Of a stretch of DNA of 64,000 nucleotides, positions 1 through 64,000 are shown one piece after another. Below the pieces are notes generated by a model. The model was given only the letters and a program-made list of their open reading frames with translations. It was not told the origin of the DNA and did not search any database. The stretch is taken from NCBI GenBank assembly GCA_021646465.1, contig SOET01000002.1:62001-126000 (forward strand), read 5' to 3'. Every line of letters starts with the position of its first letter. The first letter of the stretch is position 1. The translations under genes and the position numbers were made by a program. The stretch is from Candidatus Kuenenia hertensis. GTDB lineage: Bacteria; Planctomycetota; Brocadiia; Brocadiales; Brocadiaceae.

Positions 1-26
1 TCATCTGTCGCCCGTATCTTATTCAT
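1..26 (-). CDS. Start of a gene cut by the window edge
   Basis: An ATG on the minus strand opens MNKIRATD and runs off the left edge of the window. It overlaps the stop codon of the 70-aa gene upstream and has a GAGGGG ribosome site about six bases before the ATG, which suggests translational coupling. Only eight residues are visible, so no function can be given. The call rests on the ribosome site and the overlap alone. Confidence 0.35.
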
Positions 27-231
27 ATTTACCCCTCACATACACGCCCTTAACCATCTTTGCACTATACATTTGTACCGGCTGATTATGCGTAGGGCAT
101 GGCATCGCCTGCCGGACAGCCTTTATCACCGCATCCGTCTTTGGCCGCATAAAAAACGTATCATATACAAGACTCATAATCACCACGCCCGCGATTGCTC
201 CGATAAGACCTACTGTTAATTTTTCCTTCAT
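19..231 (-). CDS. Small single-pass membrane protein, unknown
   Basis: A 70-residue protein with a hydrophobic stretch at about residues 7-28 that should span the membrane, followed by a short basic tail with one Cys (CPTH). The ATG is preceded by a clear AGGAGG ribosome site at good spacing, so the gene is probably real. It lies in the accessory stretch left of tRNA-Val and is coupled to the gene at the window edge. I recognise no family. Small membrane proteins of this kind are common in prophages and integrated elements, but that role is only inferred. Confidence 0.55.
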   Translation of the reverse strand: MKEKLTVGLIGAIAGVVIMSLVYDTFFMRPKTDAVIKAVRQAMPCPTHNQPVQMYSAKMVKGVYVRGKYE

Positions 232-315
232 ACAATTCCTCCTTTAAAAAATTTTTCTAAATTTGTTGCAATGAACACGGTCAGGATATATAATTTTGAT
301 CAATAGTGTTGATTG

Positions 316-513
316 TTAGTTAGATATTCTAATATCTGACAAAGCTTTTCGGATTACTTCAACGTCTGCAAGGGTGTAGATTCTCCGTTTGCCGACCTGA
401 TCAAACTGATCTCTTTGAAGCCGTCCGCTTTGGAATAGATATTCAAGGCGATCCCTTTTGATTTTGAGAATCCGCAAAATATCAGAAGTGGAAAGCAATT
501 TTTTTTTGTCCAT
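316..513 (-). CDS. MerR/excisionase-type helix-turn-helix protein
   Basis: A 65-residue protein made of one winged helix-turn-helix of the MerR/excisionase type. The pattern is STSDILRILKIKRDRLEYLF, then a KRRIYTLADVEVIRKAL wing and helix. An AGAGGA ribosome site precedes the ATG. Proteins of this size act as excisionases (DNA bending for site-specific recombination) or as small regulators. It is divergent from the XRE gene across an intergenic space that holds a 17-bp inverted repeat. It lies outside the attL-attR interval, so it probably belongs to a different or older element. Confidence 0.7.
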   Translation of the reverse strand: MDKKKLLSTSDILRILKIKRDRLEYLFQSGRLQRDQFDQVGKRRIYTLADVEVIRKALSDIRISN

Positions 514-632
514 ATTTTCCTCTTATAAGGGGAAAGGTTGAGAATGTAAAAAAAGGTCACACTTAACTTATAAATGGGTGTGACGTAAGTAAGACAAAAA
601 GAACAACGCAAAACTTGCGGTAATATAAAGAA

Positions 633-676
633 TATTTTTACTTTAGTCAAATAATTTTGTGACTAAAGTAAAAATA
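633..676. promoter_or_regulatory. 17-bp perfect inverted repeat, candidate operator
   Basis: Positions 633-649 and 660-676 are exact reverse complements (core ACTTTAGTCA...TGACTAAAGT) separated by ten AT-rich bases. The repeat sits 30 bp before the XRE start and between two divergent regulator genes. That is the usual place for an operator bound by a dimeric XRE repressor. A transcription terminator is unlikely, since no gene ends here. Confidence 0.6.
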
Positions 677-705
677 AGTTGCAATGCGTTATGGAGGACA
701 ATGTT

Positions 706-1002
706 ATGTATCTTAAAAAAAATACACTAGGCATGAAAATCAGACAACTCAGAAAGGAACTGGGATTAAATCAGGATGAATTTGCCCGCAAACTTAGTGA
801 TTATGGGATAGAGATAACGCATTCTGGTATTAGTAGGATTGAAAGCGGAGACCATTTCCCTCATATAGAAACCCTACTTGCCATATGCATGTTATGCGGT
901 TTAACTCCAAACGAGATGCTGGATTACGATTGTGAAAAAATACAGCACAAACAGGCATTATACAATTTAGGGGATCACGGGGCGATTAGCTCAATTGGCT
1001 AG
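706..1002 (+). CDS. XRE-family helix-turn-helix regulator
   Basis: A 98-residue Cro/CI-type DNA-binding protein. The HTH covers about residues 7-65: KIRQLRKELGLNQDEFARKL, ITHSGISRIESG, then PHIETLLAICMLCGLTPNEML. I chose the ATG at 706 because GGAGGA lies seven bases upstream; in-frame starts at 679 (TTG) and 691 lack a ribosome site. The last eight codons read into the 5' half of tRNA-Val (from 980), and the TAG stop at 1000 lies inside the tRNA D-arm. Such an overlap suggests the original gene end was replaced by recombination at the tRNA. It probably represses from the 633-676 inverted repeat. Confidence 0.8.
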   Translation: MYLKKNTLGMKIRQLRKELGLNQDEFARKLSDYGIEITHSGISRIESGDHFPHIETLLAICMLCGLTPNEMLDYDCEKIQHKQALYNLGDHGAISSIG

Positions 1003-1056
1003 AGCACTTGCCTTACAAGCAAGGGGTCATAGGTTCGAGTCCTATATCGCCCACCA
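980..1056 (+). tRNA. tRNA-Val (anticodon TAC)
   Basis: The cloverleaf is complete. The acceptor arms GGGCGAT and ATCGCCC pair, the anticodon loop is CTTACAA (TAC, reading GTA valine codons), the T-arm carries GTTCGAGTC, and the CCA is encoded. The 3' half, from 1009 onward, is the left crossover repeat of the integrated element. A second copy lies at 16687, next to what looks like the tRNA's own terminator. Confidence 0.95.
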
Positions 1057-1058
1057 TT
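1009..1058 (+). repeat. attL core, 50-bp direct repeat
   Basis: This segment covers the tRNA-Val anticodon stem to two bases past CCA and is identical to 16687-16736. The identity starts at T1009 (preceding bases differ) and ends at T1058. Integration at a tRNA 3' end with restoration of the tRNA is standard for tyrosine integrases. Confidence 0.9.
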
Positions 1059-1099
1059 CTAATTCCTGTAAATTGAAAGACTTATAAATTGTTGCAATC

Positions 1100-2149
1100 T
1101 CATGATACATGTCTGTTTTCCCTTACTGTAGTCAAATTGTAGTCAACTTTTTCTAAAACCTCAATTCCTTCCCTTAAACTTTCCGGGCAATGGTGTGCAT
1201 AACGTTGCGTCATGGTAATATTCATGTGGCCTAACAGCTTCGATATTTTGTAAATATCAATACCCCTTTGTGCCAAACGTGTCGCAAAGGTATGCCTCAA
1301 GTCGTGGAAATGAAAATCCTGAATCTCAGCCTTTTCCAAGGCAGTATTAAAAGCCCTTCTCAGATTGTGGCGGTCAATCTTGTTTATTGTGCTACTCAGA
1401 AAAACGAGATCGCTTTTCAGGTTCCTAACCTTTGCCTTTTCCTGTAGAATTTCAAAGGCAATCTGCGTTAAAGGGATTGTTCTTGGTTTTCCGTTCTTTG
1501 TCTCTTGAATTATAATAGTCCAGTTGAAAAGGTTTACGCGCCCCCATTGAAGGGAAAGCAGTTCGTCTTGCCGTAAACCTGTGTGCAAGGCAAAGAGGAT
1601 AATTTCTTTCAGCCATTGCGGCGAATTATCAAGCAGCCTTTTTTCCTCGTCATAGGTCAACCAGCGATCCCGCCCACGATTCTCTTTTTCCCGTGATACT
1701 TTTAAGACGGGATTCTCTTTAACCCATTCCCATTCCTTACTCGCAAGACTGAAGGCCTTTGAAAGCATTGACAAACTCCTGTTGATGGAAGGCGCCCCAC
1801 CGCCTTTTTCCTTTCTTGCTTGTTTGTATTCGTTAATCTTTCCAGCGGTTATTTTAGATAGCGCCAACTCGCCAAAAAAATCAGAAAGATGCTTTAACGA
1901 TACCTTGTAAAGAGACCTCATATTCCCGGATACCTTCGGAGCATGTTCTTTCATAAACTTTTCCATCATGTCCTTGAAGGTCTTGTTTTGACCAACCGGT
2001 TTATCAAAAAATTTGCCTTCCGTTAGCTCGGTTTTAATCTTTGCCTCTATAGCCTTAGCCTGTTTCCTCTCAGCCGTTTCAAGGCTCTTTTGAATCTTTT
2101 TGCCGTTGTACCTGATACAAGTCCACCAGACACCGCCACGCTTATACAT
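1100..2149 (-). CDS. Tyrosine site-specific integrase
   Basis: A 349-residue integrase of the phage/ICE type. It has an N-terminal arm-binding region (about 1-50), a SAM-like core-binding domain (about 55-150) and a catalytic domain (about 160-330). All catalytic residues are visible: Arg193 in GLRQDE, His282 and Arg285 in HDLRH, His308 in LLGH, and the nucleophile Tyr317 in QRYAHH. An AAAGGAGGG ribosome site precedes the ATG. Its 3' end is 41 bp from attL, and its last codons contain one pair of putative arm-type sites. It should catalyse integration into and excision from tRNA-Val, with the excisionase-like gene just upstream. Confidence 0.95.
   Translation of the reverse strand: MYKRGGVWWTCIRYNGKKIQKSLETAERKQAKAIEAKIKTELTEGKFFDKPVGQNKTFKDMMEKFMKEHAPKVSGNMRSLYKVSLKHLSDFFGELALSKITAGKINEYKQARKEKGGGAPSINRSLSMLSKAFSLASKEWEWVKENPVLKVSREKENRGRDRWLTYDEEKRLLDNSPQWLKEIILFALHTGLRQDELLSLQWGRVNLFNWTIIIQETKNGKPRTIPLTQIAFEILQEKAKVRNLKSDLVFLSSTINKIDRHNLRRAFNTALEKAEIQDFHFHDLRHTFATRLAQRGIDIYKISKLLGHMNITMTQRYAHHCPESLREGIEVLEKVDYNLTTVRENRHVS
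1125..1148 (+). repeat. Left integrase arm-type site pair
   Basis: Two copies of TGTAGTCAA, at 1127-1135 and 1138-1146, lie inside the integrase 3' end. The whole 24-bp block is repeated exactly, in the same orientation, at 16528-16551 near the other end of the element. Paired short repeats flanking the core on both sides are what lambda-type integrases bind with their N-terminal domain. Confidence 0.65.
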
Positions 2150-2193
2150 GGCGCCCTCCTTTCCCGTGACTGATTGTGTCTGTATGACCGTTA

Positions 2194-2433
2194 TCAGGCA
2201 TTATAATCATTTTCGAGAATCTCTCCAATGATCTTATTGGCCGTTTTCTCGCATTGTTGTATATCGCGTTTGTGAGCGGCCATTATTTGGTCTATTTCCT
2301 GTAGATCAAAAAGGACACGGCGCCTATATTTGATTGATGGAATCTTTCTCTGGCTTGCCCAGTCATAAAGTGTTTTAACCAGCAATGAGGTATATTCAGA
2401 AACTTCCTTAATGCTTGCGTATCGTTTTTTCAT
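2194..2433 (-). CDS. Excisionase-like MerR-type HTH protein
   Basis: A protein of about 79 residues opening MKKRYASIKEVSEYTSL, with a second helix LYDWASQRKIPSIKYRRRV and a basic wing. This is the excisionase/AlpA-type winged helix-turn-helix. The ATG at 2433 gives the family's usual length but has no clear ribosome site; an upstream TTG at 2493 would add 20 residues. It lies 44 bp upstream of the integrase and is probably co-transcribed. The expected job is to bend attL/attR DNA and favour excision. Confidence 0.75.
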   Translation of the reverse strand: MKKRYASIKEVSEYTSLLVKTLYDWASQRKIPSIKYRRRVLFDLQEIDQIMAAHKRDIQQCEKTANKIIGEILENDYNA

Positions 2434-2549
2434 GGTATACTTTTTAAAATGATTTTTTATTACCCAATCTGCTATAGGGTCGGCATTCTGCAAACCCTTG
2501 ATTTTACTGGTTTCGATTTTTAACTTGGGTCATAAAAGATTCAATTATA

Positions 2550-2832
2550 TTACCCGTTTTTTAATGCCTTCCGGCGTTTGTTGTTTTTAATAAGATTACG
2601 GACAAAATTTGATGATACACCGTATTTTCTTGCAAGCTCAACATAGTTGCCGCCTTTAAATTCTGCAATAATCTTCCGGTTCCGGACCTTGGCCAGCCCG
2701 GTATCTATCTTGGGAAAATAAAATTGTTCCCCGCCTAATTCCTTTCCAAGCTTTATGGCGTTCTCAACCCACTACCCCGGCCAATTGTTGATAGGTAGGG
2801 TGAAGGTCTTCCAATAGGATTGCGCTTTCCAT
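2550..2832 (-). pseudogene. Mor-family transcription activator, frameshifted
   Basis: The first frame starts at 2832 (MESAILLEDLHPTY...) and hits TGA after 22 codons. The next frame continues without a break as ENAIKLGKELGGEQFYF and then RKIIAEFKGGNYVELARKYG, ending at 2550. The second part is the classic Mor/Mga-type helix-turn-helix (EF-GGNY-ELARKYGVS). A one-base shift in the GTGGGTTGAG stretch near 2766 separates the two. Start and ribosome site (GGAGGA) are intact, and the ATG overlaps the upstream stop as TAATG. In phage Mu, Mor activates middle transcription. Either the gene has died recently, or there is a sequencing error or recoding. Confidence 0.75.
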
Positions 2833-3311
2833 TAACCTTTTTCCTCCATTTTCAAATAAGGTTTTGTCTCTTTCACTGAGACGTATTTCATAATATCCGA
2901 TTTTATTTCCTCCGGAGATTCGATCCCCAGGGAATGATCCGATTCCATAAACTTCTTAAAATCAGCCGTAACTTTATACTCCGTCTTTTTATCAAAAAAC
3001 TTTTCAAACAATGGCCCCAACGGAACTTTTATATTTTCGATCGCATTCTGTACGATATAGGATTCCCGGAATGTGACAACGGCCTGGGTCGATATACCTT
3101 CAAGGGTAACGGTTGTTGTTTTCTCCCGCCTATTCCTGGCAATCTCAATAATGCGTTCCTGGATCATGCCAAGTTTCCCTTCAAGGTCCTTAATCTTTGC
3201 TTTAAGGGATAATCCGTTCCGGAGAAGTTTTTCAATTTCCGCATCCTCATGTACTACCAGGTGTTTCTTCCCCTCTACCTGTACTTTTTTAACGTCTTTT
3301 ACCCTTTTCAC
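2832..3311 (-). CDS. Coiled-coil accessory protein, unknown
   Basis: About 159 residues from a GTG start at 3311. I prefer this start because GGGAGGG lies six bases upstream and GTGA overlaps the previous stop; an ATG at 3344 would also be in frame. Residues about 25-60 (IEKLLRNGLSLKAKIKDLEG) look like a coiled coil, followed by a compact alpha/beta part. I recognise no family. Its place between a 66-residue protein and the Mor-like gene, all with overlapping stops and starts, puts it in one tightly coupled operon with the element's regulatory genes. Confidence 0.65.
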   Translation of the reverse strand: MKRVKDVKKVQVEGKKHLVVHEDAEIEKLLRNGLSLKAKIKDLEGKLGMIQERIIEIARNRREKTTTVTLEGISTQAVVTFRESYIVQNAIENIKVPLGPLFEKFFDKKTEYKVTADFKKFMESDHSLGIESPEEIKSDIMKYVSVKETKPYLKMEEKG

Positions 3312-3508
3312 TTTAACCCTCCCATAGAGAAAACCACCGTACATTTACCGAACTTTTTTTCACCTTTTTTTCCCGAAACCCCCAAATTATTAAGGATAGC
3401 CCCGCAGCCCCTCATATGGCTGAAATCAGCCACTTCATGCGGCACTGCGCGTGCAATATCTGCGCATGGAAATTTTTTGCATGTTAAAACTCTCAAAAGT
3501 TTTAACAT
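3308..3508 (-). CDS. Small Cys-containing protein, unknown
   Basis: A 66-residue protein opening MLKLLRVLTCKKFPCADIAR. The ATG at 3508 has an AAGGTGGG ribosome site, and the TGA stop overlaps the next GTG start (GTGA), which supports the gene. A longer in-frame start at 3790 exists but has poor protein character. The region ADIARAVPHEVADFSHM could form a helix-turn-helix, but this is weak. A 9-bp perfect inverted repeat (3482-3490 and 3499-3507) covers the start codon and could fold the mRNA start. Confidence 0.5.
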   Translation of the reverse strand: MLKLLRVLTCKKFPCADIARAVPHEVADFSHMRGCGAILNNLGVSGKKGEKKFGKCTVVFSMGGLK

Positions 3509-3826
3509 ACCCACCTTGCAATATAAGTCATAACATATTGATATTACAGGACTAACAAAAGCATATGAAAATTTGTATTTCGTAAAACTTCGCCTTTTTT
3601 CCCAAATACCCACCCTGTGTAAAATCGCCTTGTAACCCTTGTAAATAAAGGGATTCAAGGTATTTTTGCCTTTATGTATAGGATATAATCTTCCTATTAC
3701 ACGAAATCCCCATGAAAACCCTGTATTATCAAGGCTTTCACGCCGTGTTAAAACCTTTTCCCCGTTTTTAAAACCTTTCATACCTACCATTACGGAACAC
3801 CCTATTTCCCAGGGAAAGAATTCCCC

Positions 3827-4507
3827 TCAATCGACATTACACACCCCTAAATCCCCTCTCGAGAGGGGACTAAGGGGTGTGTTATTCCTTTCTATCTCCC
3901 ACCGCAATTTTCTAAGCGTCCTTGCCTCAATCTTCCGTACCGTTTCCTTTGTAATGTTTAACCTCATCCCTGCTTCCTCCAGGGTAAGGCCCTGCCAGAA
4001 TCTCAGGGTAATAATCATCCGTTCCCTTTCACACAAACGGTTCATACTATCCTGAATCTGATGATAAAAAGCCGCTTCATCACTTCGTGGATCCTCAGAT
4101 ACAAGGACGTCCTTCCGGGTTGTCTCAAACTCATCATCGTAAAGGGGTTCATCCAGTGAAACGCAGGCATCCCGGCGCTGATTCGCCATTGCCTTCATTA
4201 CACCCTGGGTAATTGCAATGCCTGCATACGTAAGAAACCGAATGCCCTTGTCCGGATCAAAGGTTTTCGTGGCTCTTATGAGACCCTGGCATCCCTCAGA
4301 AACCATATCCATAATGGAAAACCCCGGCAGCCAGTATTGGTATGCCACCTTGAGAACAAATCTCAGGTTCGATTCAACAAGCCGGTTTCTTGACCCCACA
4401 TCGCCCATTTTTGATTGCCGTGTCAATATCCGTTCCTCATCCTGAGTAAGCATCGGAAAACCCTCCAAATCCCTTTCAAACATACGCATCAGCTTTTTTT
4501 CTTCCAT
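3827..4507 (-). CDS. Sigma-70 family sigma factor
   Basis: A 226-residue RNA polymerase sigma factor carried by the element. Region 1.2 is at about residues 17-45 (PMLTQDEERILTRQSKMGD), region 2 at about 46-115 (LVESNLRFVLKVAYQYW, DMVSEGCQGLIRA, FDPDKGIRFLTYAG), and region 4 at about 155-205 (LCERERMIITLRFWQGLTLE, then NITKETVRKIEARTL). Region 3 is reduced to a short linker. The C-terminal tail NNTPLSPLSRGDLGV is translated from a palindromic repeat. It lies downstream of a recombinase. It may direct host polymerase to element promoters, but its target promoters are unknown. Confidence 0.9.
   Translation of the reverse strand: MEEKKLMRMFERDLEGFPMLTQDEERILTRQSKMGDVGSRNRLVESNLRFVLKVAYQYWLPGFSIMDMVSEGCQGLIRATKTFDPDKGIRFLTYAGIAITQGVMKAMANQRRDACVSLDEPLYDDEFETTRKDVLVSEDPRSDEAAFYHQIQDSMNRLCERERMIITLRFWQGLTLEEAGMRLNITKETVRKIEARTLRKLRWEIERNNTPLSPLSRGDLGVCNVD
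3841..3880. repeat. Palindromic repeat inside sigma gene end
   Basis: A near-perfect palindrome with centre CCCCTCTCGAGAGGGG, flanked by ACACCCCTAA and TAAGGGGTGT. It encodes the last residues of the sigma factor. The same AT/C-rich design recurs at 30090-30160, and shorter relatives lie at about 6150-6180 and 9190-9216. Confidence 0.8.
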
Positions 4508-4575
4508 CTCCCCTCCCTTCCGTGATATAAATTGTCGTATCGCAAAAGGGAAAGACGCCCCCCTGATTTTTTCAT

Positions 4576-4603
4576 GGCCACACGCTTACCGGAGCGCGTG
4601 GCC
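4576..4603. terminator. GC-rich hairpin between recombinase and sigma genes
   Basis: GGCCACACGCT (4576-4586) pairs with AGCGCGTGGCC (4593-4603) with one mismatch. The hairpin begins right after the recombinase stop codon. In the leftward direction no T-run follows, so it may be an attenuator or mRNA stabiliser. A T-rich run follows it in the rightward direction. Confidence 0.5.
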
Positions 4604-5881
4604 TTATTTATTTAACGGATTATGCATCCCAGGATGATCCTCATAACTTTGCGCCGAATGCACATAGATCATCGTAGTATTAATATCCTGGTGTCCCGCA
4701 AGCTTCTGGATATCCTGTATCCTTACCTTTTCCTGGGCAAGTGTAGTAAAGGCAGTATGCCGCAACGCATGGGCGCTTAAAACCGCTCCCTCTCTCCGGA
4801 TATCTGCCTTTTTTATATGCCGTGCAACGATATTCTCCACAGACTTTACGGAAAGGGCATTTGGCAGCCGATCCCTTCGTATCACCAGACCATGATCCAC
4901 CCGGTCATAAATAAAGGGCAGGAAAATAGGAAGCTCCCCGGTTATCTTTATGCCGTTATCCTTTACCGTATCGATCCAGGCGTCAAATGCCAGCAACGCC
5001 TTGCCGTTTAATATAATTGGAGTGCTTGGCCTGTTTTGATGCCTTCCCTTCCTGTCAACAATCCACACCTTTTGCTGACCCTTTACCCTGTCGTGTTCAA
5101 GGTGTTTATGCCTCAGCCCTGATACCTCGTTTGCCCGGAGGCCGTACACCAGCATAAAAAGCAGTATCGCATAATCACGCTTGCCGATATCCGTCTTACG
5201 GTCTGGCTGCTGCAGCAGCCTCTTTGATTCCTCTACACTCAGGACGGAATAGTATCCCTTATCTTTCTTCGGGAAAACAAGAGAAAGCTCCCTGAAGATA
5301 ATGGGGTTCCGGAATTTCCTGTTTTCCCTCTCTATATGCTTGAAAAACCTGTTAAGGGAAATGAACTTATTCCAGATAGTGGTATCCTTATAGGAATTTT
5401 TACGGAGGTAATCCCTGTATGCCATAACGTCCGCCTTTGATATCTCGCAAAGGTCCTTATTTGCCCATGTGAAAAACAGCTTGATAAGGTTCTCATAGCT
5501 CCTTTTGGTATTGTGCGTATTCTGAGAAGCAATAAACCCCTCAAGGTATTTTTTCAGATCATCGCTTTTTACCCCCTTATGCGTCTTAAAATCCGCAAGG
5601 GAGACGATAGGGTTTTGAAACCCCTTTACCTTCTTTTCCAGGAATTTCAGGAAGTTATTTACTATGGAAAACTTCCTCTTGGTCGTCTTCGGCGAATGTT
5701 CCCCGGCTATTTTCTCCCGGTACACGTGAAGGATCTCTTTGGTAATGTCCTGGATATCATAATTTCCGGACCCGAAAAACTGTTGTATCTCAGAGCGGTA
5801 GACCCTCTGGCTGCCGCCGTCATATTGCTTCAGATACAGTCCAAAAAGTTTTTGCCCTTTAGCGGTATCAAGGTAAGACAT
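4604..5881 (-). CDS. Second tyrosine recombinase (XerC/D-like)
   Basis: A 425-residue tyrosine recombinase. Two SAM-like N-terminal stretches (about 1-80 and 85-190) precede the catalytic domain, which shows GLRANEV, then HALRHTAF, AGHQDI and the nucleophile Tyr in MIYVHS. Start at ATG 5881 with GGAGGG seven bases upstream; it overlaps the GemA-like stop as TGATG. It lies in the middle of the element, far from the att sites, so it is probably not the integrating enzyme. Plasmid and phage elements use such enzymes for dimer resolution or a second integration route. All catalytic residues seem present. Confidence 0.9.
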   Translation of the reverse strand: MSYLDTAKGQKLFGLYLKQYDGGSQRVYRSEIQQFFGSGNYDIQDITKEILHVYREKIAGEHSPKTTKRKFSIVNNFLKFLEKKVKGFQNPIVSLADFKTHKGVKSDDLKKYLEGFIASQNTHNTKRSYENLIKLFFTWANKDLCEISKADVMAYRDYLRKNSYKDTTIWNKFISLNRFFKHIERENRKFRNPIIFRELSLVFPKKDKGYYSVLSVEESKRLLQQPDRKTDIGKRDYAILLFMLVYGLRANEVSGLRHKHLEHDRVKGQQKVWIVDRKGRHQNRPSTPIILNGKALLAFDAWIDTVKDNGIKITGELPIFLPFIYDRVDHGLVIRRDRLPNALSVKSVENIVARHIKKADIRREGAVLSAHALRHTAFTTLAQEKVRIQDIQKLAGHQDINTTMIYVHSAQSYEDHPGMHNPLNK

Positions 5882-6354
5882 CAAACACCCTCCAGTTTCT
5901 TTTTCCTACCCCTTAAAAAATCAATCAATTGCCCGGCTTTTTTTGCATCCAGTTCCTGTAACGATTCCACTTTACGATACTTTCGGAGATGGTTCTTAAA
6001 ATGGTCGTCATCCCCATATCCGGCTTTTATCCTGAGAGATTCGATATAATCTATCTGGCTCTGAGAAGCAAGAGACGAAAAACGGGCAATTACCTTTTTC
6101 CCTTTTCTTGAATGCGGAGATATCTTCTTTTGTAACGGATCAGCGGAAGTTGTCCCCCTCCGGAGGGGGTTAGGGGGAGGATTTCCTTCCAGAATATCAA
6201 TCAACACTATTCCCTGTCTTTTAGTAAGCGCCCTCGTAGATCTCTGTCCGGATACAAACCCTACGATATCCCGAAGCTGTTTTTCCGGCATCCCTATCTC
6301 ATCAGCCTTTGCCCATATCTTCGTTTTCTGTCTGGCAGTAATTTTCTTTGCCAT
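5881..6354 (-). CDS. GemA/Gp16-like protein (DUF1018 type)
   Basis: A 157-residue protein with the two-part layout of phage Mu GemA/Gp16. The N-terminal part is KIWAKADEIGMPEKQLRDIV, then VSGQRSTRALTKRQ. The C-terminal part is SQIDYIESLRIKAGYGDDDH and then ELDAKKAGQLIDFLRGRKKK. Between them, NPPPNPLRRGTTSADP is translated from an inserted palindromic repeat. GemA of Mu affects host gene expression and DNA supercoiling, but its mechanism is poorly known. It is coupled to the downstream recombinase. The family match is by eye and moderately secure. Confidence 0.7.
   Translation of the reverse strand: MAKKITARQKTKIWAKADEIGMPEKQLRDIVGFVSGQRSTRALTKRQGIVLIDILEGNPPPNPLRRGTTSADPLQKKISPHSRKGKKVIARFSSLASQSQIDYIESLRIKAGYGDDDHFKNHLRKYRKVESLQELDAKKAGQLIDFLRGRKKKLEGV
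6150..6180. repeat. Palindromic insert inside GemA-like gene
   Basis: TCCCCCTCCGGAGGGGG followed by TTAGGGGGAGG belongs to the same C-rich palindrome family as 3841 and 30090. It is translated in frame as a Pro/Arg-rich linker between the two domains of the GemA-like protein. Confidence 0.65.
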
Positions 6355-6367
6355 TTTATGCCCCCAT

Positions 6368-6446
6368 TTAGAGTTTAGGAGTTGAAGAGTTAGAGAGTTT
6401 AAGAGTTAACTCCCTAACTCCCCAGCTCTTTAACTCTTTAACTCTG
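6368..6446. repeat. AGAGTTAA-type dyad repeat
   Basis: A run of GAGTTAAGAG/CTCTTAACTC units forms a large imperfect hairpin between the GemA-like gene and the 58-residue gene. It also supplies the last codons (ELKS) of the latter. Similar junk-like repeats are common in environmental genomes. A regulatory role is possible but not shown. Confidence 0.55.
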
Positions 6447-6606
6447 TTACGTCAAAATCGGAATAAATCATCTTTGTAACCACCCGAAGTATCTTAAGCT
6501 CATAAATATCAGCCTTCTTTGCCCCCTCCCGTATAACTTTTACCGCCTTATACGCTGCATCCTGGATTGCCTTATCGGTATCAACAACCACCTTTTTCTT
6601 GGCCAT
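6430..6606 (-). CDS. Small basic protein, unknown
   Basis: A 58-residue protein opening MAKKKVVVDTDKAIQDAAYK and rich in lysine at its N-terminus. The ATG at 6606 has AGGAG nine bases upstream; the longer TTG start at 6663 would run into the iterons and has no ribosome site. No family is recognised. It sits between the iteron cluster and the GemA-like gene, so a role in replication control is possible but only inferred from place. Confidence 0.5.
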   Translation of the reverse strand: MAKKKVVVDTDKAIQDAAYKAVKVIREGAKKADIYELKILRVVTKMIYSDFDVTELKS

Positions 6607-6662
6607 AATTGGTTGCTCCTGAAAAAATGACTGAAATTTTGTAAATTTGCTATAGGAAATCA

Positions 6663-6827
6663 AGGTGTAGTAGGTGTAGTAACCCTTATAAATACTGGCA
6701 TAGAAGGTTGTTTTTTTACTACACCTAATTTTTTTTACTACACCTTACTACACCTTCACTACACCTCACTCTAGCCGGAATCCCTTGACTGGTGCGGGTT
6801 ACTACACCTACTACACCTACTACACCA
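6663..6827. repeat. Iteron cluster, candidate replication origin
   Basis: Nine copies of the 9-mer ACTACACCT lie in 165 bp. Two tandem copies are inverted (6663-6671, 6672-6680). Seven are direct (6718, 6737, 6747, 6758, 6801, 6810, 6819), the last ending in A instead of T. They alternate with AT-rich runs and lie just downstream of the primase-helicase gene. Clustered short repeats next to a replication gene and AT-rich DNA are the hallmark of iteron origins in plasmids, phages and satellites. The initiator that would bind them is not identified; the primase itself or a small neighbour may do so. Confidence 0.7.
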
Positions 6828-6852
6828 CATTTTTTATTTGAACAATCGTATA

Positions 6853-9492
6853 TCATATATCTGAAAACTCCTTAATCACCTGCCAGGGAATAAGGGTTAA
6901 TCTCCTATTTTTCGTTACCCCTTCCTCTATCCTGACGGTTCTTGAGCACGTAAACTTCCCGCCTTCACGTTTAATCCACCCTTTTTCAGCCCATGATCGC
7001 AGTATTGCCCTTTCGGAGTATTTTTCAGATCTCAGAACCTCTGCAAGTTTATGCGGATAAATGCCAATATATTCACCTTCCTTCCATTGGCCGTATGATT
7101 CGCAGTCGGTATTTTTAAAGTACTTTTCATTTCCGCTTGCCCAGGACAAAAGATGCTGCATTGCACGTGTGCCAATATCAATATCTTCCAATGATTCCTC
7201 GATCACATAACCAAATACCCTGTCGATACTCTCCTTTGCCGTAATAGGGTCATCTATGCCAAGAATCTGATGGACAAGATCAATTGCCAGCTTCACTACC
7301 GCAAAATACTGACTGTACCTGTCACCAACTTCAGAATTTGCCTCCATTGACAATGCCCGTTGATACATCTTATAGTCTGCCTTAAGCCTTGTTATTTCAT
7401 CCTGGTTATTCCAGAAAGATAAAAGACCTTGTATGAATTTTATACCGGCATGCCCGTAGTTCTCGCGAATGCATTGTTTAAGATCATTGATAAACTCAGC
7501 GCCTGCATTAGGGAAAGGGCTGCCGTATAATTCAATAGTACGCGCCCGCGCCCCTGAAAAGTTTGTGCATTCAGAAAGTGGGCGTTCACCGGTTGAAAAA
7601 CAGATGGTGTGCCATGTGGGAGTATGCCTGATGCCTGCGATTGATCCCCGTCCCTTACCAACACCATTGGCAATTTGGTAGAGCATACTCGACATAGTAC
7701 GATCATCTACTGTCTGCGAATCGTCCGGGAAGATGGGAATATCACAAAAGAAATTCGCTATCTTCTCAAGAAATACCCTTGTCGAATCCCAGCCAAAAAC
7801 TAACCCGCCTGCTTCCTTATGTGGATTTCCCCATACGCTGGCAGCCAGTTCCAAAACAGTTGTCTTGCCAAGGCTGGTATGCCCCCAAAAATCGATGATA
7901 AAATTTGGAGCTTTCAGCATTCGTAAGAGCGGCGCCGCAAACGATGCATAAAAGGCAAAAGCCGCGTAAGGATATTTCAAAGTAGGTTCTATACACTCCC
8001 TCCATTTCACATACGTTCCCTCTGGTTTCAATGCTTTAACAAACCGTTCAAAGCCAGGTTCCGGAAAAAACTCAACGGAGATATCCTTGCCGCCTTGAAA
8101 AGACTTGTTTTCCTGCTGAGATACCATCTTATTGAGAATAAAGACCTGTTTGCCTTCAATAGATTTTCTGCCAACGCCTTTGGAAATGTACGTTCTCGGA
8201 ATAATATTCATATTGAACGCTTCAAATGTTGCAAGATATTCAACCATTTTCCCGGCATTACGGCTGTTTGCCGGAAGCCCATGGTCTGAAAGCTCCAGTA
8301 TCTTTTTCGAATCTGAAATAATACGCTTTGATATCCACGTATATTTCCATTTGCCGTCTCTTTTGAAAGCGATCTTTACATCCTCCAGGCCAAGGTCTAC
8401 ATCTATTGCCCGCCCAACGATAAACAGCGGTGTATAAAAGGCAGGTTTTTTAACGGAAGTGTTGCCGTAACAAGATATCTGAATAACACGATCCTCTTTA
8501 ACCTCAAACCCTTCCGGTTCAATAAACTTGATTCCATCAATTTCCTTGACCTCGGAAGTTACTTCCTTCGCATTATCAATAAGCTGCTGGAAATCCGTTG
8601 CCGTTCTGCCCATGGAAATAAAAAAATCCGTTACGTCCTTTTTATCTGCGGAATCCATAGAGGACGGCCACTCAATTACCTTCACGCTTTTTGCAGCTCC
8701 CTTGAGGTTATTAATTACCAGCTCGGTTCCTTCTCTCCCCCCATCGTCATTGTCATACGCAATGATTACATTGTGGCCTTGAAAGAAAGCATTCCATTCC
8801 CTTTTCCACGTTCCAGCCCCGGCAGTTCCGGAGACAGCCGGGAAACCCATCTGGTTGAGTAACAACGCCTTGAATTCTCCCTCAGCAATAATAATATACG
8901 GCAAACCCTCTTTGATAATGCCGGAAGGGTACAACGTTGCTTTTGATCCTTTGGTCTGGCCTCCCTTGTGTTCCTTAAGCGCCCACTTGCCAGGCTCATC
9001 AGCCGCAATAGGGACAACGTAATGCTCGTTCTGATAGCCGATGAGGTACTTTTGTATGGTCTCAACGGATAGGCCATATCTCCCCTGGAAGGTCTTTAAC
9101 ACCGTCTCATTCTTCAGCAATTGGTTATGAATAAGCTTCACCTGGTCAAGGGTAAGGTATGCGGTTTTCTGACTTTTGGCGCTGGGTTTCACTTGTCCCC
9201 CGCTGGCGGGGGCAGGGGGTGGAGTCCCGGCTTCCTCCCGAATCTTTTTAACGGCGCTTTTCTTATCTAACCCATAACACAATTGGAGAAACGTAACCGC
9301 ATCTCCCTTTTTCCCGCATCCAAAACAGCGGAAAACACCCTTTTCCACGTTTACCGATAGGGAAGGGTTCTTATCATCATGGAAAGGGCAAAGGCATTGA
9401 ACCTCCGTTTTCCCATTGGCTTCAAATCCGGATATATGCTTCTGGTAAAAACTCCGGTAATCAATCCTGTCTAGCATTTTTTTAACGTTCAT
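6853..9492 (-). CDS. Toprim primase fused to DUF927 helicase
   Basis: An 879-residue replication protein. A CHC2-type zinc finger is at about residues 33-60 (CLCPFHDDKNPS, FRCFGCGKKGDAV). A Toprim domain is at about 195-270 (IIIAEGEFKALL with the catalytic Glu, IAYDNDDGGREG with the metal-binding Asp pair). A DUF927-type ATPase/helicase is at about 350-720, with Walker A GHTSLGKTT and downstream PDDSQT. Primase-helicase fusions of this kind drive autonomous replication of phages, satellites and ICEs. A proline-rich stretch (PPPAPASGG, about residues 91-99) is coded by an inserted palindrome. The iterons lie 26 bp past its stop codon. Confidence 0.9.
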   Translation of the reverse strand: MNVKKMLDRIDYRSFYQKHISGFEANGKTEVQCLCPFHDDKNPSLSVNVEKGVFRCFGCGKKGDAVTFLQLCYGLDKKSAVKKIREEAGTPPPAPASGGQVKPSAKSQKTAYLTLDQVKLIHNQLLKNETVLKTFQGRYGLSVETIQKYLIGYQNEHYVVPIAADEPGKWALKEHKGGQTKGSKATLYPSGIIKEGLPYIIIAEGEFKALLLNQMGFPAVSGTAGAGTWKREWNAFFQGHNVIIAYDNDDGGREGTELVINNLKGAAKSVKVIEWPSSMDSADKKDVTDFFISMGRTATDFQQLIDNAKEVTSEVKEIDGIKFIEPEGFEVKEDRVIQISCYGNTSVKKPAFYTPLFIVGRAIDVDLGLEDVKIAFKRDGKWKYTWISKRIISDSKKILELSDHGLPANSRNAGKMVEYLATFEAFNMNIIPRTYISKGVGRKSIEGKQVFILNKMVSQQENKSFQGGKDISVEFFPEPGFERFVKALKPEGTYVKWRECIEPTLKYPYAAFAFYASFAAPLLRMLKAPNFIIDFWGHTSLGKTTVLELAASVWGNPHKEAGGLVFGWDSTRVFLEKIANFFCDIPIFPDDSQTVDDRTMSSMLYQIANGVGKGRGSIAGIRHTPTWHTICFSTGERPLSECTNFSGARARTIELYGSPFPNAGAEFINDLKQCIRENYGHAGIKFIQGLLSFWNNQDEITRLKADYKMYQRALSMEANSEVGDRYSQYFAVVKLAIDLVHQILGIDDPITAKESIDRVFGYVIEESLEDIDIGTRAMQHLLSWASGNEKYFKNTDCESYGQWKEGEYIGIYPHKLAEVLRSEKYSERAILRSWAEKGWIKREGGKFTCSRTVRIEEGVTKNRRLTLIPWQVIKEFSDI
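9188..9216. repeat. Palindromic insert inside primase gene
   Basis: TCCCCCGCTGGCGGGGGCAG is a hairpin of the C-rich palindrome family. It is translated in frame as the Pro/Ala linker between the zinc finger and Toprim domains, where an insertion is least harmful. Confidence 0.6.
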
Positions 9493-9536
9493 ATCGTCCG
9501 CTCCAATCTGATAAATCCTCTGTCGAATCCCCCGGC

Positions 9537-9565
9537 GTAGAGACAGGTTTCAAACCTGTCTCTAC
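9537..9565. repeat. GTAGAGACAGG palindromic repeat
   Basis: GTAGAGACAGGTTT and its reverse complement form a 29-base palindrome. A second copy lies at 40767-40795 in the core chromosome. It stands in the 379-bp gap between the zinc-ribbon and primase genes (9493-9871), which otherwise shows only the terminator at 9731. Confidence 0.75.
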
Positions 9566-9730
9566 AATTGGGACAGGGGGGTTGTTCTCCATACTGCCAT
9601 ACCCTTTACAAATTGTCTCTTAAACCGGTTTAAAACTTTTCTTGATGTCCTAATGCCATTTCCCCTCCAAAAATATCCTCATGGCGTTTATAAACAGGTA
9701 AAAATCGATTTAAACCAGCTCTCCGGGCAA

Positions 9731-9794
9731 TAAAAAAAGCCAGGATTACGAGAAAATATTACACAACCGTCTGTAATACTTTCTCATAACCCTG
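9731..9794 (-). terminator. Rho-independent terminator
   Basis: Read leftward, a 23-bp imperfect stem (9741-9763 with 9772-9794) is followed by a run of seven T. It lies 78 bp after the stop of the 71-residue zinc-ribbon gene and should end the 11377-9872 transcript before the primase gene. Confidence 0.75.
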
Positions 9795-9871
9795 ACTTAC
9801 ATGCCCTTATTCGTACTGCTGAGCTTAGATGCCTTATTAGGTTACGGCTTACATGCCCTTACTATTTGTTT

Positions 9872-10087
9872 CTAAACAGCCAATTTTGGCCGCATAGCGA
9901 ATTTCCCGCATTTCTTGCACTTAATATATTGCTCCCCATTATCATATTCAACGATGCCATTGCTTCTAACATACTTGTACCCCTCCCTGTCAGGAACAAT
10001 AATAAAGTGATTGCAACAAGGATTTGGACACTTTCCATCTGGTTTTAGGACGCCAGAAACCATAATGTTTTTAATCGTTTTTACCAT
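9872..10087 (-). CDS. Small zinc-ribbon protein, unknown
   Basis: A 71-residue protein with two cysteine pairs, CPNPCC at about residues 20-25 and CKKC at about 58-61, which should bind one zinc ion. The ATG at 10087 overlaps the end of the previous gene by 17 bases and has a GGGAGG site about eleven bases upstream. The longer in-frame extension to 10228 is only a shadow of that gene. Such ribbons often serve in DNA binding or as subunits of replication and transcription proteins; nothing here decides between these. Confidence 0.6.
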   Translation of the reverse strand: MVKTIKNIMVSGVLKPDGKCPNPCCNHFIIVPDREGYKYVRSNGIVEYDNGEQYIKCKKCGKFAMRPKLAV

Positions 10088-10772
10088 TTTTCTGTTTACC
10101 TCCCTTTCCGGACTTTTTGTCCTTTTTCTCTCCTTTTGTCTTTTTCCCCAACGACCCCACACAAGGGCCATGTAACCCCGTAGGCGAAAAGTACGTATAA
10201 GACTTCTTGCCTTCGAGATATTCTTCAAGCTCTTCTTCCCAACCTTCCCATCCTATCCCGCCAGTATAGAACAAATCATCAAGATAAGATTCTATTACCT
10301 CGTAGGCATCATCATACAAATCATCTTCAGACTTATTGGCAAAAGGAGCCAACATTACCGATAATTCAGACGTAAATATCCTTGTCAGGTTCTCTGCCAT
10401 ATCGCTGATTAATTTTAACCGTCCTTTTTCCCAGTTAGCCAAATAAGGAAGTTTTTTAATAGAATCAGATGCGTCATCTTCTGATTTAGAAGACTCTTTT
10501 ATCTGTCTTACAAGAGACAGCCATTCATCAGACGACATTCTTTTATGCTTAATTTGCTCGTAGGTAAGGCCTTCATCATGTAATTTCATGATCTGCTTAA
10601 TTTCATTAAAAACCCTATCATCAAATTCAGAAACCGAACCTTTCCCTTTTCCCAAGCCATAACGCATAGGCTTTTTGATAAGCCCCAAAGTGATAAAATG
10701 CGTGAGCATGCTATCAGTTACTTTTATCCCTTCCCCCGCAAGCTTTTCTAACAATTCCTTTTTTGTTATCAT
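10071..10772 (-). CDS. MerR-like N-terminal regulator, unknown
   Basis: A 233-residue protein. Residues 1-85 look like a MerR-type winged helix-turn-helix (KKELLEKLAGEGIKVTDSML, LGLIKKP, then a YEQIKHKR helix). The middle is acidic and helical (DDLYDDAYEVIESYLDDLFY), and the tail is a lysine/glycine-rich disordered stretch. The ORF starts with an ATG. It overlaps the zinc-ribbon gene by 17 bases, which suggests co-translation. A DNA-binding regulatory role is likely, but I cannot name the family. Confidence 0.6.
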   Translation of the reverse strand: MITKKELLEKLAGEGIKVTDSMLTHFITLGLIKKPMRYGLGKGKGSVSEFDDRVFNEIKQIMKLHDEGLTYEQIKHKRMSSDEWLSLVRQIKESSKSEDDASDSIKKLPYLANWEKGRLKLISDMAENLTRIFTSELSVMLAPFANKSEDDLYDDAYEVIESYLDDLFYTGGIGWEGWEEELEEYLEGKKSYTYFSPTGLHGPCVGSLGKKTKGEKKDKKSGKGGKQKNGKND

Positions 10773-10876
10773 TTCCTTTCCTCACTACAAATATAGAATT
10801 TATAAATGGTTTATAGATTCTATGTTTCAAAATCTTTTTTGTCAATACTTTTCTAAAATATTCAAAAAAAATTACA

Positions 10877-11377
10877 CTAACCGCCCACGGCCTTCTTTCC
10901 CGTAAGCGGCTGTAAATATTCCATGCATCTGTTTTTCAGTTCCTCAGCCTTCTCTTTCAATTCCCCGTTCCGGTTGATTACCGTATCCAGGCGATCCGCC
11001 GCTTCACGCAATTCACGTATTGCCACGTTCTTTGATTGATAGCTTCCATGATTCATCGAATCGATAATATACTTGGCGCGTCTCAGCAAACAAATATCGC
11101 TCTTATGGTATTGATCCACATACCCGGCAAGGATACTCTCCTGATGCGCCAGGTACAGATCAATAATCTGAGAAAGACCCCATCTCAGGTTGCATGGGTG
11201 GTCGGGATGCGTCACCGGCAATTCTCCTGCTGAATCATCCGAAAGCTCGTTAAAATCAGAACTTTTCAGAAGCGCGCCAAACGCCCTCAGCGCGTAGTTA
11301 TGGTTCGACAACTTATCGTAGATATCCGCAACACATCGCGGATCAAAACTCCCTTCCTTTTCCTTCTCGTCCGACAT
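10877..11377 (-). CDS. Hypothetical helical protein
   Basis: A 166-residue mostly helical protein opening MSDEKEKEGSFDPRCVADIY, with THPDHPCNLRWGLSQIIDLY in the middle and a coiled-coil-like C-terminus (DRLDTVINRNGELKEKAEEL). The ATG is preceded by GGAGGG. I recognise no family. The 105-bp gap to the next gene is AT-rich and could hold the promoter of the MerR-like gene. Confidence 0.6.
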   Translation of the reverse strand: MSDEKEKEGSFDPRCVADIYDKLSNHNYALRAFGALLKSSDFNELSDDSAGELPVTHPDHPCNLRWGLSQIIDLYLAHQESILAGYVDQYHKSDICLLRRAKYIIDSMNHGSYQSKNVAIRELREAADRLDTVINRNGELKEKAEELKNRCMEYLQPLTGKKAVGG

Positions 11378-11433
11378 GGTTATTTCCCTCCAATTTATTT
11401 TTTTATCTGTGTAATCTGTGTCTGTGGTTCCGG

Positions 11434-11461
11434 GTAAAGACGCAAGGCCTTGCGTCTCTAC
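11434..11461. repeat. GTAGAGACGCAA palindromic repeat, copy 1
   Basis: One of three copies in the element of a 28-base palindrome of the form GTAGAGACGCAA...TTGCGTCTCTAC (others at 11769 and 13797; this copy starts GTAAAG). The last bases form the TAG stop codon of the recombinase gene at 11458, so the repeat defines that gene's end. Confidence 0.8.
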
Positions 11462-12087
11462 AAAGCAAACTGCAACCGTGCCACAGCGTCCATCTTCTTT
11501 TCATCTGTCGTATGCAGATACTTTTCCGTAGTCCTTATATGCGAATGCCCTAAAAGTTCCTGCACGGTTTTAAGATCAACCCCCTTATCCAGGAGCGTTG
11601 TGGCAAAGGAATGCCGTGTTGTATGCGGCGTAATCCTCTTGGCAATCAAAGCCGCCTTCCTTACCCTTCTCAAAAGACAATCCACCGCCTTATGCGTAAG
11701 CGGCTGCACATCACACTTCCCATGTTCCCCCATGGTATAAAATAAATATTGTTCTGTATGATCCCCCCGTAGAGACGCAATGCCTTGCGTCTCTACAAGC
11801 TTCATTGCCTTCTGATACTCCAACACCGCCTCCACAACATCCTTATTCAGCGCAACGCGCCTGTGCCTCTTTCCCTTGCCAATTACATCTATTACCGGTT
11901 GATTCCGGTACGTGCTCACATGCGAAACCCTCAGACTGCACACCTCCGCTTTCCGTAGCCCCGTAGAAAACATCAGAAGCAAAATCGCATAATCCCGTTT
12001 GCCCTGCAATGTTCTCCGATCAGGCACACGCAAAACGGCGCCAATCTCATCCTCCGTAAGAAATTCCGACACCCTTTTCCGCTTCAT
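11458..12087 (-). CDS. Catalytic-domain-only tyrosine recombinase
   Basis: A 209-residue recombinase that starts directly with the catalytic domain (EFLTEDEIGAVLRVPDRR) and lacks the N-terminal core-binding domain found in the two other recombinases of the element. Active-site residues are present: Arg in GLRKAEV, Lys in GKGKRHRR, HTTRHS, LLGHSH, and Tyr in EKYLHT. A strong AAGGAGG site precedes the ATG, so it is not simply cut short by a wrong start. About 12 residues (LVETQGIASLRG) come from an inserted 28-base palindrome, and the stop lies in another. It may be a remnant or a specialised short recombinase. Confidence 0.8.
   Translation of the reverse strand: MKRKRVSEFLTEDEIGAVLRVPDRRTLQGKRDYAILLLMFSTGLRKAEVCSLRVSHVSTYRNQPVIDVIGKGKRHRRVALNKDVVEAVLEYQKAMKLVETQGIASLRGDHTEQYLFYTMGEHGKCDVQPLTHKAVDCLLRRVRKAALIAKRITPHTTRHSFATTLLDKGVDLKTVQELLGHSHIRTTEKYLHTTDEKKMDAVARLQFAL
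11769..11796. repeat. GTAGAGACGCAA palindromic repeat, copy 2
   Basis: A perfect member of the 28-base palindrome family, lying inside the recombinase coding region and translated in frame as VETQGIASL. It sits between conserved recombinase blocks. Confidence 0.85.
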
Positions 12088-12140
12088 TGTCCTTTCTCCT
12101 CCTTATTGACAAATTTTCAGATATATGTTAGCTTAAGTTC

Positions 12141-12494
12141 ATGTCTATCATTACCATACCAAACATATTACGTGAAAAACTCACCGATGAAGGCGCAAAC
12201 GCCCTGGTAGAAATACTCGACAGGGTAGAAGACCGCAGCCAGGCGCACACGATAGAAACCGTAGAACTAAAGTTTGAAAAACGCCTGACGGAGGAAACCA
12301 CCCGCCTTGAAAAACGCATCACAGAAGAAACCACCCGGCTTGAAATAAAAATCGAATCTGCCCGCTCAGACCTTGAAAAAAAGATTGAATCCACCAGGAC
12401 CGACCTCATCAAATGGATGTTCATCTTCTGGATAGGACAATTCGCCTCCATTGTTGGCATATTAACTGCCATTCTTTTTGCCTTTTTCAAGTAA
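12141..12494 (+). CDS. DUF1640-like coiled-coil membrane protein
   Basis: A 117-residue protein with a DUF1640-type N-terminus (REKLTDEGANALVEIL), a heptad coiled coil with repeated EETTRLEKRI units at about residues 45-85, and one C-terminal transmembrane helix (IFWIGQFASIVGILTAI). It is the only rightward gene between the recombinase and the antirepressor and overlaps the latter's 3' end by eight bases. A TTGACA box lies at 12106, but no good -10 and no ribosome site are seen. The function of the family in bacteria is unknown; such proteins are abundant in anammox genomes as far as I recall. Confidence 0.75.
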   Translation: MSIITIPNILREKLTDEGANALVEILDRVEDRSQAHTIETVELKFEKRLTEETTRLEKRITEETTRLEIKIESARSDLEKKIESTRTDLIKWMFIFWIGQFASIVGILTAILFAFFK

Positions 12495-13161
12495 CCTGTA
12501 AGGGCGTATTGCCATACGCCCCTATCGATGCAAACGGCAATTGAAGCTGCTTAATCACCCTTTCCATTGCCTCGCCATCAGAAATAACAATATCCGGGTA
12601 CACCTTCTGCAGCGTCTTTTTCAAAAGCTGGTAGGTATTCGTGCTCCTGGTCTTTTCATAATACTTGATCATCTCAAAGATAGCGTTCATCTCCTGGGCA
12701 GTAAGCGGAATCCTGTCGGAATCCAGGTGATACCTCTCCTGAAACATAATCTTTCGTAAGGTTGGTATAGCCCACCGCTGAAATGCCAGGATCCTTCCCC
12801 GCCGCTCGACATTTTTCACCCTTTTTGGATTGATTTTCACCATCAAACCGATAAAACCATCAAGGGTTAAGGCCATAACTTCACGATTTTTACCATCAAC
12901 CGTTGTCGTTACGACAATGGTTGACCACTCTTTTAAGAGGGTATCGCCATCAATTAACCGCCAAAGTGCCTCTTTTTGGTAGCTAACATAATCAGCGATA
13001 TCATTTAACGATACCACCGGCACCTTTTCGCCATTCATCGCTACAATAGCAATCCTTAAAGGCTTTCCGTTAAACTCCTCAAACCTTACATCCACCGGCT
13101 TCAATGCCTCCTGCCGGTCAAACCCTTCCTTCACATCTTCTAAATTCACTAAGCTTTTCAT
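12487..13161 (-). CDS. Phage antirepressor, P22/BRO N-terminal type
   Basis: A 224-residue protein whose N-terminal half is a P22 antirepressor/BRO-N type domain (EKVPVVSLNDIADYVSYQKE, then ALTLDGFIGLMVKINPKRVK). The C-terminal half is helical (LTAQEMNAIFEMIKYYEKTR). In phages such proteins block repressors or bind DNA directly. It is divergent from the ribbon-helix-helix gene over a shared operator region, which forms a plausible genetic switch. The last residues (GAYGNTPLQ) are coded by a palindromic repeat. An ATGGAGGT ribosome site precedes the start. Confidence 0.8.
   Translation of the reverse strand: MKSLVNLEDVKEGFDRQEALKPVDVRFEEFNGKPLRIAIVAMNGEKVPVVSLNDIADYVSYQKEALWRLIDGDTLLKEWSTIVVTTTVDGKNREVMALTLDGFIGLMVKINPKRVKNVERRGRILAFQRWAIPTLRKIMFQERYHLDSDRIPLTAQEMNAIFEMIKYYEKTRSTNTYQLLKKTLQKVYPDIVISDGEAMERVIKQLQLPFASIGAYGNTPLQVT
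12498..12525. repeat. GTAGGGGCGTATTG-type palindromic repeat
   Basis: AAGGGCGTATTG...CATACGCCCCT forms a hairpin covering the end of the antirepressor gene and supplying its C-terminal residues. It stands between two convergent genes and may also stop transcription. Confidence 0.7.
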
Positions 13162-13197
13162 AGTTTTTTACCTCCATTTAAAAATAGCAATAAAATA

Positions 13198-13279
13198 ATT
13201 GTATTAATAATACTAATAATACAATTAATACAATAAGTATATTTTGTCAAGATAAAATTTTGTATTGACAATACAAAAT
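13198..13279. promoter_or_regulatory. TTGTATT operator cluster between divergent genes
   Basis: Five copies of TTGTATT or its complement AATACAA lie in this stretch, at 13199, 13218, 13227, 13260 and 13270. Two pairs form palindromes: 13198-13225, and the near-perfect 23-base 13257-13279 with 11-bp arms. The latter overlaps the -35 box of the rightward promoter. The arrangement fits binding of the ribbon-helix-helix protein encoded next door to control both itself and the antirepressor. Confidence 0.65.
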
Positions 13280-13292
13280 GTATGGATACAAT
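13265..13292 (+). promoter_or_regulatory. Promoter of ribbon-helix-helix gene
   Basis: TTGACA (13265-13270), a 16-bp spacer, and TACAAT (13287-13292). Transcription should start near 13299, after the upstream in-frame ATG at 13282 and before the ATG at 13312, which supports the later start. Confidence 0.7.
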
Positions 13293-13311
13293 GAAAGCGA
13301 AAGGAGATACG

Positions 13312-13482
13312 ATGTCAGAAAAAATAGACAAAACTTTTATAAATATTCAAATTCCAACGGAAATGTTGGATTTGATAGACGATTACCGCTTTAAAAACCG
13401 GATTCAATCCAGGGCTGAGGCAGTAAGGCAGTTAATAGAAAAGGCACTGGGCAGTCCCAAAAAAGAACCCTCAAAGAAGTAA
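13312..13482 (+). CDS. Ribbon-helix-helix (CopG/Arc) repressor
   Basis: A 56-residue protein with a beta strand (KTFINIQIP) and two helices (EMLDLIDDYRF, SRAEAVRQLIEKAL), the CopG/Arc fold that binds DNA as a dimer. The start at 13312 follows AAAGGAGA at six bases and lies after the inferred transcription start. It probably represses its own promoter and the divergent antirepressor through the TTGTATT sites, a lysogeny-like switch for the element. Confidence 0.8.
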   Translation: MSEKIDKTFINIQIPTEMLDLIDDYRFKNRIQSRAEAVRQLIEKALGSPKKEPSKK

Positions 13483-13570
13483 AGCAGCCATAAGGAGTCA
13501 TGTTGAGGGGGATCAGCCAATTCTTACGCATGACTGTTATACATTGCTGATCAATGTATAACCTGCTCAT

Positions 13571-13680
13571 AAAGAGGGTTGACAACTGGAAAGACGCCGT
13601 GGCCAGTTGGACGGACTTTACAAGTCGGCCCTATGAGGGATGCCCGCTTAGGGCGGGATGGCGCCCCTCCAACCCTCTTT
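13571..13680. other. Folded multi-hairpin unit 1, candidate RNA
   Basis: An 11-bp perfect closing stem (13571-13581 with 13670-13680) encloses at least four hairpins. These are CAACTGG/CCAGTTG (13583, 13603), GACTT/AAGTC (13614, 13622), CCCT/AGGG (13629, 13636) and CCCGC/GCGGG (13643, 13653). This junction is far more ordered than chance sequence. It may be a structured RNA, a folded-DNA recombination site or a palindromic mobile repeat. It is the first of four such units at the toxin-antitoxin block. Confidence 0.55.
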
Positions 13681-13796
13681 ACCTTTTTTACCCTTTATGG
13701 TAACCTTTAAACAAAGAATCTTTCCCGGCGACGCGGTGAATCCACCAGCCGTACCGTTCCGTATTTGGAATTGGAGTTGAGGGGAATTTGTTGCTT

Positions 13797-13824
13797 GTAG
13801 AGACGCAATGCCTTGCGTCTCTAC
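13797..13824. repeat. GTAGAGACGCAA palindromic repeat, copy 3
   Basis: A perfect 28-base family member in the 648-bp gene-poor gap 13483-14130. Apart from this repeat and the folded units, I see no supported gene in that gap; short ORFs there read through palindromes. Confidence 0.8.
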
Positions 13825-13926
13825 GGGGGATTGCAAAGGAACGTTCAGGAAAGGGGAGGCTTACTCCGCCTAACTACCTGCACGTATCGGCATGTAAGCC
13901 GTGACCGATCATCATCCTTTGCTAAG

Positions 13927-14007
13927 GTATAAGGGGTCAGGCTGACTTGGCCTTCGGAGAATACTCCGTTGATGAGCCAATGGGGGTCGCCATCCCCGCC
14001 CTTATAC
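13927..14007. other. Folded multi-hairpin unit 2
   Basis: GTATAAGGG (13927-13935) pairs perfectly with CCCTTATAC (13999-14007). Inside are GTCAG/CTGAC, TTGGC/GCCAA with an inner GGAG/CTCC, and GGGG/CCCC hairpins. It shares the closing-stem-plus-hairpins plan of unit 1 but not its sequence. Confidence 0.5.
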
Positions 14008-14009
14008 TT

Positions 14010-14096
14010 CCTGGAAACGTATATGGCAAGGGGGGACGCCCCGCCTAGCGGCCATATACGGGCCGTTAGTGCGATCCGCTTCGGTCACGTTCCAGG
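14010..14096. other. Folded multi-hairpin unit 3
   Basis: CCTGGAA (14010-14016) pairs with TTCCAGG (14090-14096). An inner 10-bp perfect stem pairs CGTATATGGC (14018-14027) with GCCATATACG (14051-14060) around a GGGG/CCCC tip. It ends 35 bp before the HicB start, so it would lie in the 5' leader of the hicBA transcript. Confidence 0.5.
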
Positions 14097-14130
14097 GTTG
14101 TTTATATGCATTTTGTTAGGAGAATGTATC

Positions 14131-14355
14131 ATGCACATTAAATTAACTGCTGTTTTCCAAAAGGTGCCCGAAGGGTATATCGGATTTGTGGAGGAGTTGC
14201 CAGGGGCAAATACGCAGGGGGCAACATTGGATGAAGCAAGGAATAATCTTGAAGAGGCAATACAATTAGTTCTGGATGCCAACAGGCAGTTAGCAGAAGA
14301 ATCACTTGAAGGGCAAGAGGTGATAAAAGAGCAAATCCCGGTCTCCGCGCCATGA
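14131..14355 (+). CDS. hicB: HicB-family antitoxin
   Basis: A 74-residue protein opening MHIKLTAVFQKVPEGYIGFV, with GANTQGATLDEARNNLEEAI, the partial RNase-H-like fold of HicB antitoxins. A TTAGGAGAAT ribosome site lies before the ATG; longer in-frame upstream starts run through the folded repeats and are rejected. The stop overlaps the hicA start (ATGA). It should bind and neutralise HicA and may repress the operon, although the usual C-terminal DNA-binding part is short or missing. Confidence 0.85.
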   Translation: MHIKLTAVFQKVPEGYIGFVEELPGANTQGATLDEARNNLEEAIQLVLDANRQLAEESLEGQEVIKEQIPVSAP

Positions 14356-14537
14356 AACGCCGCGACCTTATTCGCTATTTAGAAACTCATGGATGCGGAT
14401 TTTTACGGGAAGGCGGGAATCATACCGTGTACGTCAACCGCACTACGAAAAAAACTTCCACAGTACCCAGGCACAAAGAAATTAATGATTTCCTTGTTAA
14501 TAAAATCTGTAAGGATCTCGGAATCCCAAAACCGTAA
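14352..14537 (+). CDS. hicA: HicA-family mRNA interferase toxin
   Basis: A 61-residue toxin with the small double-stranded-RNA-binding-like fold. It opens MKRRDLIRYLETHGCGFLRE, followed by GGNHTVYVN with the conserved catalytic His and PRHKEINDFLVNKICKDLGI. It should cleave mRNA when freed from HicB. The gene order antitoxin then toxin, with a 4-bp overlap, is a known arrangement. The module probably stabilises the element in the host. Confidence 0.9.
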   Translation: MKRRDLIRYLETHGCGFLREGGNHTVYVNRTTKKTSTVPRHKEINDFLVNKICKDLGIPKP

Positions 14538-14556
14538 AATCAAAAGGCTTGGTAGA

Positions 14557-14571
14557 GTGGGCATTGCCCAC
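14557..14571. repeat. GTGGGCATTGCCCAC palindrome
   Basis: A short perfect hairpin (GTGGGC/GCCCAC) between the two toxin-antitoxin modules, followed by a leader resembling that of hicB. It belongs to a widespread class of short palindromes. Confidence 0.65.
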
Positions 14572-14614
14572 CACAAAGGGTGTTTATATGCGTTTTTTAT
14601 TAGGAGAATTCATT

Positions 14615-14842
14615 ATGACTACCGCCGTAAAACAAGAAGATGATCTTATCCAGGTAAAGCAGTACATCACCGATAAAAAAGGCCGCAAGGTAGCAGCTAT
14701 AATCGAAATGGAAGAGCTGAAACGGCTGGAGGAATTGATCGAAAACGTTGCTGATATAAAGGCAATCGAAGGCAGGAAAAACGAACCCGGAGAAGATTAC
14801 GAGACCTATAGCAAAAAGAGGAAGTCAAAGCTAAGTGTATAA
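14615..14842 (+). CDS. RelB/Phd-like antitoxin
   Basis: A 75-residue protein opening MTTAVKQEDDLIQVKQYITD, with KKGRKVAAIIEMEELKRLEE, typical of the strand-helix antitoxins paired with RelE/ParE toxins, and a charged flexible C-terminus. TTAGGAGAAT precedes the ATG. It overlaps the toxin start by eight bases. It should bind and mask the toxin and help repress the operon. Confidence 0.8.
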   Translation: MTTAVKQEDDLIQVKQYITDKKGRKVAAIIEMEELKRLEELIENVADIKAIEGRKNEPGEDYETYSKKRKSKLSV

Positions 14843-15089
14843 GCTTATCCTCCAAAAGTCGGCAAGGAAGGAACTGGATAAAATTCCCGATCCGTTCTTT
14901 ATAAAGATTGACGAAGCAATTTTATCTCTGAAAGAAAATCCATATCCTTTTCCGCAATCCAGGAAGCTAAAAGGCGAAGATAAGCGTAGGTTACGGGTGG
15001 GAGATTTCAGGGTAATTTATACCGTGGATGAGGAACGGAAGGTTATAACGATCTATCGTATCCGACACCGAAAAGATGTTTACCAATGA
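14835..15089 (+). CDS. RelE/ParE-family toxin
   Basis: An 84-residue toxin of the RelE/ParE fold: MYKLILQKSARKELDKIP, then LKGEDKRRLRVGDFRVIYTV and the C-terminal IYRIRHRKDVY. The pattern fits the RelE branch (mRNA cleavage on ribosomes), and the basic residues Arg/Lys plus the terminal Tyr are present. GTG start at 14835 within the antitoxin end. Second addiction module of the element. Confidence 0.9.
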   Translation: MYKLILQKSARKELDKIPDPFFIKIDEAILSLKENPYPFPQSRKLKGEDKRRLRVGDFRVIYTVDEERKVITIYRIRHRKDVYQ

Positions 15090-15090
15090 A

Positions 15091-15185
15091 GCAGGATGAC
15101 AGCAGGAAAGTTTCGGCGTTGCCTGCGGCGGGCCCGCCTAACAGCGGCTCCGGTATGATGGGGAGTAGCCGGCCATCCATCCTGC
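15091..15185. other. Folded multi-hairpin unit 4
   Basis: GCAGGATG (15091-15098) pairs with CATCCTGC (15178-15185), beginning two bases past the toxin stop. Inside are GCAGG/CCTGC (15102, 15122), a GCGGGCCCGC palindrome and a GC-rich third arm. Units 3 and 4 share a CCCGCCTA-CGG core. Confidence 0.5.
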
Positions 15186-15222
15186 AGAATGATAAAGGCT
15201 TGTAACAGCTTAGAAAAGGAGG

Positions 15223-15257
15223 TCAGTTTAAATACAAGCTGTTTAAACTGATTTTTT
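15223..15257 (+). terminator. Rho-independent terminator
   Basis: TCAGTTTAAA (15223-15232) pairs with TTTAAACTGA (15242-15251) and is followed by six T. An outer stem of GGCTTGTA-CAG type (15197 and 15263 onward) encloses it. It should end the rightward toxin-antitoxin transcript. Confidence 0.75.
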
Positions 15258-15292
15258 ATCACTGCTACAAGCCCTTATTGAGACATTAATCG

Positions 15293-15886
15293 TTAGTTCT
15301 CTCCGACAAACTCACTCCACAGTTTTTTCCGCAGATTTTCGCATTCCGGTTGATCGGGTGTTGCTAACTTCTTTAATCCTTCAGGTAATTCATGGGAACG
15401 AAATGGAGACACGTGAGGATTCGCATTCCGCATTGCTACCCATAAAAAATTTGCTGTATCGCCAATTGCATTTTCCAATTTCTTCTGGTATACATCAGCA
15501 ATCCTTCCCCAAATGGCATTAGAAATATCTCTTATTTGTTGCTGTAACTGCAAAAGTGTATCTTTTTGCTTTTCGATTACTGTCTCAACAACATCAATAA
15601 GTTCCTTAGTATCATTCTGTTCTTGTGTTGTATTTATAAAATGCTTACGAACCTCACTCTTCAATTCGCTTAAACTGATTTCATTTGAGGCGTGACGCTC
15701 TAAAGCAGCTTTCTTTTTCAACCCGATCTTTGAATCTTCGGCCTCCAATTCCTTAAGCCTGGTGTTTAATTTCGTCAACTCATCTTCCGCCTCTGAAAGC
15801 TTTTTTTGCTCTATCTCCATTTGCCCTTTTAATTCTCTGTACTTTTTAACTTCTGGTAATTCGTTGGGTGTTGTTTGCTTTGCCAT
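15293..15886 (-). CDS. Coiled-coil protein, unknown
   Basis: A 197-residue protein dominated by coiled coil at about residues 10-130 (EQKKLSEAEDELTKLNTRLK, KDTLLQLQQQIRDI), with a C-terminal part rich in conserved-looking residues (NANPHVSPFRSHELP). AGGAGAT precedes the ATG. No family recognised. As part of the leftward cargo near attR it may be an accessory or defence gene, but nothing in it says so. Confidence 0.65.
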   Translation of the reverse strand: MAKQTTPNELPEVKKYRELKGQMEIEQKKLSEAEDELTKLNTRLKELEAEDSKIGLKKKAALERHASNEISLSELKSEVRKHFINTTQEQNDTKELIDVVETVIEKQKDTLLQLQQQIRDISNAIWGRIADVYQKKLENAIGDTANFLWVAMRNANPHVSPFRSHELPEGLKKLATPDQPECENLRKKLWSEFVGEN

Positions 15887-15924
15887 ATTCTTTATCTCCT
15901 GGCTGGTAAATTAATACTGATAAA

Positions 15925-16287
15925 TTAAAAAAGGTCAGGCCGTTTCACTGAAACAGCAAGCATTGCCTCGCTATAGGAAACGCATTTATTTTGTTCCATA
16001 TACTCGGAAATCATATCATTACGCATCGTATCGAAAGTATCCATTACTACCTGGGTTAAACTCTTTGTCTCCGCTTTCTTATTTTGACCTGTCTGGACGG
16101 CAAGAAGTGCCTCGCTATAGGAAACCCCAGGATTTTCTCTCATGTAATCATTTATCAACAACAACTCAGTTTTATCTTTATACTCAGCTTCACTAAGGGC
16201 AAATTCCTTCACGGTTAAGCCGGTGTTACTGTCGATATGCTTTAGAATATACCTATCCCCATAATTAAACGTTTTTTCCATAATCAT
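15925..16287 (-). CDS. Protein with two SYSEA repeats, unknown
   Basis: A 120-residue protein with an internal duplication. INDYMRENPGVSYSEALLAV (about residues 45-64) and ISEYMEQNKCVSYSEAMLAV (about 93-112) share the frame. YMxxN--SYxEAxxAV motifs of this kind appear at the ends of some Mu-like phage proteins, as I recall, though no phage head or protease gene is here. AAAGGAGGG precedes the ATG. The repeats may be peptide-binding helices. Function unknown. Confidence 0.65.
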   Translation of the reverse strand: MIMEKTFNYGDRYILKHIDSNTGLTVKEFALSEAEYKDKTELLLINDYMRENPGVSYSEALLAVQTGQNKKAETKSLTQVVMDTFDTMRNDMISEYMEQNKCVSYSEAMLAVSVKRPDLF

Positions 16288-16330
16288 GTATTCTTACCCT
16301 CCTTTCAAAAAAGTGACAATCGGATCCAAT

Positions 16331-16492
16331 CTAATCACCCTCATGGCCTGGCAAATCACGCATGTATAATTTCAGCATTCCCTGTAGATTACTTCGATCA
16401 TTTTCTCCGGATTTATTAACAGGTTTTTTCTTATGAGCGTCATCCTCTTTTGGAGCATCAGGCCGCGCCGTATCCTTTTCCTTCCCGCTCAA
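16331..16492 (-). CDS. Small charged protein, TTG start
   Basis: A 53-residue reading frame opening (M)SGKEKDTARPDAPKEDDAH and ending in LKLYMRDLPGHEGD. The TTG start at 16492 is preceded by an exceptional AAGGAGGTA ribosome site, which makes the gene likely. The N-terminal half is charged and disordered; the C-terminal half could form a helix. First gene inside the element from attR. No family recognised. Confidence 0.6.
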   Translation of the reverse strand: MSGKEKDTARPDAPKEDDAHKKKPVNKSGENDRSNLQGMLKLYMRDLPGHEGD

Positions 16493-16527
16493 AACGTACC
16501 TCCTTCTCTTTCTCTCAAATCCGGAAG

Positions 16528-16551
16528 ACTGTAGTCAAATTGTAGTCAACT
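16528..16551 (+). repeat. Right integrase arm-type site pair
   Basis: An exact 24-bp copy of 1125-1148, containing TGTAGTCAA at 16530-16538 and 16541-16549. It is 136 bp from the attR core, against 66 bp for the left pair. The equal orientation and sequence support arm sites of the element's own integrase. Confidence 0.65.
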
Positions 16552-16686
16552 CCAGCGGACTCCAACGGAATCAAACGGAATTGTCAGAATTCAAAATAAG
16601 TAGCAACTTATTTTATTAGGAGCAATTACGGTCATAACAGACACGCTATCAGTCAGTTATAAAAATATAGTAAAAACACCGAAAAA

Positions 16687-16736
16687 TGCCTTACAAGCAA
16701 GGGGTCATAGGTTCGAGTCCTATATCGCCCACCATT
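16687..16736 (+). repeat. attR core, tRNA-Val 3' fragment
   Basis: A 50-base exact copy of the tRNA-Val 3' half without its 5' half, so not a functional tRNA. It marks the right boundary of the element. The gap 16493-16980 holds only the arm sites, this repeat, and the terminator at 16752. Confidence 0.95.
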
Positions 16737-16751
16737 TTCCCCTATAAATTG

Positions 16752-16795
16752 GGTGTTCAATTTGTAAAAAATTGACAAATTGTGAACACCTTTTT
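16752..16795 (+). terminator. Original terminator of tRNA-Val
   Basis: GGTGTTC (16752-16758) pairs with GAACACC (16784-16790), with further AT pairs inside, and is followed by five T. It begins 16 bp after the attR core, so before integration it would have stood right behind the tRNA-Val gene. Confidence 0.75.
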
Positions 16796-16980
16796 CTTTT
16801 TGCTCATTAATTATGTGATGACTTAAATAAAACAAAACGCTTGAAATTAATACAAAAAACTGCTAATATCCTTTCTGTTTCTTGGAAATTAGGCAACATC
16901 GTTTTTATGTGCCCTCCCAATAAACAATTCACAATTCATTATAAAAAGCTGCGTTTTTCATAATAAAATGTATCGTCTAA

Positions 16981-17057
16981 GGGGCCGTAGCTCAATTGGT
17001 TAGAGTACCAGACTGTCGATCTGGACGTTGCGGGTTCGAGTCCCGTCGGCCTCGCCA
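16981..17057 (+). tRNA. tRNA-Asp (anticodon GTC)
   Basis: A full cloverleaf. Acceptor GGGGCCG pairs with CGGCCTC (one G-T), the anticodon loop is CTGTCGA giving GTC, the T-arm is GGGTTCGAGTCCC, and the CCA is encoded. A strong terminator follows. Confidence 0.95.
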
Positions 17058-17143
17058 TTTAAATCATAAAGAGAAGTCGTAGAAAAAAATTGTTCCGTTC
17101 CGCTTATGAATAATTTACTTATTCATAATTTATGGGAAATGTT

Positions 17144-17190
17144 AAAAATAGCTGTTCTCTCTTAAAAAGGGAGAACAGCTATTTTTATTT
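17144..17190 (+). terminator. Terminator after tRNA-Asp
   Basis: A 16-bp perfect stem (AAAAATAGCTGTTCTC with its complement at 17171-17186) ends in a T-rich run. A second perfect inverted repeat, TTATGAATAA/TTATTCATAA (17104-17128), lies upstream. Confidence 0.85.
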
Positions 17191-17319
17191 GAACAATTGT
17201 TTTTGTTTTCAAAAAAAAACTCTTCTTTTTATTTAGTCAAAAATCAAATTGTATGTTGATTTCCTTAGACCGTAATATATTCAGGCGCTTTATCAAATCA
17301 TTTTTTTAAGATTAAAAAT

Positions 17320-18729
17320 ATGTCCGAATTTAAAAGCGAGAACAGATTTTTTTCAATAAAAGTTACGGATGGAGCGATAAAAGTGTTTCTAACAGTATAT
17401 CCGTTTAACGATAAAGAGGTTGAAGTTACGGTTGATGATATTTTGAAGTTTTTAAAATCAAAGAGCATTGAATTTGGAATAAAAGAGGATGCCATATCTT
17501 TTGCGTTAGGTAAAGCTCGTCAGGAAAATATTACGGTGGGAAATGTACTTATTGCGGAAGGAATCAGGGCTATTGACGGAGAAGACGGTAAGATTGAATT
17601 TTTGGTAGAAGTAAATAAACAAATTAAACCGAAAGTCAATGACGATGGTAAGGTGGATTATTACAATGTAAGTGTTATAGAAAATGTTGAAGAAAAACAA
17701 ATTTTAGCCCGATTAATTGACCCTACTCCCGGAAAACCGGGTAAAAGCGTTTACAAGGAGCCAATCGCACCGGTTCCTGGAAAACCTTGCAATCTTCCAG
17801 TTGGAGAAAATACAAAGATTTCCGGGAAGGATAGTAAGTTATTGATATCGGAAATTGGTGGGAATGTTGTATATCAGGGAGGTGTTCTGTCAGTAAAATC
17901 GTGTTATGTTGTTGAAGAAGATGTTGATTTCAGTGTAGGAAATATTACCTACAAAGGTTCTGTCGTTGTTAAGGGCAATGTGAAAAGCGGGTTTTGCTTG
18001 AATGTGGATGGCAATTTAGAGATTGGTGGAACAGTAGAAGACGCAGTGATAAATACAAACGGTAATGTTTTGATCAAAGGAGGATTTGTGGGTTCAGGCA
18101 AAGGAATAATTAATTCCAAGGGACGTGTAATGATTGGGTTCAGCAGGAATCAGACGATTATAGCAGAGGAGGTAAAGATTTTGCGTGAAGCAATCGATTG
18201 TTCTATTTTTGCAAAAAATTCGGTTGAAGTAAAGGGAGGAAGGCTGTCTATTACAGGCGGACAAACAACAGCAGGGCAAATAATAGAAGTAGAGACACTG
18301 GGAAGCCGGTCTGAAACTTTTACTGAAATTGAGGTTGGCATTGATTATTCTAACAGGAAAAGTTTGCTGAATATGAAAAAAGAAATGAATGAGTCGGCAA
18401 ATGCATTGAATAAAATTGAAAAAGAACTCAATACTTTAAATGAGTTTAAACGTGGAAAAGGAGGAGATATGTCAAAATTCACAAAAATGTATGAATATCT
18501 CACTTCTCAAAAAGAGGAATTAAAGAAAAAAATTAAAAACTTGAATGAAATGAATACCGTGGCGTTAAAAAGACTTGTGGTAAATAAAGATGCCAAAGTG
18601 GTTGTAAACAGAAATGTTTACCCTGGAGTAGTAATACGAATAGGAGAAAATATTATGCATATTGGTGAAGAATATTGTGATAAATCGTTCTTTTTCTCAA
18701 AAGAAGAAGATACTATAAAAATGACGTAA
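17320..18729 (+). CDS. FapA/DUF342 beta-helix protein
   Basis: A 469-residue DUF342/FapA-type protein. An N-terminal alpha/beta part (about 1-115) leads to VARLIDPTPGKPGKSVY-like sequence (the family hallmark DPTPGKPG at about 135-142). A right-handed beta-helix of valine/glycine repeats follows (YKGSVVVKGNVKSGF, GNLEIGGTVEDAVI, GNVLIKGGFVG). Then comes a coiled coil (about 350-410) and a C-terminal strand region. FapA-like proteins form cytoplasmic polymers and have been linked to flagellar placement and cell shape. No flagellar genes are nearby. No ribosome site is seen before the ATG. Confidence 0.85.
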   Translation: MSEFKSENRFFSIKVTDGAIKVFLTVYPFNDKEVEVTVDDILKFLKSKSIEFGIKEDAISFALGKARQENITVGNVLIAEGIRAIDGEDGKIEFLVEVNKQIKPKVNDDGKVDYYNVSVIENVEEKQILARLIDPTPGKPGKSVYKEPIAPVPGKPCNLPVGENTKISGKDSKLLISEIGGNVVYQGGVLSVKSCYVVEEDVDFSVGNITYKGSVVVKGNVKSGFCLNVDGNLEIGGTVEDAVINTNGNVLIKGGFVGSGKGIINSKGRVMIGFSRNQTIIAEEVKILREAIDCSIFAKNSVEVKGGRLSITGGQTTAGQIIEVETLGSRSETFTEIEVGIDYSNRKSLLNMKKEMNESANALNKIEKELNTLNEFKRGKGGDMSKFTKMYEYLTSQKEELKKKIKNLNEMNTVALKRLVVNKDAKVVVNRNVYPGVVIRIGENIMHIGEEYCDKSFFFSKEEDTIKMT

Positions 18730-18847
18730 TGAATAGTGCAGGAAAAAAACGACTCTTCATTTTTACCCCGCACGATTAAAGAAAAGTCTCACAATAAAGT
18801 CTTTGTTGAGAAAAGCCTGTTAGGAAGTTTTTTTACGGAGTAATACT

Positions 18848-19504
18848 ATAAAGAACTATAAAATTAGTGTATCACTTATCATCTTTTTATACATAGCATT
18901 TATTCATTTTCTGTCATTCACCTATGCTGGCAAAAAATTTGAAGATAAAGGGACATATGGCCACGGTGTTAGAGAAACTATCCATGCAATTCCTGTCAAC
19001 AAAGTTATGTTGGGAGGTAAGATGGTACGAATTAAAGCAGGATATTTACATGGGGTAACAAAGGGGTCGGTATATGTTGCATACAATCAAAAAAAAATAA
19101 TGAATACAGATGCGTCAAAATTCGTAATTACTAAGGTGAGAGCCTTTTCAAGTGACGGTGAAGTACACTGTGGAAATTTTAATGAAGACGACCTCATAAT
19201 AGAGGAGACCCATGCATATCCCTATGAACCAATAAAGATTTTTTGCAAAGCAAGCTTCTTAAAAGATGAAATATTATTGAAGGAAATAATTGAGGAAGTA
19301 AGCAAAATACCTGGTTTGGAAATTACGGATATTCAAAAGAAATCTGATATTACGCTTTTTGTTGTACGACCCAAAATAACAAATTCAACACCTGTATACG
19401 AATCCGCCTCCCATACATTACCAATGTCTTCTGAAGGCGAGTCCCCCGAAGTATGGATTTTGCCGGCTACAAAAAATATCTGTCAAAAAAAATTTACGAA
19501 TTAA
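18848..19504 (+). CDS. Secreted DUF4384-type protein, N-terminal part
   Basis: The first in-frame ATG (19007) would leave out an obvious signal peptide. Reading upstream without a stop gives KNYKISVSLIIFLYIAFIHF, then LSFTYA before the mature start GKKFEDKG. An ACGGAG site stands seven bases before an ATA codon at 18848, so a rare ATA start (or a mutated ATG) is likely, giving about 218 residues. The body shows IKAGYLHGVTKGSVYVAY, a pattern I link to the region before DUF4384 in caspase-like proteins. It ends at 19504, two bases before the next frame, which looks like the rest of the same protein. Confidence 0.5.
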   Translation: MKNYKISVSLIIFLYIAFIHFLSFTYAGKKFEDKGTYGHGVRETIHAIPVNKVMLGGKMVRIKAGYLHGVTKGSVYVAYNQKKIMNTDASKFVITKVRAFSSDGEVHCGNFNEDDLIIEETHAYPYEPIKIFCKASFLKDEILLKEIIEEVSKIPGLEITDIQKKSDITLFVVRPKITNSTPVYESASHTLPMSSEGESPEVWILPATKNICQKKFTN

Positions 19505-19505
19505 T

Positions 19506-20159
19506 ATGGATAATGCCCATGAAGGGTTTCAGGTCTTAATTGGAAACATGAAGAAGATTCTTCACATACAGGAGGTAAAAAAAATAATATCCCCTCAACA
19601 TAAGACAAAAGCTATCGATCTTCAAACAATAATAATGAAACCGGAAGATTCATGTAACAGGGAACCTGATTGTGTTACGCTTCCCGATGGACGTTCTTTC
19701 AAAAAAACGGGGATATATCCAACTTCATCGATGGAAAGCAAGAATTTGACGTTTGGCCAAATGGTAACATTTTCCCTGACAAACAACTCAACGAATACTT
19801 ATTATTGCCATCTCATTGATATAAGTCCCAACGGTAAGATAGAAGTCATTTATCCTCTTATCGGCCACAATAGTAATATGACCATGGTTAAAGCCGGAGA
19901 ATCATTGGATATAAGTACTGAAGTAGGCGTTCTTTTAAATTGTACCGGGGAGGAAACTATTAAGTTATTTGCAACAAAAGAACCATTTAACGTTTCACTG
20001 TTGGAACAGTCCGCATATAAAAACAAAAATACCACACATCATCCTGGTTCTTATGAAACGATTTATGCTTCTGACACCCATGCTACCCCTAAGGGAATAG
20101 TGAATTCTTTCGAATGTAATGATTGGGAAATTGAACAATACAGCTTTTATGTAAAATAA
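19506..20159 (+). CDS. DUF4384 domain protein, probable 3' half
   Basis: A 217-residue frame with a DUF4384-type domain at about residues 80-160 (LTFGQMVTFSLTNNSTNTYY, ISPNGKIEVIYPLIG, ESLDISTEVGVLL, then KLFATKEPF). This domain usually sits at the C-terminus of secreted caspase-like or kinase-like proteins. The frame is +1 relative to the upstream ORF, with an A-rich run (19470-19492) between them. I therefore read the two as one ancestral gene split by a frameshift near 19470-19500; ribosomal frameshifting cannot be excluded. No ribosome site is seen before the ATG at 19506. Confidence 0.5.
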   Translation: MDNAHEGFQVLIGNMKKILHIQEVKKIISPQHKTKAIDLQTIIMKPEDSCNREPDCVTLPDGRSFKKTGIYPTSSMESKNLTFGQMVTFSLTNNSTNTYYCHLIDISPNGKIEVIYPLIGHNSNMTMVKAGESLDISTEVGVLLNCTGEETIKLFATKEPFNVSLLEQSAYKNKNTTHHPGSYETIYASDTHATPKGIVNSFECNDWEIEQYSFYVK

Positions 20160-20206
20160 TCAAAAACTTGCCTTGACCTTTTTCTTCGAAAATAGATTAT
20201 TGTCGT

Positions 20207-20234
20207 GTAGGGGCTGAAGATCTTCAGCCCCTAC
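20207..20234. repeat. GTAGGGGCTGAAGA palindromic repeat
   Basis: A perfect 28-base palindrome, GTAGGGGCTGAAGA with its complement. An imperfect relative lies at 48678. It is one of two repeats in the 576-bp gap 20160-20735. Confidence 0.8.
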
Positions 20235-20482
20235 GTTGCGATGAAATAATTGCAATGATTATTGATTTTCACTCCCTTTTGTGAACCATTGGCTCGTGGG
20301 GGTTTCACAAAACATTATATCCCTTACTGTCCGGTTAGTATTTTTCGTAATATTTTTTAAGAAAATCATAATTTCCCTAAATATTCCGTCTAATCATTTT
20401 AGATAGTTCTTAATTATTTAAGACAAAAACAAACGCTTCTGCTTCTTTTTAAAATTGCTCCTGTACATGTATTCACAAGAGC

Positions 20483-20597
20483 AATCATGCTGGTGGCAGA
20501 TGTAATTGTATTTTATGTTTTGATTTGATAAGAGATGGGCAACTACGAGTATTGACCCCACTTGTAGGAAATTCGCAACTCTGCCACCAGCATGATT
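20483..20597. mobile_element. MITE-like element with 18-bp inverted ends
   Basis: Positions 20483-20500 (AATCATGCTGGTGGCAGA) and 20580-20597 are exact reverse complements, with a 79-bp AT-rich centre and no ORF. The length and structure fit a non-autonomous mobile element. No clear target duplication is visible. No transposase that could move it is in the window. Confidence 0.5.
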
Positions 20598-20658
20598 TCA
20601 GTAATATTTTTTATACAAACAATATAACAGAAAAAAAGGAAAGGAAGGAGGGGAGAAA

Positions 20659-20715
20659 ATGGAAGTAGCAGAAAACAAGAGTGGTCATGATTTTACCTGT
20701 CTTCATTGTATTTGA
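20659..20715 (+). CDS. Possible 18-residue peptide with CxxC
   Basis: An ATG opens MEVAENKSGHDFTCLHCI and stops. It is preceded by AAGGAGGGGA, one of the strongest ribosome sites in the window. The CLHC motif could bind metal or be redox active. It may be a true micropeptide, a leader peptide, or the 5' stub of a lost gene. Protein evidence is minimal. Confidence 0.3.
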   Translation: MEVAENKSGHDFTCLHCI

Positions 20716-20735
20716 TAGCTGAAAGATATTTCTAT

Positions 20736-21731
20736 TCAAAACGCAACAGAAGACATCGTATAAAGGTATTTGTGGATTTGATCAGGGTGGAATACCATGG
20801 TTTCAGGACGGTCATAATGCCAGTCATGTCTGTCCGGAACATGGTTTTCATGATATGGCCATTTTCGAAAAGGATCAAATCCTAATGCAGTAATAAGTTT
20901 TGTATTACTCATAGCAACATTCCCAGCCCTGGGCGGTATAGGACCTGCTTCTGTGCGCATGCACCCTTTCAGCAATTTAGGAGAATAGCCACCTACCTTA
21001 TTCACTATCTGTCCAATTTGATAGAGGCTGAGATAACGATGCGAACCAAGGTGATATATTCCACATATTTTATTTTCTAATGTAATTTCCACAATTCTAT
21101 TAAAATCTTCGCAATAAAAAGGAGACCTGACTTCATCGTAATATAACGTTGCCGGATTATTTTTTTTAAAACGTGACAATATCCAGTCTATCGCCCCCGC
21201 ATGACCGTTAACACTGATCCCCATAGGAAGTGATATCCGGAATATCACCGCAGAAGGGTATTTGCGCTTTATAATCTCTTCCGCCATAACCATAGTTTTG
21301 CCATATACTGTAACAGGACAAACAATCTCCTCTTCTGTGTAACAACCCGATGGTTTTCCCGCAAATACTAAATCGGTAGAAAGGGATATAAGCCGGATAT
21401 TACGGCTTCCTATCATTTTCAGTATATTCTTCACAGATTGAACATTCACCCGATATGCCATTTCAGGATTCAATTCGCATGACTTCAAGGCACAGGAACC
21501 AGCCGCATGCAATATAGAATTAAATTCCCATGTTTTCATCAATGTTAAAAGTCCTTGCAAATCCTCTACATCGAGCGGAATGATTCCTTTCCCTCGCAAG
21601 GGCCAATATCGGGTGGGACGAATCGCAACCACATGATCGGGATACATGGAGTGAAAATACCGAAATGCATTGTACCCGGGCACTCCATTAACACCCGTAA
21701 TTAATAGGGGAAGATATGATGGTAATGTCAT
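20736..21731 (-). CDS. RmlD-like NAD-dependent sugar reductase
   Basis: A 331-residue extended short-chain dehydrogenase of the RmlD/dTDP-4-dehydrorhamnose reductase type. The N-terminal dinucleotide-binding loop is ITGVNGVPGYNAF. The Ser-Thr-Asp of SLSTDLVFAGK and the catalytic Tyr/Lys of VYGKTMVMAE follow. IYHLGSHRYLSLYQIGQIV marks the substrate domain. Such enzymes reduce 4-keto nucleotide sugars for cell-surface glycans. The neighbours give no pathway, so the true substrate is open. It is a monocistronic leftward gene, ending next to the peptide ORF. Confidence 0.8.
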   Translation of the reverse strand: MTLPSYLPLLITGVNGVPGYNAFRYFHSMYPDHVVAIRPTRYWPLRGKGIIPLDVEDLQGLLTLMKTWEFNSILHAAGSCALKSCELNPEMAYRVNVQSVKNILKMIGSRNIRLISLSTDLVFAGKPSGCYTEEEIVCPVTVYGKTMVMAEEIIKRKYPSAVIFRISLPMGISVNGHAGAIDWILSRFKKNNPATLYYDEVRSPFYCEDFNRIVEITLENKICGIYHLGSHRYLSLYQIGQIVNKVGGYSPKLLKGCMRTEAGPIPPRAGNVAMSNTKLITALGFDPFRKWPYHENHVPDRHDWHYDRPETMVFHPDQIHKYLYTMSSVAF

Positions 21732-21770
21732 AACCTACGGCATAATAATATTATTTTTTTACTGAGAATA

Positions 21771-21807
21771 AATAAAAAAGGGAAACAAATAATTATCTGT
21801 TTCCCTC
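21771..21807 (-). terminator. Rho-independent terminator, leftward
   Basis: GGGAAACA (21780-21787) pairs with TGTTTCCC (21798-21805). Read leftward it is followed by TTTTTTATTTATT. It lies 38 bp past the end of the coiled-coil gene. Confidence 0.8.
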
Positions 21808-21844
21808 TTAATTCAAATATGTTTTACCTCTAAAAACTAACGCC

Positions 21845-22657
21845 CTACTTCAATCTTTTTAAAGCATGTTCCGCCCTGGAAAGTAATATACTTACCTCAG
21901 TAAGTGACATTGTAGGAGAAGATAGCCTTTCACGTAGTAATGTAAAGGTTTTATTAAGCTCCTCAGTCAAATTCAGGTCCCACTGAGCCGCACTAACCGC
22001 ACCGGTTTCTGAAGGTGCCAAAGAAGTCTCTTCCCCGGCTTTCAACCTTGCCAGTTCTGCTTCCAGCTCGTGAATAATTTTTTTCTTTTCCTCAATTTCC
22101 TGATCGGCAATCTTTTTCGCCTCAGTAAAATAAATAAGCTGGTTTTTTACGTCTTCCTGGCCGCGTTTAATATCTTCTATCTGCATCTCAAATTTCTCTT
22201 CTGCGACGTTGCGTTCTTCTTCAATTGCAGCAATCTGCTCCGCCAATGCAGCGCTATTTTCTTCCGCCTCAGATATCTTTTGCTGCTGCTCCTGTATAAT
22301 GCCTTCCAATGATGAAATTTGAAGCCCAACCGCAGCCTTTACGGCACCAAAAGAATCAACCTCTACCTGTAATTCGCCTACTTTTTCGGTTAATTCCTCT
22401 TTTTCTTCAGAACATTCAGCAAAAGTTCCTTCAACCTCTTTCTTAGAAGCCTCTACTTTGTCTAATTTCTGCATTAACTCAGGAACTTTTAATACCTCTG
22501 AACGACCAGCCCGAAGCTGTCTTTCAAGACCGTGAACACGTTCCTTCTGCAATCGATACTTCTAAGTAACTGATACAGCAAACCCAACACACAGCAAACC
22601 GAAAAGCCCTACCAGCACAACCATAATCGCCTTCGCTTTAGTATTACAACCCGCCAT
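21845..22657 (-). pseudogene. Membrane-anchored coiled-coil protein, amber-interrupted
   Basis: From an ATG at 22657 with a GGGAGGA ribosome site, 31 codons give MAGCNTKAKAIMVVLVGLFG and the rest of a membrane helix. Then an in-frame TAG (22564-22562) interrupts. The same frame runs on to 21845 as a long coiled coil (KYRLQKERVHGLERQL, EEKEELTEKVGELQVE, KKIIHELEAELARLKAG). The downstream part alone would begin at a TTG without a ribosome site. The original product would be a 270-residue anchored coiled-coil protein. Recent nonsense mutation, sequencing error or stop suppression are all possible. Confidence 0.65.
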
Positions 22658-22880
22658 CAAAATCCTCCCTTATTCTGCATTTATGCTAAACCTATCTTAA
22701 TTATGTTATAGAAACAACTTTCCGCACACATAATACATTACGAAATTCATTACTCTTCTCCGCGAAACGAAAATTGAGGTGAGGATCATGCTAGCAAAAT
22801 ATAAAACAAGTTTCAAGTAAATTTGTCATTAAAATTGGACGTCCCTTTATCCAGTTACGCCACTCAACCGAATTTTCATA

Positions 22881-22909
22881 TTGACTTTTTACCTGATTAT
22901 CTATATATT
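22881..22909 (+). promoter_or_regulatory. dnaE promoter
   Basis: TTGACT (22881-22886), 17-bp spacer, TATATT (22904-22909). Transcription would begin near 22916, about 100 bases before the ATG. The gap 22658-23017 shows nothing else. Confidence 0.65.
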
Positions 22910-23017
22910 GCTTACTGATAGTACTCTTACTACAATATCTTGGATTTTTAAGACATATTTTCTCCTGAAGGATAAACCTTCCCGGCGTCAGAACAAACTC
23001 AACGCTTGTGTAAATTT

Positions 23018-26000
23018 ATGGACACAAACAACTTTGTTCACCTCCATGTCCACAGTGAATACAGCCTTCTGGATGGTGCATGCAAGGTAAAAGACCTCGT
23101 TAATAAGGCATTGCACTTTAATATGCCCGCACTGGCCCTGACAGACCACGGGAACATGTACGGTGCAATCGAATTTTATGAAACGGCGCAAACTGCTGGA
23201 ATAAAACCCATTTTAGGGTATGAAGCATATGTAGCCCAGGGCAGCCGCCTTGAAAAGGAATCAAAAAACGGGAAAGAAACCCTTAGCCACATAACACTCC
23301 TCGCAGAAAATTACGAAGGGTACCAAAATTTACTGAAACTTTCCACTTCTGCATATCTGGAAGGTTTTTACTACAAACCAAGAATTGATAAAGAACTGCT
23401 GAAATCTCATTCAAAGGGAATAATTTGCCTGAGCGGATGTATGGCATCGGAAATCAATCGTAACATATCCAATGACCTCTATAATGATGCCTTGAATCTC
23501 GCCAAAGAATACAGAGAAGTTTTTGGGGAAAACAATTTTTACCTTGAAATACAGAATAATAAAATCCCCTTGCAGGAAAAATTGGTATCTGAAACATTCA
23601 AAATAGGAAAAAAATTAAATATTCCCCTTGTCGCAACTAACGATGTACATTATATGGATAGTGATGATGCCGTAGCCCATGATGCATTGCTCTGCATAAA
23701 TACCGGCAAGCGCATATCTGATAAACAAAGACTTCGTTTTGATACCAGTGAATTCTACTTTAAAAATTACCAGGAAATGTACTCATTGTTTAAAGAAATA
23801 CCTCATGCCATTGGAAATACCCTAAAAATTGCGGAACGCTGCAATATAAAAATGGATTTTGGGAAGTTGCACCTGCCAAAATTTACGCCCCCGGAAGGAA
23901 TGAGCAATACCGCATATCTGAGAAAACTCTGCGAAGAAGGTGCAATAAAAAAATACGGTTCCATTCAGCCACATATTGCTGAAAGATTAGACCATGAACT
24001 TAAAGTTATCGAAAACACGGGTTTTGTCGAGTATTTTTTAATCGTATGGGATTTTATAAATTGTGCCATCAAACTAAATATTCCCGCCACGGGGAGGGGA
24101 TCAGGCGCCGGCAGCATTGTGGCATATTTATTGAATATTACCAATATAGATCCCATCGAAAACGATTTATTATTTGAACGATTTTTGAATGCGGAAAGAA
24201 TATCGATGCCTGATTTGGATATTGATTTCTGCGCAGAAGGCCGTGAAGAAATCATCCAGTACGTAAGAAAAAAATATGGCGGCGATAGCAATGTTGCTCA
24301 AATTATTACGTTTGGTACGATGAAAGCAAAAGCCGTCATCCGGGACGTAGGCAGAGTGCTTGACATCCCCCTTTCCGAAGTTGATAAAATAGCAAAATTA
24401 ATCCCCAATACCCTCAACATCACCTTAGAAGAGGCATTAGAACAGGAACCAGCTTTAAAAGAGATCTGCCAAACTGAAAAACAATTTAAGGAATTGTTCG
24501 ATATTTCAAAAAAACTGGAAGGGTTATGCCGCCATGCCTCAGTACATGCGGCAGGCATTGTTATTTCCGACGAGCCATTAACAGAATATGTTCCGCTCGC
24601 AAAAAAAGGAGACGCTGTCACCACACAATTTTACGATGAAATACTGGTAGATAAAATAGGATTGCTTAAGGCCGATTTTTTGGGCGTCCGGAAATTAACG
24701 GTAATAAAAAGAGCGCTTCAATTGATTCATGAAACAACAGGGGAAAATATTGATCTCGCAAAAATACCCATGGACGATAAGGCAACCTATCAGTTGCTTT
24801 CCAGTGGCAACGTGAAAGGCGTCTTTCAGGTAGAAACCAGCAAAGGGTTTAAAGAATTATTGAAAAAATTAAAACCGGATAAATTCGCTGATATTTTACC
24901 CCTGGTAGCCCTTTACCGCCCCGGACCATTACAAAGTGGCATGGTAGATTCATTCATTAACAGAAAACACGGAAAAGAGGAGGTCGAATATATTCATCCA
25001 TCCCTTGAACCGATCCTGAAAGAAACATACGGAGTTATTTTATACCAGGAACAGGTAATGAGGATTGCCAATCGTCTGGCAGGATTTACATTGAACGAGG
25101 CCGATAATTTACGCAAGGCAATGGGAAAAAAGAAACCGGAGATTATGGCAAAATTCAGAGACCAGTTTGTAAACGGCTCCATTTCAAACGGCATTCCTCA
25201 AAAAATAGCAGTGAAGATATTTGAACTTATGGAATATTTTGCCGGATACGGATTTAATAAATCACATTCAGCTGCATATGCTGTAATTACTTATCAAACC
25301 GCTTATTTAAAAACTAACTATCCGCTTCAGTATATGGTAGCCCAACTGAGCTGTGAAAAACAAAATACCGACAAGATCATTGATTATATTGAAGATTGCC
25401 GAAGGATGAACATCGAGATACTCAAGCCGGATATCAATGAGAGCTACAGCGATTTTACCATTTCCAACGGAAACAAAATTCGTTTTGGCCTTGGTTCCAT
25501 TAAAAATGTCGGTGACAAGGCAATCGAATCCATTATTTCTGCAAGAGAAAAAAGCGGAAAATTTTCTTCAATACTTGATTTCTGCAAAAGGGTTGACTTA
25601 AGAACCGCAAACAAACAAGTGATTGAAAGTCTGGTTAAATCGGGAAGTTTTGACTCTCTCTATGATGACAGAGCAAAACTGTTCGCTTGTCTGGATTCTG
25701 CAATGGAAGTGGGAAGCGCTATGAACAAGGGAAAACGTACGGGGCAAAGGTCATTATTTGATATCGGAAACACCATGGACGTATTCGAAACAGGAAATCT
25801 TGCAATGAATACCAACATAACTCCATGGACAGAAAATGAATTACGTCAGGCGGAAAAGGAAAGCCTGGGATTTTACTTCAGCTCAAATCCCTTGAACACT
25901 TATGCAGAAAAAATCAAACTATTGGCCACAACTTCTTCAACCGAACTATCCGAACTGCCCGAAGGAACTGACGTGATTATTGGAGGTATTATCACCGATG

Positions 26001-26488
26001 CCAAAAGAAGCACGACAAAAAAAGGCAATCCTATGATGTACATCACTCTTGAGGATATGGAAGGCGCAATCAAATGCGTTATCTTCGATAAAGAACTAAA
26101 GAAATATGATTCTTTAGTAAAAACAGATACTATTGTTTTTATTTGTGGCAATGTAGGATTTAAAGGTTCAGCACCAAGCGTAAGAATAAACGAAATAATA
26201 TCGGAAAAAAATGCGTTCTCTCGCCTCGTGAAATCTTTTGGATTGCGCCTTGACGCCTCTCATTTTGACGAATCCAAGCTTGTTCAACTAAAAGAAATTA
26301 TTAAAAATAATAGCGGTACTTGCCCGTTTTTTATCGAAATAGCCATTCCGAATAACGCAAATGTTCAAATTCAAACTTCCAGCAAATACTTCACCTCCAT
26401 CAACGAAGACTTTCTTTCCCGCACACAGGAACTTTTTAATCCGCAAAATCTGCTGATTAATCAAACGGAAATTTCTTGTCTTAACTGA
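23018..26488 (+). CDS. dnaE: DNA polymerase III alpha subunit
   Basis: A 1156-residue replicative polymerase of the DnaE1 type. The PHP domain starts at about residue 6 (FVHLHVHSEYSLLDG). The polymerase active site has GRGSGAGSIVAYLL and the Asp triad in MPDLDIDFCAEGRE. The fingers and beta-clamp region have FGTMKAKAVIRDVGRVL and VALYRPGPLQSGMVDSFI. A helix-hairpin-helix and an OB fold (VIIGGIITDAKRSTTKKGNP) lie near the C-terminus. I chose the ATG at 23018; four codons upstream from a GTG are also open. No intein or frameshift. Single-gene unit with its own promoter. Confidence 0.97.
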   Translation: MDTNNFVHLHVHSEYSLLDGACKVKDLVNKALHFNMPALALTDHGNMYGAIEFYETAQTAGIKPILGYEAYVAQGSRLEKESKNGKETLSHITLLAENYEGYQNLLKLSTSAYLEGFYYKPRIDKELLKSHSKGIICLSGCMASEINRNISNDLYNDALNLAKEYREVFGENNFYLEIQNNKIPLQEKLVSETFKIGKKLNIPLVATNDVHYMDSDDAVAHDALLCINTGKRISDKQRLRFDTSEFYFKNYQEMYSLFKEIPHAIGNTLKIAERCNIKMDFGKLHLPKFTPPEGMSNTAYLRKLCEEGAIKKYGSIQPHIAERLDHELKVIENTGFVEYFLIVWDFINCAIKLNIPATGRGSGAGSIVAYLLNITNIDPIENDLLFERFLNAERISMPDLDIDFCAEGREEIIQYVRKKYGGDSNVAQIITFGTMKAKAVIRDVGRVLDIPLSEVDKIAKLIPNTLNITLEEALEQEPALKEICQTEKQFKELFDISKKLEGLCRHASVHAAGIVISDEPLTEYVPLAKKGDAVTTQFYDEILVDKIGLLKADFLGVRKLTVIKRALQLIHETTGENIDLAKIPMDDKATYQLLSSGNVKGVFQVETSKGFKELLKKLKPDKFADILPLVALYRPGPLQSGMVDSFINRKHGKEEVEYIHPSLEPILKETYGVILYQEQVMRIANRLAGFTLNEADNLRKAMGKKKPEIMAKFRDQFVNGSISNGIPQKIAVKIFELMEYFAGYGFNKSHSAAYAVITYQTAYLKTNYPLQYMVAQLSCEKQNTDKIIDYIEDCRRMNIEILKPDINESYSDFTISNGNKIRFGLGSIKNVGDKAIESIISAREKSGKFSSILDFCKRVDLRTANKQVIESLVKSGSFDSLYDDRAKLFACLDSAMEVGSAMNKGKRTGQRSLFDIGNTMDVFETGNLAMNTNITPWTENELRQAEKESLGFYFSSNPLNTYAEKIKLLATTSSTELSELPEGTDVIIGGIITDAKRSTTKKGNPMMYITLEDMEGAIKCVIFDKELKKYDSLVKTDTIVFICGNVGFKGSAPSVRINEIISEKNAFSRLVKSFGLRLDASHFDESKLVQLKEIIKNNSGTCPFFIEIAIPNNANVQIQTSSKYFTSINEDFLSRTQELFNPQNLLINQTEISCLN

Positions 26489-26592
26489 CACATTACAACA
26501 AGAGAAAAAAGCACTCCCTATCATCGATAGTATTTTCCAGTTTTGTTAGAAGAAAGATTGTTTAATGCTCACCGAAATATAGTATAATTTTC

Positions 26593-26620
26593 TTGACTTT
26601 ATTTAACGAAAATGTAATTT
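26593..26620 (+). promoter_or_regulatory. Promoter of the 226-residue gene
   Basis: TTGACT (26593-26598), 16-bp spacer, TAATTT (26615-26620). The same boxes recur before the PilZ gene at 41058, which suggests a local housekeeping consensus. Confidence 0.55.
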
Positions 26621-26651
26621 AACTGCCACCTCAAAATTTATTTAATGATGA

Positions 26652-27332
26652 ATGAAAATGGCTAAAATAAGCAAAACAAATCCCAAAAAACACTCTCTGC
26701 GTGTCGCAAGCTGGGTTTATGAAGTGATTAATCCTCTCTTGGAAATAATTCCAATCGAATTATCATTTTTGCATAATGGAAGCACAACATTTAGATTATA
26801 TAACAAAAAACTAGAATTTATACGATCACTTGAAAGCTATCTTTCTTCATCCGCTCGTCATATCTATCGGGATTTTCTGTACGCAAATGCCGATGCTACT
26901 AAACAACTATCCTTCCATGATGAGCTTGTACATACCCTTGAAATGGCAGCACAGGAGTCATTTACAAGTCTCTCCAATAATCCAGGATTTATAGATAAGG
27001 TTAAGTGTTATTTGAATGAGTATCTATCAGCCAAACAGCCTTATCCCGATGGTGCGTACCAAGATGAACAGTTCCCACTTCTTGTTGCAGAACATGTTAT
27101 AAATAGAGTCGTATCTATACCTGAACATTTCACGGATTCAAAATTCTGGGATCAATACGGCATGGAATTCCTGAAATTTTATATTGGACATAAATTTGAT
27201 AGACTTAATAAAGCTTGCAAAGACTTGTTAAACTATGACGAAGCACTGATGAATTGGTTACAAAAAAAAAGTCAACATCTTTGTGAAACGTATGACATTC
27301 CAGCAGCACCTATTCATAATTATAATGTATAA
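26652..27332 (+). CDS. Unknown partner gene of a PIN nuclease
   Basis: A 226-residue, mostly helical soluble protein (SLRVASWVYEVINPLLEII, SARHIYRDFLYANADATKQL, QFPLLVAEHVINRVVSIPEH). I recognise no family. ATG codons at 26652 and 26658 are both possible, and neither has a ribosome site. It lies 15 bp upstream of a PIN-domain gene in the same direction and is probably co-transcribed with it. An antitoxin, adaptor or defence-sensor role is conceivable, but nothing in its sequence shows DNA binding. Confidence 0.6.
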   Translation: MKMAKISKTNPKKHSLRVASWVYEVINPLLEIIPIELSFLHNGSTTFRLYNKKLEFIRSLESYLSSSARHIYRDFLYANADATKQLSFHDELVHTLEMAAQESFTSLSNNPGFIDKVKCYLNEYLSAKQPYPDGAYQDEQFPLLVAEHVINRVVSIPEHFTDSKFWDQYGMEFLKFYIGHKFDRLNKACKDLLNYDEALMNWLQKKSQHLCETYDIPAAPIHNYNV

Positions 27333-27347
27333 CCTTTTTTATAAATT

Positions 27348-27880
27348 GTGACGACAGGAATTGTGCGCACTGAATATTTTGTACTAGATACGGGACATCT
27401 ATTGGATTTTTTTGCTTGGCAATGCGACAAACAGTACCATTCAACTTGGCTCAAGAATGCTATTAAATTCGTGGCGCTAAAGAATGAAATATTGAGAGAT
27501 GGTTTTCGCACGTTTCTTGATCGGCATAAAGGTCGTTTGATAACTTCTCCCGGTGTAATTGCTGAACTTCAGGGGCATATCCTTCGCGCTGGAGGAAACA
27601 CCATAGAACTACAGCGTCGTTTTTGGACGCTCGTGCAGACCAAATGTGTCAGTTAAAGTTCATTGAAGATACCCGTCATATTGTGGATATGAATACGGAC
27701 ATGCTTATCAAACTGGGCCTGGTTGATGCGAGTATAATCGAGATTGCCAAATTAAATACCGGTTCTTACAAACATTTTATTGTTCTTACCAGCGATTCCG
27801 GAGTATTTAAACGTTGTACAGAACAAGTACCTGTTCAATGGATAGAAGATACAATCGAACAGTTTATTGAACCGTTATAA
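27348..27880 (+). pseudogene. PIN-domain nuclease, frameshifted
   Basis: Two overlapping frames together make one PIN-type ribonuclease. The first (27348-27656) gives EYFVLDTGHLLDFFAW with the first acidic residue and SPGVIAELQGHIL with the conserved Glu. The second (27623-27880) gives LGLVDASIIEIAKLNT and FIVLTSDSGVFKRC with the remaining acidic residues. The break lies at the T-run near 27620, a -1 change. The gene starts with GTG. If the break is real, the nuclease is dead; PIN proteins usually act as toxins or in RNA processing. Confidence 0.65.
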
Positions 27881-28088
27881 TTTTTCTCTCTCTCCTTCCT
27901 TTCAACATATTCATCTTGCAACAAAAACCTTTTTACAAAAATACTTTCCCTGAACACAGGCTATAAAAAGAATTGGAAAAATATTATATAAAAATCTAAA
28001 ATATTAACTATCTCATTAATATATACTCCACGATAAAGTATTTTTTGCAATTTACTCGATATTCATTCATAGAGAAAGTGGGAAAACC

Positions 28089-28877
28089 ATGAAAAAAATA
28101 ATTAAAATTCCTTTAATAATTATCCCTTCAATAATCTTAGCGGTTTTGATATTTTTCTCTCTTTTCATCAATACGATAATTCAGAAAAGCATCGAAACTT
28201 TCGGACCAAAGATGACCCAAACCCCGATTACTCTGGAAAAGGCAAAGATATCCCTTTTTTCCGGTAAAGGAGAACTACACGGCCTTGTGGTGGGTAATCC
28301 GGAAGGTTTTAGCACACCTTCTGCCTTTTTTCTGAATAAAATCAAAATTTCCATTCGCCCCATGTCTGTTTTTTCCGATAAAATTGTCATTCAGGAAATC
28401 CTCGTTGACAATCCTGAAATTACCTATGAAACATCTCTTGCAGGTAGCAATATCGGTATAATAAAAAAGAACGTGGAAGCTTTTTCCTCACCATCACAAA
28501 CAGAAACAGAAGAAGCTCCCGCCCCCACAGAAACAGAAGCGGGAAAGACAGTTCAAATAGACAATCTTCAATTGCTCAATGGAAAGATTCAGTTAAGCGC
28601 TACATTATTGCAGGGGAAAACGGTGGATATTCCACTGAAAGACCTTCAGTTTACAAACATTGGGAAAGATACCGGAGGACGGGATTTCTCGAAAGTTATC
28701 AAGGAATTGTTTATAGCCATTTCAAATGCTGTCATTGAAGCTGTTACCGGTTCGGGCAAACTGTTAGGGAGCGGCGCTGACACAATAGGCAATAAAGTAA
28801 AAGAAGCTGGAGGAACAGCAAAAGAAGGCGCATCAAAAGCCCTTTCCGAAATGAAAAAATTATTTGAGAAAAAGTAA
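28089..28877 (+). CDS. AsmA-like membrane-anchored protein
   Basis: A 262-residue protein with an N-terminal membrane helix (IPLIIIPSIILAVLIFFSLF). An AsmA-like beta-rich part follows, with the repeating pattern LEKAKISLFSGKGELHGLVV, then NPEGFSTPSAFFLNKIKISI and IQEILVDNPEITYE. A Glu/Pro/Thr-rich linker (about 140-160) and an amphipathic C-terminus with a GAKEG-like helix complete it. AsmA relatives work in outer-membrane lipid transport or assembly. The C-terminal KEAGGTAKEGASKALSEMKK stretch resembles stress-type helices. The ATG is preceded by AGTGGGAAAA. Confidence 0.7.
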   Translation: MKKIIKIPLIIIPSIILAVLIFFSLFINTIIQKSIETFGPKMTQTPITLEKAKISLFSGKGELHGLVVGNPEGFSTPSAFFLNKIKISIRPMSVFSDKIVIQEILVDNPEITYETSLAGSNIGIIKKNVEAFSSPSQTETEEAPAPTETEAGKTVQIDNLQLLNGKIQLSATLLQGKTVDIPLKDLQFTNIGKDTGGRDFSKVIKELFIAISNAVIEAVTGSGKLLGSGADTIGNKVKEAGGTAKEGASKALSEMKKLFEKK

Positions 28878-28905
28878 CAACTTAACCCTTTATGGACAAA
28901 AACGT

Positions 28906-29985
28906 ATGAAGAAAATCCATGTAAATCTTTCCGCGAATAGTTACAATATTTACATAGACAAAGATCTCCTTGTGAAAGTTGGAGAAATGATCGCGAAGGG
29001 CAAAGAACCATGCAAAACACTCCTGATAACTGATGAGAATATTGGAAAAATTTACGGAGAAATCGTCGCTGAAAACTTTCGGCAGAACAATTTCGATGTA
29101 AAATTACTCGCCCTCCCGCCAGGTGAAGATCAAAAAAACATAGAAAACGCATTGTTACTTTACGATCATTGTTTTGCCCATAAACTTGACAGAAAATCCC
29201 TGATCGTTGCCCTGGGAGGCGGCGTCATAGGCGATTTAAGCGGTTTTATCGCGGCGACATTTATGCGTGGTATTCCTTATATACAAATCCCCACTTCGCT
29301 CCTTGCACAGGTGGACAGCAGCATCGGTGGAAAAGTAGCCGTCAATCACCCGAAAGGGAAAAATATGATCGGATGTTTTTACCAGCCAACAGCAGTATTC
29401 ATTGATACCAATACACTTTCTACTCTCCCGTCAAAAGAAATGGTTGCCGGATTTGTTGAAGTAATCAAATACGGTGTGATCAGGGATGCGGAATTATTCG
29501 CATTCCTGGAAAAATCAATGTATGATATTTTTCAATTAAACCATGAAGCCCTGCTTAAAATCATTGCCACATCATGTCAAATAAAGGCCAACGTAGTTGA
29601 GCAGGACGAAAAAGAAAAAGACCTTCGCGCCATATTGAATTATGGTCATACCATAGGCCATGCCATAGAAACCATTACCAATTATAAAAAATATCGCCAC
29701 GGAGAGGCGGTTGCTATTGGCATGCTTTACGCTTCAAAAATTGCGATTGAACTTGGCCTCACGGATAACACCGTTTTTGAACGACAACTATCATTAATAA
29801 AAAACCTCGGCTTATCCATTCAAACCGGGTTGAAATCAGAGTCGATTATAAAAGCACTGTATACCGACAAGAAAACGATCTCCGGGAGGCTCCGTTTTGT
29901 TCTCCCCACAAAAATTGGCGAGGTTATTATCTCTGATAAGGTGAGCGATGAAATTCTCTATCGAATACTGGACAACCCTCTTTAA
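28906..29985 (+). CDS. aroB: 3-dehydroquinate synthase
   Basis: A 359-residue enzyme of the shikimate pathway that turns DAHP into 3-dehydroquinate using NAD and a divalent metal. Visible blocks are the NAD loop LGGGVIGDLSGFIAATFMRG, the substrate loop TSLLAQVDSSIGGKVAVNHP with KGKNMIG, and metal ligands in the Glu of FVEVIKYG and the His of GHTIGHAIE and RHGEAVAIG. The ATG at 28906 matches the usual N-terminus (KKIHVNLSANSYNIYID). An upstream extension overlapping the AsmA-like gene is rejected. No shikimate gene lies beside it. Confidence 0.95.
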   Translation: MKKIHVNLSANSYNIYIDKDLLVKVGEMIAKGKEPCKTLLITDENIGKIYGEIVAENFRQNNFDVKLLALPPGEDQKNIENALLLYDHCFAHKLDRKSLIVALGGGVIGDLSGFIAATFMRGIPYIQIPTSLLAQVDSSIGGKVAVNHPKGKNMIGCFYQPTAVFIDTNTLSTLPSKEMVAGFVEVIKYGVIRDAELFAFLEKSMYDIFQLNHEALLKIIATSCQIKANVVEQDEKEKDLRAILNYGHTIGHAIETITNYKKYRHGEAVAIGMLYASKIAIELGLTDNTVFERQLSLIKNLGLSIQTGLKSESIIKALYTDKKTISGRLRFVLPTKIGEVIISDKVSDEILYRILDNPL

Positions 29986-30021
29986 GCTTTTTCACGATAG
30001 ATTCGAAGGACTTCTGCTGTC

Positions 30022-30193
30022 ATGTATAAACAAATTTGATTTTCGAAAATTAAGCTTTTTGAAAAAATAGATTTATTTGATGAAACACACCCCCAGCCCC
30101 TTCTTGATAGAGGGGAGAGAAGACAAGCCCCCTCTATCAAGAGGGGATTTAGGGGGGTAAATATTCGAAAATCAAATTTGTTTGACTATACAT
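30022..30193. mobile_element. MITE-like palindromic element, 172 bp
   Basis: The outer ends ATGTAT...ACAAATTTGATTTTCGAA (from 30022) recur inverted at the right (to 30193) with a three-base indel. The centre holds a large C-rich palindrome (GCCCCTTCTTGATAGAGGGG against CCCCCTCTATCAAGAGGGG), kin to the repeats at 3841, 6150 and 9188. It fills most of the aroB-dprA gap. No coding capacity and no clear target duplication. Confidence 0.6.
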
Positions 30194-30265
30194 CGAATAT
30201 CACGGTTTTTTAAACTGTTTAAGTTTCTTTGAAGACTTTCTTTAATTTATAGCGGAATAGATACC

Positions 30266-31369
30266 TTGAGTGAATTTGAAGCTATTTTGCGCCTTCATAT
30301 GACAAAGGGCATAGGGGTAAGAACATACCACACCCTTGTCGAAAGATTCGGCTCTGTTTCTGAGATATTTCAGGCAACCAAAGCTGAGTTGGAAAAATTA
30401 CCCGGTATAGGGGAGAAAATAGCACATTCAATTCTTGAAGAATCACGACACATCGACATACATCAGGAAATTGATTTGGCAGAAAAAAACAATATCCAAA
30501 TTATACCCTATACAAGCGCCGAATATCCGCAACACCTGAAAAATATTTACGACCCGCCTCTCATCCTTTATGTAAAAGGCAGCTTGATGGAAACCGATGT
30601 TATTGCCCTTGCAATTGTAGGCGCGAGACGCTGTACGTATTACGGACTTTCACAGGCAGAACGTTTTGCCCGCCAGCTGGCGCAAAAAGGATTCTGCATT
30701 ATAAGCGGTATGGCGCGGGGAATAGACACAGCGGCACATCGGGGAGCAATAAGTTCAACCGGAAGGACTATCGCAGTTCTTGGCTGTGGGTTAGGGTCTG
30801 TCTATCCGAAAGATAACACTGCCTTATCAGAAAAAATCATACAACATGGAGCACTCATTTCAGAATTCCCTATAAACACACCTCCGGACTATCGCAATTT
30901 TCCGCCACGTAACAGACTCATAAGCGGTTTATCACTCGGCGTGGTGGTTATCGAGTCAACGCTGAAAAGCGGCTCTCTCATCACTGCACAATGGGCATTG
31001 GAACAAGGAAAAGAGGTATTTGCCTTGCCGGGAAACGTTGACAGTTTATATAGCCGCGGCACAAACAAATTAATTAAAGAAGGCGCAAAACTCACGGAAG
31101 ACGTTACCGATATTATTCAGGAACTGGGGCCGGTTGCAGATACTTTATGTTCCCCCAGCGAAATTCCTTCTACAACTGATCCAAGAAATTTATTACTCAA
31201 CTCCCATGAAAAAAAGATTTTTTCCCTTTTATCCAGCTCTCCGTTATATATTGATGAAATTATTCAATCCACCAAACTTCCTACCTCTATTGTCTCAAGT
31301 ACATTAATGATCCTGGAAATTAAAAAATTGGTAAAACAACTTTCTGGCAAACGGTTTGTTAAAGCATGA
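30266..31369 (+). CDS. dprA: DNA processing protein DprA
   Basis: A 367-residue DprA/Smf protein, which loads RecA on incoming single-stranded DNA during transformation. An N-terminal helix-hairpin-helix region (KLPGIGEKIAHSIL) is followed by the Rossmann-like DprA core: IVGARRCTYYGLSQAERFAR, ISGMARGIDTAAHRGA, TIAVLGCGLGSVYP, FPPRNRLISGLSLGVVVIES, GSLITAQWALEQGKEVFALP. A C-terminal winged helix follows (IVSSTLMILEIKKLV). TTG start at 30266. No other competence genes are in view. Confidence 0.95.
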   Translation: MSEFEAILRLHMTKGIGVRTYHTLVERFGSVSEIFQATKAELEKLPGIGEKIAHSILEESRHIDIHQEIDLAEKNNIQIIPYTSAEYPQHLKNIYDPPLILYVKGSLMETDVIALAIVGARRCTYYGLSQAERFARQLAQKGFCIISGMARGIDTAAHRGAISSTGRTIAVLGCGLGSVYPKDNTALSEKIIQHGALISEFPINTPPDYRNFPPRNRLISGLSLGVVVIESTLKSGSLITAQWALEQGKEVFALPGNVDSLYSRGTNKLIKEGAKLTEDVTDIIQELGPVADTLCSPSEIPSTTDPRNLLLNSHEKKIFSLLSSSPLYIDEIIQSTKLPTSIVSSTLMILEIKKLVKQLSGKRFVKA

Positions 31370-31676
31370 CTTTTGCGTTTTACCAAATAGGAATAAGAAA
31401 ATGGAAAAGGAACAAAATTTTTGTATATACCTATACTGTTGGTAATAAAAACCCTTTTTTTTATATAATATATCTTACTACCCAAAAGAGGGCATTGATT
31501 GCACCTCATTTACAGGATAATATAACAGGAGACGATAGGACATTATATGCTCCTTGCCTGCTCTACGCTTAAAACTTAAAAAAATAACAGAGAATTGGAA
31601 TAGTAGCAATTCTTGACTTTATATTCATAATTTCATTCAACTTTTCGTTTAATTTTTTATCGGGGAAGGGGATAAC

Positions 31677-32126
31677 ATGAATTTAATTCGATGGGAAAGT
31701 ACAGATCCATTAGAAAGCTTCACTCATATACAGCGTGAAATGAGTGATTTGATTGATTTCCTGAGTTCCACACCCAAAATCGAAGGATATGTTGGCGCAG
31801 AATTTCCTCAGGTAGTAGTATCTATAAACAAAAACAGCGTTATTGTAAGAGCGGAAATTCCTGGTATTAAGGTTAACGATCTGGATGTCCAGGTATCGGA
31901 AGACATTCTATCCATTAAAGGCGAGAGAAAACCAAACGTTAGCGATGAAACGGTAACTTATTTGCGCAGGGAAAGAAACTTTGGTACGTTCGCCCGTTCT
32001 GTTATGCTACCGGAAAAAGTTGATGCGGAAAAGGTTGCCGCCTCATACAAAAACGGTGTTTTGACTATAACGCTACCTAAGGCAGCAGAAAAAAAACCGA
32101 AACAAATAACCATACAAAAATCATAA
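31677..32126 (+). CDS. Hsp20-family small heat-shock protein 1
   Basis: A 149-residue small heat-shock protein with the alpha-crystallin domain at about residues 45-140 (VSINKNSVIVRAEIPGIKVN, SIKGERKP, RRERNFGTFARSVMLPEKVD, and the A-x-x-x-N-G-V-L motif as SYKNGVLTITLPK). It holds unfolding proteins in an ATP-independent way. GGGGAAGGGG precedes the ATG. It is followed after 16 bp by a second Hsp20, then a superoxide reductase, which suggests a stress operon. No CIRCE element was found in the 307-bp gap upstream, which otherwise shows nothing certain. Confidence 0.92.
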   Translation: MNLIRWESTDPLESFTHIQREMSDLIDFLSSTPKIEGYVGAEFPQVVVSINKNSVIVRAEIPGIKVNDLDVQVSEDILSIKGERKPNVSDETVTYLRRERNFGTFARSVMLPEKVDAEKVAASYKNGVLTITLPKAAEKKPKQITIQKS

Positions 32127-32142
32127 AAAGGAGATGTTTGTA

Positions 32143-32547
32143 ATGGATAAAAAAGAGCATCCTGTTGTGAAAAAAAAGAAACTTACACCGGATAAGTGTA
32201 TTGTAACAGGGAAAGGTGAATGGTATTATCCTTTATCTGACATTTATGAAACACCGGACAATTTTACTATCCTGATCGATATGCCTGGAGTGGGCGCAGA
32301 TAATATAACAGTCGATATGCAAAATAATGAGCTTATTGTTAACGGAGAAATCTCTCAGGAAGCATATACTGATGAGAAAGTACTATACAATGAATATAAC
32401 ATAGGACATTATCACAGGCACTTCATCCTTTCAGACGCCATCAATAGAGAAAAGATTGAGGCAAAGATGTCAGATGGGATTTTAACGGTAACACTGCCAA
32501 AAGCGGAACATGTAAAACCAAGGAAAATTGAAGTAAAAGAAGCTTAG
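32143..32547 (+). CDS. Hsp20-family small heat-shock protein 2
   Basis: A 134-residue alpha-crystallin protein (ETPDNFTILIDMPGVGADNI, IGHYHRHFILSDAINREKIE, KMSDGILTVTLPKAEHVKP). It differs much from the first copy and may form mixed oligomers with it. I place the start at 32143 because AAAGGAGA is nine bases upstream; the ATG at 32134 is too close to the ribosome site. Confidence 0.9.
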   Translation: MDKKEHPVVKKKKLTPDKCIVTGKGEWYYPLSDIYETPDNFTILIDMPGVGADNITVDMQNNELIVNGEISQEAYTDEKVLYNEYNIGHYHRHFILSDAINREKIEAKMSDGILTVTLPKAEHVKPRKIEVKEA

Positions 32548-32598
32548 CACGGAACGTAAACTTTTTTATAATACTTTTTATTTAAGGAGGGAATAACC

Positions 32599-32964
32599 AT
32601 GTCTGAACCCGGATTATTTTGTCAGATAAACACTGCTGCGACAGGTCCTGCGGAAACAGCCAAAAAACATGTACCGGTAATCACATCGCCCGAAAAGATA
32701 AAAGCCGGCGAATCCTTCACCGTAACAATCAAAGTCGGTGAAACACCGCATGTAATGGAAAACGGACATTTTATACAATTTATCGATTTATATTGCGGTC
32801 ACATTTATCTTTCGCGTATCGATTTTACCGCTGAGATGACAAAGCCGGAAGTCTCTTTTCCCATAGTTTTGCACCATGAAGGTTCCAGAACACTCAGGGC
32901 ATTCAGCCGGTGCAATCTCCACGGTATATGGGAAGGTACGAAGGAAGTAAATGTAGCAAAATAA
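32599..32964 (+). CDS. Superoxide reductase (neelaredoxin type)
   Basis: A 121-residue one-iron superoxide reductase that turns superoxide to hydrogen peroxide without releasing oxygen. Iron ligands are visible as KKHVP, GETPHVMENGHFIQF (His) and SRCNLHGIW (Cys and His). The N-terminal desulforedoxin domain is absent, so it is the neelaredoxin class. AAGGAGG precedes the ATG. The NAD-linked flavoprotein at 35333 and rubrerythrin at 40174 could serve the same detoxification route. Confidence 0.92.
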   Translation: MSEPGLFCQINTAATGPAETAKKHVPVITSPEKIKAGESFTVTIKVGETPHVMENGHFIQFIDLYCGHIYLSRIDFTAEMTKPEVSFPIVLHHEGSRTLRAFSRCNLHGIWEGTKEVNVAK

Positions 32965-32993
32965 TACTCATTTTTCGCAAGGAGTTCTTATTT

Positions 32994-33188
32994 ATGGTAA
33001 AAGTGAAAACATTTACTTCCCCTCTGAAAATATTTCATGTCCACAATGAACTTGTAGAACTTGATAAGGAGGTGAATAATTTTTTACAACAAAACAATAT
33101 CACAAGAGTGGTTTCAGTTTCTGACAGCATAACCAATACCGGTGGTGATACAATGGGGATAATACGTGTACTTGCATATGAGGATTAA
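32994..33188 (+). CDS. Small conserved-looking protein, unknown
   Basis: A 64-residue soluble protein (KIFHVHNELVELDKEVNNFL, then ITRVVSVSDSITNTGGDTMG, ending in IIRVLAYED). The ATG at 32994 has AAGGAG nine bases upstream; longer in-frame starts overlap the superoxide reductase. I do not know its function, but its place between superoxide reductase and cytochromes suggests a stress or redox link. Confidence 0.65.
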   Translation: MVKVKTFTSPLKIFHVHNELVELDKEVNNFLQQNNITRVVSVSDSITNTGGDTMGIIRVLAYED

Positions 33189-33306
33189 ATTGTGCAAAGA
33201 AGTGTATTCCCTTGGTATAGTATCCAAAAACGGTATTAAAATAGAAGAAACATATAAGTAAAATTATTGGCTCTTATTTCTAATATTCATTTTAAGGAGA
33301 AGAAAA

Positions 33307-33654
33307 ATGAAGAATAAATATCTTTTGACAACTGCTTTATTTTCCGTTGCCTTTGGCGCCTGTACATTTTTTTCCGAAACACCTGTTTCAAAAGCCGCGG
33401 ATATTGACGGTATGAAAATATATTTAAAACACTGCAAAACATGCCACGGTGCAGACGGGAATCCAACAGATCTTGGTACAGGTCTTGGCGCCCGCAAATT
33501 TGCCGACCCTGAGTGGCAGGCAAAAACGAATGATGAACGAATCATAGAACAGATAAACGAAGGCACGCCGGAAATGATGATGCCCTTCAAAGAGAAACTT
33601 ACGCCAGAAGAAATTAAAGCATTGGTTCCTGTTATCAGAGGTTTTAAAGAGTAA
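33307..33654 (+). CDS. Monoheme c-type cytochrome 1
   Basis: A 115-residue periplasmic cytochrome. A signal peptide (LLTTALFSVAFGACTFF) ends near VSKAADI. One heme site, CKTCH, lies at about residues 43-47, and a methionine-rich MMMPFKEKLT segment gives the likely axial Met. Small class I cytochromes of this kind carry electrons. AAGGAGA precedes the ATG. A paralogue follows directly. Confidence 0.88.
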   Translation: MKNKYLLTTALFSVAFGACTFFSETPVSKAADIDGMKIYLKHCKTCHGADGNPTDLGTGLGARKFADPEWQAKTNDERIIEQINEGTPEMMMPFKEKLTPEEIKALVPVIRGFKE

Positions 33655-33699
33655 GTTGTACTGAAAAATTTTGCAACAGTGGAGGAGGATGTAGTCATT

Positions 33700-34065
33700 A
33701 TGGCATATAAGAAAAACAATGTATTAAGAATTGTTTTCATTTTTTCTGCCTTATTTTTGCTTGCCGGTTTCTTCACTTCTTCTCCTTCACGTGGAGAAGA
33801 AAAGACCATAAATGCACGAAAACTTTTTGAATATCATTGTGCCAAGTGCCATGGTTTGACCGGAGAAGCAAACAAAAGAGGAAAAGCGTTAAAGGCACCG
33901 GATTTATGTGATCCTGAGTGGCAAAGTTCAATAACTGACGAACAAATTCTGCATACCATTACTAACGGAAAGAATAAAATGCCGCGCTGGAGTGAAAGAT
34001 TAAAACCGGAAGAAATAGAGGCCCTTGCCAAATATGTAAGGAAATTAGAAAAAAAGAAAAGGTGA
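33700..34065 (+). CDS. Monoheme c-type cytochrome 2
   Basis: A 121-residue cytochrome with signal peptide (IVFIFSALFLLAGFF), heme site CAKCH and a probable axial Met in NKMPRWSERL. It shares the layout DPEWQ and LKPEEIEAL with the cytochrome upstream, so the pair arose by duplication. The ATG at 33700 fits the signal peptide; a GTG at 33679 is also open. GGAGGAGG lies upstream. A strong terminator follows. Confidence 0.88.
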   Translation: MAYKKNNVLRIVFIFSALFLLAGFFTSSPSRGEEKTINARKLFEYHCAKCHGLTGEANKRGKALKAPDLCDPEWQSSITDEQILHTITNGKNKMPRWSERLKPEEIEALAKYVRKLEKKKR

Positions 34066-34105
34066 TAACCGCCATTGCATGTCAAAAGCAAGTTTAGTTA
34101 ATATT

Positions 34106-34159
34106 CACTTCTTCATTCTCCATCTGTTTACATGGAGAATGAAGAAGTGTCCTTTTTTT
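34106..34159 (+). terminator. Strong terminator after cytochrome pair
   Basis: An 18-bp perfect stem (CACTTCTTCATTCTCCAT with its complement at 34132-34149), 8-base loop, then seven T. It should end the hsp20-superoxide reductase-cytochrome transcript. Confidence 0.9.
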
Positions 34160-34181
34160 CCCTTTTAATACGATTGTGCTC

Positions 34182-35285
34182 ATGCCACGCAGCATAAAAA
34201 AAATAGGCGTTTTAACGGGTGGCGGTGATTGCCCGGGACTAAACGCGGTCATTCGTGCAATAGTAAAGTCCGCCGTCCAGAGACATAATATTACCGTTAT
34301 CGGAATAGAAGACGGTTACGATGGATTGGTGTTGCCTGATAAAACAAGAGAGTTGACTCCCTGGAACAGCAGGGGCATACTTCATGTAGGAGGAACCATT
34401 CTTGGTACGTCAAACCGGGCGAATCCCTTTAAATATAGAATAACGGTAAACGGCAACACTGAAATACGGGATGTTTCCTCTGACGTTGTAGAAAGAATAA
34501 AAACGTTAGAATTGGATGCCCTGATAATAATCGGCGGTGACGGCACATTGCATATTGCATCTCATTTTTATAACCTGGGATGCTCTATTGTAGGCGTGCC
34601 AAAAACGATTGATAATGATATTCCGGCAACAGACGTCACTTTCGGATTTAGTACCGCTGTTGAAACCGCCACAGAAATGCTGGATCGGTTACATTCTACT
34701 GCGGAAAGCCACCATAGGGTTATGGTAATGGAGGTTATGGGAAGATATGTGGGATGGATCGCTCTGGAATCCGGAATTGCCGGGGGAGCAGACGTAATAC
34801 TTATTCCAGAGATCCCTTATGATATCGAACAGGTATGCCAGAAGATCATCCGCCGTAATCAAAAGGGCTGCCGGTCGAGCATTGTCGTTGTAGCTGAAGG
34901 AGCAAGTCCGATAGGCGGCGCATTGACTGTTTTGCAACCCGCCGTAGAAGGGGGAAGCGCCGAACGTCTTGGAGGCGTTGGGAACAAGGTTGGAATACAA
35001 ATCAGAAAAAATACCGGAATAGATGTACGGGTTACAACCCTGGGACACCTGCAGCGGGGTGGTTCGCCTAACGCTTTTGACAGACTCCTTTCCACCAGAT
35101 TTGGTGTTGCAGCAGTTGAATTAGTTGTTAACAATCAGTTTGGGCAAATGGTGTGCTTAAAAGGTCAAAACATTGATTCCGTTTCGCTGATTAATGTAGT
35201 CGGCGGACAAAAAAAAGTACCAACTGAAACCGGATTGGTAAAAACAGCAGAAAAAATTGGTATTAATTTCGGCAGACAATCGTAA
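34182..35285 (+). CDS. pfkA: 6-phosphofructokinase
   Basis: A 367-residue phosphofructokinase. Visible blocks are GVLTGGGDCPGLNAVIRAIV (nucleotide/phosphate loop), IIIGGDGTLHIASHFY, GVPKTIDNDIPATDVTFGF with the catalytic Asp, and MGRYVGWIALESGIAGGAD. Gly in GGDGT points to ATP as donor, while Lys in PKTIDND is usual in the PPi-using branch; this mix is known in one actinobacterial-type clade. Catalysis is phosphorylation of fructose 6-phosphate. ATG at 34182 or GTG at 34176; no ribosome site seen. Confidence 0.9.
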   Translation: MPRSIKKIGVLTGGGDCPGLNAVIRAIVKSAVQRHNITVIGIEDGYDGLVLPDKTRELTPWNSRGILHVGGTILGTSNRANPFKYRITVNGNTEIRDVSSDVVERIKTLELDALIIIGGDGTLHIASHFYNLGCSIVGVPKTIDNDIPATDVTFGFSTAVETATEMLDRLHSTAESHHRVMVMEVMGRYVGWIALESGIAGGADVILIPEIPYDIEQVCQKIIRRNQKGCRSSIVVVAEGASPIGGALTVLQPAVEGGSAERLGGVGNKVGIQIRKNTGIDVRVTTLGHLQRGGSPNAFDRLLSTRFGVAAVELVVNNQFGQMVCLKGQNIDSVSLINVVGGQKKVPTETGLVKTAEKIGINFGRQS

Positions 35286-35332
35286 TTTCTTCAAGGCTCC
35301 TTTAGCCCCGCAATTTATTCATATAAAGATTA

Positions 35333-36553
35333 TTGAACACAAAACACATTATTATTGGCAATGGGGTTGCCGGAGTTCAGGCAGCAAAAAATATCCGAAA
35401 ATTTGATTCTCTTGCGGATATAAAAATTTTTACTGACGAACACTATTTATTCTATTCTAAACCCAGATTGCCGGAACTGCTGGCAAAGGAAATAACTATC
35501 GAGGAAACCTTTGTTTTTAATCAGTCATGGTATCAGGAAAACAATATACAGATATATTGCAATCATGAGATAAATTATGTAGAACCAGGAAAACAAACCG
35601 TTACCCTTACAAACAAAACCTGTTTCCCTTATGATAAATTGCTTTTTGCTACGGGCAGTACAAGTAAGTTACCCCCTATTTCAGGAATCAATACAGGTAA
35701 AGGAGTTTTTACCCTACGTACAATTGAAGATGTTAAACGTATTACCAAATACGCTGAATCTTCGAAGTCTGCAATTATCATCGGTGGAGGTCTGTTAGGT
35801 ATTGAAGCGGGAAACGGGCTGAAAAAATCAGGTCTTTCTGTTACGGTGGTTGAATACTTTGACCGGTTACTGCCGAAGCAACTGGACAGCGAAGGTTCCG
35901 GAATTTTACAGAGGCAAATGGAAGATATTGGCCTTTCCTTTGTCCTTGGCGCAAGATCAAGCGCCATAAAAGAAAAAGAAAATAAAAAAGTTTTGGAATT
36001 GATGGACAGAGATGCTTTAGAATGTGATTTTATTTTGGTTTCCGCAGGTATTGTTCCTTCCTGTACACTGGCAAAGAATGCCGGTATTTCAATCAATAAA
36101 GGGATAATCGTTAATGATTATATGGAAACAAATATAACAAATATCTATGCAGCAGGAGATGTTGCCGAACACAGGAATACAACTTACGGTATCTGGCCCG
36201 CTGCGCACACACAAGGAGTAATTGCAGGTACAAATATGGCAGGAGGGCACATCCCCTATATGGGTACCGTACCTTCCACACGACTGAAAGTGGCCGGCAT
36301 TCATTTGATTTCCGTTGGGAATATTTCTCCGGAAGACGATACCGTTGAACAAATCAAGGTTAAATATTTGGACAAAAAGGTATATAAAAAACTTTTTATC
36401 AAGGAAGGAATTCCCGTTGGCGCTATTTTTCTTGGTGAAACAAAAAATGCATATGAATTAGGACAAATTATTGAAAACAAGATTGATATTAGCCTGCATA
36501 AGAAAGAAATCTTAAATAACGATTTTAATATTAAAAAAATAAAGACACATTAG
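35333..36553 (+). CDS. FAD/NAD(P)H-dependent oxidoreductase
   Basis: A 406-residue pyridine-nucleotide-disulfide-type flavoprotein. FAD loop IIIGNGVAGVQAAKNIRK at about residue 6, LLFATGSTSKLPP, NAD loop AIIIGGGLLGIEAGNGLKKS near residue 145, and the second FAD motif TNITNIYAAGDVAE near 265. This is the NADH-rubredoxin reductase/NirB-N-like family, one-electron donors to rubredoxin-like carriers. With the superoxide reductase nearby it could supply electrons for oxygen defence; this is inferred. TTG start with weak ribosome site. Confidence 0.85.
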   Translation: MNTKHIIIGNGVAGVQAAKNIRKFDSLADIKIFTDEHYLFYSKPRLPELLAKEITIEETFVFNQSWYQENNIQIYCNHEINYVEPGKQTVTLTNKTCFPYDKLLFATGSTSKLPPISGINTGKGVFTLRTIEDVKRITKYAESSKSAIIIGGGLLGIEAGNGLKKSGLSVTVVEYFDRLLPKQLDSEGSGILQRQMEDIGLSFVLGARSSAIKEKENKKVLELMDRDALECDFILVSAGIVPSCTLAKNAGISINKGIIVNDYMETNITNIYAAGDVAEHRNTTYGIWPAAHTQGVIAGTNMAGGHIPYMGTVPSTRLKVAGIHLISVGNISPEDDTVEQIKVKYLDKKVYKKLFIKEGIPVGAIFLGETKNAYELGQIIENKIDISLHKKEILNNDFNIKKIKTH

Positions 36554-36575
36554 CCTTACGGAATAAATAGTTTCT

Positions 36576-37457
36576 ATGAAACCCACAATAACTTCTTTGC
36601 TTGCTTTCATCCTGCTTACTATCGGTATTGTTGCGGTCATCTTCATTATTATTCTGCTCGGTAAAAATAAAAAGACACGCTGTCCGAATTTTTTCCGATG
36701 GGGACATCGTCTTGCAGGTTATACATTCTTTGTTCTTTATCTTTACATATGTTATTTAATGTCATTAAAAATAACAAGCGACCCGGTTACCTGGTCGGCA
36801 AAGGACGTTATCCATGCGTATCTCGGCCTTACTATCTTTCCTTTGCTCGTTGCAAAGATTTGTATTGTTCGCGGCTTTAAAATATATTATCACCGCCTGC
36901 CATTATATGGCATGGTCGTAATGATTGCCGTTTATTTAACGGTTATTCTGAGTGGAGGTTACTTTCTCCTTGCCTTGGCGCGCAGCCAGTACATAGTACT
37001 TTTACAACAAGACAAGCCGGTAAAGGTGAATGTTAGTGTAGGAAGAAAAGTCGTACAGACGAAATGCACCAGTTGCCATTCGCTGGAAAGAGTCTATTCA
37101 CATTTAAAAACAGAGGATGAATGGAGAGATTATGTCGCACGCATGCAGGCAAAGGATCCATCAAATTTAACCGATTTGGAAGAATTACAGGTGCTGGGTT
37201 TTTTAGTGAAAAATCTCGGCATTGATGAATCAAAAATGGATATTCAAATAGGGATGAAGATAATTTTGAACAAATGCCATCGGTGCCACACTCTTGAGCG
37301 CGTATTCCAGCAAAAAAGAACAAAATCGGACTGGATAAAAGTGATAGAAATGATGCGTTCTTTTGATCCTCAGTTATTAACCGATTCTGAAACTCGTCAG
37401 GTCAATTTTTATTTAGGAAGGATACTTCTTAAACAGGAAAAGGAAACGGATTCCTGA
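36576..37457 (+). CDS. Membrane protein with two heme-c sites
   Basis: A 293-residue protein. Four or more membrane helices lie in the first 145 residues, with His residues that may bind heme b (RWGHRLAGY, VIHAYLGL, YYHRLPLYG). A periplasmic tail follows with two c-type heme motifs, CTSCH (about 168-172) and CHRCH (about 228-232), each followed by LERV and a similar W-x-x-x-x-x-M block, so the tail is a duplication. It may pass electrons between quinol and periplasmic cytochromes. It starts 22 bp after the flavoprotein. Confidence 0.8.
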   Translation: MKPTITSLLAFILLTIGIVAVIFIIILLGKNKKTRCPNFFRWGHRLAGYTFFVLYLYICYLMSLKITSDPVTWSAKDVIHAYLGLTIFPLLVAKICIVRGFKIYYHRLPLYGMVVMIAVYLTVILSGGYFLLALARSQYIVLLQQDKPVKVNVSVGRKVVQTKCTSCHSLERVYSHLKTEDEWRDYVARMQAKDPSNLTDLEELQVLGFLVKNLGIDESKMDIQIGMKIILNKCHRCHTLERVFQQKRTKSDWIKVIEMMRSFDPQLLTDSETRQVNFYLGRILLKQEKETDS

Positions 37458-37513
37458 TATAAAACATCTTATTTCATTTTATTTTTTCGTATATTAGTAT
37501 ACAGGTGGTGCAT

Positions 37514-38278
37514 ATGTGTGTTGAACTATTTAATCTCCATGATAAAGTTGCCCTGGTAACAGGCGCTGGAAAAGGGCTAGGGAAATCAATGGCGTTAGCT
37601 TTGTCAGAATCGGGTGCACATGTGGCAGTAGTAAGCCGGACATTTTCCGATGTGGAAGAAACAGCACAAGAGATCGAGGGAAACGGTGTTACATCAATTC
37701 CAATAGCCGCTGATGTAACGAAGCTGGCAGATGTAAAAAAAATGGTGGACATAGTATTGGCTAAATTTAATACTATTGACATTCTTGTAAATAATGCCGG
37801 CGCCTTTATTGGCGGTAAAATGCAGGAATTTTCTTTAGACGATTGGTACAAAACAATCGAAATAAACCTCACAAGCGCGTATTTATGTACGAAAACGGTG
37901 GGGATGCATATGATAGAAAAAAAACGGGGAAAAATAATCACTATCAGCTCCGCCCTTGGTGTATTTGGTGCGAGCAGGTCTTCTGCATACTGTTCCAGCA
38001 AGGGAGGGGTAATACAATTAACAAAAGCCCTGGCGGTTGAATGGGCAAAATACAACATAAATGTCAATTCAATAGCCCCCTATACCATGGAAACTGATAC
38101 TACCCGGGAAATGCTGAAAGACGAAAAAATAAAACAGTCAATTATTTCAAAAATCCCTTTAAAGAGGATTGGTCTGCCATCGGACCTCTCCGGAACGGTT
38201 GTCTTTCTTGCTTCAAAGGCTTCTGACTATATTACCGGACAAGTTATATTTGTCGATGGAGGGTTTTCGGCACAATAG
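37514..38278 (+). CDS. Short-chain dehydrogenase/reductase
   Basis: A 254-residue classical SDR. NAD(P) loop VTGAGKGLGKSMALAL, NNAGAFIGG, catalytic Ser in ISSALGVFGAS, and Tyr/Lys in YCSSKGGVIQ, ending in GQVIFVDGG. It resembles gluconate 5-dehydrogenase and FabG-like enzymes, but the substrate cannot be read from sequence. The ATG at 37514 follows AGGTGG. It ends eight bases before the cysteine dioxygenase gene. Confidence 0.88.
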   Translation: MCVELFNLHDKVALVTGAGKGLGKSMALALSESGAHVAVVSRTFSDVEETAQEIEGNGVTSIPIAADVTKLADVKKMVDIVLAKFNTIDILVNNAGAFIGGKMQEFSLDDWYKTIEINLTSAYLCTKTVGMHMIEKKRGKIITISSALGVFGASRSSAYCSSKGGVIQLTKALAVEWAKYNINVNSIAPYTMETDTTREMLKDEKIKQSIISKIPLKRIGLPSDLSGTVVFLASKASDYITGQVIFVDGGFSAQ

Positions 38279-38286
38279 TGTAACCC

Positions 38287-38814
38287 ATGAATACTTCACC
38301 TTTTCAAAAATACATAGCACGTTTTGAATCATTGCAGGAAATTCCTACCGAAAAGGAATTAAGAAACTGTATCGAAGGCTTGTCCCGTGAACAGTTTTCA
38401 ATTGATCAATACATAATGTTTTCTGAACATGAATATAAAAGAAACATTATCTATACCAGTTCAAAATGTGAACTGGTTATACTGTGTTTTAAACCAGGGC
38501 AGTACACACCGATCCATGATCACGGCGGGTCAGTTGGAATTGCCTTTATTTATGAAGGGATTATGACGGAAGAATTATTTGACAAACAATTATCATCGGG
38601 TATGATTGTCCCTTCTGTAAAGAAATTATGTTCAGCAAACGAGGCATCCTGCATCGATGTTACGACAATTCATCGAGTATCAAATACTCATAATGACGGA
38701 TTAGTGGCTCTTAATATCTATCTCCCGCCTCTCACTTCAATGAATATTTATAATCTGAAAAATATACAGATTGAAAAATGGACAGCGGAGTCATTTGGGA
38801 AACAGGATTCTTGA
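38287..38814 (+). CDS. Cysteine dioxygenase-like cupin
   Basis: A 175-residue cupin of the cysteine dioxygenase type I family. Iron ligands appear in YTPIHDHGGSVGIAFIYEG and the later His of TTIHRVSNTH. The family oxidises cysteine to cysteine sulfinate with O2, which is odd in an anaerobe; a related thiol or a role in oxygen removal is possible. Near-contiguous with the SDR gene, so probably one transcript. Confidence 0.85.
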   Translation: MNTSPFQKYIARFESLQEIPTEKELRNCIEGLSREQFSIDQYIMFSEHEYKRNIIYTSSKCELVILCFKPGQYTPIHDHGGSVGIAFIYEGIMTEELFDKQLSSGMIVPSVKKLCSANEASCIDVTTIHRVSNTHNDGLVALNIYLPPLTSMNIYNLKNIQIEKWTAESFGKQDS

Positions 38815-38874
38815 AGGATATATGTTTCAATTGTTTTCATCCGCATATATTGTTTGAAATGGAGATTTTCTAAA

Positions 38875-40134
38875 ATGCCAAAGAAGCCGGAAGAAGATAA
38901 CCCATGGCAAACAGCGTTAACACAATTCAATTATGTATCAAAGCTGATGAACCTCCCTGAAGATACTTATCAGTTACTGAAAAATTTTTCACGAATCCTT
39001 ACTGTTTCTGTCCCCGTTAGAATGGATAGCGGATCAGTCGTCTCATTTGAAGGCTTTCGGGTTCAACATTGTTCTGCCAAGGGACCTTATAAGGGAGGAA
39101 TACGGTATCATCCCGAACTTACTTTAGAAGATTTAAAGGCGCTGGCAATGGAAATGACCTGGAAATGTTCATTGGCCGATGTACCTTTTGGCGGCGCAAA
39201 GGGAGGCATCGTTTGCGATCCCAAAAAACTCTCCCGCGGTGAGCTTGAAAGAATTACCCGCCGCTATACTTATGCTATCCACCCAATCATAGGTGCAGAT
39301 AAGGATATTCCCGCACCTGATGTCAATACCAATGAACAGACAATGGCATGGATGATGGATACTTACAGCATGAATACAGGTTTTTGTGCACCCGGTGTTG
39401 TTACAGGAAAACCCTTAAATATCGGCGGTTCTCTCGGCAGGGCAGATGCCACAGGTCTTGGCATAGCCTTTATTACCGCAAGTGCCGTACAACAAAGCAA
39501 TAAAACATTAAAGAACCTTAAAGTAATCATACAGGGATATGGTAATGTTGGGTCTGCCGCCGGAAAATTTCTTGAAGAAATGGGCTGTAAAATTGTAGCC
39601 ATTAGTAGCTCTGGGGGAGGGATATACAATCCCAGGGGGTTATCTCATAACGCCATTATGGAATATTACCGGGGAAACGGTTCTTTTAAACATTTTCCCC
39701 TTGCAGAAAATATTACCAATGCAGAATTGCTGGAACTGTCGTGCGATATACTGATCCCCGCTGCATTGGGGGGGCAAATCACAAAAAAGAATGCCGATAA
39801 AATAAAGGCAAAATTGATTATCGAGGGGGCAAATGGTCCGGTGACTCCGGAGGCAGATGAAATATTGTCCGGCCGAAAGATAACCGTCGTTCCCGACATC
39901 CTTGCAAACGCGGGAGGAGTCATTGTTTCCTATTTCGAGTGGGTTCAGGATGCACAATGTTATTTTTGGTGCAAACACGAAGTAAATGTTAAACTGAGAA
40001 TGCTTCTCGAAAGAACATTCAATGAAGTTTATTCTTTCGCAAAAGAAAACAAATATTCCTTACGCACATCTGCCATGATGCTGGCTATTAAAAAGGTAGC
40101 AGAAGCTATTGCCGTAAGAGGATTGTTCCCTTAA
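38875..40134 (+). CDS. gdhA: Glutamate dehydrogenase (Glu/Leu/Phe/Val family)
   Basis: A 419-residue enzyme linking 2-oxoglutarate and ammonium to glutamate. Substrate and catalytic region KGPYKGGIRYHPELTLEDLK, MTWKCSLADVPFGGAKGG with the catalytic Lys, PAPDVNTNEQTMAWMMDTYS, and Rossmann loop IIQGYGNVGSAAGKFLEEMG. The start at 38875 follows GGAGA. In an ammonium-rich anammox cell it would serve nitrogen assimilation. Confidence 0.93.
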   Translation: MPKKPEEDNPWQTALTQFNYVSKLMNLPEDTYQLLKNFSRILTVSVPVRMDSGSVVSFEGFRVQHCSAKGPYKGGIRYHPELTLEDLKALAMEMTWKCSLADVPFGGAKGGIVCDPKKLSRGELERITRRYTYAIHPIIGADKDIPAPDVNTNEQTMAWMMDTYSMNTGFCAPGVVTGKPLNIGGSLGRADATGLGIAFITASAVQQSNKTLKNLKVIIQGYGNVGSAAGKFLEEMGCKIVAISSSGGGIYNPRGLSHNAIMEYYRGNGSFKHFPLAENITNAELLELSCDILIPAALGGQITKKNADKIKAKLIIEGANGPVTPEADEILSGRKITVVPDILANAGGVIVSYFEWVQDAQCYFWCKHEVNVKLRMLLERTFNEVYSFAKENKYSLRTSAMMLAIKKVAEAIAVRGLFP

Positions 40135-40173
40135 AACATAAATCACAAAACAGAAAAGGAAGGCAGTTAAAAT

Positions 40174-40677
40174 ATGAATTTCGAAAACTTTAACGATCAG
40201 GAAGCCCTGAGAATTGCAATTAACATGGAAAAAGAAGGGCTGGTTTTTTATTCCACTATGGCTGAAAACACCAAAGATGCACGGGCGAAGGAAATCTTTG
40301 CAAAACTTGCAGAAGAGGAAAAAGAACATATGGATACCTTCCAGAGGATTTATGACTCTTTACCTTCGTCGCAGGATCAGATGGTTAGTTGTGAAGATTA
40401 TACGGCAGAAGAATATTTAAAACATCTTGTAGATACGGGCGTCTTCACACAGAAAAACAAAGCGAAAGAACTGGCTTTACAGATAAAAAACGACGTCGAT
40501 GCTTTAAAAATCGGCATACAGGCTGAGAAGGAAGCAATTCTCTATTATCGCGAGGCGTTACAGCATACAAAAAACAATGATGGAAGAAAAGCCTTTGAAC
40601 AATTAATACATGAAGAAAAAAAACATCTTAATTTGCTGGCAAAACAAATAGCCCTTTTGAAAGAAAGCGCATCATAA
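40174..40677 (+). CDS. Rubrerythrin-like diiron protein
   Basis: A 167-residue ferritin-like four-helix protein with the diiron ligands in ALRIAINMEKEGLVFY, LAEEEKEHMDTF, IGIQAEKEAILYYREAL and IHEEKKHLNLL. The C-terminal rubredoxin domain of true rubrerythrin is missing. Such proteins reduce peroxide. GGAAGG precedes the ATG. Together with superoxide reductase it completes an anaerobic oxygen-defence set. Confidence 0.88.
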   Translation: MNFENFNDQEALRIAINMEKEGLVFYSTMAENTKDARAKEIFAKLAEEEKEHMDTFQRIYDSLPSSQDQMVSCEDYTAEEYLKHLVDTGVFTQKNKAKELALQIKNDVDALKIGIQAEKEAILYYREALQHTKNNDGRKAFEQLIHEEKKHLNLLAKQIALLKESAS

Positions 40678-40721
40678 GCGCAACAATGTTTTTTATAAAA
40701 CGTAAAACCTTCCATGCGCAG

Positions 40722-40983
40722 GGGAGTATTCCCAAATTTTTGCAAAGCCATCATTCTTGTTCCCAAGTAGAGACAGGTTTGAAACCTGTCTCTACTTGGG
40801 AACAACACATTTGTGAAGGAAGTCCCTTGCGGGTTCAGATTTGTAATCTGAACCCAATAGTTTATGTGATTAATAGCGATATATACATTTCATGGCTAAA
40901 TTACCACGTATGAAACGTGGGGTTCAGGTCACAGACCTGAACCCGCCTGGGGGGGAATTTTGCAAAAATTTGGGAATGCTCCC
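40722..40983. mobile_element. MITE-like composite with 25-bp inverted ends
   Basis: GGGAGTATTCCCAAATTTTT (from 40722) recurs inverted at 40959-40983 with 24 of 25 positions equal. Nested inside are a 45-base palindrome around GTAGAGACAGG (40759-40803) and two GGGTTCAG...CTGAACCC palindromes (40831-40855 and 40920-40944). It has no ORF. It looks like a layered non-autonomous element. It fills the gap 40678-41166 together with the promoter at 41058. Confidence 0.6.
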
Positions 40984-41057
40984 GAAAAAAGAGGCTTAAA
41001 CAACATAATTCATTTTTTATCACGCCCTTCTCAAGACAGCGTACCATAGATATTTTC

Positions 41058-41086
41058 TTGACTTCTTATCGTATATTCTGTAATTT
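41058..41086 (+). promoter_or_regulatory. Promoter of the PilZ/receiver gene
   Basis: TTGACT (41058-41063), 17-bp spacer, TAATTT (41081-41086). Same box pair as at 26593. The leader would be about 75 bases. Confidence 0.6.
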
Positions 41087-41166
41087 CGTAAAACAGTATG
41101 TCTCTAATGTATTATACAAAAATAAGTTAAACCTGTTATCTCATTTTTGTGACGGCGACACGCAGT

Positions 41167-42591
41167 ATGCAAAAATCATGGAAAGATACTCTTTTAGAAT
41201 TATCTCTGGAAGAACTTGAAGAAGCTCAAGGCTTAATTTCTGAGTTGATTCAAAAAGAGAGCAAAAAAGGAGAAACAAGTACAAAACAAAGATCTTTTGA
41301 GAGGAAGGAAGAGTCTGTGGTATTCTTCCACCCGGAACAGGGAACAAATGCTCGCCAGCAACGCACAGAGGAAAGATTTGTTTTGGATACGGAAGGTTTT
41401 TGTTCTGCTGTAAGAAGGGATCAAATCGATTTTATGCATGAGGAAATCCCGATTCACATAAAAGACATCTCAAAACATGGAATACGTTTTACTTCCAATA
41501 AACCCATTATGCCTTCTACGATACTGATAATCACTTTTTATCTGTCGTCTAAAATTATACAAAAAAAAGAGGGAGTCGGAGTTCATCGGAAGGTTTATTA
41601 TGTATCAAAAAAGACCGAAAATGGAAATAACAATCTTTTGTACAAGAGAACACAAAAACAAATTTACGCGGAAGTGCGGAGGGTTATTGAGTGTTCGGAT
41701 ATTACAGGAGTTATGTATGATGTCGGCGCCCTTGCAATTGATCATAATAAAGTCGAAGAATTAAAGCAGGAGTGGGAAGATTGCTATTTAATAAAAAAAC
41801 GTCTTTCTGTGAAAAATGGTTTGAGCATATTAATTGTTTCAACGTTCGAAAAACTTATCAAGCAGATGAAAGAAATTTTCACAAAAGAAGGCTACAACGT
41901 ATTTGAATCAAGGCATGCCGGGCAGGCCGTTATGTTGCTGCGGAGAAACAGGTGCGACATTGTAATTTCCGATTTTAACACTGCTAAAGTTGAAAATTTT
42001 GAATTAATAAGAAACATTAAGGCTGAATTTTCAGACATAGGGTTCCTGATTGAAATAAATAATGCCGATGAGTTGATGCAGGCTATTCCCTATGAAATAG
42101 ATAACTATTTTAATCAGGGATGCAGTGAAAAAGAAATAAGCTTCCTGGTAGAATCGTTGTACAAAAAAATATTTTACCGGAAAAACTTTGAAGATTTTAT
42201 AAAACTGAACAAAAAAAATATTCAGGTAATATTAGTAGTAAGCGATAACACAACACTGAAGCAACACTTTTGCGATTTATCAAAGAAAGAAGGTTTCAGG
42301 ATATATTTTGTGAAAGATACCGAACATGCCATGAGCGTCCTGGAAGGTTATAAAATTGATAACATATTTATTGACGCAGAGTCGATCTCTTCAGGAGTAG
42401 AAGAATTTCTTGCAAAAATAAAAAAGGCTTTGCCGTTTATCTTCATTACCATATTATCGAATAACATCCACGACCGGTATGATTATTTATTACGCGGCGC
42501 ACACGCATTTCTCGTAACGACAAAGGACATACGGAAAAACCTTAAGTACTGGTCAGATGTCCTATTGCACGACAGTGTCTGTTTATATTGA
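41167..42591 (+). CDS. PilZ protein with two receiver-like domains
   Basis: About 474 residues. A PilZ-like domain at about 60-190 has the RxxxR pair in QRTEERF and DISKHGIRFTS (the D-x-S-x-x-G motif that binds cyclic di-GMP). Two receiver-like domains follow, the first (ILIVSTFEKLIKQMKEIF, DIVISDFN) keeping the phospho-acceptor Asp, the second (VILVVSDNTTLKQHFCDL, IDNIFIDAES) degenerate. GTG at 41149 is an alternative start. It likely reads cyclic di-GMP. It faces away from metF and the kai-diguanylate cyclase run across it. Confidence 0.75.
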   Translation: MQKSWKDTLLELSLEELEEAQGLISELIQKESKKGETSTKQRSFERKEESVVFFHPEQGTNARQQRTEERFVLDTEGFCSAVRRDQIDFMHEEIPIHIKDISKHGIRFTSNKPIMPSTILIITFYLSSKIIQKKEGVGVHRKVYYVSKKTENGNNNLLYKRTQKQIYAEVRRVIECSDITGVMYDVGALAIDHNKVEELKQEWEDCYLIKKRLSVKNGLSILIVSTFEKLIKQMKEIFTKEGYNVFESRHAGQAVMLLRRNRCDIVISDFNTAKVENFELIRNIKAEFSDIGFLIEINNADELMQAIPYEIDNYFNQGCSEKEISFLVESLYKKIFYRKNFEDFIKLNKKNIQVILVVSDNTTLKQHFCDLSKKEGFRIYFVKDTEHAMSVLEGYKIDNIFIDAESISSGVEEFLAKIKKALPFIFITILSNNIHDRYDYLLRGAHAFLVTTKDIRKNLKYWSDVLLHDSVCLY

Positions 42592-42601
42592 TGTAGATGT
42601 A

Positions 42602-43549
42602 TTAATTTTCTGTGGAAGGCCTCGGATGTAATCCGGCCTGTTTCACTATTTCAGGCACCGCCTCTTCCCACTCAACCGCCATAATATGAACGCCTGCAAC
42701 GCCTTTTATTTCTCTCACCTGCTCGATTACTTCCAGGCAAATCTTTATTCCTTCTTCTTTTCCTTTTTTCGCTTCGGCAGCAGCAGTCATACGATCCATA
42801 ACTTCATCAGGCACGTCCATACCCGGCACGTTATTTTTCATATGTTTTGCCATTCCCTTTGATTTAAGCGGCGCCACTCCGGCAAGGATATAAGCTTTTT
42901 CATGAAGCCCCATATCGGTAACCATTTTCATCCATTCTTTAAATTTTTTTACATTGTAAATAATTTGAGTCTGAATGAAATCCGCTCCCGCTCGAATTTT
43001 TTTTGCCAATCTCACCGCACGATATTTAAACGGGTCAGCAAAGGGATTTTCCGCCGCACCAATAAAAAATCTTGGTTCCTCTGCCTTCAACTCCTGCCCG
43101 CACTGAAATTGTTTCTCGTCTCTGAGTGCTTTCACAATTTGGATAAGTTGAATCGAATCAATGTCAAATACTCCTTTTGCCATCGGATGGTCACCAAACT
43201 TCTGGTGGTCCCCCGTTAAACACAATACATTTTTTGCCCCCAAAGCCGCCGCACCCAACAAATCACTCTGGATGGCGATGCGGTTTCTGTCGCGGCATGT
43301 CATCTGAATGATCGGTTCCACACCTGCATCAATCACAATTCTGCCGGCGGCGATACTTGACATCCTCACCACAGCTGTTTGACAATCAGTGATGTTAAAT
43401 GCATCGCCATACCCTTTCAACATCTCTGCCTTTTTTTCAATTATCGATCTCTCTGCACCCCTGGGAGGGCCCAGTTCCGCTGTTACCGCGAATTTCCCAC
43501 TACAAAGTATTTTCTCCAGATTGCTGCCAGATTTCATGATTTCACTCAT
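42602..43549 (-). CDS. metF: Methylenetetrahydrofolate reductase
   Basis: A 315-residue flavin TIM-barrel enzyme reducing methylene- to methyl-tetrahydrofolate. Visible blocks are VTAELGPPRGAE, IQMTCRDRNRIAIQSDLLGA, NVLCLTGDHQKFGDHPMAKG, and ADFIQTQIIYNVKKFKEWM. In anaerobes this feeds the acetyl-CoA (Wood-Ljungdahl) carbon-fixation route, which anammox bacteria use; it also serves methionine synthesis. ATG at 43549; a TTG two codons earlier is open. Same direction as the Kai run, 106 bp after it. Confidence 0.92.
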   Translation of the reverse strand: MSEIMKSGSNLEKILCSGKFAVTAELGPPRGAERSIIEKKAEMLKGYGDAFNITDCQTAVVRMSSIAAGRIVIDAGVEPIIQMTCRDRNRIAIQSDLLGAAALGAKNVLCLTGDHQKFGDHPMAKGVFDIDSIQLIQIVKALRDEKQFQCGQELKAEEPRFFIGAAENPFADPFKYRAVRLAKKIRAGADFIQTQIIYNVKKFKEWMKMVTDMGLHEKAYILAGVAPLKSKGMAKHMKNNVPGMDVPDEVMDRMTAAAEAKKGKEEGIKICLEVIEQVREIKGVAGVHIMAVEWEEAVPEIVKQAGLHPRPSTEN

Positions 43550-43655
43550 TTCCAAACATGGTTAACGATACGTTTACATAAAAACATACTTAGCGCACAA
43601 TTGCTTCCAATGGGAGCATTCCAATTGTAAATTTTGGAATTATACCAGCTAGCAA

Positions 43656-44876
43656 TTATTTTGTACAAGCATCTTTTCCTTCTTGTTCAGCAAATGAAGT
43701 ATTGAAAAATTGATATCTGTTTCTTCCTTGTTTTTTCGCACTGTACATAGCAGCATCCGCATTTTTTAATAATGTTTCCGCATTTGTCCCGTTTTCAGGA
43801 TAGAACGCAATACCAATACTCGTGGAAACGCACACCTCTTTTCCCGCGAGTGATATTGGTTCTTTAACTACCCTGAGTAATTTTTGGACAACTTTAACGA
43901 TATCCTCCGCAGATGCAATTTCAGCTAACAAAACCGTAAACTCATCTCCTCCCAGACGGGAAACGGTATCAACTCCCCTCACACATTTTTCAAGCCTGTG
44001 TGCAACAATCTTCAAAAAATTATCCCCTTCCTGATGCCCAAAACAATCATTAATGTGTTTAAAATGGTCAATGTCAAGAAACAACACTGCTACTTTTTTT
44101 CTGTGGCGCCCTGCCCATGCTATTGCCATTGCAAAACGTTCGTCAAACGACGAACGATTCGGCAGGCCAGTGAGCACATCATAGTATGCCATACGGTGTA
44201 TTTTGTTTTCCATGAGTTTGCGGTCCGTTACGTCCCGTATCATCACAAGCAGAGCTTTTCTTCCTTCCCATTCAGTATCAGCGGCACGCAGTTCAGCAAT
44301 GCCCAATGCAGAATCAGCCCTTTTAATGTCTATTTCTGCCACCTCTCCGGAAACTACCGGTATGCCAAAGGAAGACCCAACAATCTTTTCCGGACTACTG
44401 CCTAAAGCAATTCCCGCCATCGGATTGGCAAAACGTACAGTTCCCTGCACATCAACAACAATAATTCCATCAGCACTCCTTGCAACAATATTATGAAAAT
44501 CCCTGTGCAGTAATTTGAAGCTGGTAATGTCTTCCTGTATGCCTACAAAATGGGTAATGGTTCCTGCTTTATTTCTTACCGGAGAAATTTTCGCGTGTGT
44601 CCAATAATAACCTCCGTCCTTCTTTTTATTATGAAACTCCCCGTTCCAATCCTTGCCGGAAGTGATGGTATCCCATAGATTTTTGTACTCTTCCTGCGGC
44701 ATCTCACCGGATTTTAAAATCCGAGGGTTTTGCCCCATTGCCTCTTCTTTGGCGTATCCAGTCAACTGGGAAAATTTTTTATTTACGTATTCTATAGTAC
44801 CCTTCACATCGGTAATAATTACTGCACACGCACTCTGTTCAACTGCATGAGATAATAGAATATGCTCGTCTGTCAT
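43656..44876 (-). CDS. PAS-PAS diguanylate cyclase
   Basis: A 406-residue protein. A first PAS/PAC at about 5-125 (AVEQSACAVIITDVKGTIEY, GIQEDITSFK), a second PAS at about 130-225 (DGIIVVDVQGTVRFANP), and a GGDEF domain at about 235-395. The GGDEF motif is intact (SRLGGDEFTVLL) with an inhibitory I-site RGVD five residues before it. It should make cyclic di-GMP under PAS control. It starts six bases after the hybrid kinase, last gene of the Kai run. Confidence 0.9.
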   Translation of the reverse strand: MTDEHILLSHAVEQSACAVIITDVKGTIEYVNKKFSQLTGYAKEEAMGQNPRILKSGEMPQEEYKNLWDTITSGKDWNGEFHNKKKDGGYYWTHAKISPVRNKAGTITHFVGIQEDITSFKLLHRDFHNIVARSADGIIVVDVQGTVRFANPMAGIALGSSPEKIVGSSFGIPVVSGEVAEIDIKRADSALGIAELRAADTEWEGRKALLVMIRDVTDRKLMENKIHRMAYYDVLTGLPNRSSFDERFAMAIAWAGRHRKKVAVLFLDIDHFKHINDCFGHQEGDNFLKIVAHRLEKCVRGVDTVSRLGGDEFTVLLAEIASAEDIVKVVQKLLRVVKEPISLAGKEVCVSTSIGIAFYPENGTNAETLLKNADAAMYSAKKQGRNRYQFFNTSFAEQEGKDACTK

Positions 44877-44882
44877 GTGTTT

Positions 44883-46772
44883 TTATTTAGCTACCATTTC
44901 ATGAATCTTTTTGACTAACCTCGATGGCAAGACAGGTTTTTGCAAAAATGATACGCTTTCTCCCGTAAACATACTCTGGTCAATAATATTTTCGGAATAG
45001 CCGCTGAGAAAAATAGCCTTCACTTCCGGTGCAATCTTTTTGATTTCATCATAGGCATCTTTTCCATTCATTACCGGCATTTTTACATCCAGAATCAAAA
45101 GGCAGACTACATCCTTGTTTTCTTTAAATTTTTCCACGGCGTCTGCTCCATTTACTGCCGCAATAACCTCATAACCAAATTTTCCCAGCACCTCTTTCAT
45201 AAGAAACCTTACCGATTCATCATCTTCCGCTATCAATATCCGCCCCGCGCTAACAGCAGAAAAGCTATCTGGTCCGGTATCGGAATCCGCGGGTTTTCCG
45301 GGAAGATCATTTGCAAGGGGCAAATAAATAAAAAAAGCTGCACCTTCTCCAAATTCACTATGGACGTCGACAAAACCATTATGCTGTTTCACAATGCCAT
45401 ACACAATTGAGAGGCCAAGGCCGGTACCTTTTCCAACATCTTTTGTCGTAAAAAAAGGTTCAAATATTTTTTTTCTTATGTCGTAGTCTATACCAATGCC
45501 CGTATCAGTTATTGAAAGAAGTGCGTATTCCCCTTTTTCCCCAAAACCATGTATTTTAATAAAGTCATCATCAATTATTTCACTATCCGTTTTTATGGTA
45601 ATTTCCCCGCCGTCCGGCATTGCGTCTATCGCGTTGGTAACAAGATTCATGATTACCTGTTCCAGTCGGTTCTTGTCTGCCTTAACAACCAATTTCTTAT
45701 CAGATAACAGTACATTACACTGTATTTCCTCTCTGAGAAGCCTGTCTGTTAGCACTCTGGCTCCTTGTACAATGGTATTCAACTCCAGCGGTTGAGTTAC
45801 GATTACCTGTTTTCTGCTGAATGCGAGAATGCTGCGCGTCAAATCAGCAGCCCTTTCGGCAAGTGTGAGAACTTTATGAAGATATTCTTTTGCCGGAGTA
45901 TTATCTTCTAATGCTATTTCCACTAAATTAGTATATCCTATAATTGCCATGAGAATATTGTTAAAATCATGAGCAACCCCACCAGCAAGCCTTCCGACTG
46001 ATTCCAGCTTTTGCGCATGGAATAATTGTTCTCTCAGTTCCTCCTGTATGCTTGCGGCACGTTTCATTTCAGTAATATCCTCTTTTATACCAAGAAAGCC
46101 GGTTATTTCGCCCTCTTTGCTCTTTATCGGTGATATCTGCGCAAGTTCCCAATAGTATTCTCCATTTTTTTTCTTGTTATAAAACTCCCCCTGCCAGCAA
46201 TTACCGATGGTAATAGTATCCCATAATGTCTTGTATTCTTCCGGTGTTGTTTTCCCTGATTTTAAGAACCGGGGGTTTTGTCCCATAATTTCCGACGCTG
46301 TATAGCCTGTTATTTCCGCAAATTTTGGATTTGCATATTGTATGTTTCCATTAATATCGGTAATTACAATGCTACTCATACTTTGCTCAACAGCCTTTGA
46401 TAATTTGCGCAACTGTTCGTTTATTTTTCTGTTTTCCGTCACATCCTGTATCAAAACAAGAAATGCCTTTTCACCGTTCCATACCGTTTCCACCTCCCTC
46501 ATCTCAGCAATTCCAACCGACCCGTCAGATTGACGAATATCAATCTCGGCCACAGTTCCATGCGTCAATGGCATTCCAAACGGTGTCCCCAAAAGCATTT
46601 CATCATTAATCCCAAATAAATCATTTGCAACGGGATTTGCGTAACAAATAACGCCTTCCTTATTCGTTATAATAATACCAACCGGACTCTTTTCCACAAT
46701 ATCGCGAAACTGTTCGTAGGCAAGTGCGTAGTTTTTAATATCGCCTTTTTTTATACCTTCAGAATTTTGCAT
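44883..46772 (-). CDS. Hybrid PAS histidine kinase with receiver
   Basis: A 629-residue soluble kinase. PAS at about 20-120, PAS/PAC at about 125-245 (AVEQSMSSIVITDINGNIQY, GIKEDITEMK), H-box VGRLAGGVAHDFNNILMAII with the phospho-accepting His, ATPase domain (NRLEQVIMNLVTNAIDAMPD, TDTGIGID, GTGLGLSIVYGIVKQHNG), and a receiver at about 510-625 (ILIAEDDESVR, LLILDVKMPVMNGKDAY). It follows kaiC by 15 bp. In cyanobacteria a kinase reads the Kai state; this enzyme could play that part here, which is inference. No ribosome site seen. Confidence 0.92.
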   Translation of the reverse strand: MQNSEGIKKGDIKNYALAYEQFRDIVEKSPVGIIITNKEGVICYANPVANDLFGINDEMLLGTPFGMPLTHGTVAEIDIRQSDGSVGIAEMREVETVWNGEKAFLVLIQDVTENRKINEQLRKLSKAVEQSMSSIVITDINGNIQYANPKFAEITGYTASEIMGQNPRFLKSGKTTPEEYKTLWDTITIGNCWQGEFYNKKKNGEYYWELAQISPIKSKEGEITGFLGIKEDITEMKRAASIQEELREQLFHAQKLESVGRLAGGVAHDFNNILMAIIGYTNLVEIALEDNTPAKEYLHKVLTLAERAADLTRSILAFSRKQVIVTQPLELNTIVQGARVLTDRLLREEIQCNVLLSDKKLVVKADKNRLEQVIMNLVTNAIDAMPDGGEITIKTDSEIIDDDFIKIHGFGEKGEYALLSITDTGIGIDYDIRKKIFEPFFTTKDVGKGTGLGLSIVYGIVKQHNGFVDVHSEFGEGAAFFIYLPLANDLPGKPADSDTGPDSFSAVSAGRILIAEDDESVRFLMKEVLGKFGYEVIAAVNGADAVEKFKENKDVVCLLILDVKMPVMNGKDAYDEIKKIAPEVKAIFLSGYSENIIDQSMFTGESVSFLQKPVLPSRLVKKIHEMVAK

Positions 46773-46787
46773 TTTATTTGCAAATTA

Positions 46788-48293
46788 TTATTTTGCCTCA
46801 TCGGTAAATAAGGTATTAATACGGTCCAGTTCCCCTGCGGGAATCTGCATCGGTCTTCCTGCCAATATGCCACTTACATTGGTAAATGATTTGCCAATAT
46901 GCATCCCATGGTTATCTATCGTGACTTCGCGAATATCCTTATTGTGAGCAGAACCGCGCATTTTCAATACGGTGATGCCTCTGCGCATTTCACCGTACAT
47001 CTCCACATATCTCAAAAGGATAATGGAATCAGTAATGGTTGAAATGTGTGTTTCGGTAACGGATGTTCCCCCCGTAAGCGTTGGCGTTGTTGCGGTGAAA
47101 AGCCCGGCAATTTCCTGATGTTTGATAAAAGACGTCAGATCGATCACAAATTCACGAAAACCCTTAATGGTGGATATTCGCTCCAGTGCAGATAAACTAT
47201 CGATTGCGACACGATTGGGTTTAAACCGGTCAATTTCCGTTTTCATTCTTATAAGGTGTTCTTCCAATCCCGTTGTTTCGGGGTAAGTGCATACCACTCT
47301 CAGTTTTCCTTCATTTTCCATTTTTTCAAAATCATGGCTCCATCCGCTGGCATTCCTGAAAAGCTGGTCACTGCTTTCTTCAAAAGCAAAGAGCAAACAC
47401 CTTTCGTCTTTTTTAGCGCCTCCTGCGATAAATTCTGTGGTCATAAGGGTTTTCCCGCAACCCGTGGCGCCGGAAACAAGAATTATGGAATCACGGAAGA
47501 AACCGCCACCGCACATCTTATCCAATTCATCATTTCCGCAACTTATTCTGACCATTGACGATTTGTGCTTCAGCTCAATCGCTGACAGCGGAATAACGAT
47601 AATTCCCTTCTCCGGCACTACCGAAAAAGGATACTCTCCCTTTTGATGGTTTGTTCCGCGGAATTTTAATATTTCCAATGTCCTCCTGCGCTTCTCCGCC
47701 TCCAGAACGTTTCGCAGGATAATTACATTGTCTGCAACAAACTCTTCCACGCCGTAACGGCTGATATCTCCATATTCCTGAGTACGTTCTGCCGTCATTA
47801 TGGAGGTAACACCCATCTGCTTTAATTCAACAGAAATACGGAAAAGTTCGCTTCGGATTATCGGAATAGATGAAAGCTGAGTAAAAATAGCTCCTAAAGA
47901 ATCCATGGAAACGCGCTTTGCACCAACCTTATCAATAGCCCTCTTTATGCGAATCAGCAAACCTTCCAGATCAAACTTACCGACAATAATCACCCCTCCT
48001 TCTATTTGCGGAGAGGCGTCGACAAACGCCCATTTTCCCTCACTCTCCCATTTTCGAATATCCCAGCCTAAGCCATGCATATTTTTTCGTATATCTTCAG
48101 GAGATTCTTCAAATGTTATGAATACCCCGTTTTCATTTGCCTGCAATATGCCCTCCGCCAAAAATTGGACGGTAAAGATTGTTTTTGCGCTTCCGGAAGT
48201 ACCTGTTATCAGTGTATTACGTCCTTTTGGCAGTCCGCCGTTCGAAATAAAATCAAATCCGGGGATCCCGGTTGCAAGTTTTTGAACATACAT
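46788..48293 (-). CDS. kaiC: KaiC-like double-domain ATPase
   Basis: A 501-residue KaiC with two RecA-type halves. Half 1 has Walker A GTSGSAKT (31-38) and the Glu pair FEES (61-64). Half 2 has GATGCGKT (275-282) and FEESS (304-308). The half-2 phosphorylation segment TETHISTITD keeps all three residues that cycle in cyanobacterial KaiC: Thr413, Ser418, Thr419. ERTQEYGDISRYGVEEFVAD is the matching half-1 segment. The C-terminal tail after ILAGRP is shorter than the cyanobacterial A-loop tail. AAAGGAG precedes the ATG. It is flanked by kaiB and a histidine kinase. Confidence 0.93.
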   Translation of the reverse strand: MYVQKLATGIPGFDFISNGGLPKGRNTLITGTSGSAKTIFTVQFLAEGILQANENGVFITFEESPEDIRKNMHGLGWDIRKWESEGKWAFVDASPQIEGGVIIVGKFDLEGLLIRIKRAIDKVGAKRVSMDSLGAIFTQLSSIPIIRSELFRISVELKQMGVTSIMTAERTQEYGDISRYGVEEFVADNVIILRNVLEAEKRRRTLEILKFRGTNHQKGEYPFSVVPEKGIIVIPLSAIELKHKSSMVRISCGNDELDKMCGGGFFRDSIILVSGATGCGKTLMTTEFIAGGAKKDERCLLFAFEESSDQLFRNASGWSHDFEKMENEGKLRVVCTYPETTGLEEHLIRMKTEIDRFKPNRVAIDSLSALERISTIKGFREFVIDLTSFIKHQEIAGLFTATTPTLTGGTSVTETHISTITDSIILLRYVEMYGEMRRGITVLKMRGSAHNKDIREVTIDNHGMHIGKSFTNVSGILAGRPMQIPAGELDRINTLFTDEAK

Positions 48294-48318
48294 TTGTTTT
48301 TTTCTCCTTTATATAATG

Positions 48319-48618
48319 TTACATATCATTGTCATCTTCTGAAATTTTTGATTTCAGATCAAGCCCAAGTAAAACCTTCCCGGTCGCCGACATATCACCG
48401 ATAATCCTCCTGATGGGAGGCGGTAATTCTTTAATAAGCGTCGGAGTTGCTAATATTTTTTCATCCTCCGCCAATTGCGGGTGTTCCAAAATATCGATCA
48501 CTTCCAGGGAATACATGCCGTGCAGTTCATTTTCACATATACTGCGCAGATTCACAATAGCCAGTTTTGATCTTTCCGTATTTCCCGTAACATATAACCT
48601 TAGTACATATTTTGACAT
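48319..48618 (-). CDS. kaiB: KaiB, copy 1
   Basis: A 99-residue thioredoxin-like clock protein, very close to cyanobacterial Kai[59 protein letters not shown], and GKVLLGLDL. It should switch fold and bind KaiC. GAGGAAAG precedes the ATG, and the stop is 25 bp from the kaiC start. Confidence 0.95.
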
Positions 48619-48677
48619 AACTCTTTCCTCTATTATTTCAATAAATGGTGCTTATCTTCATAAAACTATATATTTGC

Positions 48678-48704
48678 GTAGGGGTTGAAGATTTTCAACC
48701 CCTG
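48678..48704. repeat. GTAGGGGTTGAAGA palindrome at gene end
   Basis: An imperfect copy of the palindrome at 20207. It overlaps the end of the sensor gene and supplies its last codons (Asn-Arg-Gly-stop). Confidence 0.65.
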
Positions 48705-50638
48705 TTGCTCTTTCTTCGGTAATAAGAAACTAAGCACCCCATTAATTCTATAATCACAAAACGCCCTTCCTCCGTATATGCCTGTAACTTTGAGGATAGA
48801 ACATCTTTACATTTTCTTTTCATGGCAGTGCTGTGGATCTGCGCTACATCATCCGGTCCGGCCCCTGCCGAACCTAATCGTTCCGCGAAACTCCGGAGAT
48901 GCTCTGAAAGACGATGCTCAACCTTATATACCTGTTCTTTTATCGCCAGATCCAATAAATTTACATATATTCCGACAAACTCCTCAAAAAGATCAACCCC
49001 GTTTTCACTCATCGACTGGGAATAACGCACCTTATTCTTAACATCACTTAGAAGAAAATCCGATGATTGATTTAATGAGCTTACCTCCCTCTCCTGTTTC
49101 TGGCGTACACGAATTTCTTCGGCTTGCTTCCGTTCGGTAATATCCTCCTTAACGCCAACAAAATGGGAAATAACCCCTTCTTCATTTCTTATGGGAGAGA
49201 TGATCGCATATTCCCAGAGTAAACTACCATCCTTTCTTTTATTATGGAATTCTCCCTGCCATTTCCGCCCGGACATAATTGTTTCCCATAATTGTTTATA
49301 TTCTTCTGAGGATGTCTCACCTGACTTTAATATGCGGGGATTCTTTCCGATAACTTCGTTATAGGAATAGCCGGTAATTTTATAAAAACTGGGATTAACA
49401 TATTCAACATTTCCTTTGGGATCGGTTATTACCACAGAATTCGGGCTTTGTTCTACTGCGAATGAAAGTTTGCGAAGCTGCATTTCATTTTGCCTGCGAA
49501 TGGCAATCTCGTGTGAAAGATTTTCCGCCATGGTATTAAAACTCATCGCCAGCTTTCCGATTTCATCTTTATTCAGTATTGAAACCCTTCGATTCAGTTC
49601 CCCCGATGCAAATTTTTCCGTTGTAATTTTAAATGTATTAATCGGGCGGGAAACTGAATGCGCAAAAAAGGCTCCAACGGAAATTGCAATAGCGGCGCTA
49701 ACACCTCCTGTAATCAGTGCAACAATTCCCAAAGTGCTCAATGGCGCATAAACTTCCGATTTATCTATTTTTGCCACTAGCCCCCACTGCAATGAAGGAA
49801 TATATTCATATGCCGCCACAACGTCAACACCCCGGTAATCATGTGCAATAAGAGTACCGCTTTTCCCCTCCAACGCTAACTTCATTGGCCGTGCTTCTCC
49901 GGATTCTACAGGAACCCGCACGTTGAGAGGAGGCTCTGTTCTATAACGCAAAGCCGTTAAAAAAGTAATATTGTCCCGAACCATTACCCCTAATAAAATC
50001 TCTCCCGAATCGCCCATCCCCACCCGGCTGGATGTCGTTTCGCTTAATGAATCAAGCAGATAATAATTCGTTAATATACCGAGAATTTCACCCTCTTTTT
50101 TTGAAGGTATTGCAACCATCATTGGAATGCAATTTATATCTATGCCGGGAACGTACAAGGGATGCTCGACAAACGCATCTTTAGAAAGGTGATTTTTGAA
50201 CAGTACAAAATCATGATTTGTTGATAACTCCAGATTGATCATGTTTTCATTAGTCGAGGCAATAATCTTTCCATCGGGGCGTGCAATTGATATCGCAGCA
50301 ATATGGGTATCCAATGATTTTTTTTGCGTAGTGAGATAATTATTTAAGACGGTGACGTCATCTTTTTTTTCATCCTCTGCAAAAAAAATTGCTTCCAGTT
50401 GTTTCCTTATAAACCCATCTGAACTGAAATCCGTTGTTCTCCACTTTTTTGCTTCGATAAACGTTAATATATGAAGCTTCCTGGATTCAGCAATCGATGA
50501 CAGCTCGTTCAATTGATGATGTTTCAATACTTTTCCGGCATGAAAATAATACAGGAAGGTAATCAAAATGATCGGAATGAGCGAAATGGAAAGTCCAAAC
50601 AGCAACAGCTTGTTTCTTATTGTTTTAAACACAATCAA
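48695..50638 (-). CDS. Cache-HAMP-PAS sensor with KaiA-like C-terminus
   Basis: A 647-residue membrane sensor without a kinase domain. TM1 about 10-32 (SISLIPIILITFLYYF), a periplasmic Cache-type domain about 33-290, TM2 about 295-320, HAMP about 320-375 (SRPINTFKITTEKFASGEL), PAS/PAC about 385-500 (AVEQSPNSVVITDPKGNVEY, FVGVKEDITERKQAEE). From about 525 on comes a helical domain with YVNLLDLAIKEQVYKVEHRL, GPDDVAQIHSTAMKRK and FVIIELMGCLVSYYRRKS. The latter resembles the KaiA C-terminal/RsbU N-terminal four-helix fold (IH...M...L..GR...I..L...YRR). It lies between two kaiB genes, so a KaiA-like input to KaiC is likely, but not proven. Confidence 0.8.
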   Translation of the reverse strand: MIVFKTIRNKLLLFGLSISLIPIILITFLYYFHAGKVLKHHQLNELSSIAESRKLHILTFIEAKKWRTTDFSSDGFIRKQLEAIFFAEDEKKDDVTVLNNYLTTQKKSLDTHIAAISIARPDGKIIASTNENMINLELSTNHDFVLFKNHLSKDAFVEHPLYVPGIDINCIPMMVAIPSKKEGEILGILTNYYLLDSLSETTSSRVGMGDSGEILLGVMVRDNITFLTALRYRTEPPLNVRVPVESGEARPMKLALEGKSGTLIAHDYRGVDVVAAYEYIPSLQWGLVAKIDKSEVYAPLSTLGIVALITGGVSAAIAISVGAFFAHSVSRPINTFKITTEKFASGELNRRVSILNKDEIGKLAMSFNTMAENLSHEIAIRRQNEMQLRKLSFAVEQSPNSVVITDPKGNVEYVNPSFYKITGYSYNEVIGKNPRILKSGETSSEEYKQLWETIMSGRKWQGEFHNKRKDGSLLWEYAIISPIRNEEGVISHFVGVKEDITERKQAEEIRVRQKQEREVSSLNQSSDFLLSDVKNKVRYSQSMSENGVDLFEEFVGIYVNLLDLAIKEQVYKVEHRLSEHLRSFAERLGSAGAGPDDVAQIHSTAMKRKCKDVLSSKLQAYTEEGRFVIIELMGCLVSYYRRKSNRG

Positions 50639-50741
50639 TACACCGAAAAAGAAAATACGTATTTTGTCAAGGGGTGGATTTTAAAAGAAAAACCCCGAAT
50701 AACCGTAGTTTCTAACATCAATTTCCGTTTATTTCTTCATC

Positions 50742-51005
50742 TTACAAATCGAGACCAAAGAGAACCTGATTCCTCACAGAAAGATCTCCCACCACCCTTC
50801 TTTCTTTTCCCGGGGAAATTTTTACCAGTGTGGGGGTAGCAAGAATGCGATTCTCTACCGCGGCTTCAGGGTTCTCAACTATATCAATAATTTCTTCTTC
50901 ACACTCTCTGGCAGAGAGATCACGAATTAATTTTTGAAAATTCTCTACCGCTTTCTGAGAATTTTCGGTTTTCCCTGATATATAAAGCTTAAGGATATAT
51001 TTCAT
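50742..51005 (-). CDS. kaiB: KaiB, copy 2
   Basis: An 87-residue KaiB-type protein: KYILKLYISGKTENSQKAVE, EEIIDIVENPEAAVENRILA, TPTLVKISPGKERRVVGDLS, VRNQVLFGLDL. It is more divergent than copy 1: PPP of the usual KELPPPIRR motif is replaced by SPGKERR. The ATG at 51005 gives the family length; the upstream in-frame extension has no sense. First gene of the leftward Kai run. Confidence 0.9.
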   Translation of the reverse strand: MKYILKLYISGKTENSQKAVENFQKLIRDLSARECEEEIIDIVENPEAAVENRILATPTLVKISPGKERRVVGDLSVRNQVLFGLDL

Positions 51006-51222
51006 CTCATTTTTTCTATTACATTTATAAGATAAATACTTCGGGGAAAAATAAGTGCAAATAAAATGGATGGCATTAAAGCATAGTATTTTGCAATTTG
51101 CAATAATTTTTCTTTTGCAATAACAACAAAATAAGGTAGCACTATCTTCAGTGGGAAACACCACGAAATAAATTTGAAATTGAAATAGTTTCGATTTATG
51201 TTATAATCCATTTTCACAATTG

Positions 51223-51296
<74 letters not shown>

Positions 51297-51437
51297 TTTT
51301 TATAATTTTTTCGTACTCTGACTTTTTTATTTTTATCCCCTCAACATGCTGCTGGCCGGGTTTCTCTTCCAAACAAAATTTATTCATCCTGTTTTTTATC
51401 ATTTTTTTCTTTTAAACTCATTTGATAATCACCGATT

Positions 51438-51657
51438 ATGAATAGGAAATGTGTTGCAATTATCGGCGTCGGAGACGCAGAAGAGTCTATTTTAGCAATT
51501 GCGGAAGAAATTGGCGGCATTATTGCAAAAAACTAAATTTAAAGACGTCACGGCGGATATAAAGATTTTAAAGGCAGAAATCAGTGTCCTTAAATGGATG
51601 ACAGGATTTATCATTGCCGGTATCGTTTCTATGATTATCCGGCTATTCATTGCGTAA
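51438..51657 (+). pseudogene. Two adjoining gene remnants
   Basis: MNRKCVAIIGVGDAEESILA leads to an early stop at 51536 and looks like the first strand-loop-helix of a Rossmann protein of the LOG/TIGR00725 type. A second frame then gives ILKAEISVLKWMTGFIIAGI and a membrane helix ending at 51657, like the end of a DUF1640-type coiled-coil protein. Neither has a full gene. The rest of the gap 51297-51733 shows nothing certain. Confidence 0.4.
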
Positions 51658-51733
51658 CTCATTCCCGTTTTGCTTTATTTGTTTTTGTCTTTTCTGATTA
51701 AGTACAGGTAAATCAATTACTTTTGGAATTTCC

Positions 51734-53902
51734 TTATTTTCCTGAAACCTTAAAATACTCTACCACCTGTTTAATATCTTCCTGATCTGCCTGACCCGGA
51801 TCTCTCTTTAAAAGTTCATTCAGATATATTTTTGATTTTTCAACATCACGCTTGTTCACAAGATATAAAAACACCAGTCTTTTGTAAGCAATCGCATCCC
51901 AGGGAAAACGCTTTGTGATATGCCGGAATATGTTTATCGCATCATCGACCCTCCCCATGCGGTAATAAAGATTGCCCAACGCAAGGAGGATATTAAAATC
52001 GTTCGGTGCTAACTGAGCAGCCATGCGGTATGCTTGAATAGCCTTTTCTTCTTCTTTCAGATTTTCATACGCAAAACCAAGGTTGTAATAACTCTGCGGT
52101 TGATTCCTGTCTAACGCAAGTGCTTTTTCAAAATACGCAATGGCTTCGCGCAGCTTCCCGCGTTTTGCATAGTTTACCCCTACATTGTTTATGGCAAGGA
52201 GATACTTGCTATCATAAAAAAGGGATTTTTGAAACTCGTCAAGGGCTTCGTCAAGCTTTTCCATCGAATTGTAAACGCTGCCAAGGCCATTATGCGCATG
52301 AGCGTAATCCGGTTTTATCCTGAGCGCCTCCAGATATTCCTCCTTTGCCTTATCAAGTTGTCCCCGGTTATAATAAATATTACCAAGATTGTTGTGCGGC
52401 TGTGCGTAGTATCTATCCAGCCGGATAGCCTCATTGTATTCAGCCTCTGCCTTCTCTTCCAATCCCTGTTTTGTATAGACTATGCCAAGATTGCTATGTA
52501 TGCTTGCGTCTTCCGCATTACAAAGTAATGCTGTTTGATATTCCTTTTGAGCGCGCGGAATGTTTCCGTTTTCCAGATAAACATTTCCCAGATTGCAATG
52601 CGCACGGTGGCTTTGCGGCGATCTTTCCAGGGTTTTTGTCCATAATGAAAATTCATCCCGCCAATCTCCGTTTTTCCTTATAATAGCAAAACTATTGCTC
52701 CCTACCATAAAAATTACTATCCCTAATTGCACCACTTTCCTTAAAGGAATAGCCCGCGGAGATAGCGTTCTATCGGTAATACGATAAATAAGAATCCCCT
52801 TTGCCACACAAAATCCCATAACCGGAAGATAAAGATATCGTTCCGCCATAATATTCCCAATAGGAATAATATTCATAACCGGCAAGAGCATGATAAAAAA
52901 CCATGCCATCCAGCAGGCAAAAAAATGTCTCATTTTGCATAGTTTTGCAAGGATAACAAAAACAGAACACAAAAACAGCACGGAGAGGATGCTCGATATT
53001 TCCAGGGGAAATTTCACAAAGGGTACCACATAATCTGCGTTCAGATTAAAGGGAAAAAAAGATATTTTGATATAGGACGCCAGTACCTTCAGCATTGTAA
53101 AAATATTTACCAGAAACCCTCCCGGTTTATATTCAGCCTGTACTGCGGGATTTCTCAATATTACAAATCTGATAACGAGATAAAACAGAGAGACTGCGAA
53201 ATATCCAATATAGATACCTTTACACCTCCGTAAAATTCCAGGCAATATCCTTTGGTCTGTAAAGATAACAAACAAAAATAAAATAACAGGCAACGTTATT
53301 GCCATCTCTTTTGAAAAGAGCGCGAAAAAATACGCAATAAGAGAAACAGAATAATATATGACAAAGCGTCTTTTTCCTCCAACATTTCCCGTCAGCAAAT
53401 TATCAGACTTTCTAAAATAAATGAGAGACAGGAGCACAAATGTTGCTGAAAGAAGGTCTTCACGATAGCCAATAGAATTCACTGTTTCCGTAAGAATCGG
53501 ATGCGTTATAAAAAAGAGGGTGGAAAGCCACAACATTTTTTTATTTTTTAACAACGGGAGGAGGAAAAGATAAAAAAGGACTGTATTTACCGCATGCAAT
53601 AAAATGTTTGTAAGGTGAAAACCAAAAGGGTGGATATGCCAGATGCTATAATCAACAAAATAAGAAAATGTCACGAACGGCCGATAACTCATTTCCCCGG
53701 AAATGGTAAAATAATCCGCTGAAAACAGCGCGGGAAAATATTTCCACTCCTTTATAAAACCATTATCCACGATAACCTTAAAATCATCGTAAACAAATTT
53801 CCCGTGAGTAGCGTTTATGTAAAGCAGAAAGGAAAAGACCGGTATTAAAGCCGTTAGAATGGGAGAAATGGGCGTGCTTTTCGAATGTGGTCTGATACTC
53901 AA
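51734..53902 (-). CDS. TMTC-like membrane protein with TPR repeats
   Basis: A 722-residue protein. About 10-12 membrane helices fill residues 12-430. The first periplasmic loop has FVYDDFKVI with the Asp pair and SYRPFVTFSYFVDY, and VNSIGYREDLLSATFVLLSL is the second family block, as in TMTC/PMT-like O-glycosyltransferases. About eight tetratricopeptide repeats follow (430-700; for example YAQPHNNLGNIYYNRGQLDK, YAHAHNGLGSVYNSMEKLDE). The family moves sugars from lipid carriers onto proteins; acceptor and sugar are unknown here. ATG start, no partner gene nearby. Confidence 0.82.
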   Translation of the reverse strand: MSIRPHSKSTPISPILTALIPVFSFLLYINATHGKFVYDDFKVIVDNGFIKEWKYFPALFSADYFTISGEMSYRPFVTFSYFVDYSIWHIHPFGFHLTNILLHAVNTVLFYLFLLPLLKNKKMLWLSTLFFITHPILTETVNSIGYREDLLSATFVLLSLIYFRKSDNLLTGNVGGKRRFVIYYSVSLIAYFFALFSKEMAITLPVILFLFVIFTDQRILPGILRRCKGIYIGYFAVSLFYLVIRFVILRNPAVQAEYKPGGFLVNIFTMLKVLASYIKISFFPFNLNADYVVPFVKFPLEISSILSVLFLCSVFVILAKLCKMRHFFACWMAWFFIMLLPVMNIIPIGNIMAERYLYLPVMGFCVAKGILIYRITDRTLSPRAIPLRKVVQLGIVIFMVGSNSFAIIRKNGDWRDEFSLWTKTLERSPQSHRAHCNLGNVYLENGNIPRAQKEYQTALLCNAEDASIHSNLGIVYTKQGLEEKAEAEYNEAIRLDRYYAQPHNNLGNIYYNRGQLDKAKEEYLEALRIKPDYAHAHNGLGSVYNSMEKLDEALDEFQKSLFYDSKYLLAINNVGVNYAKRGKLREAIAYFEKALALDRNQPQSYYNLGFAYENLKEEEKAIQAYRMAAQLAPNDFNILLALGNLYYRMGRVDDAINIFRHITKRFPWDAIAYKRLVFLYLVNKRDVEKSKIYLNELLKRDPGQADQEDIKQVVEYFKVSGK

Positions 53903-54081
53903 GAAAAATCGTTTCCTATTTATTAAATGTTTCGCTGAAATTTTTTACATTATATAATATGGTAATAATAGAAACAAAAGATTTTCATTAAAACGAATAT
54001 TTAAAACATACCACAGCAAAACTACCTCTAAGATGATACGCTGTGAAACATAGGCATTATCATTTACATTGACCACCTTAC

Positions 54082-54903
54082 ATGCCCGTGTTATCATTAC
54101 CCGATATGAAAGAAGCACCTCAAACAGACTTTATAAAATTCCTCGGCACGGCTGGTGCAAGAGTTGTCGTATCAAAACAACTGCGTGCATCCGGCGGGAT
54201 ATGGTATTCTTTGCATGGTTATAACGTTTTGGTAGATCCGGGTCCGGGATGCCTTGTCAGATGTATTTCCAGCAGGCCCAAAATGGACCCGATGAAACTG
54301 GATGCAATTATTCTCTCTCACAGACACCTGGATCATGCCGCAGATGTGAATGTAATGATTGAAGCAATGACCGAGGGCGGATTTAAAAAAAGAGGGACTC
54401 TGTACACACCCGAAGACGCACTAACAGAAGACCCGGTCGTTTTCCACTATGTGAGAAGCTATATTACACAAATACATATTATTAAAGAAGGCGGGTGTTA
54501 TCAATTATCAGATGACGTCTCCTTCCAAACACCGCTCAAACATCATCACCCAAGTGAAACATACGGCATCAATTTCACAACTCCCGACTATACCATTTCA
54601 CATATTGTTGACACCCGTTACTTTCCGGATCTGTTAAAGTTCTATAAAGGAGATGTTTTAATCATTAATGTCGTCCGTTATAACGTCGACCGGGACACAA
54701 AAAAGTGGCTTTATCACCTTACCATAAGAGACGTCAAAGAGATAGTAACTACATTAAAACCTAAAACAACCATATTAAATCACTTCGGAATGACAATGCT
54801 TAAGGCCCACCCGCACAAAGTTGCCGAGCAATTATCGGACGAAACAGGCCTCAATATTATTGCCGCAAACGACGGATTGAGATTTAATTTAAAAGGCGAT
54901 TAG
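54082..54903 (+). CDS. MBL-fold metallo-hydrolase
   Basis: A 273-residue metallo-beta-lactamase fold protein. Metal motif LSHRHLDHAADV, further His in LKHHHPSETYG, Asp in ISHIVDTRYFPD and the last His in TILNHFGMTML. The layout is like RNase Z/phosphodiesterase-type members that hydrolyse phosphoesters, but the substrate is not evident. It begins FIKFLGTAGARVVVSKQ, typical of this subgroup. Confidence 0.85.
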   Translation: MPVLSLPDMKEAPQTDFIKFLGTAGARVVVSKQLRASGGIWYSLHGYNVLVDPGPGCLVRCISSRPKMDPMKLDAIILSHRHLDHAADVNVMIEAMTEGGFKKRGTLYTPEDALTEDPVVFHYVRSYITQIHIIKEGGCYQLSDDVSFQTPLKHHHPSETYGINFTTPDYTISHIVDTRYFPDLLKFYKGDVLIINVVRYNVDRDTKKWLYHLTIRDVKEIVTTLKPKTTILNHFGMTMLKAHPHKVAEQLSDETGLNIIAANDGLRFNLKGD

Positions 54904-54922
54904 TCTATTTGGCATTTGAAGT

Positions 54923-55017
54923 GGTGGCAGGAGTTTCCTCCTGCCACCTGATTGATACGGCTTAGAAGTTGCCCGACTGTTCGGCAGGCAGGCTGTCAGG
55001 AGGAAACTCCTGACAGC
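54923..55017. repeat. Pair of CAGGAG/CTCCTG palindromes
   Basis: GGTGGCAGGAG-TTT-CTCCTGCCACC type palindrome (54923-54948) and a second, GCTGTCAGGAGG with complement (54992-55017), share the GGAGTTTCCTCC core in opposite sense. They occupy the gap between the hydrolase and the four-PAS gene and may also act as a terminator. Confidence 0.7.
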
Positions 55018-55193
55018 ACGGGAATTTGGCATTCATAATGTCGCGCAATCCCTTTTGGCTTGCATATCATGTATTTTTGATATATAGTTATGCATGCTTA
55101 TTACTATTGAGAAATTATTAGTACCTTTTCAAAATATTTACCACACAGATTAAGTAAAAACGCTTGAACTGTTTCAACCCACATCATAAAAAT

Positions 55194-57803
55194 ATGTCAA
55201 AACCAGAAGATTCTCGCGAGTATTATAAGAGCCTTTATAATGCATCTCCCATAGGCCTGGCCTCTATCGACAGTAATGGTTTTATACGTGAAATAAATCA
55301 AACGGCAGCAAAGTTGCTTGGTACTGATCAAAAAAAATTAATAAATGTTTCTTTTCTTGATTTTGTTACCCCAGAATCTTCGGATACCTTTTTAAATCAT
55401 CTAAAACAATGCAGGCACTCCATTGAGCAGGTAATTTCTGAAGTAAACATTTTCCCAAGAGGACATTCCATTTTAACCGTCCAACTGATAAGCACAAAAG
55501 ATGCGGACGAGAATGGTTCCACCATTTACAGAACCGCCATATTTGATACTTTGGGAAGTTTACAACAAAGATTTTCTGCTGCAGACAAACCAATTGTTAA
55601 CGATGAAAATAAAACAACAGAAAAACTTGTGGAAGAAAATAAAAAGCTTAAAGAGAAGTTAGCAAGACATTTAAAGGCAGAGGAAGATCTGCGCAAATTA
55701 TCACGCGCCATTGAACAAAGTCCCTGCACTGTGATGATTACAAATGCAGCGGGCAATATCGAATACGTTAATCCCAAGTTTACGCAATTAACCGGCTATA
55801 CACCAGAAGAGGTAATTGGGAAAAATCCCCGCATCTTAAAACCTGACAAAATCCCCTCTGAAAAATACCGCCAATTGTGGGAGACCATTTTATCCGGAGG
55901 AGAATGGCAGGGTGAATTTTGTAACAGAAAAAAGAATGGCGAACTTTACTGGGAATATGCCTACATTTCTCCCGTGAAAAACCAAAACGGAGAAATTACT
56001 CATTTTATTGGAGTAAAGGAAGATATCACCGAAAAAATGCATTCTGAAGAAAAACTTCGGACATTGTCGCGCGCAATAGAACAAAGTCCGTGTGCGGTGT
56101 TAATTACCAACGCAAAAGGAACTATTGAATATGTCAATCCCAGGTTTACCAGGTTAACCGGTTATGCGCCTGACGAAGTGATTGGGAAAAACCCAAATAT
56201 TTTAAAACCAGGCAATATCCCATCAGAAAAATTTAACCATTTGTGGAAGACAATTACTTCCGGAAATGAATGGCAGGGGAAATTTTGCAACAAAAAAAAG
56301 AATGGCGATTTGTATTGGGAATACGCATATATCTCACCGGTAAAAAATCAATTAGGCGTTATCACCAATTTTATTGCAATAAAAGAAGACATCACCGAAC
56401 GCATAAAAGCAGAGGAAGAATTAAGTAAATTTTCACGCGCTATCGAACAAAGTCCATCTACTGTCCTTATAACAAATTCCAAGGGAATCATAGAATACGT
56501 TAATCCACGGTTCACCGAATCAAGCGGTTACACAGCAGAAGAAGTCCTTGGGAAAAACCCGCGCGTTCTCAAGCCGGAAAACATTTCTCTCGAAGAATTT
56601 GCGGAATTATGGAAAACCCTCCTTACAGGAAAAGAATGGAAGGGAGAATTTTGCTATAAAAAAAAGACCGGAGAAGTTTATTGGGAAAATGCATATATTT
56701 CTCCAATAAGAAACCATGAAGGTAAAATCACCCATTTTATTGTAGTAAAAGAAGATATAACTGAACGCAAACTGGTGGAAGAAGAACGAATCAGCCACAT
56801 TAAAGAACTGGAAGATTTGATGTCTTTTTCCACCGCTATTAATGATGAAGAACAGGAAGAAGGCCTTTTAAAGCATCTTGTTTCCGCATTACAAAAACAT
56901 TTTACTCCAGATACCGTAACAGTAGTTATGGTGGATAAAGAAAAAAACATGCTCTATTTCCCTCTGGCCGATCAAATGAATCCCGGCGAGGAATTAATTA
57001 AAAGAGACGCACTGCTAGATCCTTCATTATGCAAAGTGATAAAAAGCGGGAAAAAATTAATTGTAAACGACATTGCGGATGAATCGTCTTGTGAATGCCT
57101 TGTAACAAAGGGGAAAACCGGAGGTTATATTTGCTTTCCCATTGTAGTAGGAAACAAAACAGCAGGTATGACGCTTATGATAAAAAAAGAATTCGGGATG
57201 TGGAAGAAGGAAAAAGTACAAAGGCTCATGTCAAATTATATAGAAACAACGGCACTCGCTCTTCACAAATTAGAACTCCTGGATATTGCGAAACATACAA
57301 ACGTAACCGATGAACTTACCGGAATATACAATAAACGATATTTTACCGAACTGTTGACAAAACAAGTTGCTATGGCAAAAAGAAGAAGCGAGAACCTAAG
57401 CCTTCTCATACTGGGCATAGACAACTACAAAGCGATAACCGAAACGTGTGGCTCCGCCAATGCAGTAAAACTCCTCTTGCAGCAAATAACCGGTATCTTA
57501 AGTGATTCTGTCAGTGATTCAGACATTGTAGCAAGGTACGATACTGAAGAATTCGCCATTATTATGCCAACAACATTTACTACCAGGGCACTTGTAAAAG
57601 CTGACGGAATACGGCAGCGCATAGAATTTACCAACTTTAATGATTTTGGTTCCGACCGTTCGCTCAATATTACTGTCAGTATCGGAATCGCCTCCTTTCC
57701 TGAACACGCCAAAGAAGTGGAATCTTTAGTCAAACTTGCAAATAAAGCGTTTTATCAGGCAAAAAACGACGGGGGGAACAGGGTTGCGGCGCTGACCAAT
57801 TAG
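55194..57803 (+). CDS. Four-PAS, GAF protein with degenerate GGDEF
   Basis: An 869-residue soluble sensor. A first PAS at about 5-125 differs from three near-identical PAS/PAC units at about 165-290, 290-410 and 415-535, each with AIEQSP and then ITHFI/ITNFI, clearly recent duplications. A GAF-like domain (about 545-690) and a GGDEF-family domain (about 700-865) follow. The active motif reads RYDTEEFAI instead of GGDEF, so cyclase activity is probably lost and the domain may bind GTP or cyclic di-GMP instead. The ATG at 55194 has no ribosome site; a TTG at 55164 is open. Confidence 0.88.
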   Translation: MSKPEDSREYYKSLYNASPIGLASIDSNGFIREINQTAAKLLGTDQKKLINVSFLDFVTPESSDTFLNHLKQCRHSIEQVISEVNIFPRGHSILTVQLISTKDADENGSTIYRTAIFDTLGSLQQRFSAADKPIVNDENKTTEKLVEENKKLKEKLARHLKAEEDLRKLSRAIEQSPCTVMITNAAGNIEYVNPKFTQLTGYTPEEVIGKNPRILKPDKIPSEKYRQLWETILSGGEWQGEFCNRKKNGELYWEYAYISPVKNQNGEITHFIGVKEDITEKMHSEEKLRTLSRAIEQSPCAVLITNAKGTIEYVNPRFTRLTGYAPDEVIGKNPNILKPGNIPSEKFNHLWKTITSGNEWQGKFCNKKKNGDLYWEYAYISPVKNQLGVITNFIAIKEDITERIKAEEELSKFSRAIEQSPSTVLITNSKGIIEYVNPRFTESSGYTAEEVLGKNPRVLKPENISLEEFAELWKTLLTGKEWKGEFCYKKKTGEVYWENAYISPIRNHEGKITHFIVVKEDITERKLVEEERISHIKELEDLMSFSTAINDEEQEEGLLKHLVSALQKHFTPDTVTVVMVDKEKNMLYFPLADQMNPGEELIKRDALLDPSLCKVIKSGKKLIVNDIADESSCECLVTKGKTGGYICFPIVVGNKTAGMTLMIKKEFGMWKKEKVQRLMSNYIETTALALHKLELLDIAKHTNVTDELTGIYNKRYFTELLTKQVAMAKRRSENLSLLILGIDNYKAITETCGSANAVKLLLQQITGILSDSVSDSDIVARYDTEEFAIIMPTTFTTRALVKADGIRQRIEFTNFNDFGSDRSLNITVSIGIASFPEHAKEVESLVKLANKAFYQAKNDGGNRVAALTN

Positions 57804-58250
57804 CGCATAATTTCCTAATTACCAAGCAGGAATATACGAGTAGTCATGAGAAAAAAACTTGCCGCTCGGCTTAGAAATCAACTATTTTCGACATCTATTT
57901 CGTCATATTCAGGTATAATTACTGCTCTCTTTGCCTTCGGATGGGTTAATATATGATGCGAACCTTTCTCACGCTTATAGATACACCCATAAAGCTCAAA
58001 CACCTTTATCTATGTATTAAATGGTTTGCTGAAGTATGCAAACAACTATCTCTGCCTTCCCAAAAGGTACTACGGATTACAATCGTTGCTGATAATAGTG
58101 GCGTTTGCAGCCTTTTACCGGGTAAAATGACGCATTGGGCAAGCCATTTTTCGTGGTAAGCAAGGAGGTAAATCCCGGCCTGGTTTCAGTTTCCAACAGA
58201 TCAGGAGTTCTGAATTTATATTAAGCTTACTATCAGCAAATGTATTGCCT
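57804..58250. other. 447-bp gap, no supported feature
   Basis: A 68-codon rightward ORF (57953-58159) has no ribosome site, domain or sensible composition. No repeat or terminator stands out. It could be decayed coding sequence. Confidence 0.4.
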
Positions 58251-60242
58251 CTACCATTTCATAGTTTGCGGGGATTCTTCAATATCGATAACCGGCTCGG
58301 GGATTTTCACACTTTCAGCGGCTTCGGCTTCCGTCTTTGTTTTTTCCTGGGCATCAAACTGCATTTCAAATAATTTTTTGTACAATCCGCCATTTGAGAG
58401 AAGTTCCTGGTGAAGCCCTGTCTCGATAATCCTTCCGTTTTCCAGGACGACAATCATATCCGCGTGAAGAATTGTTGAGAGTCTGTGGGCAATTACAAAT
58501 GTAGTTCTGTTTTTTACCAAGCGGTAAATGGCGTTCTGGATGAGCTGCTCTGTTTCCGTATCAACGGACGATGTCGCTTCATCCAATATCAGAATTCTGG
58601 GATTTGCAAGAATAGCCCGTGCGATCGCGATACGCTGTTTCTGCCCTCCTGATAGTTTTACCCCCCGCTCTCCGATAATGGAATCGTAACCGTTCGGCAA
58701 CTGCATGATAAACTCATGCGCATTTGCTGCTTGAGCGGCATCTATAATGTCTTTTTCCACCGCATCAGACCGCGCATACGCAATGTTTATTCTTACCGTA
58801 TCATTGAAAAGAAATGTTTCCTGAAGCACCATCGCCATTTGTTTTCGTAATGAATCCAGGGTAACGTTTTTGATATTCTGTCCGTCAATAAAGATATCTC
58901 CCTTTGTCGGATCATAAAACCGGGGAAGGAGTTTTGTCAACGTGGTTTTTCCGCTCCCGCTCGGCCCGACAAAGGCAATCATCTGGCCAGGACGGACATT
59001 TATGTTAATGTCCGTTAACACTTCCTTAGCATCGCCGTACATAAAGTGTACATGCTTGAATTCCACAAATCCCTTTACCACGGGTAACGCCGAGGCATCC
59101 GGAGCGTCTTTCAATTCCACCGGGGTATCAAGCACTTCAAAAACACGTTCCGTCGAGGCAATGGCGCGCTGCACCTGATTGTAAAATCGCGTCAATCCCG
59201 TAATAGGACCATACATCATTTGCAGGTAGGGAAAGAAGATAACAAACGTTCCCGCCGAGAGCTGCCCCTGCAGTACCTTGTATCCTCCCAGGCAAATAAC
59301 CACCACCGCACCGATTTCCGTTATGAAATCAACGGTCGGCCTCAGGGTATTAACAAGCCTCAAAATCCTGACATGGAGGAAGTAATTTTCATGGTTTTTG
59401 TGTTTGAACCTGTCCAATTCTTCCCTTTCCTTCGCAAAACCTGCAATAACGCGAATCCCCGATATATTATCCTGAATAAGGGCATTGAGATCCCCCGTCT
59501 TTTCCCGCAACAGACGGAAGACCTTTCTGATTCTTTTTCCAAAATTATAGGTGCAGAGCGAAATAAAGGGACAAACAAATAAAGCAATACAGGTAAGCTG
59601 CCAATCAAGTTTCATGCAAAAATAGAGAATCCAGAAGAACTTGAACATATCGGTAATGAACGTAATCACCGGTCCCACAATTGCCTGTTCCAGCGAATTC
59701 ACATCGTTCATAATACGGCTCATAATGTCACCGGTTTTATGATTCTCGAAATAACTCAGGGAAAATTGCTGGATATGGCCGTAAAGCTGGTTCCGCATAT
59801 CATAAACGAGCCGTTGTCCCAGTTCAGAGGTAATATATCCATGTGCAAGTGAAATAATACTACTCATGGCGTGCAAAAGAATAAAACTTGATGCGAGAAA
59901 AATAAGTGTTACGATAATAGGGTTATACCCCGCAAACCAACGACCATGAATAGATTCAGAAGCGCTCAGCAATGGTTTTGCTATGGGGATGGAACTTTTC
60001 CGTATTGGTTCAGATCCATCAACTGCCGCGTTTATTTCCTGGCCGGAGGGAACGCTAACATTCGCATAGCGGTCAAACATCCTTATCTCGTCAACAGCTA
60101 TCCCCAATATTTGGGTGGGCAACACGGCAACATACGCGCCGGCCACTGAAAGCAGTAAAATAACAAGCACCCTGCACCAGTATGGTTTCAGATAGCCTAG
60201 TAATCTTAAATATGTGCCTTTTGATTGGACTTCTGTTTTCAT
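58251..60242 (-). CDS. ABC exporter, fused permease and ATPase
   Basis: A 663-residue half-transporter of the MsbA/multidrug type. The membrane domain is about 15-385 with helices at about 22-42, 110-135, 190-240 and 310-345; the ATPase is about 395-630. Walker A GPSGSGKTTLTK, Q-loop AMVLQETFLFND, signature LSGGQKQRIAIARAI, Walker B ILILDEATSSVD and the His of VIAHRLSTI are all present. The first periplasmic loop is longer than usual (about 50-105). A Glu-rich tail follows. Lipid or drug export is likely; the substrate is unknown. Confidence 0.92.
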   Translation of the reverse strand: MKTEVQSKGTYLRLLGYLKPYWCRVLVILLLSVAGAYVAVLPTQILGIAVDEIRMFDRYANVSVPSGQEINAAVDGSEPIRKSSIPIAKPLLSASESIHGRWFAGYNPIIVTLIFLASSFILLHAMSSIISLAHGYITSELGQRLVYDMRNQLYGHIQQFSLSYFENHKTGDIMSRIMNDVNSLEQAIVGPVITFITDMFKFFWILYFCMKLDWQLTCIALFVCPFISLCTYNFGKRIRKVFRLLREKTGDLNALIQDNISGIRVIAGFAKEREELDRFKHKNHENYFLHVRILRLVNTLRPTVDFITEIGAVVVICLGGYKVLQGQLSAGTFVIFFPYLQMMYGPITGLTRFYNQVQRAIASTERVFEVLDTPVELKDAPDASALPVVKGFVEFKHVHFMYGDAKEVLTDININVRPGQMIAFVGPSGSGKTTLTKLLPRFYDPTKGDIFIDGQNIKNVTLDSLRKQMAMVLQETFLFNDTVRINIAYARSDAVEKDIIDAAQAANAHEFIMQLPNGYDSIIGERGVKLSGGQKQRIAIARAILANPRILILDEATSSVDTETEQLIQNAIYRLVKNRTTFVIAHRLSTILHADMIVVLENGRIIETGLHQELLSNGGLYKKLFEMQFDAQEKTKTEAEAAESVKIPEPVIDIEESPQTMKW

Positions 60243-60305
60243 AGATACCTTATTATAAGCAAAAAATATCTTTTTACAAACCTTAGAAGATTTTTGGAGA
60301 GAACA

Positions 60306-60425
60306 ATGCCATTAAACGACATAATAAAGGAAATTGAATGTTGTTTTAATTATGAAACCGTAAACCAAAAATACATGCTTGACATTTATTCGGGAAAGAA
60401 TAGGATACTTGCATTAAAAATTTGA
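60306..60425 (+). CDS. Possible 39-residue protein
   Basis: MPLNDIIKEIECCFNYETVN is followed by 19 further residues to a stop at 60425. The ATG has TTGGAGAG just upstream. It precedes sixA by 37 bp in the same direction. No family recognised. It could be a real micro-gene or a truncated one. Confidence 0.4.
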   Translation: MPLNDIIKEIECCFNYETVNQKYMLDIYSGKNRILALKI

Positions 60426-60462
60426 CAACGTTTGGTAATAATCACTATGTGGATGGAGACAA

Positions 60463-60930
60463 ATGATGATTCTTTATCTGGTAAGGCATGGCGAGGCAAA
60501 AAGTGAAAAAGAACACAAGGCAAGGCCGCTCTCTGAAAATGGCGTACGAAACGTAAATAAAGTCGCCGCGCATGTTTCGCGGCTGAATATCACGGTCGAC
60601 CGGATATTTCACAGCAGTAAGCTCCGGGCAAAGCAAACGGCGGAGATACTGGCAGAATATCTGAAACCGTCCGGCGGCGTTGCAGAAGCCCATGGACTGA
60701 CGCCGCTTGATGATCCCATGATTTGGGCGGAACGTTTAAAGGGAGAAACGGATAATACCATTCTCCTTGCAGGACATCTCCCCCATCTCAGCAAACTTGC
60801 ATCCTTTCTGCTTTGCAGAAACGAGGGACGAGATTTTATCTCTTTCAAACCGGCGGGCATGGTGTGCCTGAAAAGGGAGGACAATGGCACATGGTCTTTG
60901 TTGTGGATGATCAACCCTGAGATACTGTAA
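60463..60930 (+). CDS. sixA: SixA-like phosphohistidine phosphatase
   Basis: A 155-residue histidine phosphatase. The catalytic motif LVRHGEAKSE is at residues 6-15, with partner residues in SSKLRAKQTAEIL and the second His in LLAGHLPHLSKL. SixA removes phosphate from phosphohistidine in signalling or phosphotransferase proteins. With so many kinases in the window a signalling target is plausible. TGGAGA precedes the ATG. Confidence 0.9.
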   Translation: MMILYLVRHGEAKSEKEHKARPLSENGVRNVNKVAAHVSRLNITVDRIFHSSKLRAKQTAEILAEYLKPSGGVAEAHGLTPLDDPMIWAERLKGETDNTILLAGHLPHLSKLASFLLCRNEGRDFISFKPAGMVCLKREDNGTWSLLWMINPEIL

Positions 60931-61040
60931 CACATAGTGCGGCAAAGTTACAGCAGTTTTCAATGCCCTAATGATCCAGGTTGAGAAGGAAGATTGATGA
61001 TGGGGCTGCCTTTACCGGAGAGAGGTTGATAATGTTAAAT

Positions 61041-62063
61041 TTAATATAATTCTTCTACCTCAGATTTCGGCGTCCGCATCATTAAATTATTTAACGCTTC
61101 TAATGGTTTTTTACCTGAAAATAACACAGAATAAATTTCCTCGGTAATAGGCATTTCTATATTGTATTTCTTAGAAAGCCTGATAACGGATTTTGTGGTC
61201 CACACACCTTCTGCAATTTGTTCCATGTTGTTTAAGATTTCCTGGAGGGACTTTCCTTTACCAATTTGTTCGCCTACCCATCTGTTCCTACCATAGGGGC
61301 TAATACAGGTAGTTATCAAATCTCCCAATCCGGAAAGGCCTGAGAAAGTTATTTTATTTGCGCCCATGGCAGTACCAAGACGGCTTATTTCCGCTAAACC
61401 GCGCGTGATGAGTGCGGCTTTTGAGGTATCTCCAAGTTTTAATCCATCGCATATGCCAGCAGCAATGGCAATTACATTCTTCAGCGCAGCTCCTAGTTCT
61501 ACTCCGATTACATCGGTATTTGTATATACTCTGAATCGGTCAGTGGTAAAAAGTTCCTGGACTGTTTGTGCCAAGTTTAAATCGTTTGAAGAGGCAACAA
61601 TGGTAGTTGGCAAACCATGTGCTACTTCTTCTGCATGGCTAGGCCCCAGAAGTAAAGTAACAGGCTGATCACCGAGAACATCCCGGACAATTTCACTTGG
61701 TCTCATAAGTGTTTCGTTTTCGATTCCTTTTGTAATACTAATGACAGGGGTTTTATCAACAAATACTTCTTTGAATTTGATAAGCACAGAACGCAAATAA
61801 GGAGTAGGTGTTGCAGATATTATAAATTGTGCATCCATTAATTTCGGGGTAATTTCGGAAGTAACCGTAATATCAGGTGGAAGGGTGATTCCTTTTAAAT
61901 ATTTTGTGTTTTCTCTTTTCTCTCTTAAATGATCCGTGTAAGTTTTGTTATGGCCCCAAAGAGTGATTTCATTACCCTTTTTGCTAAGTAAAATTGCTAA
62001 AGCAGTTCCCCATCCGCCATTTCCAATAACAGTTATCTTTTTTATTGTGGAATGTAAAGTCAT
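61041..62063 (-). CDS. gpsA: Glycerol-3-phosphate dehydrogenase (NAD(P)+)
   Basis: A 340-residue enzyme making glycerol 3-phosphate for phospholipids. NAD loop ITVIGNGGWGTALAILLSKK, catalytic Lys in VELGAALKNVIAIAAGICDG, SGLGDLITTCISPYGRNRWV, and LLGPSHAEEVAHGLPT are all typical. The ATG at 62063 fits the family start; the upstream extension runs into a terminator hairpin. Gene order prfB-glyA-gpsA leftward. Confidence 0.95.
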   Translation of the reverse strand: MTLHSTIKKITVIGNGGWGTALAILLSKKGNEITLWGHNKTYTDHLREKRENTKYLKGITLPPDITVTSEITPKLMDAQFIISATPTPYLRSVLIKFKEVFVDKTPVISITKGIENETLMRPSEIVRDVLGDQPVTLLLGPSHAEEVAHGLPTTIVASSNDLNLAQTVQELFTTDRFRVYTNTDVIGVELGAALKNVIAIAAGICDGLKLGDTSKAALITRGLAEISRLGTAMGANKITFSGLSGLGDLITTCISPYGRNRWVGEQIGKGKSLQEILNNMEQIAEGVWTTKSVIRLSKKYNIEMPITEEIYSVLFSGKKPLEALNNLMMRTPKSEVEELY

Positions 62064-62077
62064 TTTTTTGTATTTAC

Positions 62078-62107
62078 ATAAAAATAGGGCTGGATGCAAT
62101 CCAGCCC
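62078..62107 (-). terminator. Hairpin between glyA and gpsA
   Basis: GGGCTGGAT (62087-62095) pairs with ATCCAGCCC (62099-62107). Read leftward it is followed by TATTTTTATG. It may end or attenuate the glyA transcript before gpsA. It also looks like a palindromic repeat. Confidence 0.55.
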
Positions 62108-62159
62108 TTTGTATGAAATGTTTGAGTAATTTAAAAACATAAGTTATGCATGCTAATTC

Positions 62160-63419
62160 CTATTTTGGAGCCTGGCATGCGCCTGCTTCATGCAGAGGAT
62201 GAGCGGAGCATAAATCTCGCACAGCATTTTTAATTTCTTTTTTTACACTTTCAGCGTTTGGTTGTGAAAGAATTTTATCTATGTATTCCACAATTTTTAC
62301 TGAATCAACTTCTGTCATTCCACGGGAAGTAATTGTTGGAGTTCCAATGCGAATGCCGCTCGGTTCGTTTGCGCCTCTTTCATCATAAGGGATGGTGTTT
62401 CTGTTCAATACGATATTAACACTCTCAAGCAGGTTTTGAGCTTCTTTACCGGCAATATTCTTATTTCGTAAATCAACCAGAAATAAATGGTTGTCTGTTC
62501 CGCCGGAAACAATATCATATCCTTTTTTTATAAATTCTTGTGCCATGATTTGCGCGTTTTTCACTGTTTGTTGCTGGCATTTTTTAAATTCTTCAGACAT
62601 TGCTTCCTTAAAAGCTACTGCCTTTGCCGCTATGATGTGCATAAAAGGGCCCCCCTGAATACCAGGAAACACCATTGAGTCAATCAGTTTTGCATATTTA
62701 GATTTACACAAAATGAGACCCCCTCTTGGTCCGCGTAATGTTTTATGGGTTGTTGTGGTCGCAAAATCAGCAAAAGGGACAGGAGAGGGATGAACGCCTG
62801 CTGCAATCAATCCTGCGATATGAGCTATATCCGCCATGAAATAGGCGCCTACTTCATCCGAAATTTCTCTGAATTTTTTGAAGTCGATAATTCGTGGATA
62901 GGCGCTTGCTCCGGCAATGATAAGTTTTGGCTTGGTGGTAAGTGCAATGTTGCGCAATTCATCATAATCGATGTAGCCGGTTTCTCTTTTTACCCCATAA
63001 TGGGTTATTTCATACATCATACCGGAAAAATTCTTTTTAAATCCGTGCGTTAAATGCCCGCCGTGAGAGAGATCCATTCCTAGCACACGGTCTCCAGGGT
63101 TTAGCATTGCAAAACAAACAGCCATATTTGCCTGTGAACCTGCATTGGGCTGGACATTAGCGTGTTCAGCGCCGAAGATTTGTTTTGCTCTTTCAACGGC
63201 CAGATGCTCAACGGTATCAACATTGTTACAACCAGCATACCATCGTTTTTTTACATAACCTTCGGCATATTTATTGGTCATTAAAGACCCCTGTGCTTCC
63301 TGTACGGCAAGGCTGCATATATTTTCAGATGCAATTAAATCAATTGTTTCTTGTTGCCTTTTGGCTTCTTCCTGTATGGCATTCCAGACATCCGGATCAT
63401 TTTGTTTTAGCGTTGTCAT
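62160..63419 (-). CDS. glyA: Serine hydroxymethyltransferase
   Basis: A 419-residue PLP enzyme that interconverts serine and glycine and charges tetrahydrofolate with a one-carbon unit. [40 protein letters not shown], the PLP Lys in [14 protein letters not shown], and [13 protein letters not shown] are present. GGGGAA precedes the ATG. Its product feeds the same folate pool as MetF. Confidence 0.96.
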
Positions 63420-63447
63420 AATTCCCCATTTTTTTTCATAAATATAT

Positions 63448-64000
63448 TTAATTAGATTTAGTCATTTTCCATTTTAGATAAGCTTCGATAAACCCATCTA
63501 TTTCACCGTCCAACATTGCTTGCGTATTTCCACTTTCTTTGCCAGTCCGTAAATCTTTAACGAGTGAATAAGGTTGCAATACATAAGATCGTATCTGATT
63601 TCCCCACGCAATGTCGCCTTTTTCATCATAAGCTGCAGTTAATTCTTTTTCCTTTTCTTTTTCTTTAATTTGATAGAGTTTTGCCTTTAACATGTTTAAT
63701 GCTCGTCTTCGATTTTGATGTTGTGATCGTTCACTTTGGCATTGTACTATTATTCCGGTAGGTAAATGGGTAATACGAACTGCAGAAGATGTTTTATTTA
63801 CATGCTGACCTCCTGCGCCCGATGCACGGTATACATCTACCTGTATCTCGTTGTCGCTTATTTCTATTTCTTCCTCCTCTTCAATTTCCGGCAATACATC
63901 AACAGCAGCAAATGAAGTATGTCTTCTGGCATTAGAATCAAATGGAGAAATCCTTACTAACCGATGTACCCCGATTTCGGATTTTAAATGTCCATAAACA
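63448..64000 (-). CDS. prfB: Peptide chain release factor 2, 3' part
   Basis: The gene enters from the right edge without a start. The frame reads [20 protein letters not shown], containing the RF2 stop-codon-reading SPF tripeptide, and then [18 protein letters not shown] with the GGQ peptidyl-hydrolysis motif, ending in [17 protein letters not shown] indicates RF2 (TGA/TAA) rather than RF1. The usual RF2 autoregulatory frameshift site would lie outside the window. It is 28 bp upstream of glyA. Confidence 0.95.

Follow-up and report, generated by a model that had tools for sequence, protein, structure and literature searches.

We found that a transmembrane sensor encoded in the window (the whole stretch of 64,000 nucleotides that was analysed) ends in a KaiA-type output domain, and sequence searches showed that this receptor was the only KaiA-like protein that could be found in the genome. 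The gene occupies positions 48695-50638 of the minus strand and encodes 647 amino acids from a TTG start. The membrane receptor is likely to be an input-controlled KaiA that acts in the manner of KaiA3, with a transmembrane receptor replacing the receiver (probability of about 0.78). This reading rests on no experiment; the ligand, the direction of the effect, the binding to KaiC and the output are all inferred. The genome itself is a 4.17-Mb draft in 89 contigs from an anammox planctomycete, in which the hydrazine synthase alpha subunit (PF18582) was present.

Sequence and predicted structure together showed the architecture TM-dCache-TM-HAMP-PAS-helix-KaiA-type four-helix domain, always on the minus strand. 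Hydropathy placed a first transmembrane helix at residues 11-29 (50552-50608) and a second one at residues 303-321 (49676-49732), with a predicted periplasmic dCache ligand-binding domain between them (residues 45-289, 49772-50506), assigned from Pfam and from the relatives of the protein. The dCache_1 match of the sensor reached only 32.5 bits, below the Pfam cut-off of 45, but relatives sharing 46% identity with the sensor half did pass it, such as L143 (58.3 bits). The layout of a dCache receptor, with this domain between two transmembrane helices and a HAMP domain thereafter, was met in the sensor, as far as hydropathy defines the helices. Pfam recognised the HAMP domain at residues 324-375 (49514-49669) and a PAS domain at residues 391-505 (49124-49468). 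The PAS domain is joined to the KaiA-type domain by a long linker helix (residues 510-536, 49031-49111), which corresponded to helix 2-27 of the predicted fragment, the confidence of the model falling towards its end. Finally, a four-helix domain of the KaiA/KaiA3 C-terminal type was localised at about residues 540-647 (48698-49021) by profile, structure and context. No Pfam family matched the protein beyond about residue 508, that is, in its last ~140 residues.

The sensor gene is the second of six genes in the order kaiB'-sensor-kaiB-kaiC-kinase-cyclase, separated by 103, 76, 25, 15 and 6 bases, and their common strand (minus) and spacing led us to infer a single operon. Upstream of the sensor, kaiB' (50742-51164) is an additional, divergent kaiB that shares 44% identity with the other one, and its true start is likely to lie inside this ORF. 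Downstream there is a kaiB of canonical type (48319-48618; Pfam KaiB 1.7e-27, NCBIfam PRK09301 above cut-off) and a kaiC with two ATPase domains (46788-48293; NCBIfam circ_KaiC 632 bits against a cut-off of 546). The KaiC keeps the Ser/Thr phosphosite motif HISTITDS as well as the C-terminal tail GKSFTNVSGILAGRPMQI...FTDEAK, which resembles that of KaiC in other KaiA3-type operons. Two candidate outputs come next: a PAS-PAS-histidine kinase-receiver protein (44883-46772), 15 bases after kaiC, and a PAS-PAS-GGDEF diguanylate cyclase (43656-44876), 6 bases after the kinase. A search for a second KaiA in the genome with PF07688 gave no match above the cut-off (the best had an E of 0.07 and internal stops), and the profile of the tail family found no KaiA-type tail other than the one at this locus. 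The initial annotation had described a tail without kinase or cyclase domain, a position between two kaiB genes and the lack of a separate kaiA gene; all three claims held, the last one now for the whole genome with both PF07688 and the family profile.

As a lone query, the tail found nothing in Pfam, NCBIfam, the PDB sequences or the first genome scan, so that its relatives could be reached solely via planctomycete homologues. When 147 related genomes were searched, one clear homologue was detected (L005, E 1e-12), in which the same tail stands behind a receiver domain, with kaiB and kaiC directly downstream. The weak matches of that search (L006-L011) were unrelated proteins or non-genes, and no relative of the KaiA-type domain of L005 was found in plasmids. 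A two-sequence profile run against 392 planctomycete genomes added three strong homologues (L015, L016 and L017), all of them with a receiver plus the tail and located ahead of kaiB-kaiC. With the resulting five-sequence alignment, the GTDB collection yielded 106 loci, of which we kept 80. They belonged to Cyanobacteria (Microcystis, Crocosphaera, Prochloron and others), Chloroflexota (Roseiflexus and others), Accumulibacter, Competibacter, Desulfobacteraceae, Myxococcales, Spirochaetales, Nitrospinota and more. kaiB was located directly downstream in 74 of the 80 homologues, and kaiB and/or kaiC adjoined 78. The window tail showed 28-46% identity to the KaiA3-type domains of cyanobacteria, Chloroflexota, Accumulibacter and others. 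With the window row left out of the family profile, the window protein was still recovered with E=3e-36 from a set of 321 window ORFs and 2000 shuffled sequences, the best of the latter reaching 0.83.

The 80 loci had been picked by one motif at residues 624-633, and the conservation of these residues is therefore partly built in. Outside the selection motif, Phe551, Leu581, Gly589, Pro595, Asp597, His602, Gly634, Tyr640 and Arg641 were conserved. Arg626 and Tyr640 were invariant in the family, and the other near-invariant positions were kept in the window protein, with a single conservative swap (Ile630 for Leu). Two residues speak against a full equivalence with KaiA. The first one is Asp596, at a position that is Arg in 64 of 65 relatives and Lys in the remaining one, so that binding may differ or be weakened. 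The second is Cys635, at a position occupied by Tyr in 38 and by His in 15 of the 65 relatives; it aligns with the His that is essential in cyanobacterial KaiA.

The AlphaFold model of the tail, obtained with 66 sequences, had a mean pLDDT of 86 and contained four helices (domain residues 39-62, 68-81, 86-101 and 106-137). The best eight structural matches given by VIA-align were all KaiA C-terminal domains (Z 11.1-11.9 over 90-103 residues), the first unrelated row having a Z of 9.8, and Foldseek also ranked the KaiA C-terminal domain first, with a weak E-value. Because helical bundles often reach middling Z values, the fold match counts only together with the context. RsbU structures were absent from the 50 fold matches listed, which says nothing for or against. 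When the family profile was compared with the PDB sequences, KaiA was among the best matches, weakly (E 0.13), and hhalign against eleven cyanobacterial KaiA domains gave an E of 7e-4 with a probability of 26%. RsbU_N (15/66) and KaiA (14/66, best KaiA E 2e-4) were the Pfam families matched by most relatives, and no other Pfam family was consistently indicated in the profile and family searches. In two cyanobacterial genomes (L126 and L127), the KaiA Pfam model took the receiver-type homologue as a second, weak match.

The link to canonical KaiA is thus weak by sequence, resting mainly on fold and context, and the nearest relative is KaiA3. The family was equated with KaiA3 because both share architecture, operon place and genera, and not from a direct comparison with the Synechocystis protein. 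Fold, profiles and operon context together leave little doubt that the tail is of the KaiA3/KaiA C-terminal type. The proposal of a helical tail like the KaiA C-terminal or RsbU N-terminal fold, made in the initial annotation, therefore held: the predicted four-helix bundle with its KaiA matches and the profile searches, which pointed to KaiA and RsbU_N, were both in its favour. The suggestion that the protein could replace KaiA was supported with a correction, since its closest relatives are of the KaiA3 type and not canonical KaiA. That a periplasmic ligand is coupled to KaiC is still only inferred, as are the binding to KaiC and the dimer contacts.

The family to which the sensor half belongs was present in all 59 genomes searched, with 21 matches in its own genome. 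Relatives with ~40-46% identity are dCache-HAMP-PAS kinases or cyclases of anammox planctomycetes and their kin. The close relatives that were scanned ended in a histidine kinase, a GGDEF or a GGDEF-EAL module (some loci were cut at the edge), and the KaiA-type domain therefore occupies the place of the output. The sensor module is native to anammox planctomycetes, where it is usually fused to kinase or cyclase outputs. The tail domain was absent from the other 74 genomes of the class, including two of the same genus, and the occurrence of the fusion in only one of 75 genomes is a point against our main reading. The operon KaiC was up to 72% identical to KaiC of Roseiflexus, and the KaiC proteins of other members of the family were at best ~40% identical to it. 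Gene trees gave no strongly supported placement of the window tail domain or of its KaiC, so that the donor of the operon was not identified. The patchy presence suggests that the operon may have been gained from outside, without proving it.

The initial annotation did not foresee that the domain family is spread over many phyla behind several input modules. In other kai operons, the KaiA-type domain follows a receiver, a receiver-PAS, PAS repeats, MEDS-PAS, MASE3-GAF or a histidine kinase. Two Desulfobacteraceae (L094 and L097, 5705-7318, plus strand) bear a protein composed of a MASE3 membrane sensor, a GAF and a KaiA-type domain upstream of kaiB-kaiC, and these MASE3-GAF proteins represent another kind of membrane-bound KaiA. 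When 395 genomes of the phylum of L094 were searched for further membrane fusions, seven matches were obtained: the known MASE3 protein, a single PAS type and five proteins of the receiver type, of which one was cut short. In a member of the Myxococcales (L082, 4011-5264, plus strand), a HisKA-HATPase histidine kinase precedes the KaiA-type domain, with a divergent kaiB and a kaiC downstream. In a genome of the same taxonomic order as the window (L165), a 184-residue coiled-coil protein (7102-7653, minus strand) is located ahead of kaiB (5798-6106) and kaiC (4057-5613). This protein matched RsbU_N above the Pfam cut-off and the KaiA3-family profile with an E of 1e-4; the same slot thus seems to be taken by a second, divergent protein of KaiA/RsbU_N type, one that ties RsbU_N to KaiA. 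A planctomycete group (L019, L021, L022, L023, L025 and L028; L162-L164) has a degenerate receiver plus the KaiA-type domain, the layout of a true KaiA. Neither kaiB nor kaiC was found within 1.5 kb of the genes of this group, nor in the 10-kb stretches around three of them; one adjoins a Ser/Thr kinase gene and one adjoins the gene of an FHA protein.

In the cyanobacterial clock, KaiA holds the C-terminal tail of KaiC and so promotes its autophosphorylation. In the mechanism that we propose for the membrane receptor, a periplasmic ligand, possibly with a second signal at the PAS domain, would bring about a change in the receptor dimer, and the HAMP domain, the PAS domain and the linker helix would relay the signal to the pair of KaiA-type domains located at the membrane. 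This pair would either grip the C-terminal tail (A-loop) of KaiC or let it go, and KaiC autophosphorylation would go up or down. KaiB bound to KaiC may counteract the effect of the KaiA-type domain, and the downstream histidine kinase and diguanylate cyclase would probably read the state of KaiC. That a periplasmic ligand controls KaiC is an inference without experimental data behind it.

One rival explanation is that the tail is an RsbU_N-like dimerising and partner-binding module that recruits a protein other than KaiC, for instance the histidine kinase encoded downstream or a kinase resembling RsbT. In its favour are the RsbU_N matches of the relatives (15 of 66), the passing of the RsbU_N cut-off by the divergent L165 protein, which occupies the same slot in a related operon, and the fold that the KaiA C-terminal and RsbU N-terminal domains have in common (PMC11372060). 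However, 78 of the 80 homologues are adjoined by kaiB and/or kaiC, KaiA3 acts on KaiC3 with the same domain (PMC11372060) and none of the genes seen in the operon resembled RsbT or RsbS, and we consider this explanation improbable. It is also unlikely that the tail has lost KaiC activation and now just keeps KaiB-KaiC tethered or sequestered at the membrane, or that it is a remnant in decay. Asp596, where all 65 relatives have Arg or Lys, and the absence of the domain from all the other genomes of the class would fit such a loss, but the frame is open, the fold is confident, the gene order is tight and the remaining near-invariant positions are kept or, as Ile630 for Leu, conservatively replaced. 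An assembly chimera of a sensor gene with a kaiA3-like gene could be suspected from a fusion that is known from a single draft genome in 89 contigs, but it is very unlikely given the uninterrupted frame within a 153-kb contig, the even base composition and the existence elsewhere of PAS-KaiA and membrane MASE3-GAF-KaiA fusions in the same operon slot.

We prefer the reading of the receptor as an input-controlled KaiA. Up to now, KaiA has been considered a mainly cyanobacterial protein, and the inputs known for the Kai clock act within the cytoplasm. A bolder reading, which we favour by a small margin only, is that an extracytoplasmic ligand sets the KaiC of this anammox bacterium via a membrane-bound KaiA, so that the Kai system works as a timer or switch set by a signal, whose outputs are a histidine kinase and c-di-GMP, and that KaiA-type domains are a general plug-in class of output, like HisKA or GGDEF. 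If this is true, the KaiA domain would be a general output module, which many phyla have placed after receivers, PAS domains, histidine kinases and membrane sensors, and here one protein could be enough for a periplasmic ligand to act on KaiC. The role of Kai proteins in non-photosynthetic bacteria, whether clock, hourglass or signal-set switch, would become testable.

Among known systems, the closest one is KaiA3, that is, Sll0485 of Synechocystis 6803 and its orthologues, which supports circadian phosphorylation of KaiC3 in vitro (Köbler et al. 2024, PMC11372060). Both proteins have a homologous C-terminal KaiA-like domain and are encoded directly upstream of kaiB and a kaiC of the KaiC3 kind (in the window, 76 bases to kaiB and 25 more to kaiC). 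In contrast, KaiA3 has an N-terminal NarL-type receiver and no membrane part, whereas the window protein has TM-dCache-TM-HAMP-PAS. Canonical KaiA (PF07688) has in common with it the C-terminal four-helix fold, the operon order A-B-C and a partner KaiC whose tail is kept; however, the window protein has no pseudo-receiver, PF07688 does not match its domain and the essential His is replaced by Cys. The N-terminal domain of RsbU (PF08673) is likewise a partner-binding regulatory domain, of distant kinship through other members of the family, which match the RsbU_N model weakly; the model gave no match in the window protein, which, unlike RsbU, has no PP2C phosphatase domain and is encoded in a kai and not an rsb operon. 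The dCache-HAMP-PAS kinases and diguanylate cyclases of anammox planctomycetes and their kin are alike in the sensor half, but they end in a kinase or GGDEF output, where the window protein has one of KaiA type. Dvornyk and Mei (2021, PMC8113500) described the N-terminal variants OmpR, REC, AtoC and PHA02030 of cyanobacterial KaiA and one planctomycete with a kaiABC operon of the cyanobacterial type; the relevant sections of that paper include no membrane receptor among the KaiA variants. Nothing relevant on a membrane or anammox KaiA was found in the open-access literature searched, subscription papers being outside its scope. What was known before is the receiver-type KaiA3; what is new here is a KaiA-type domain placed under a dCache transmembrane receptor.
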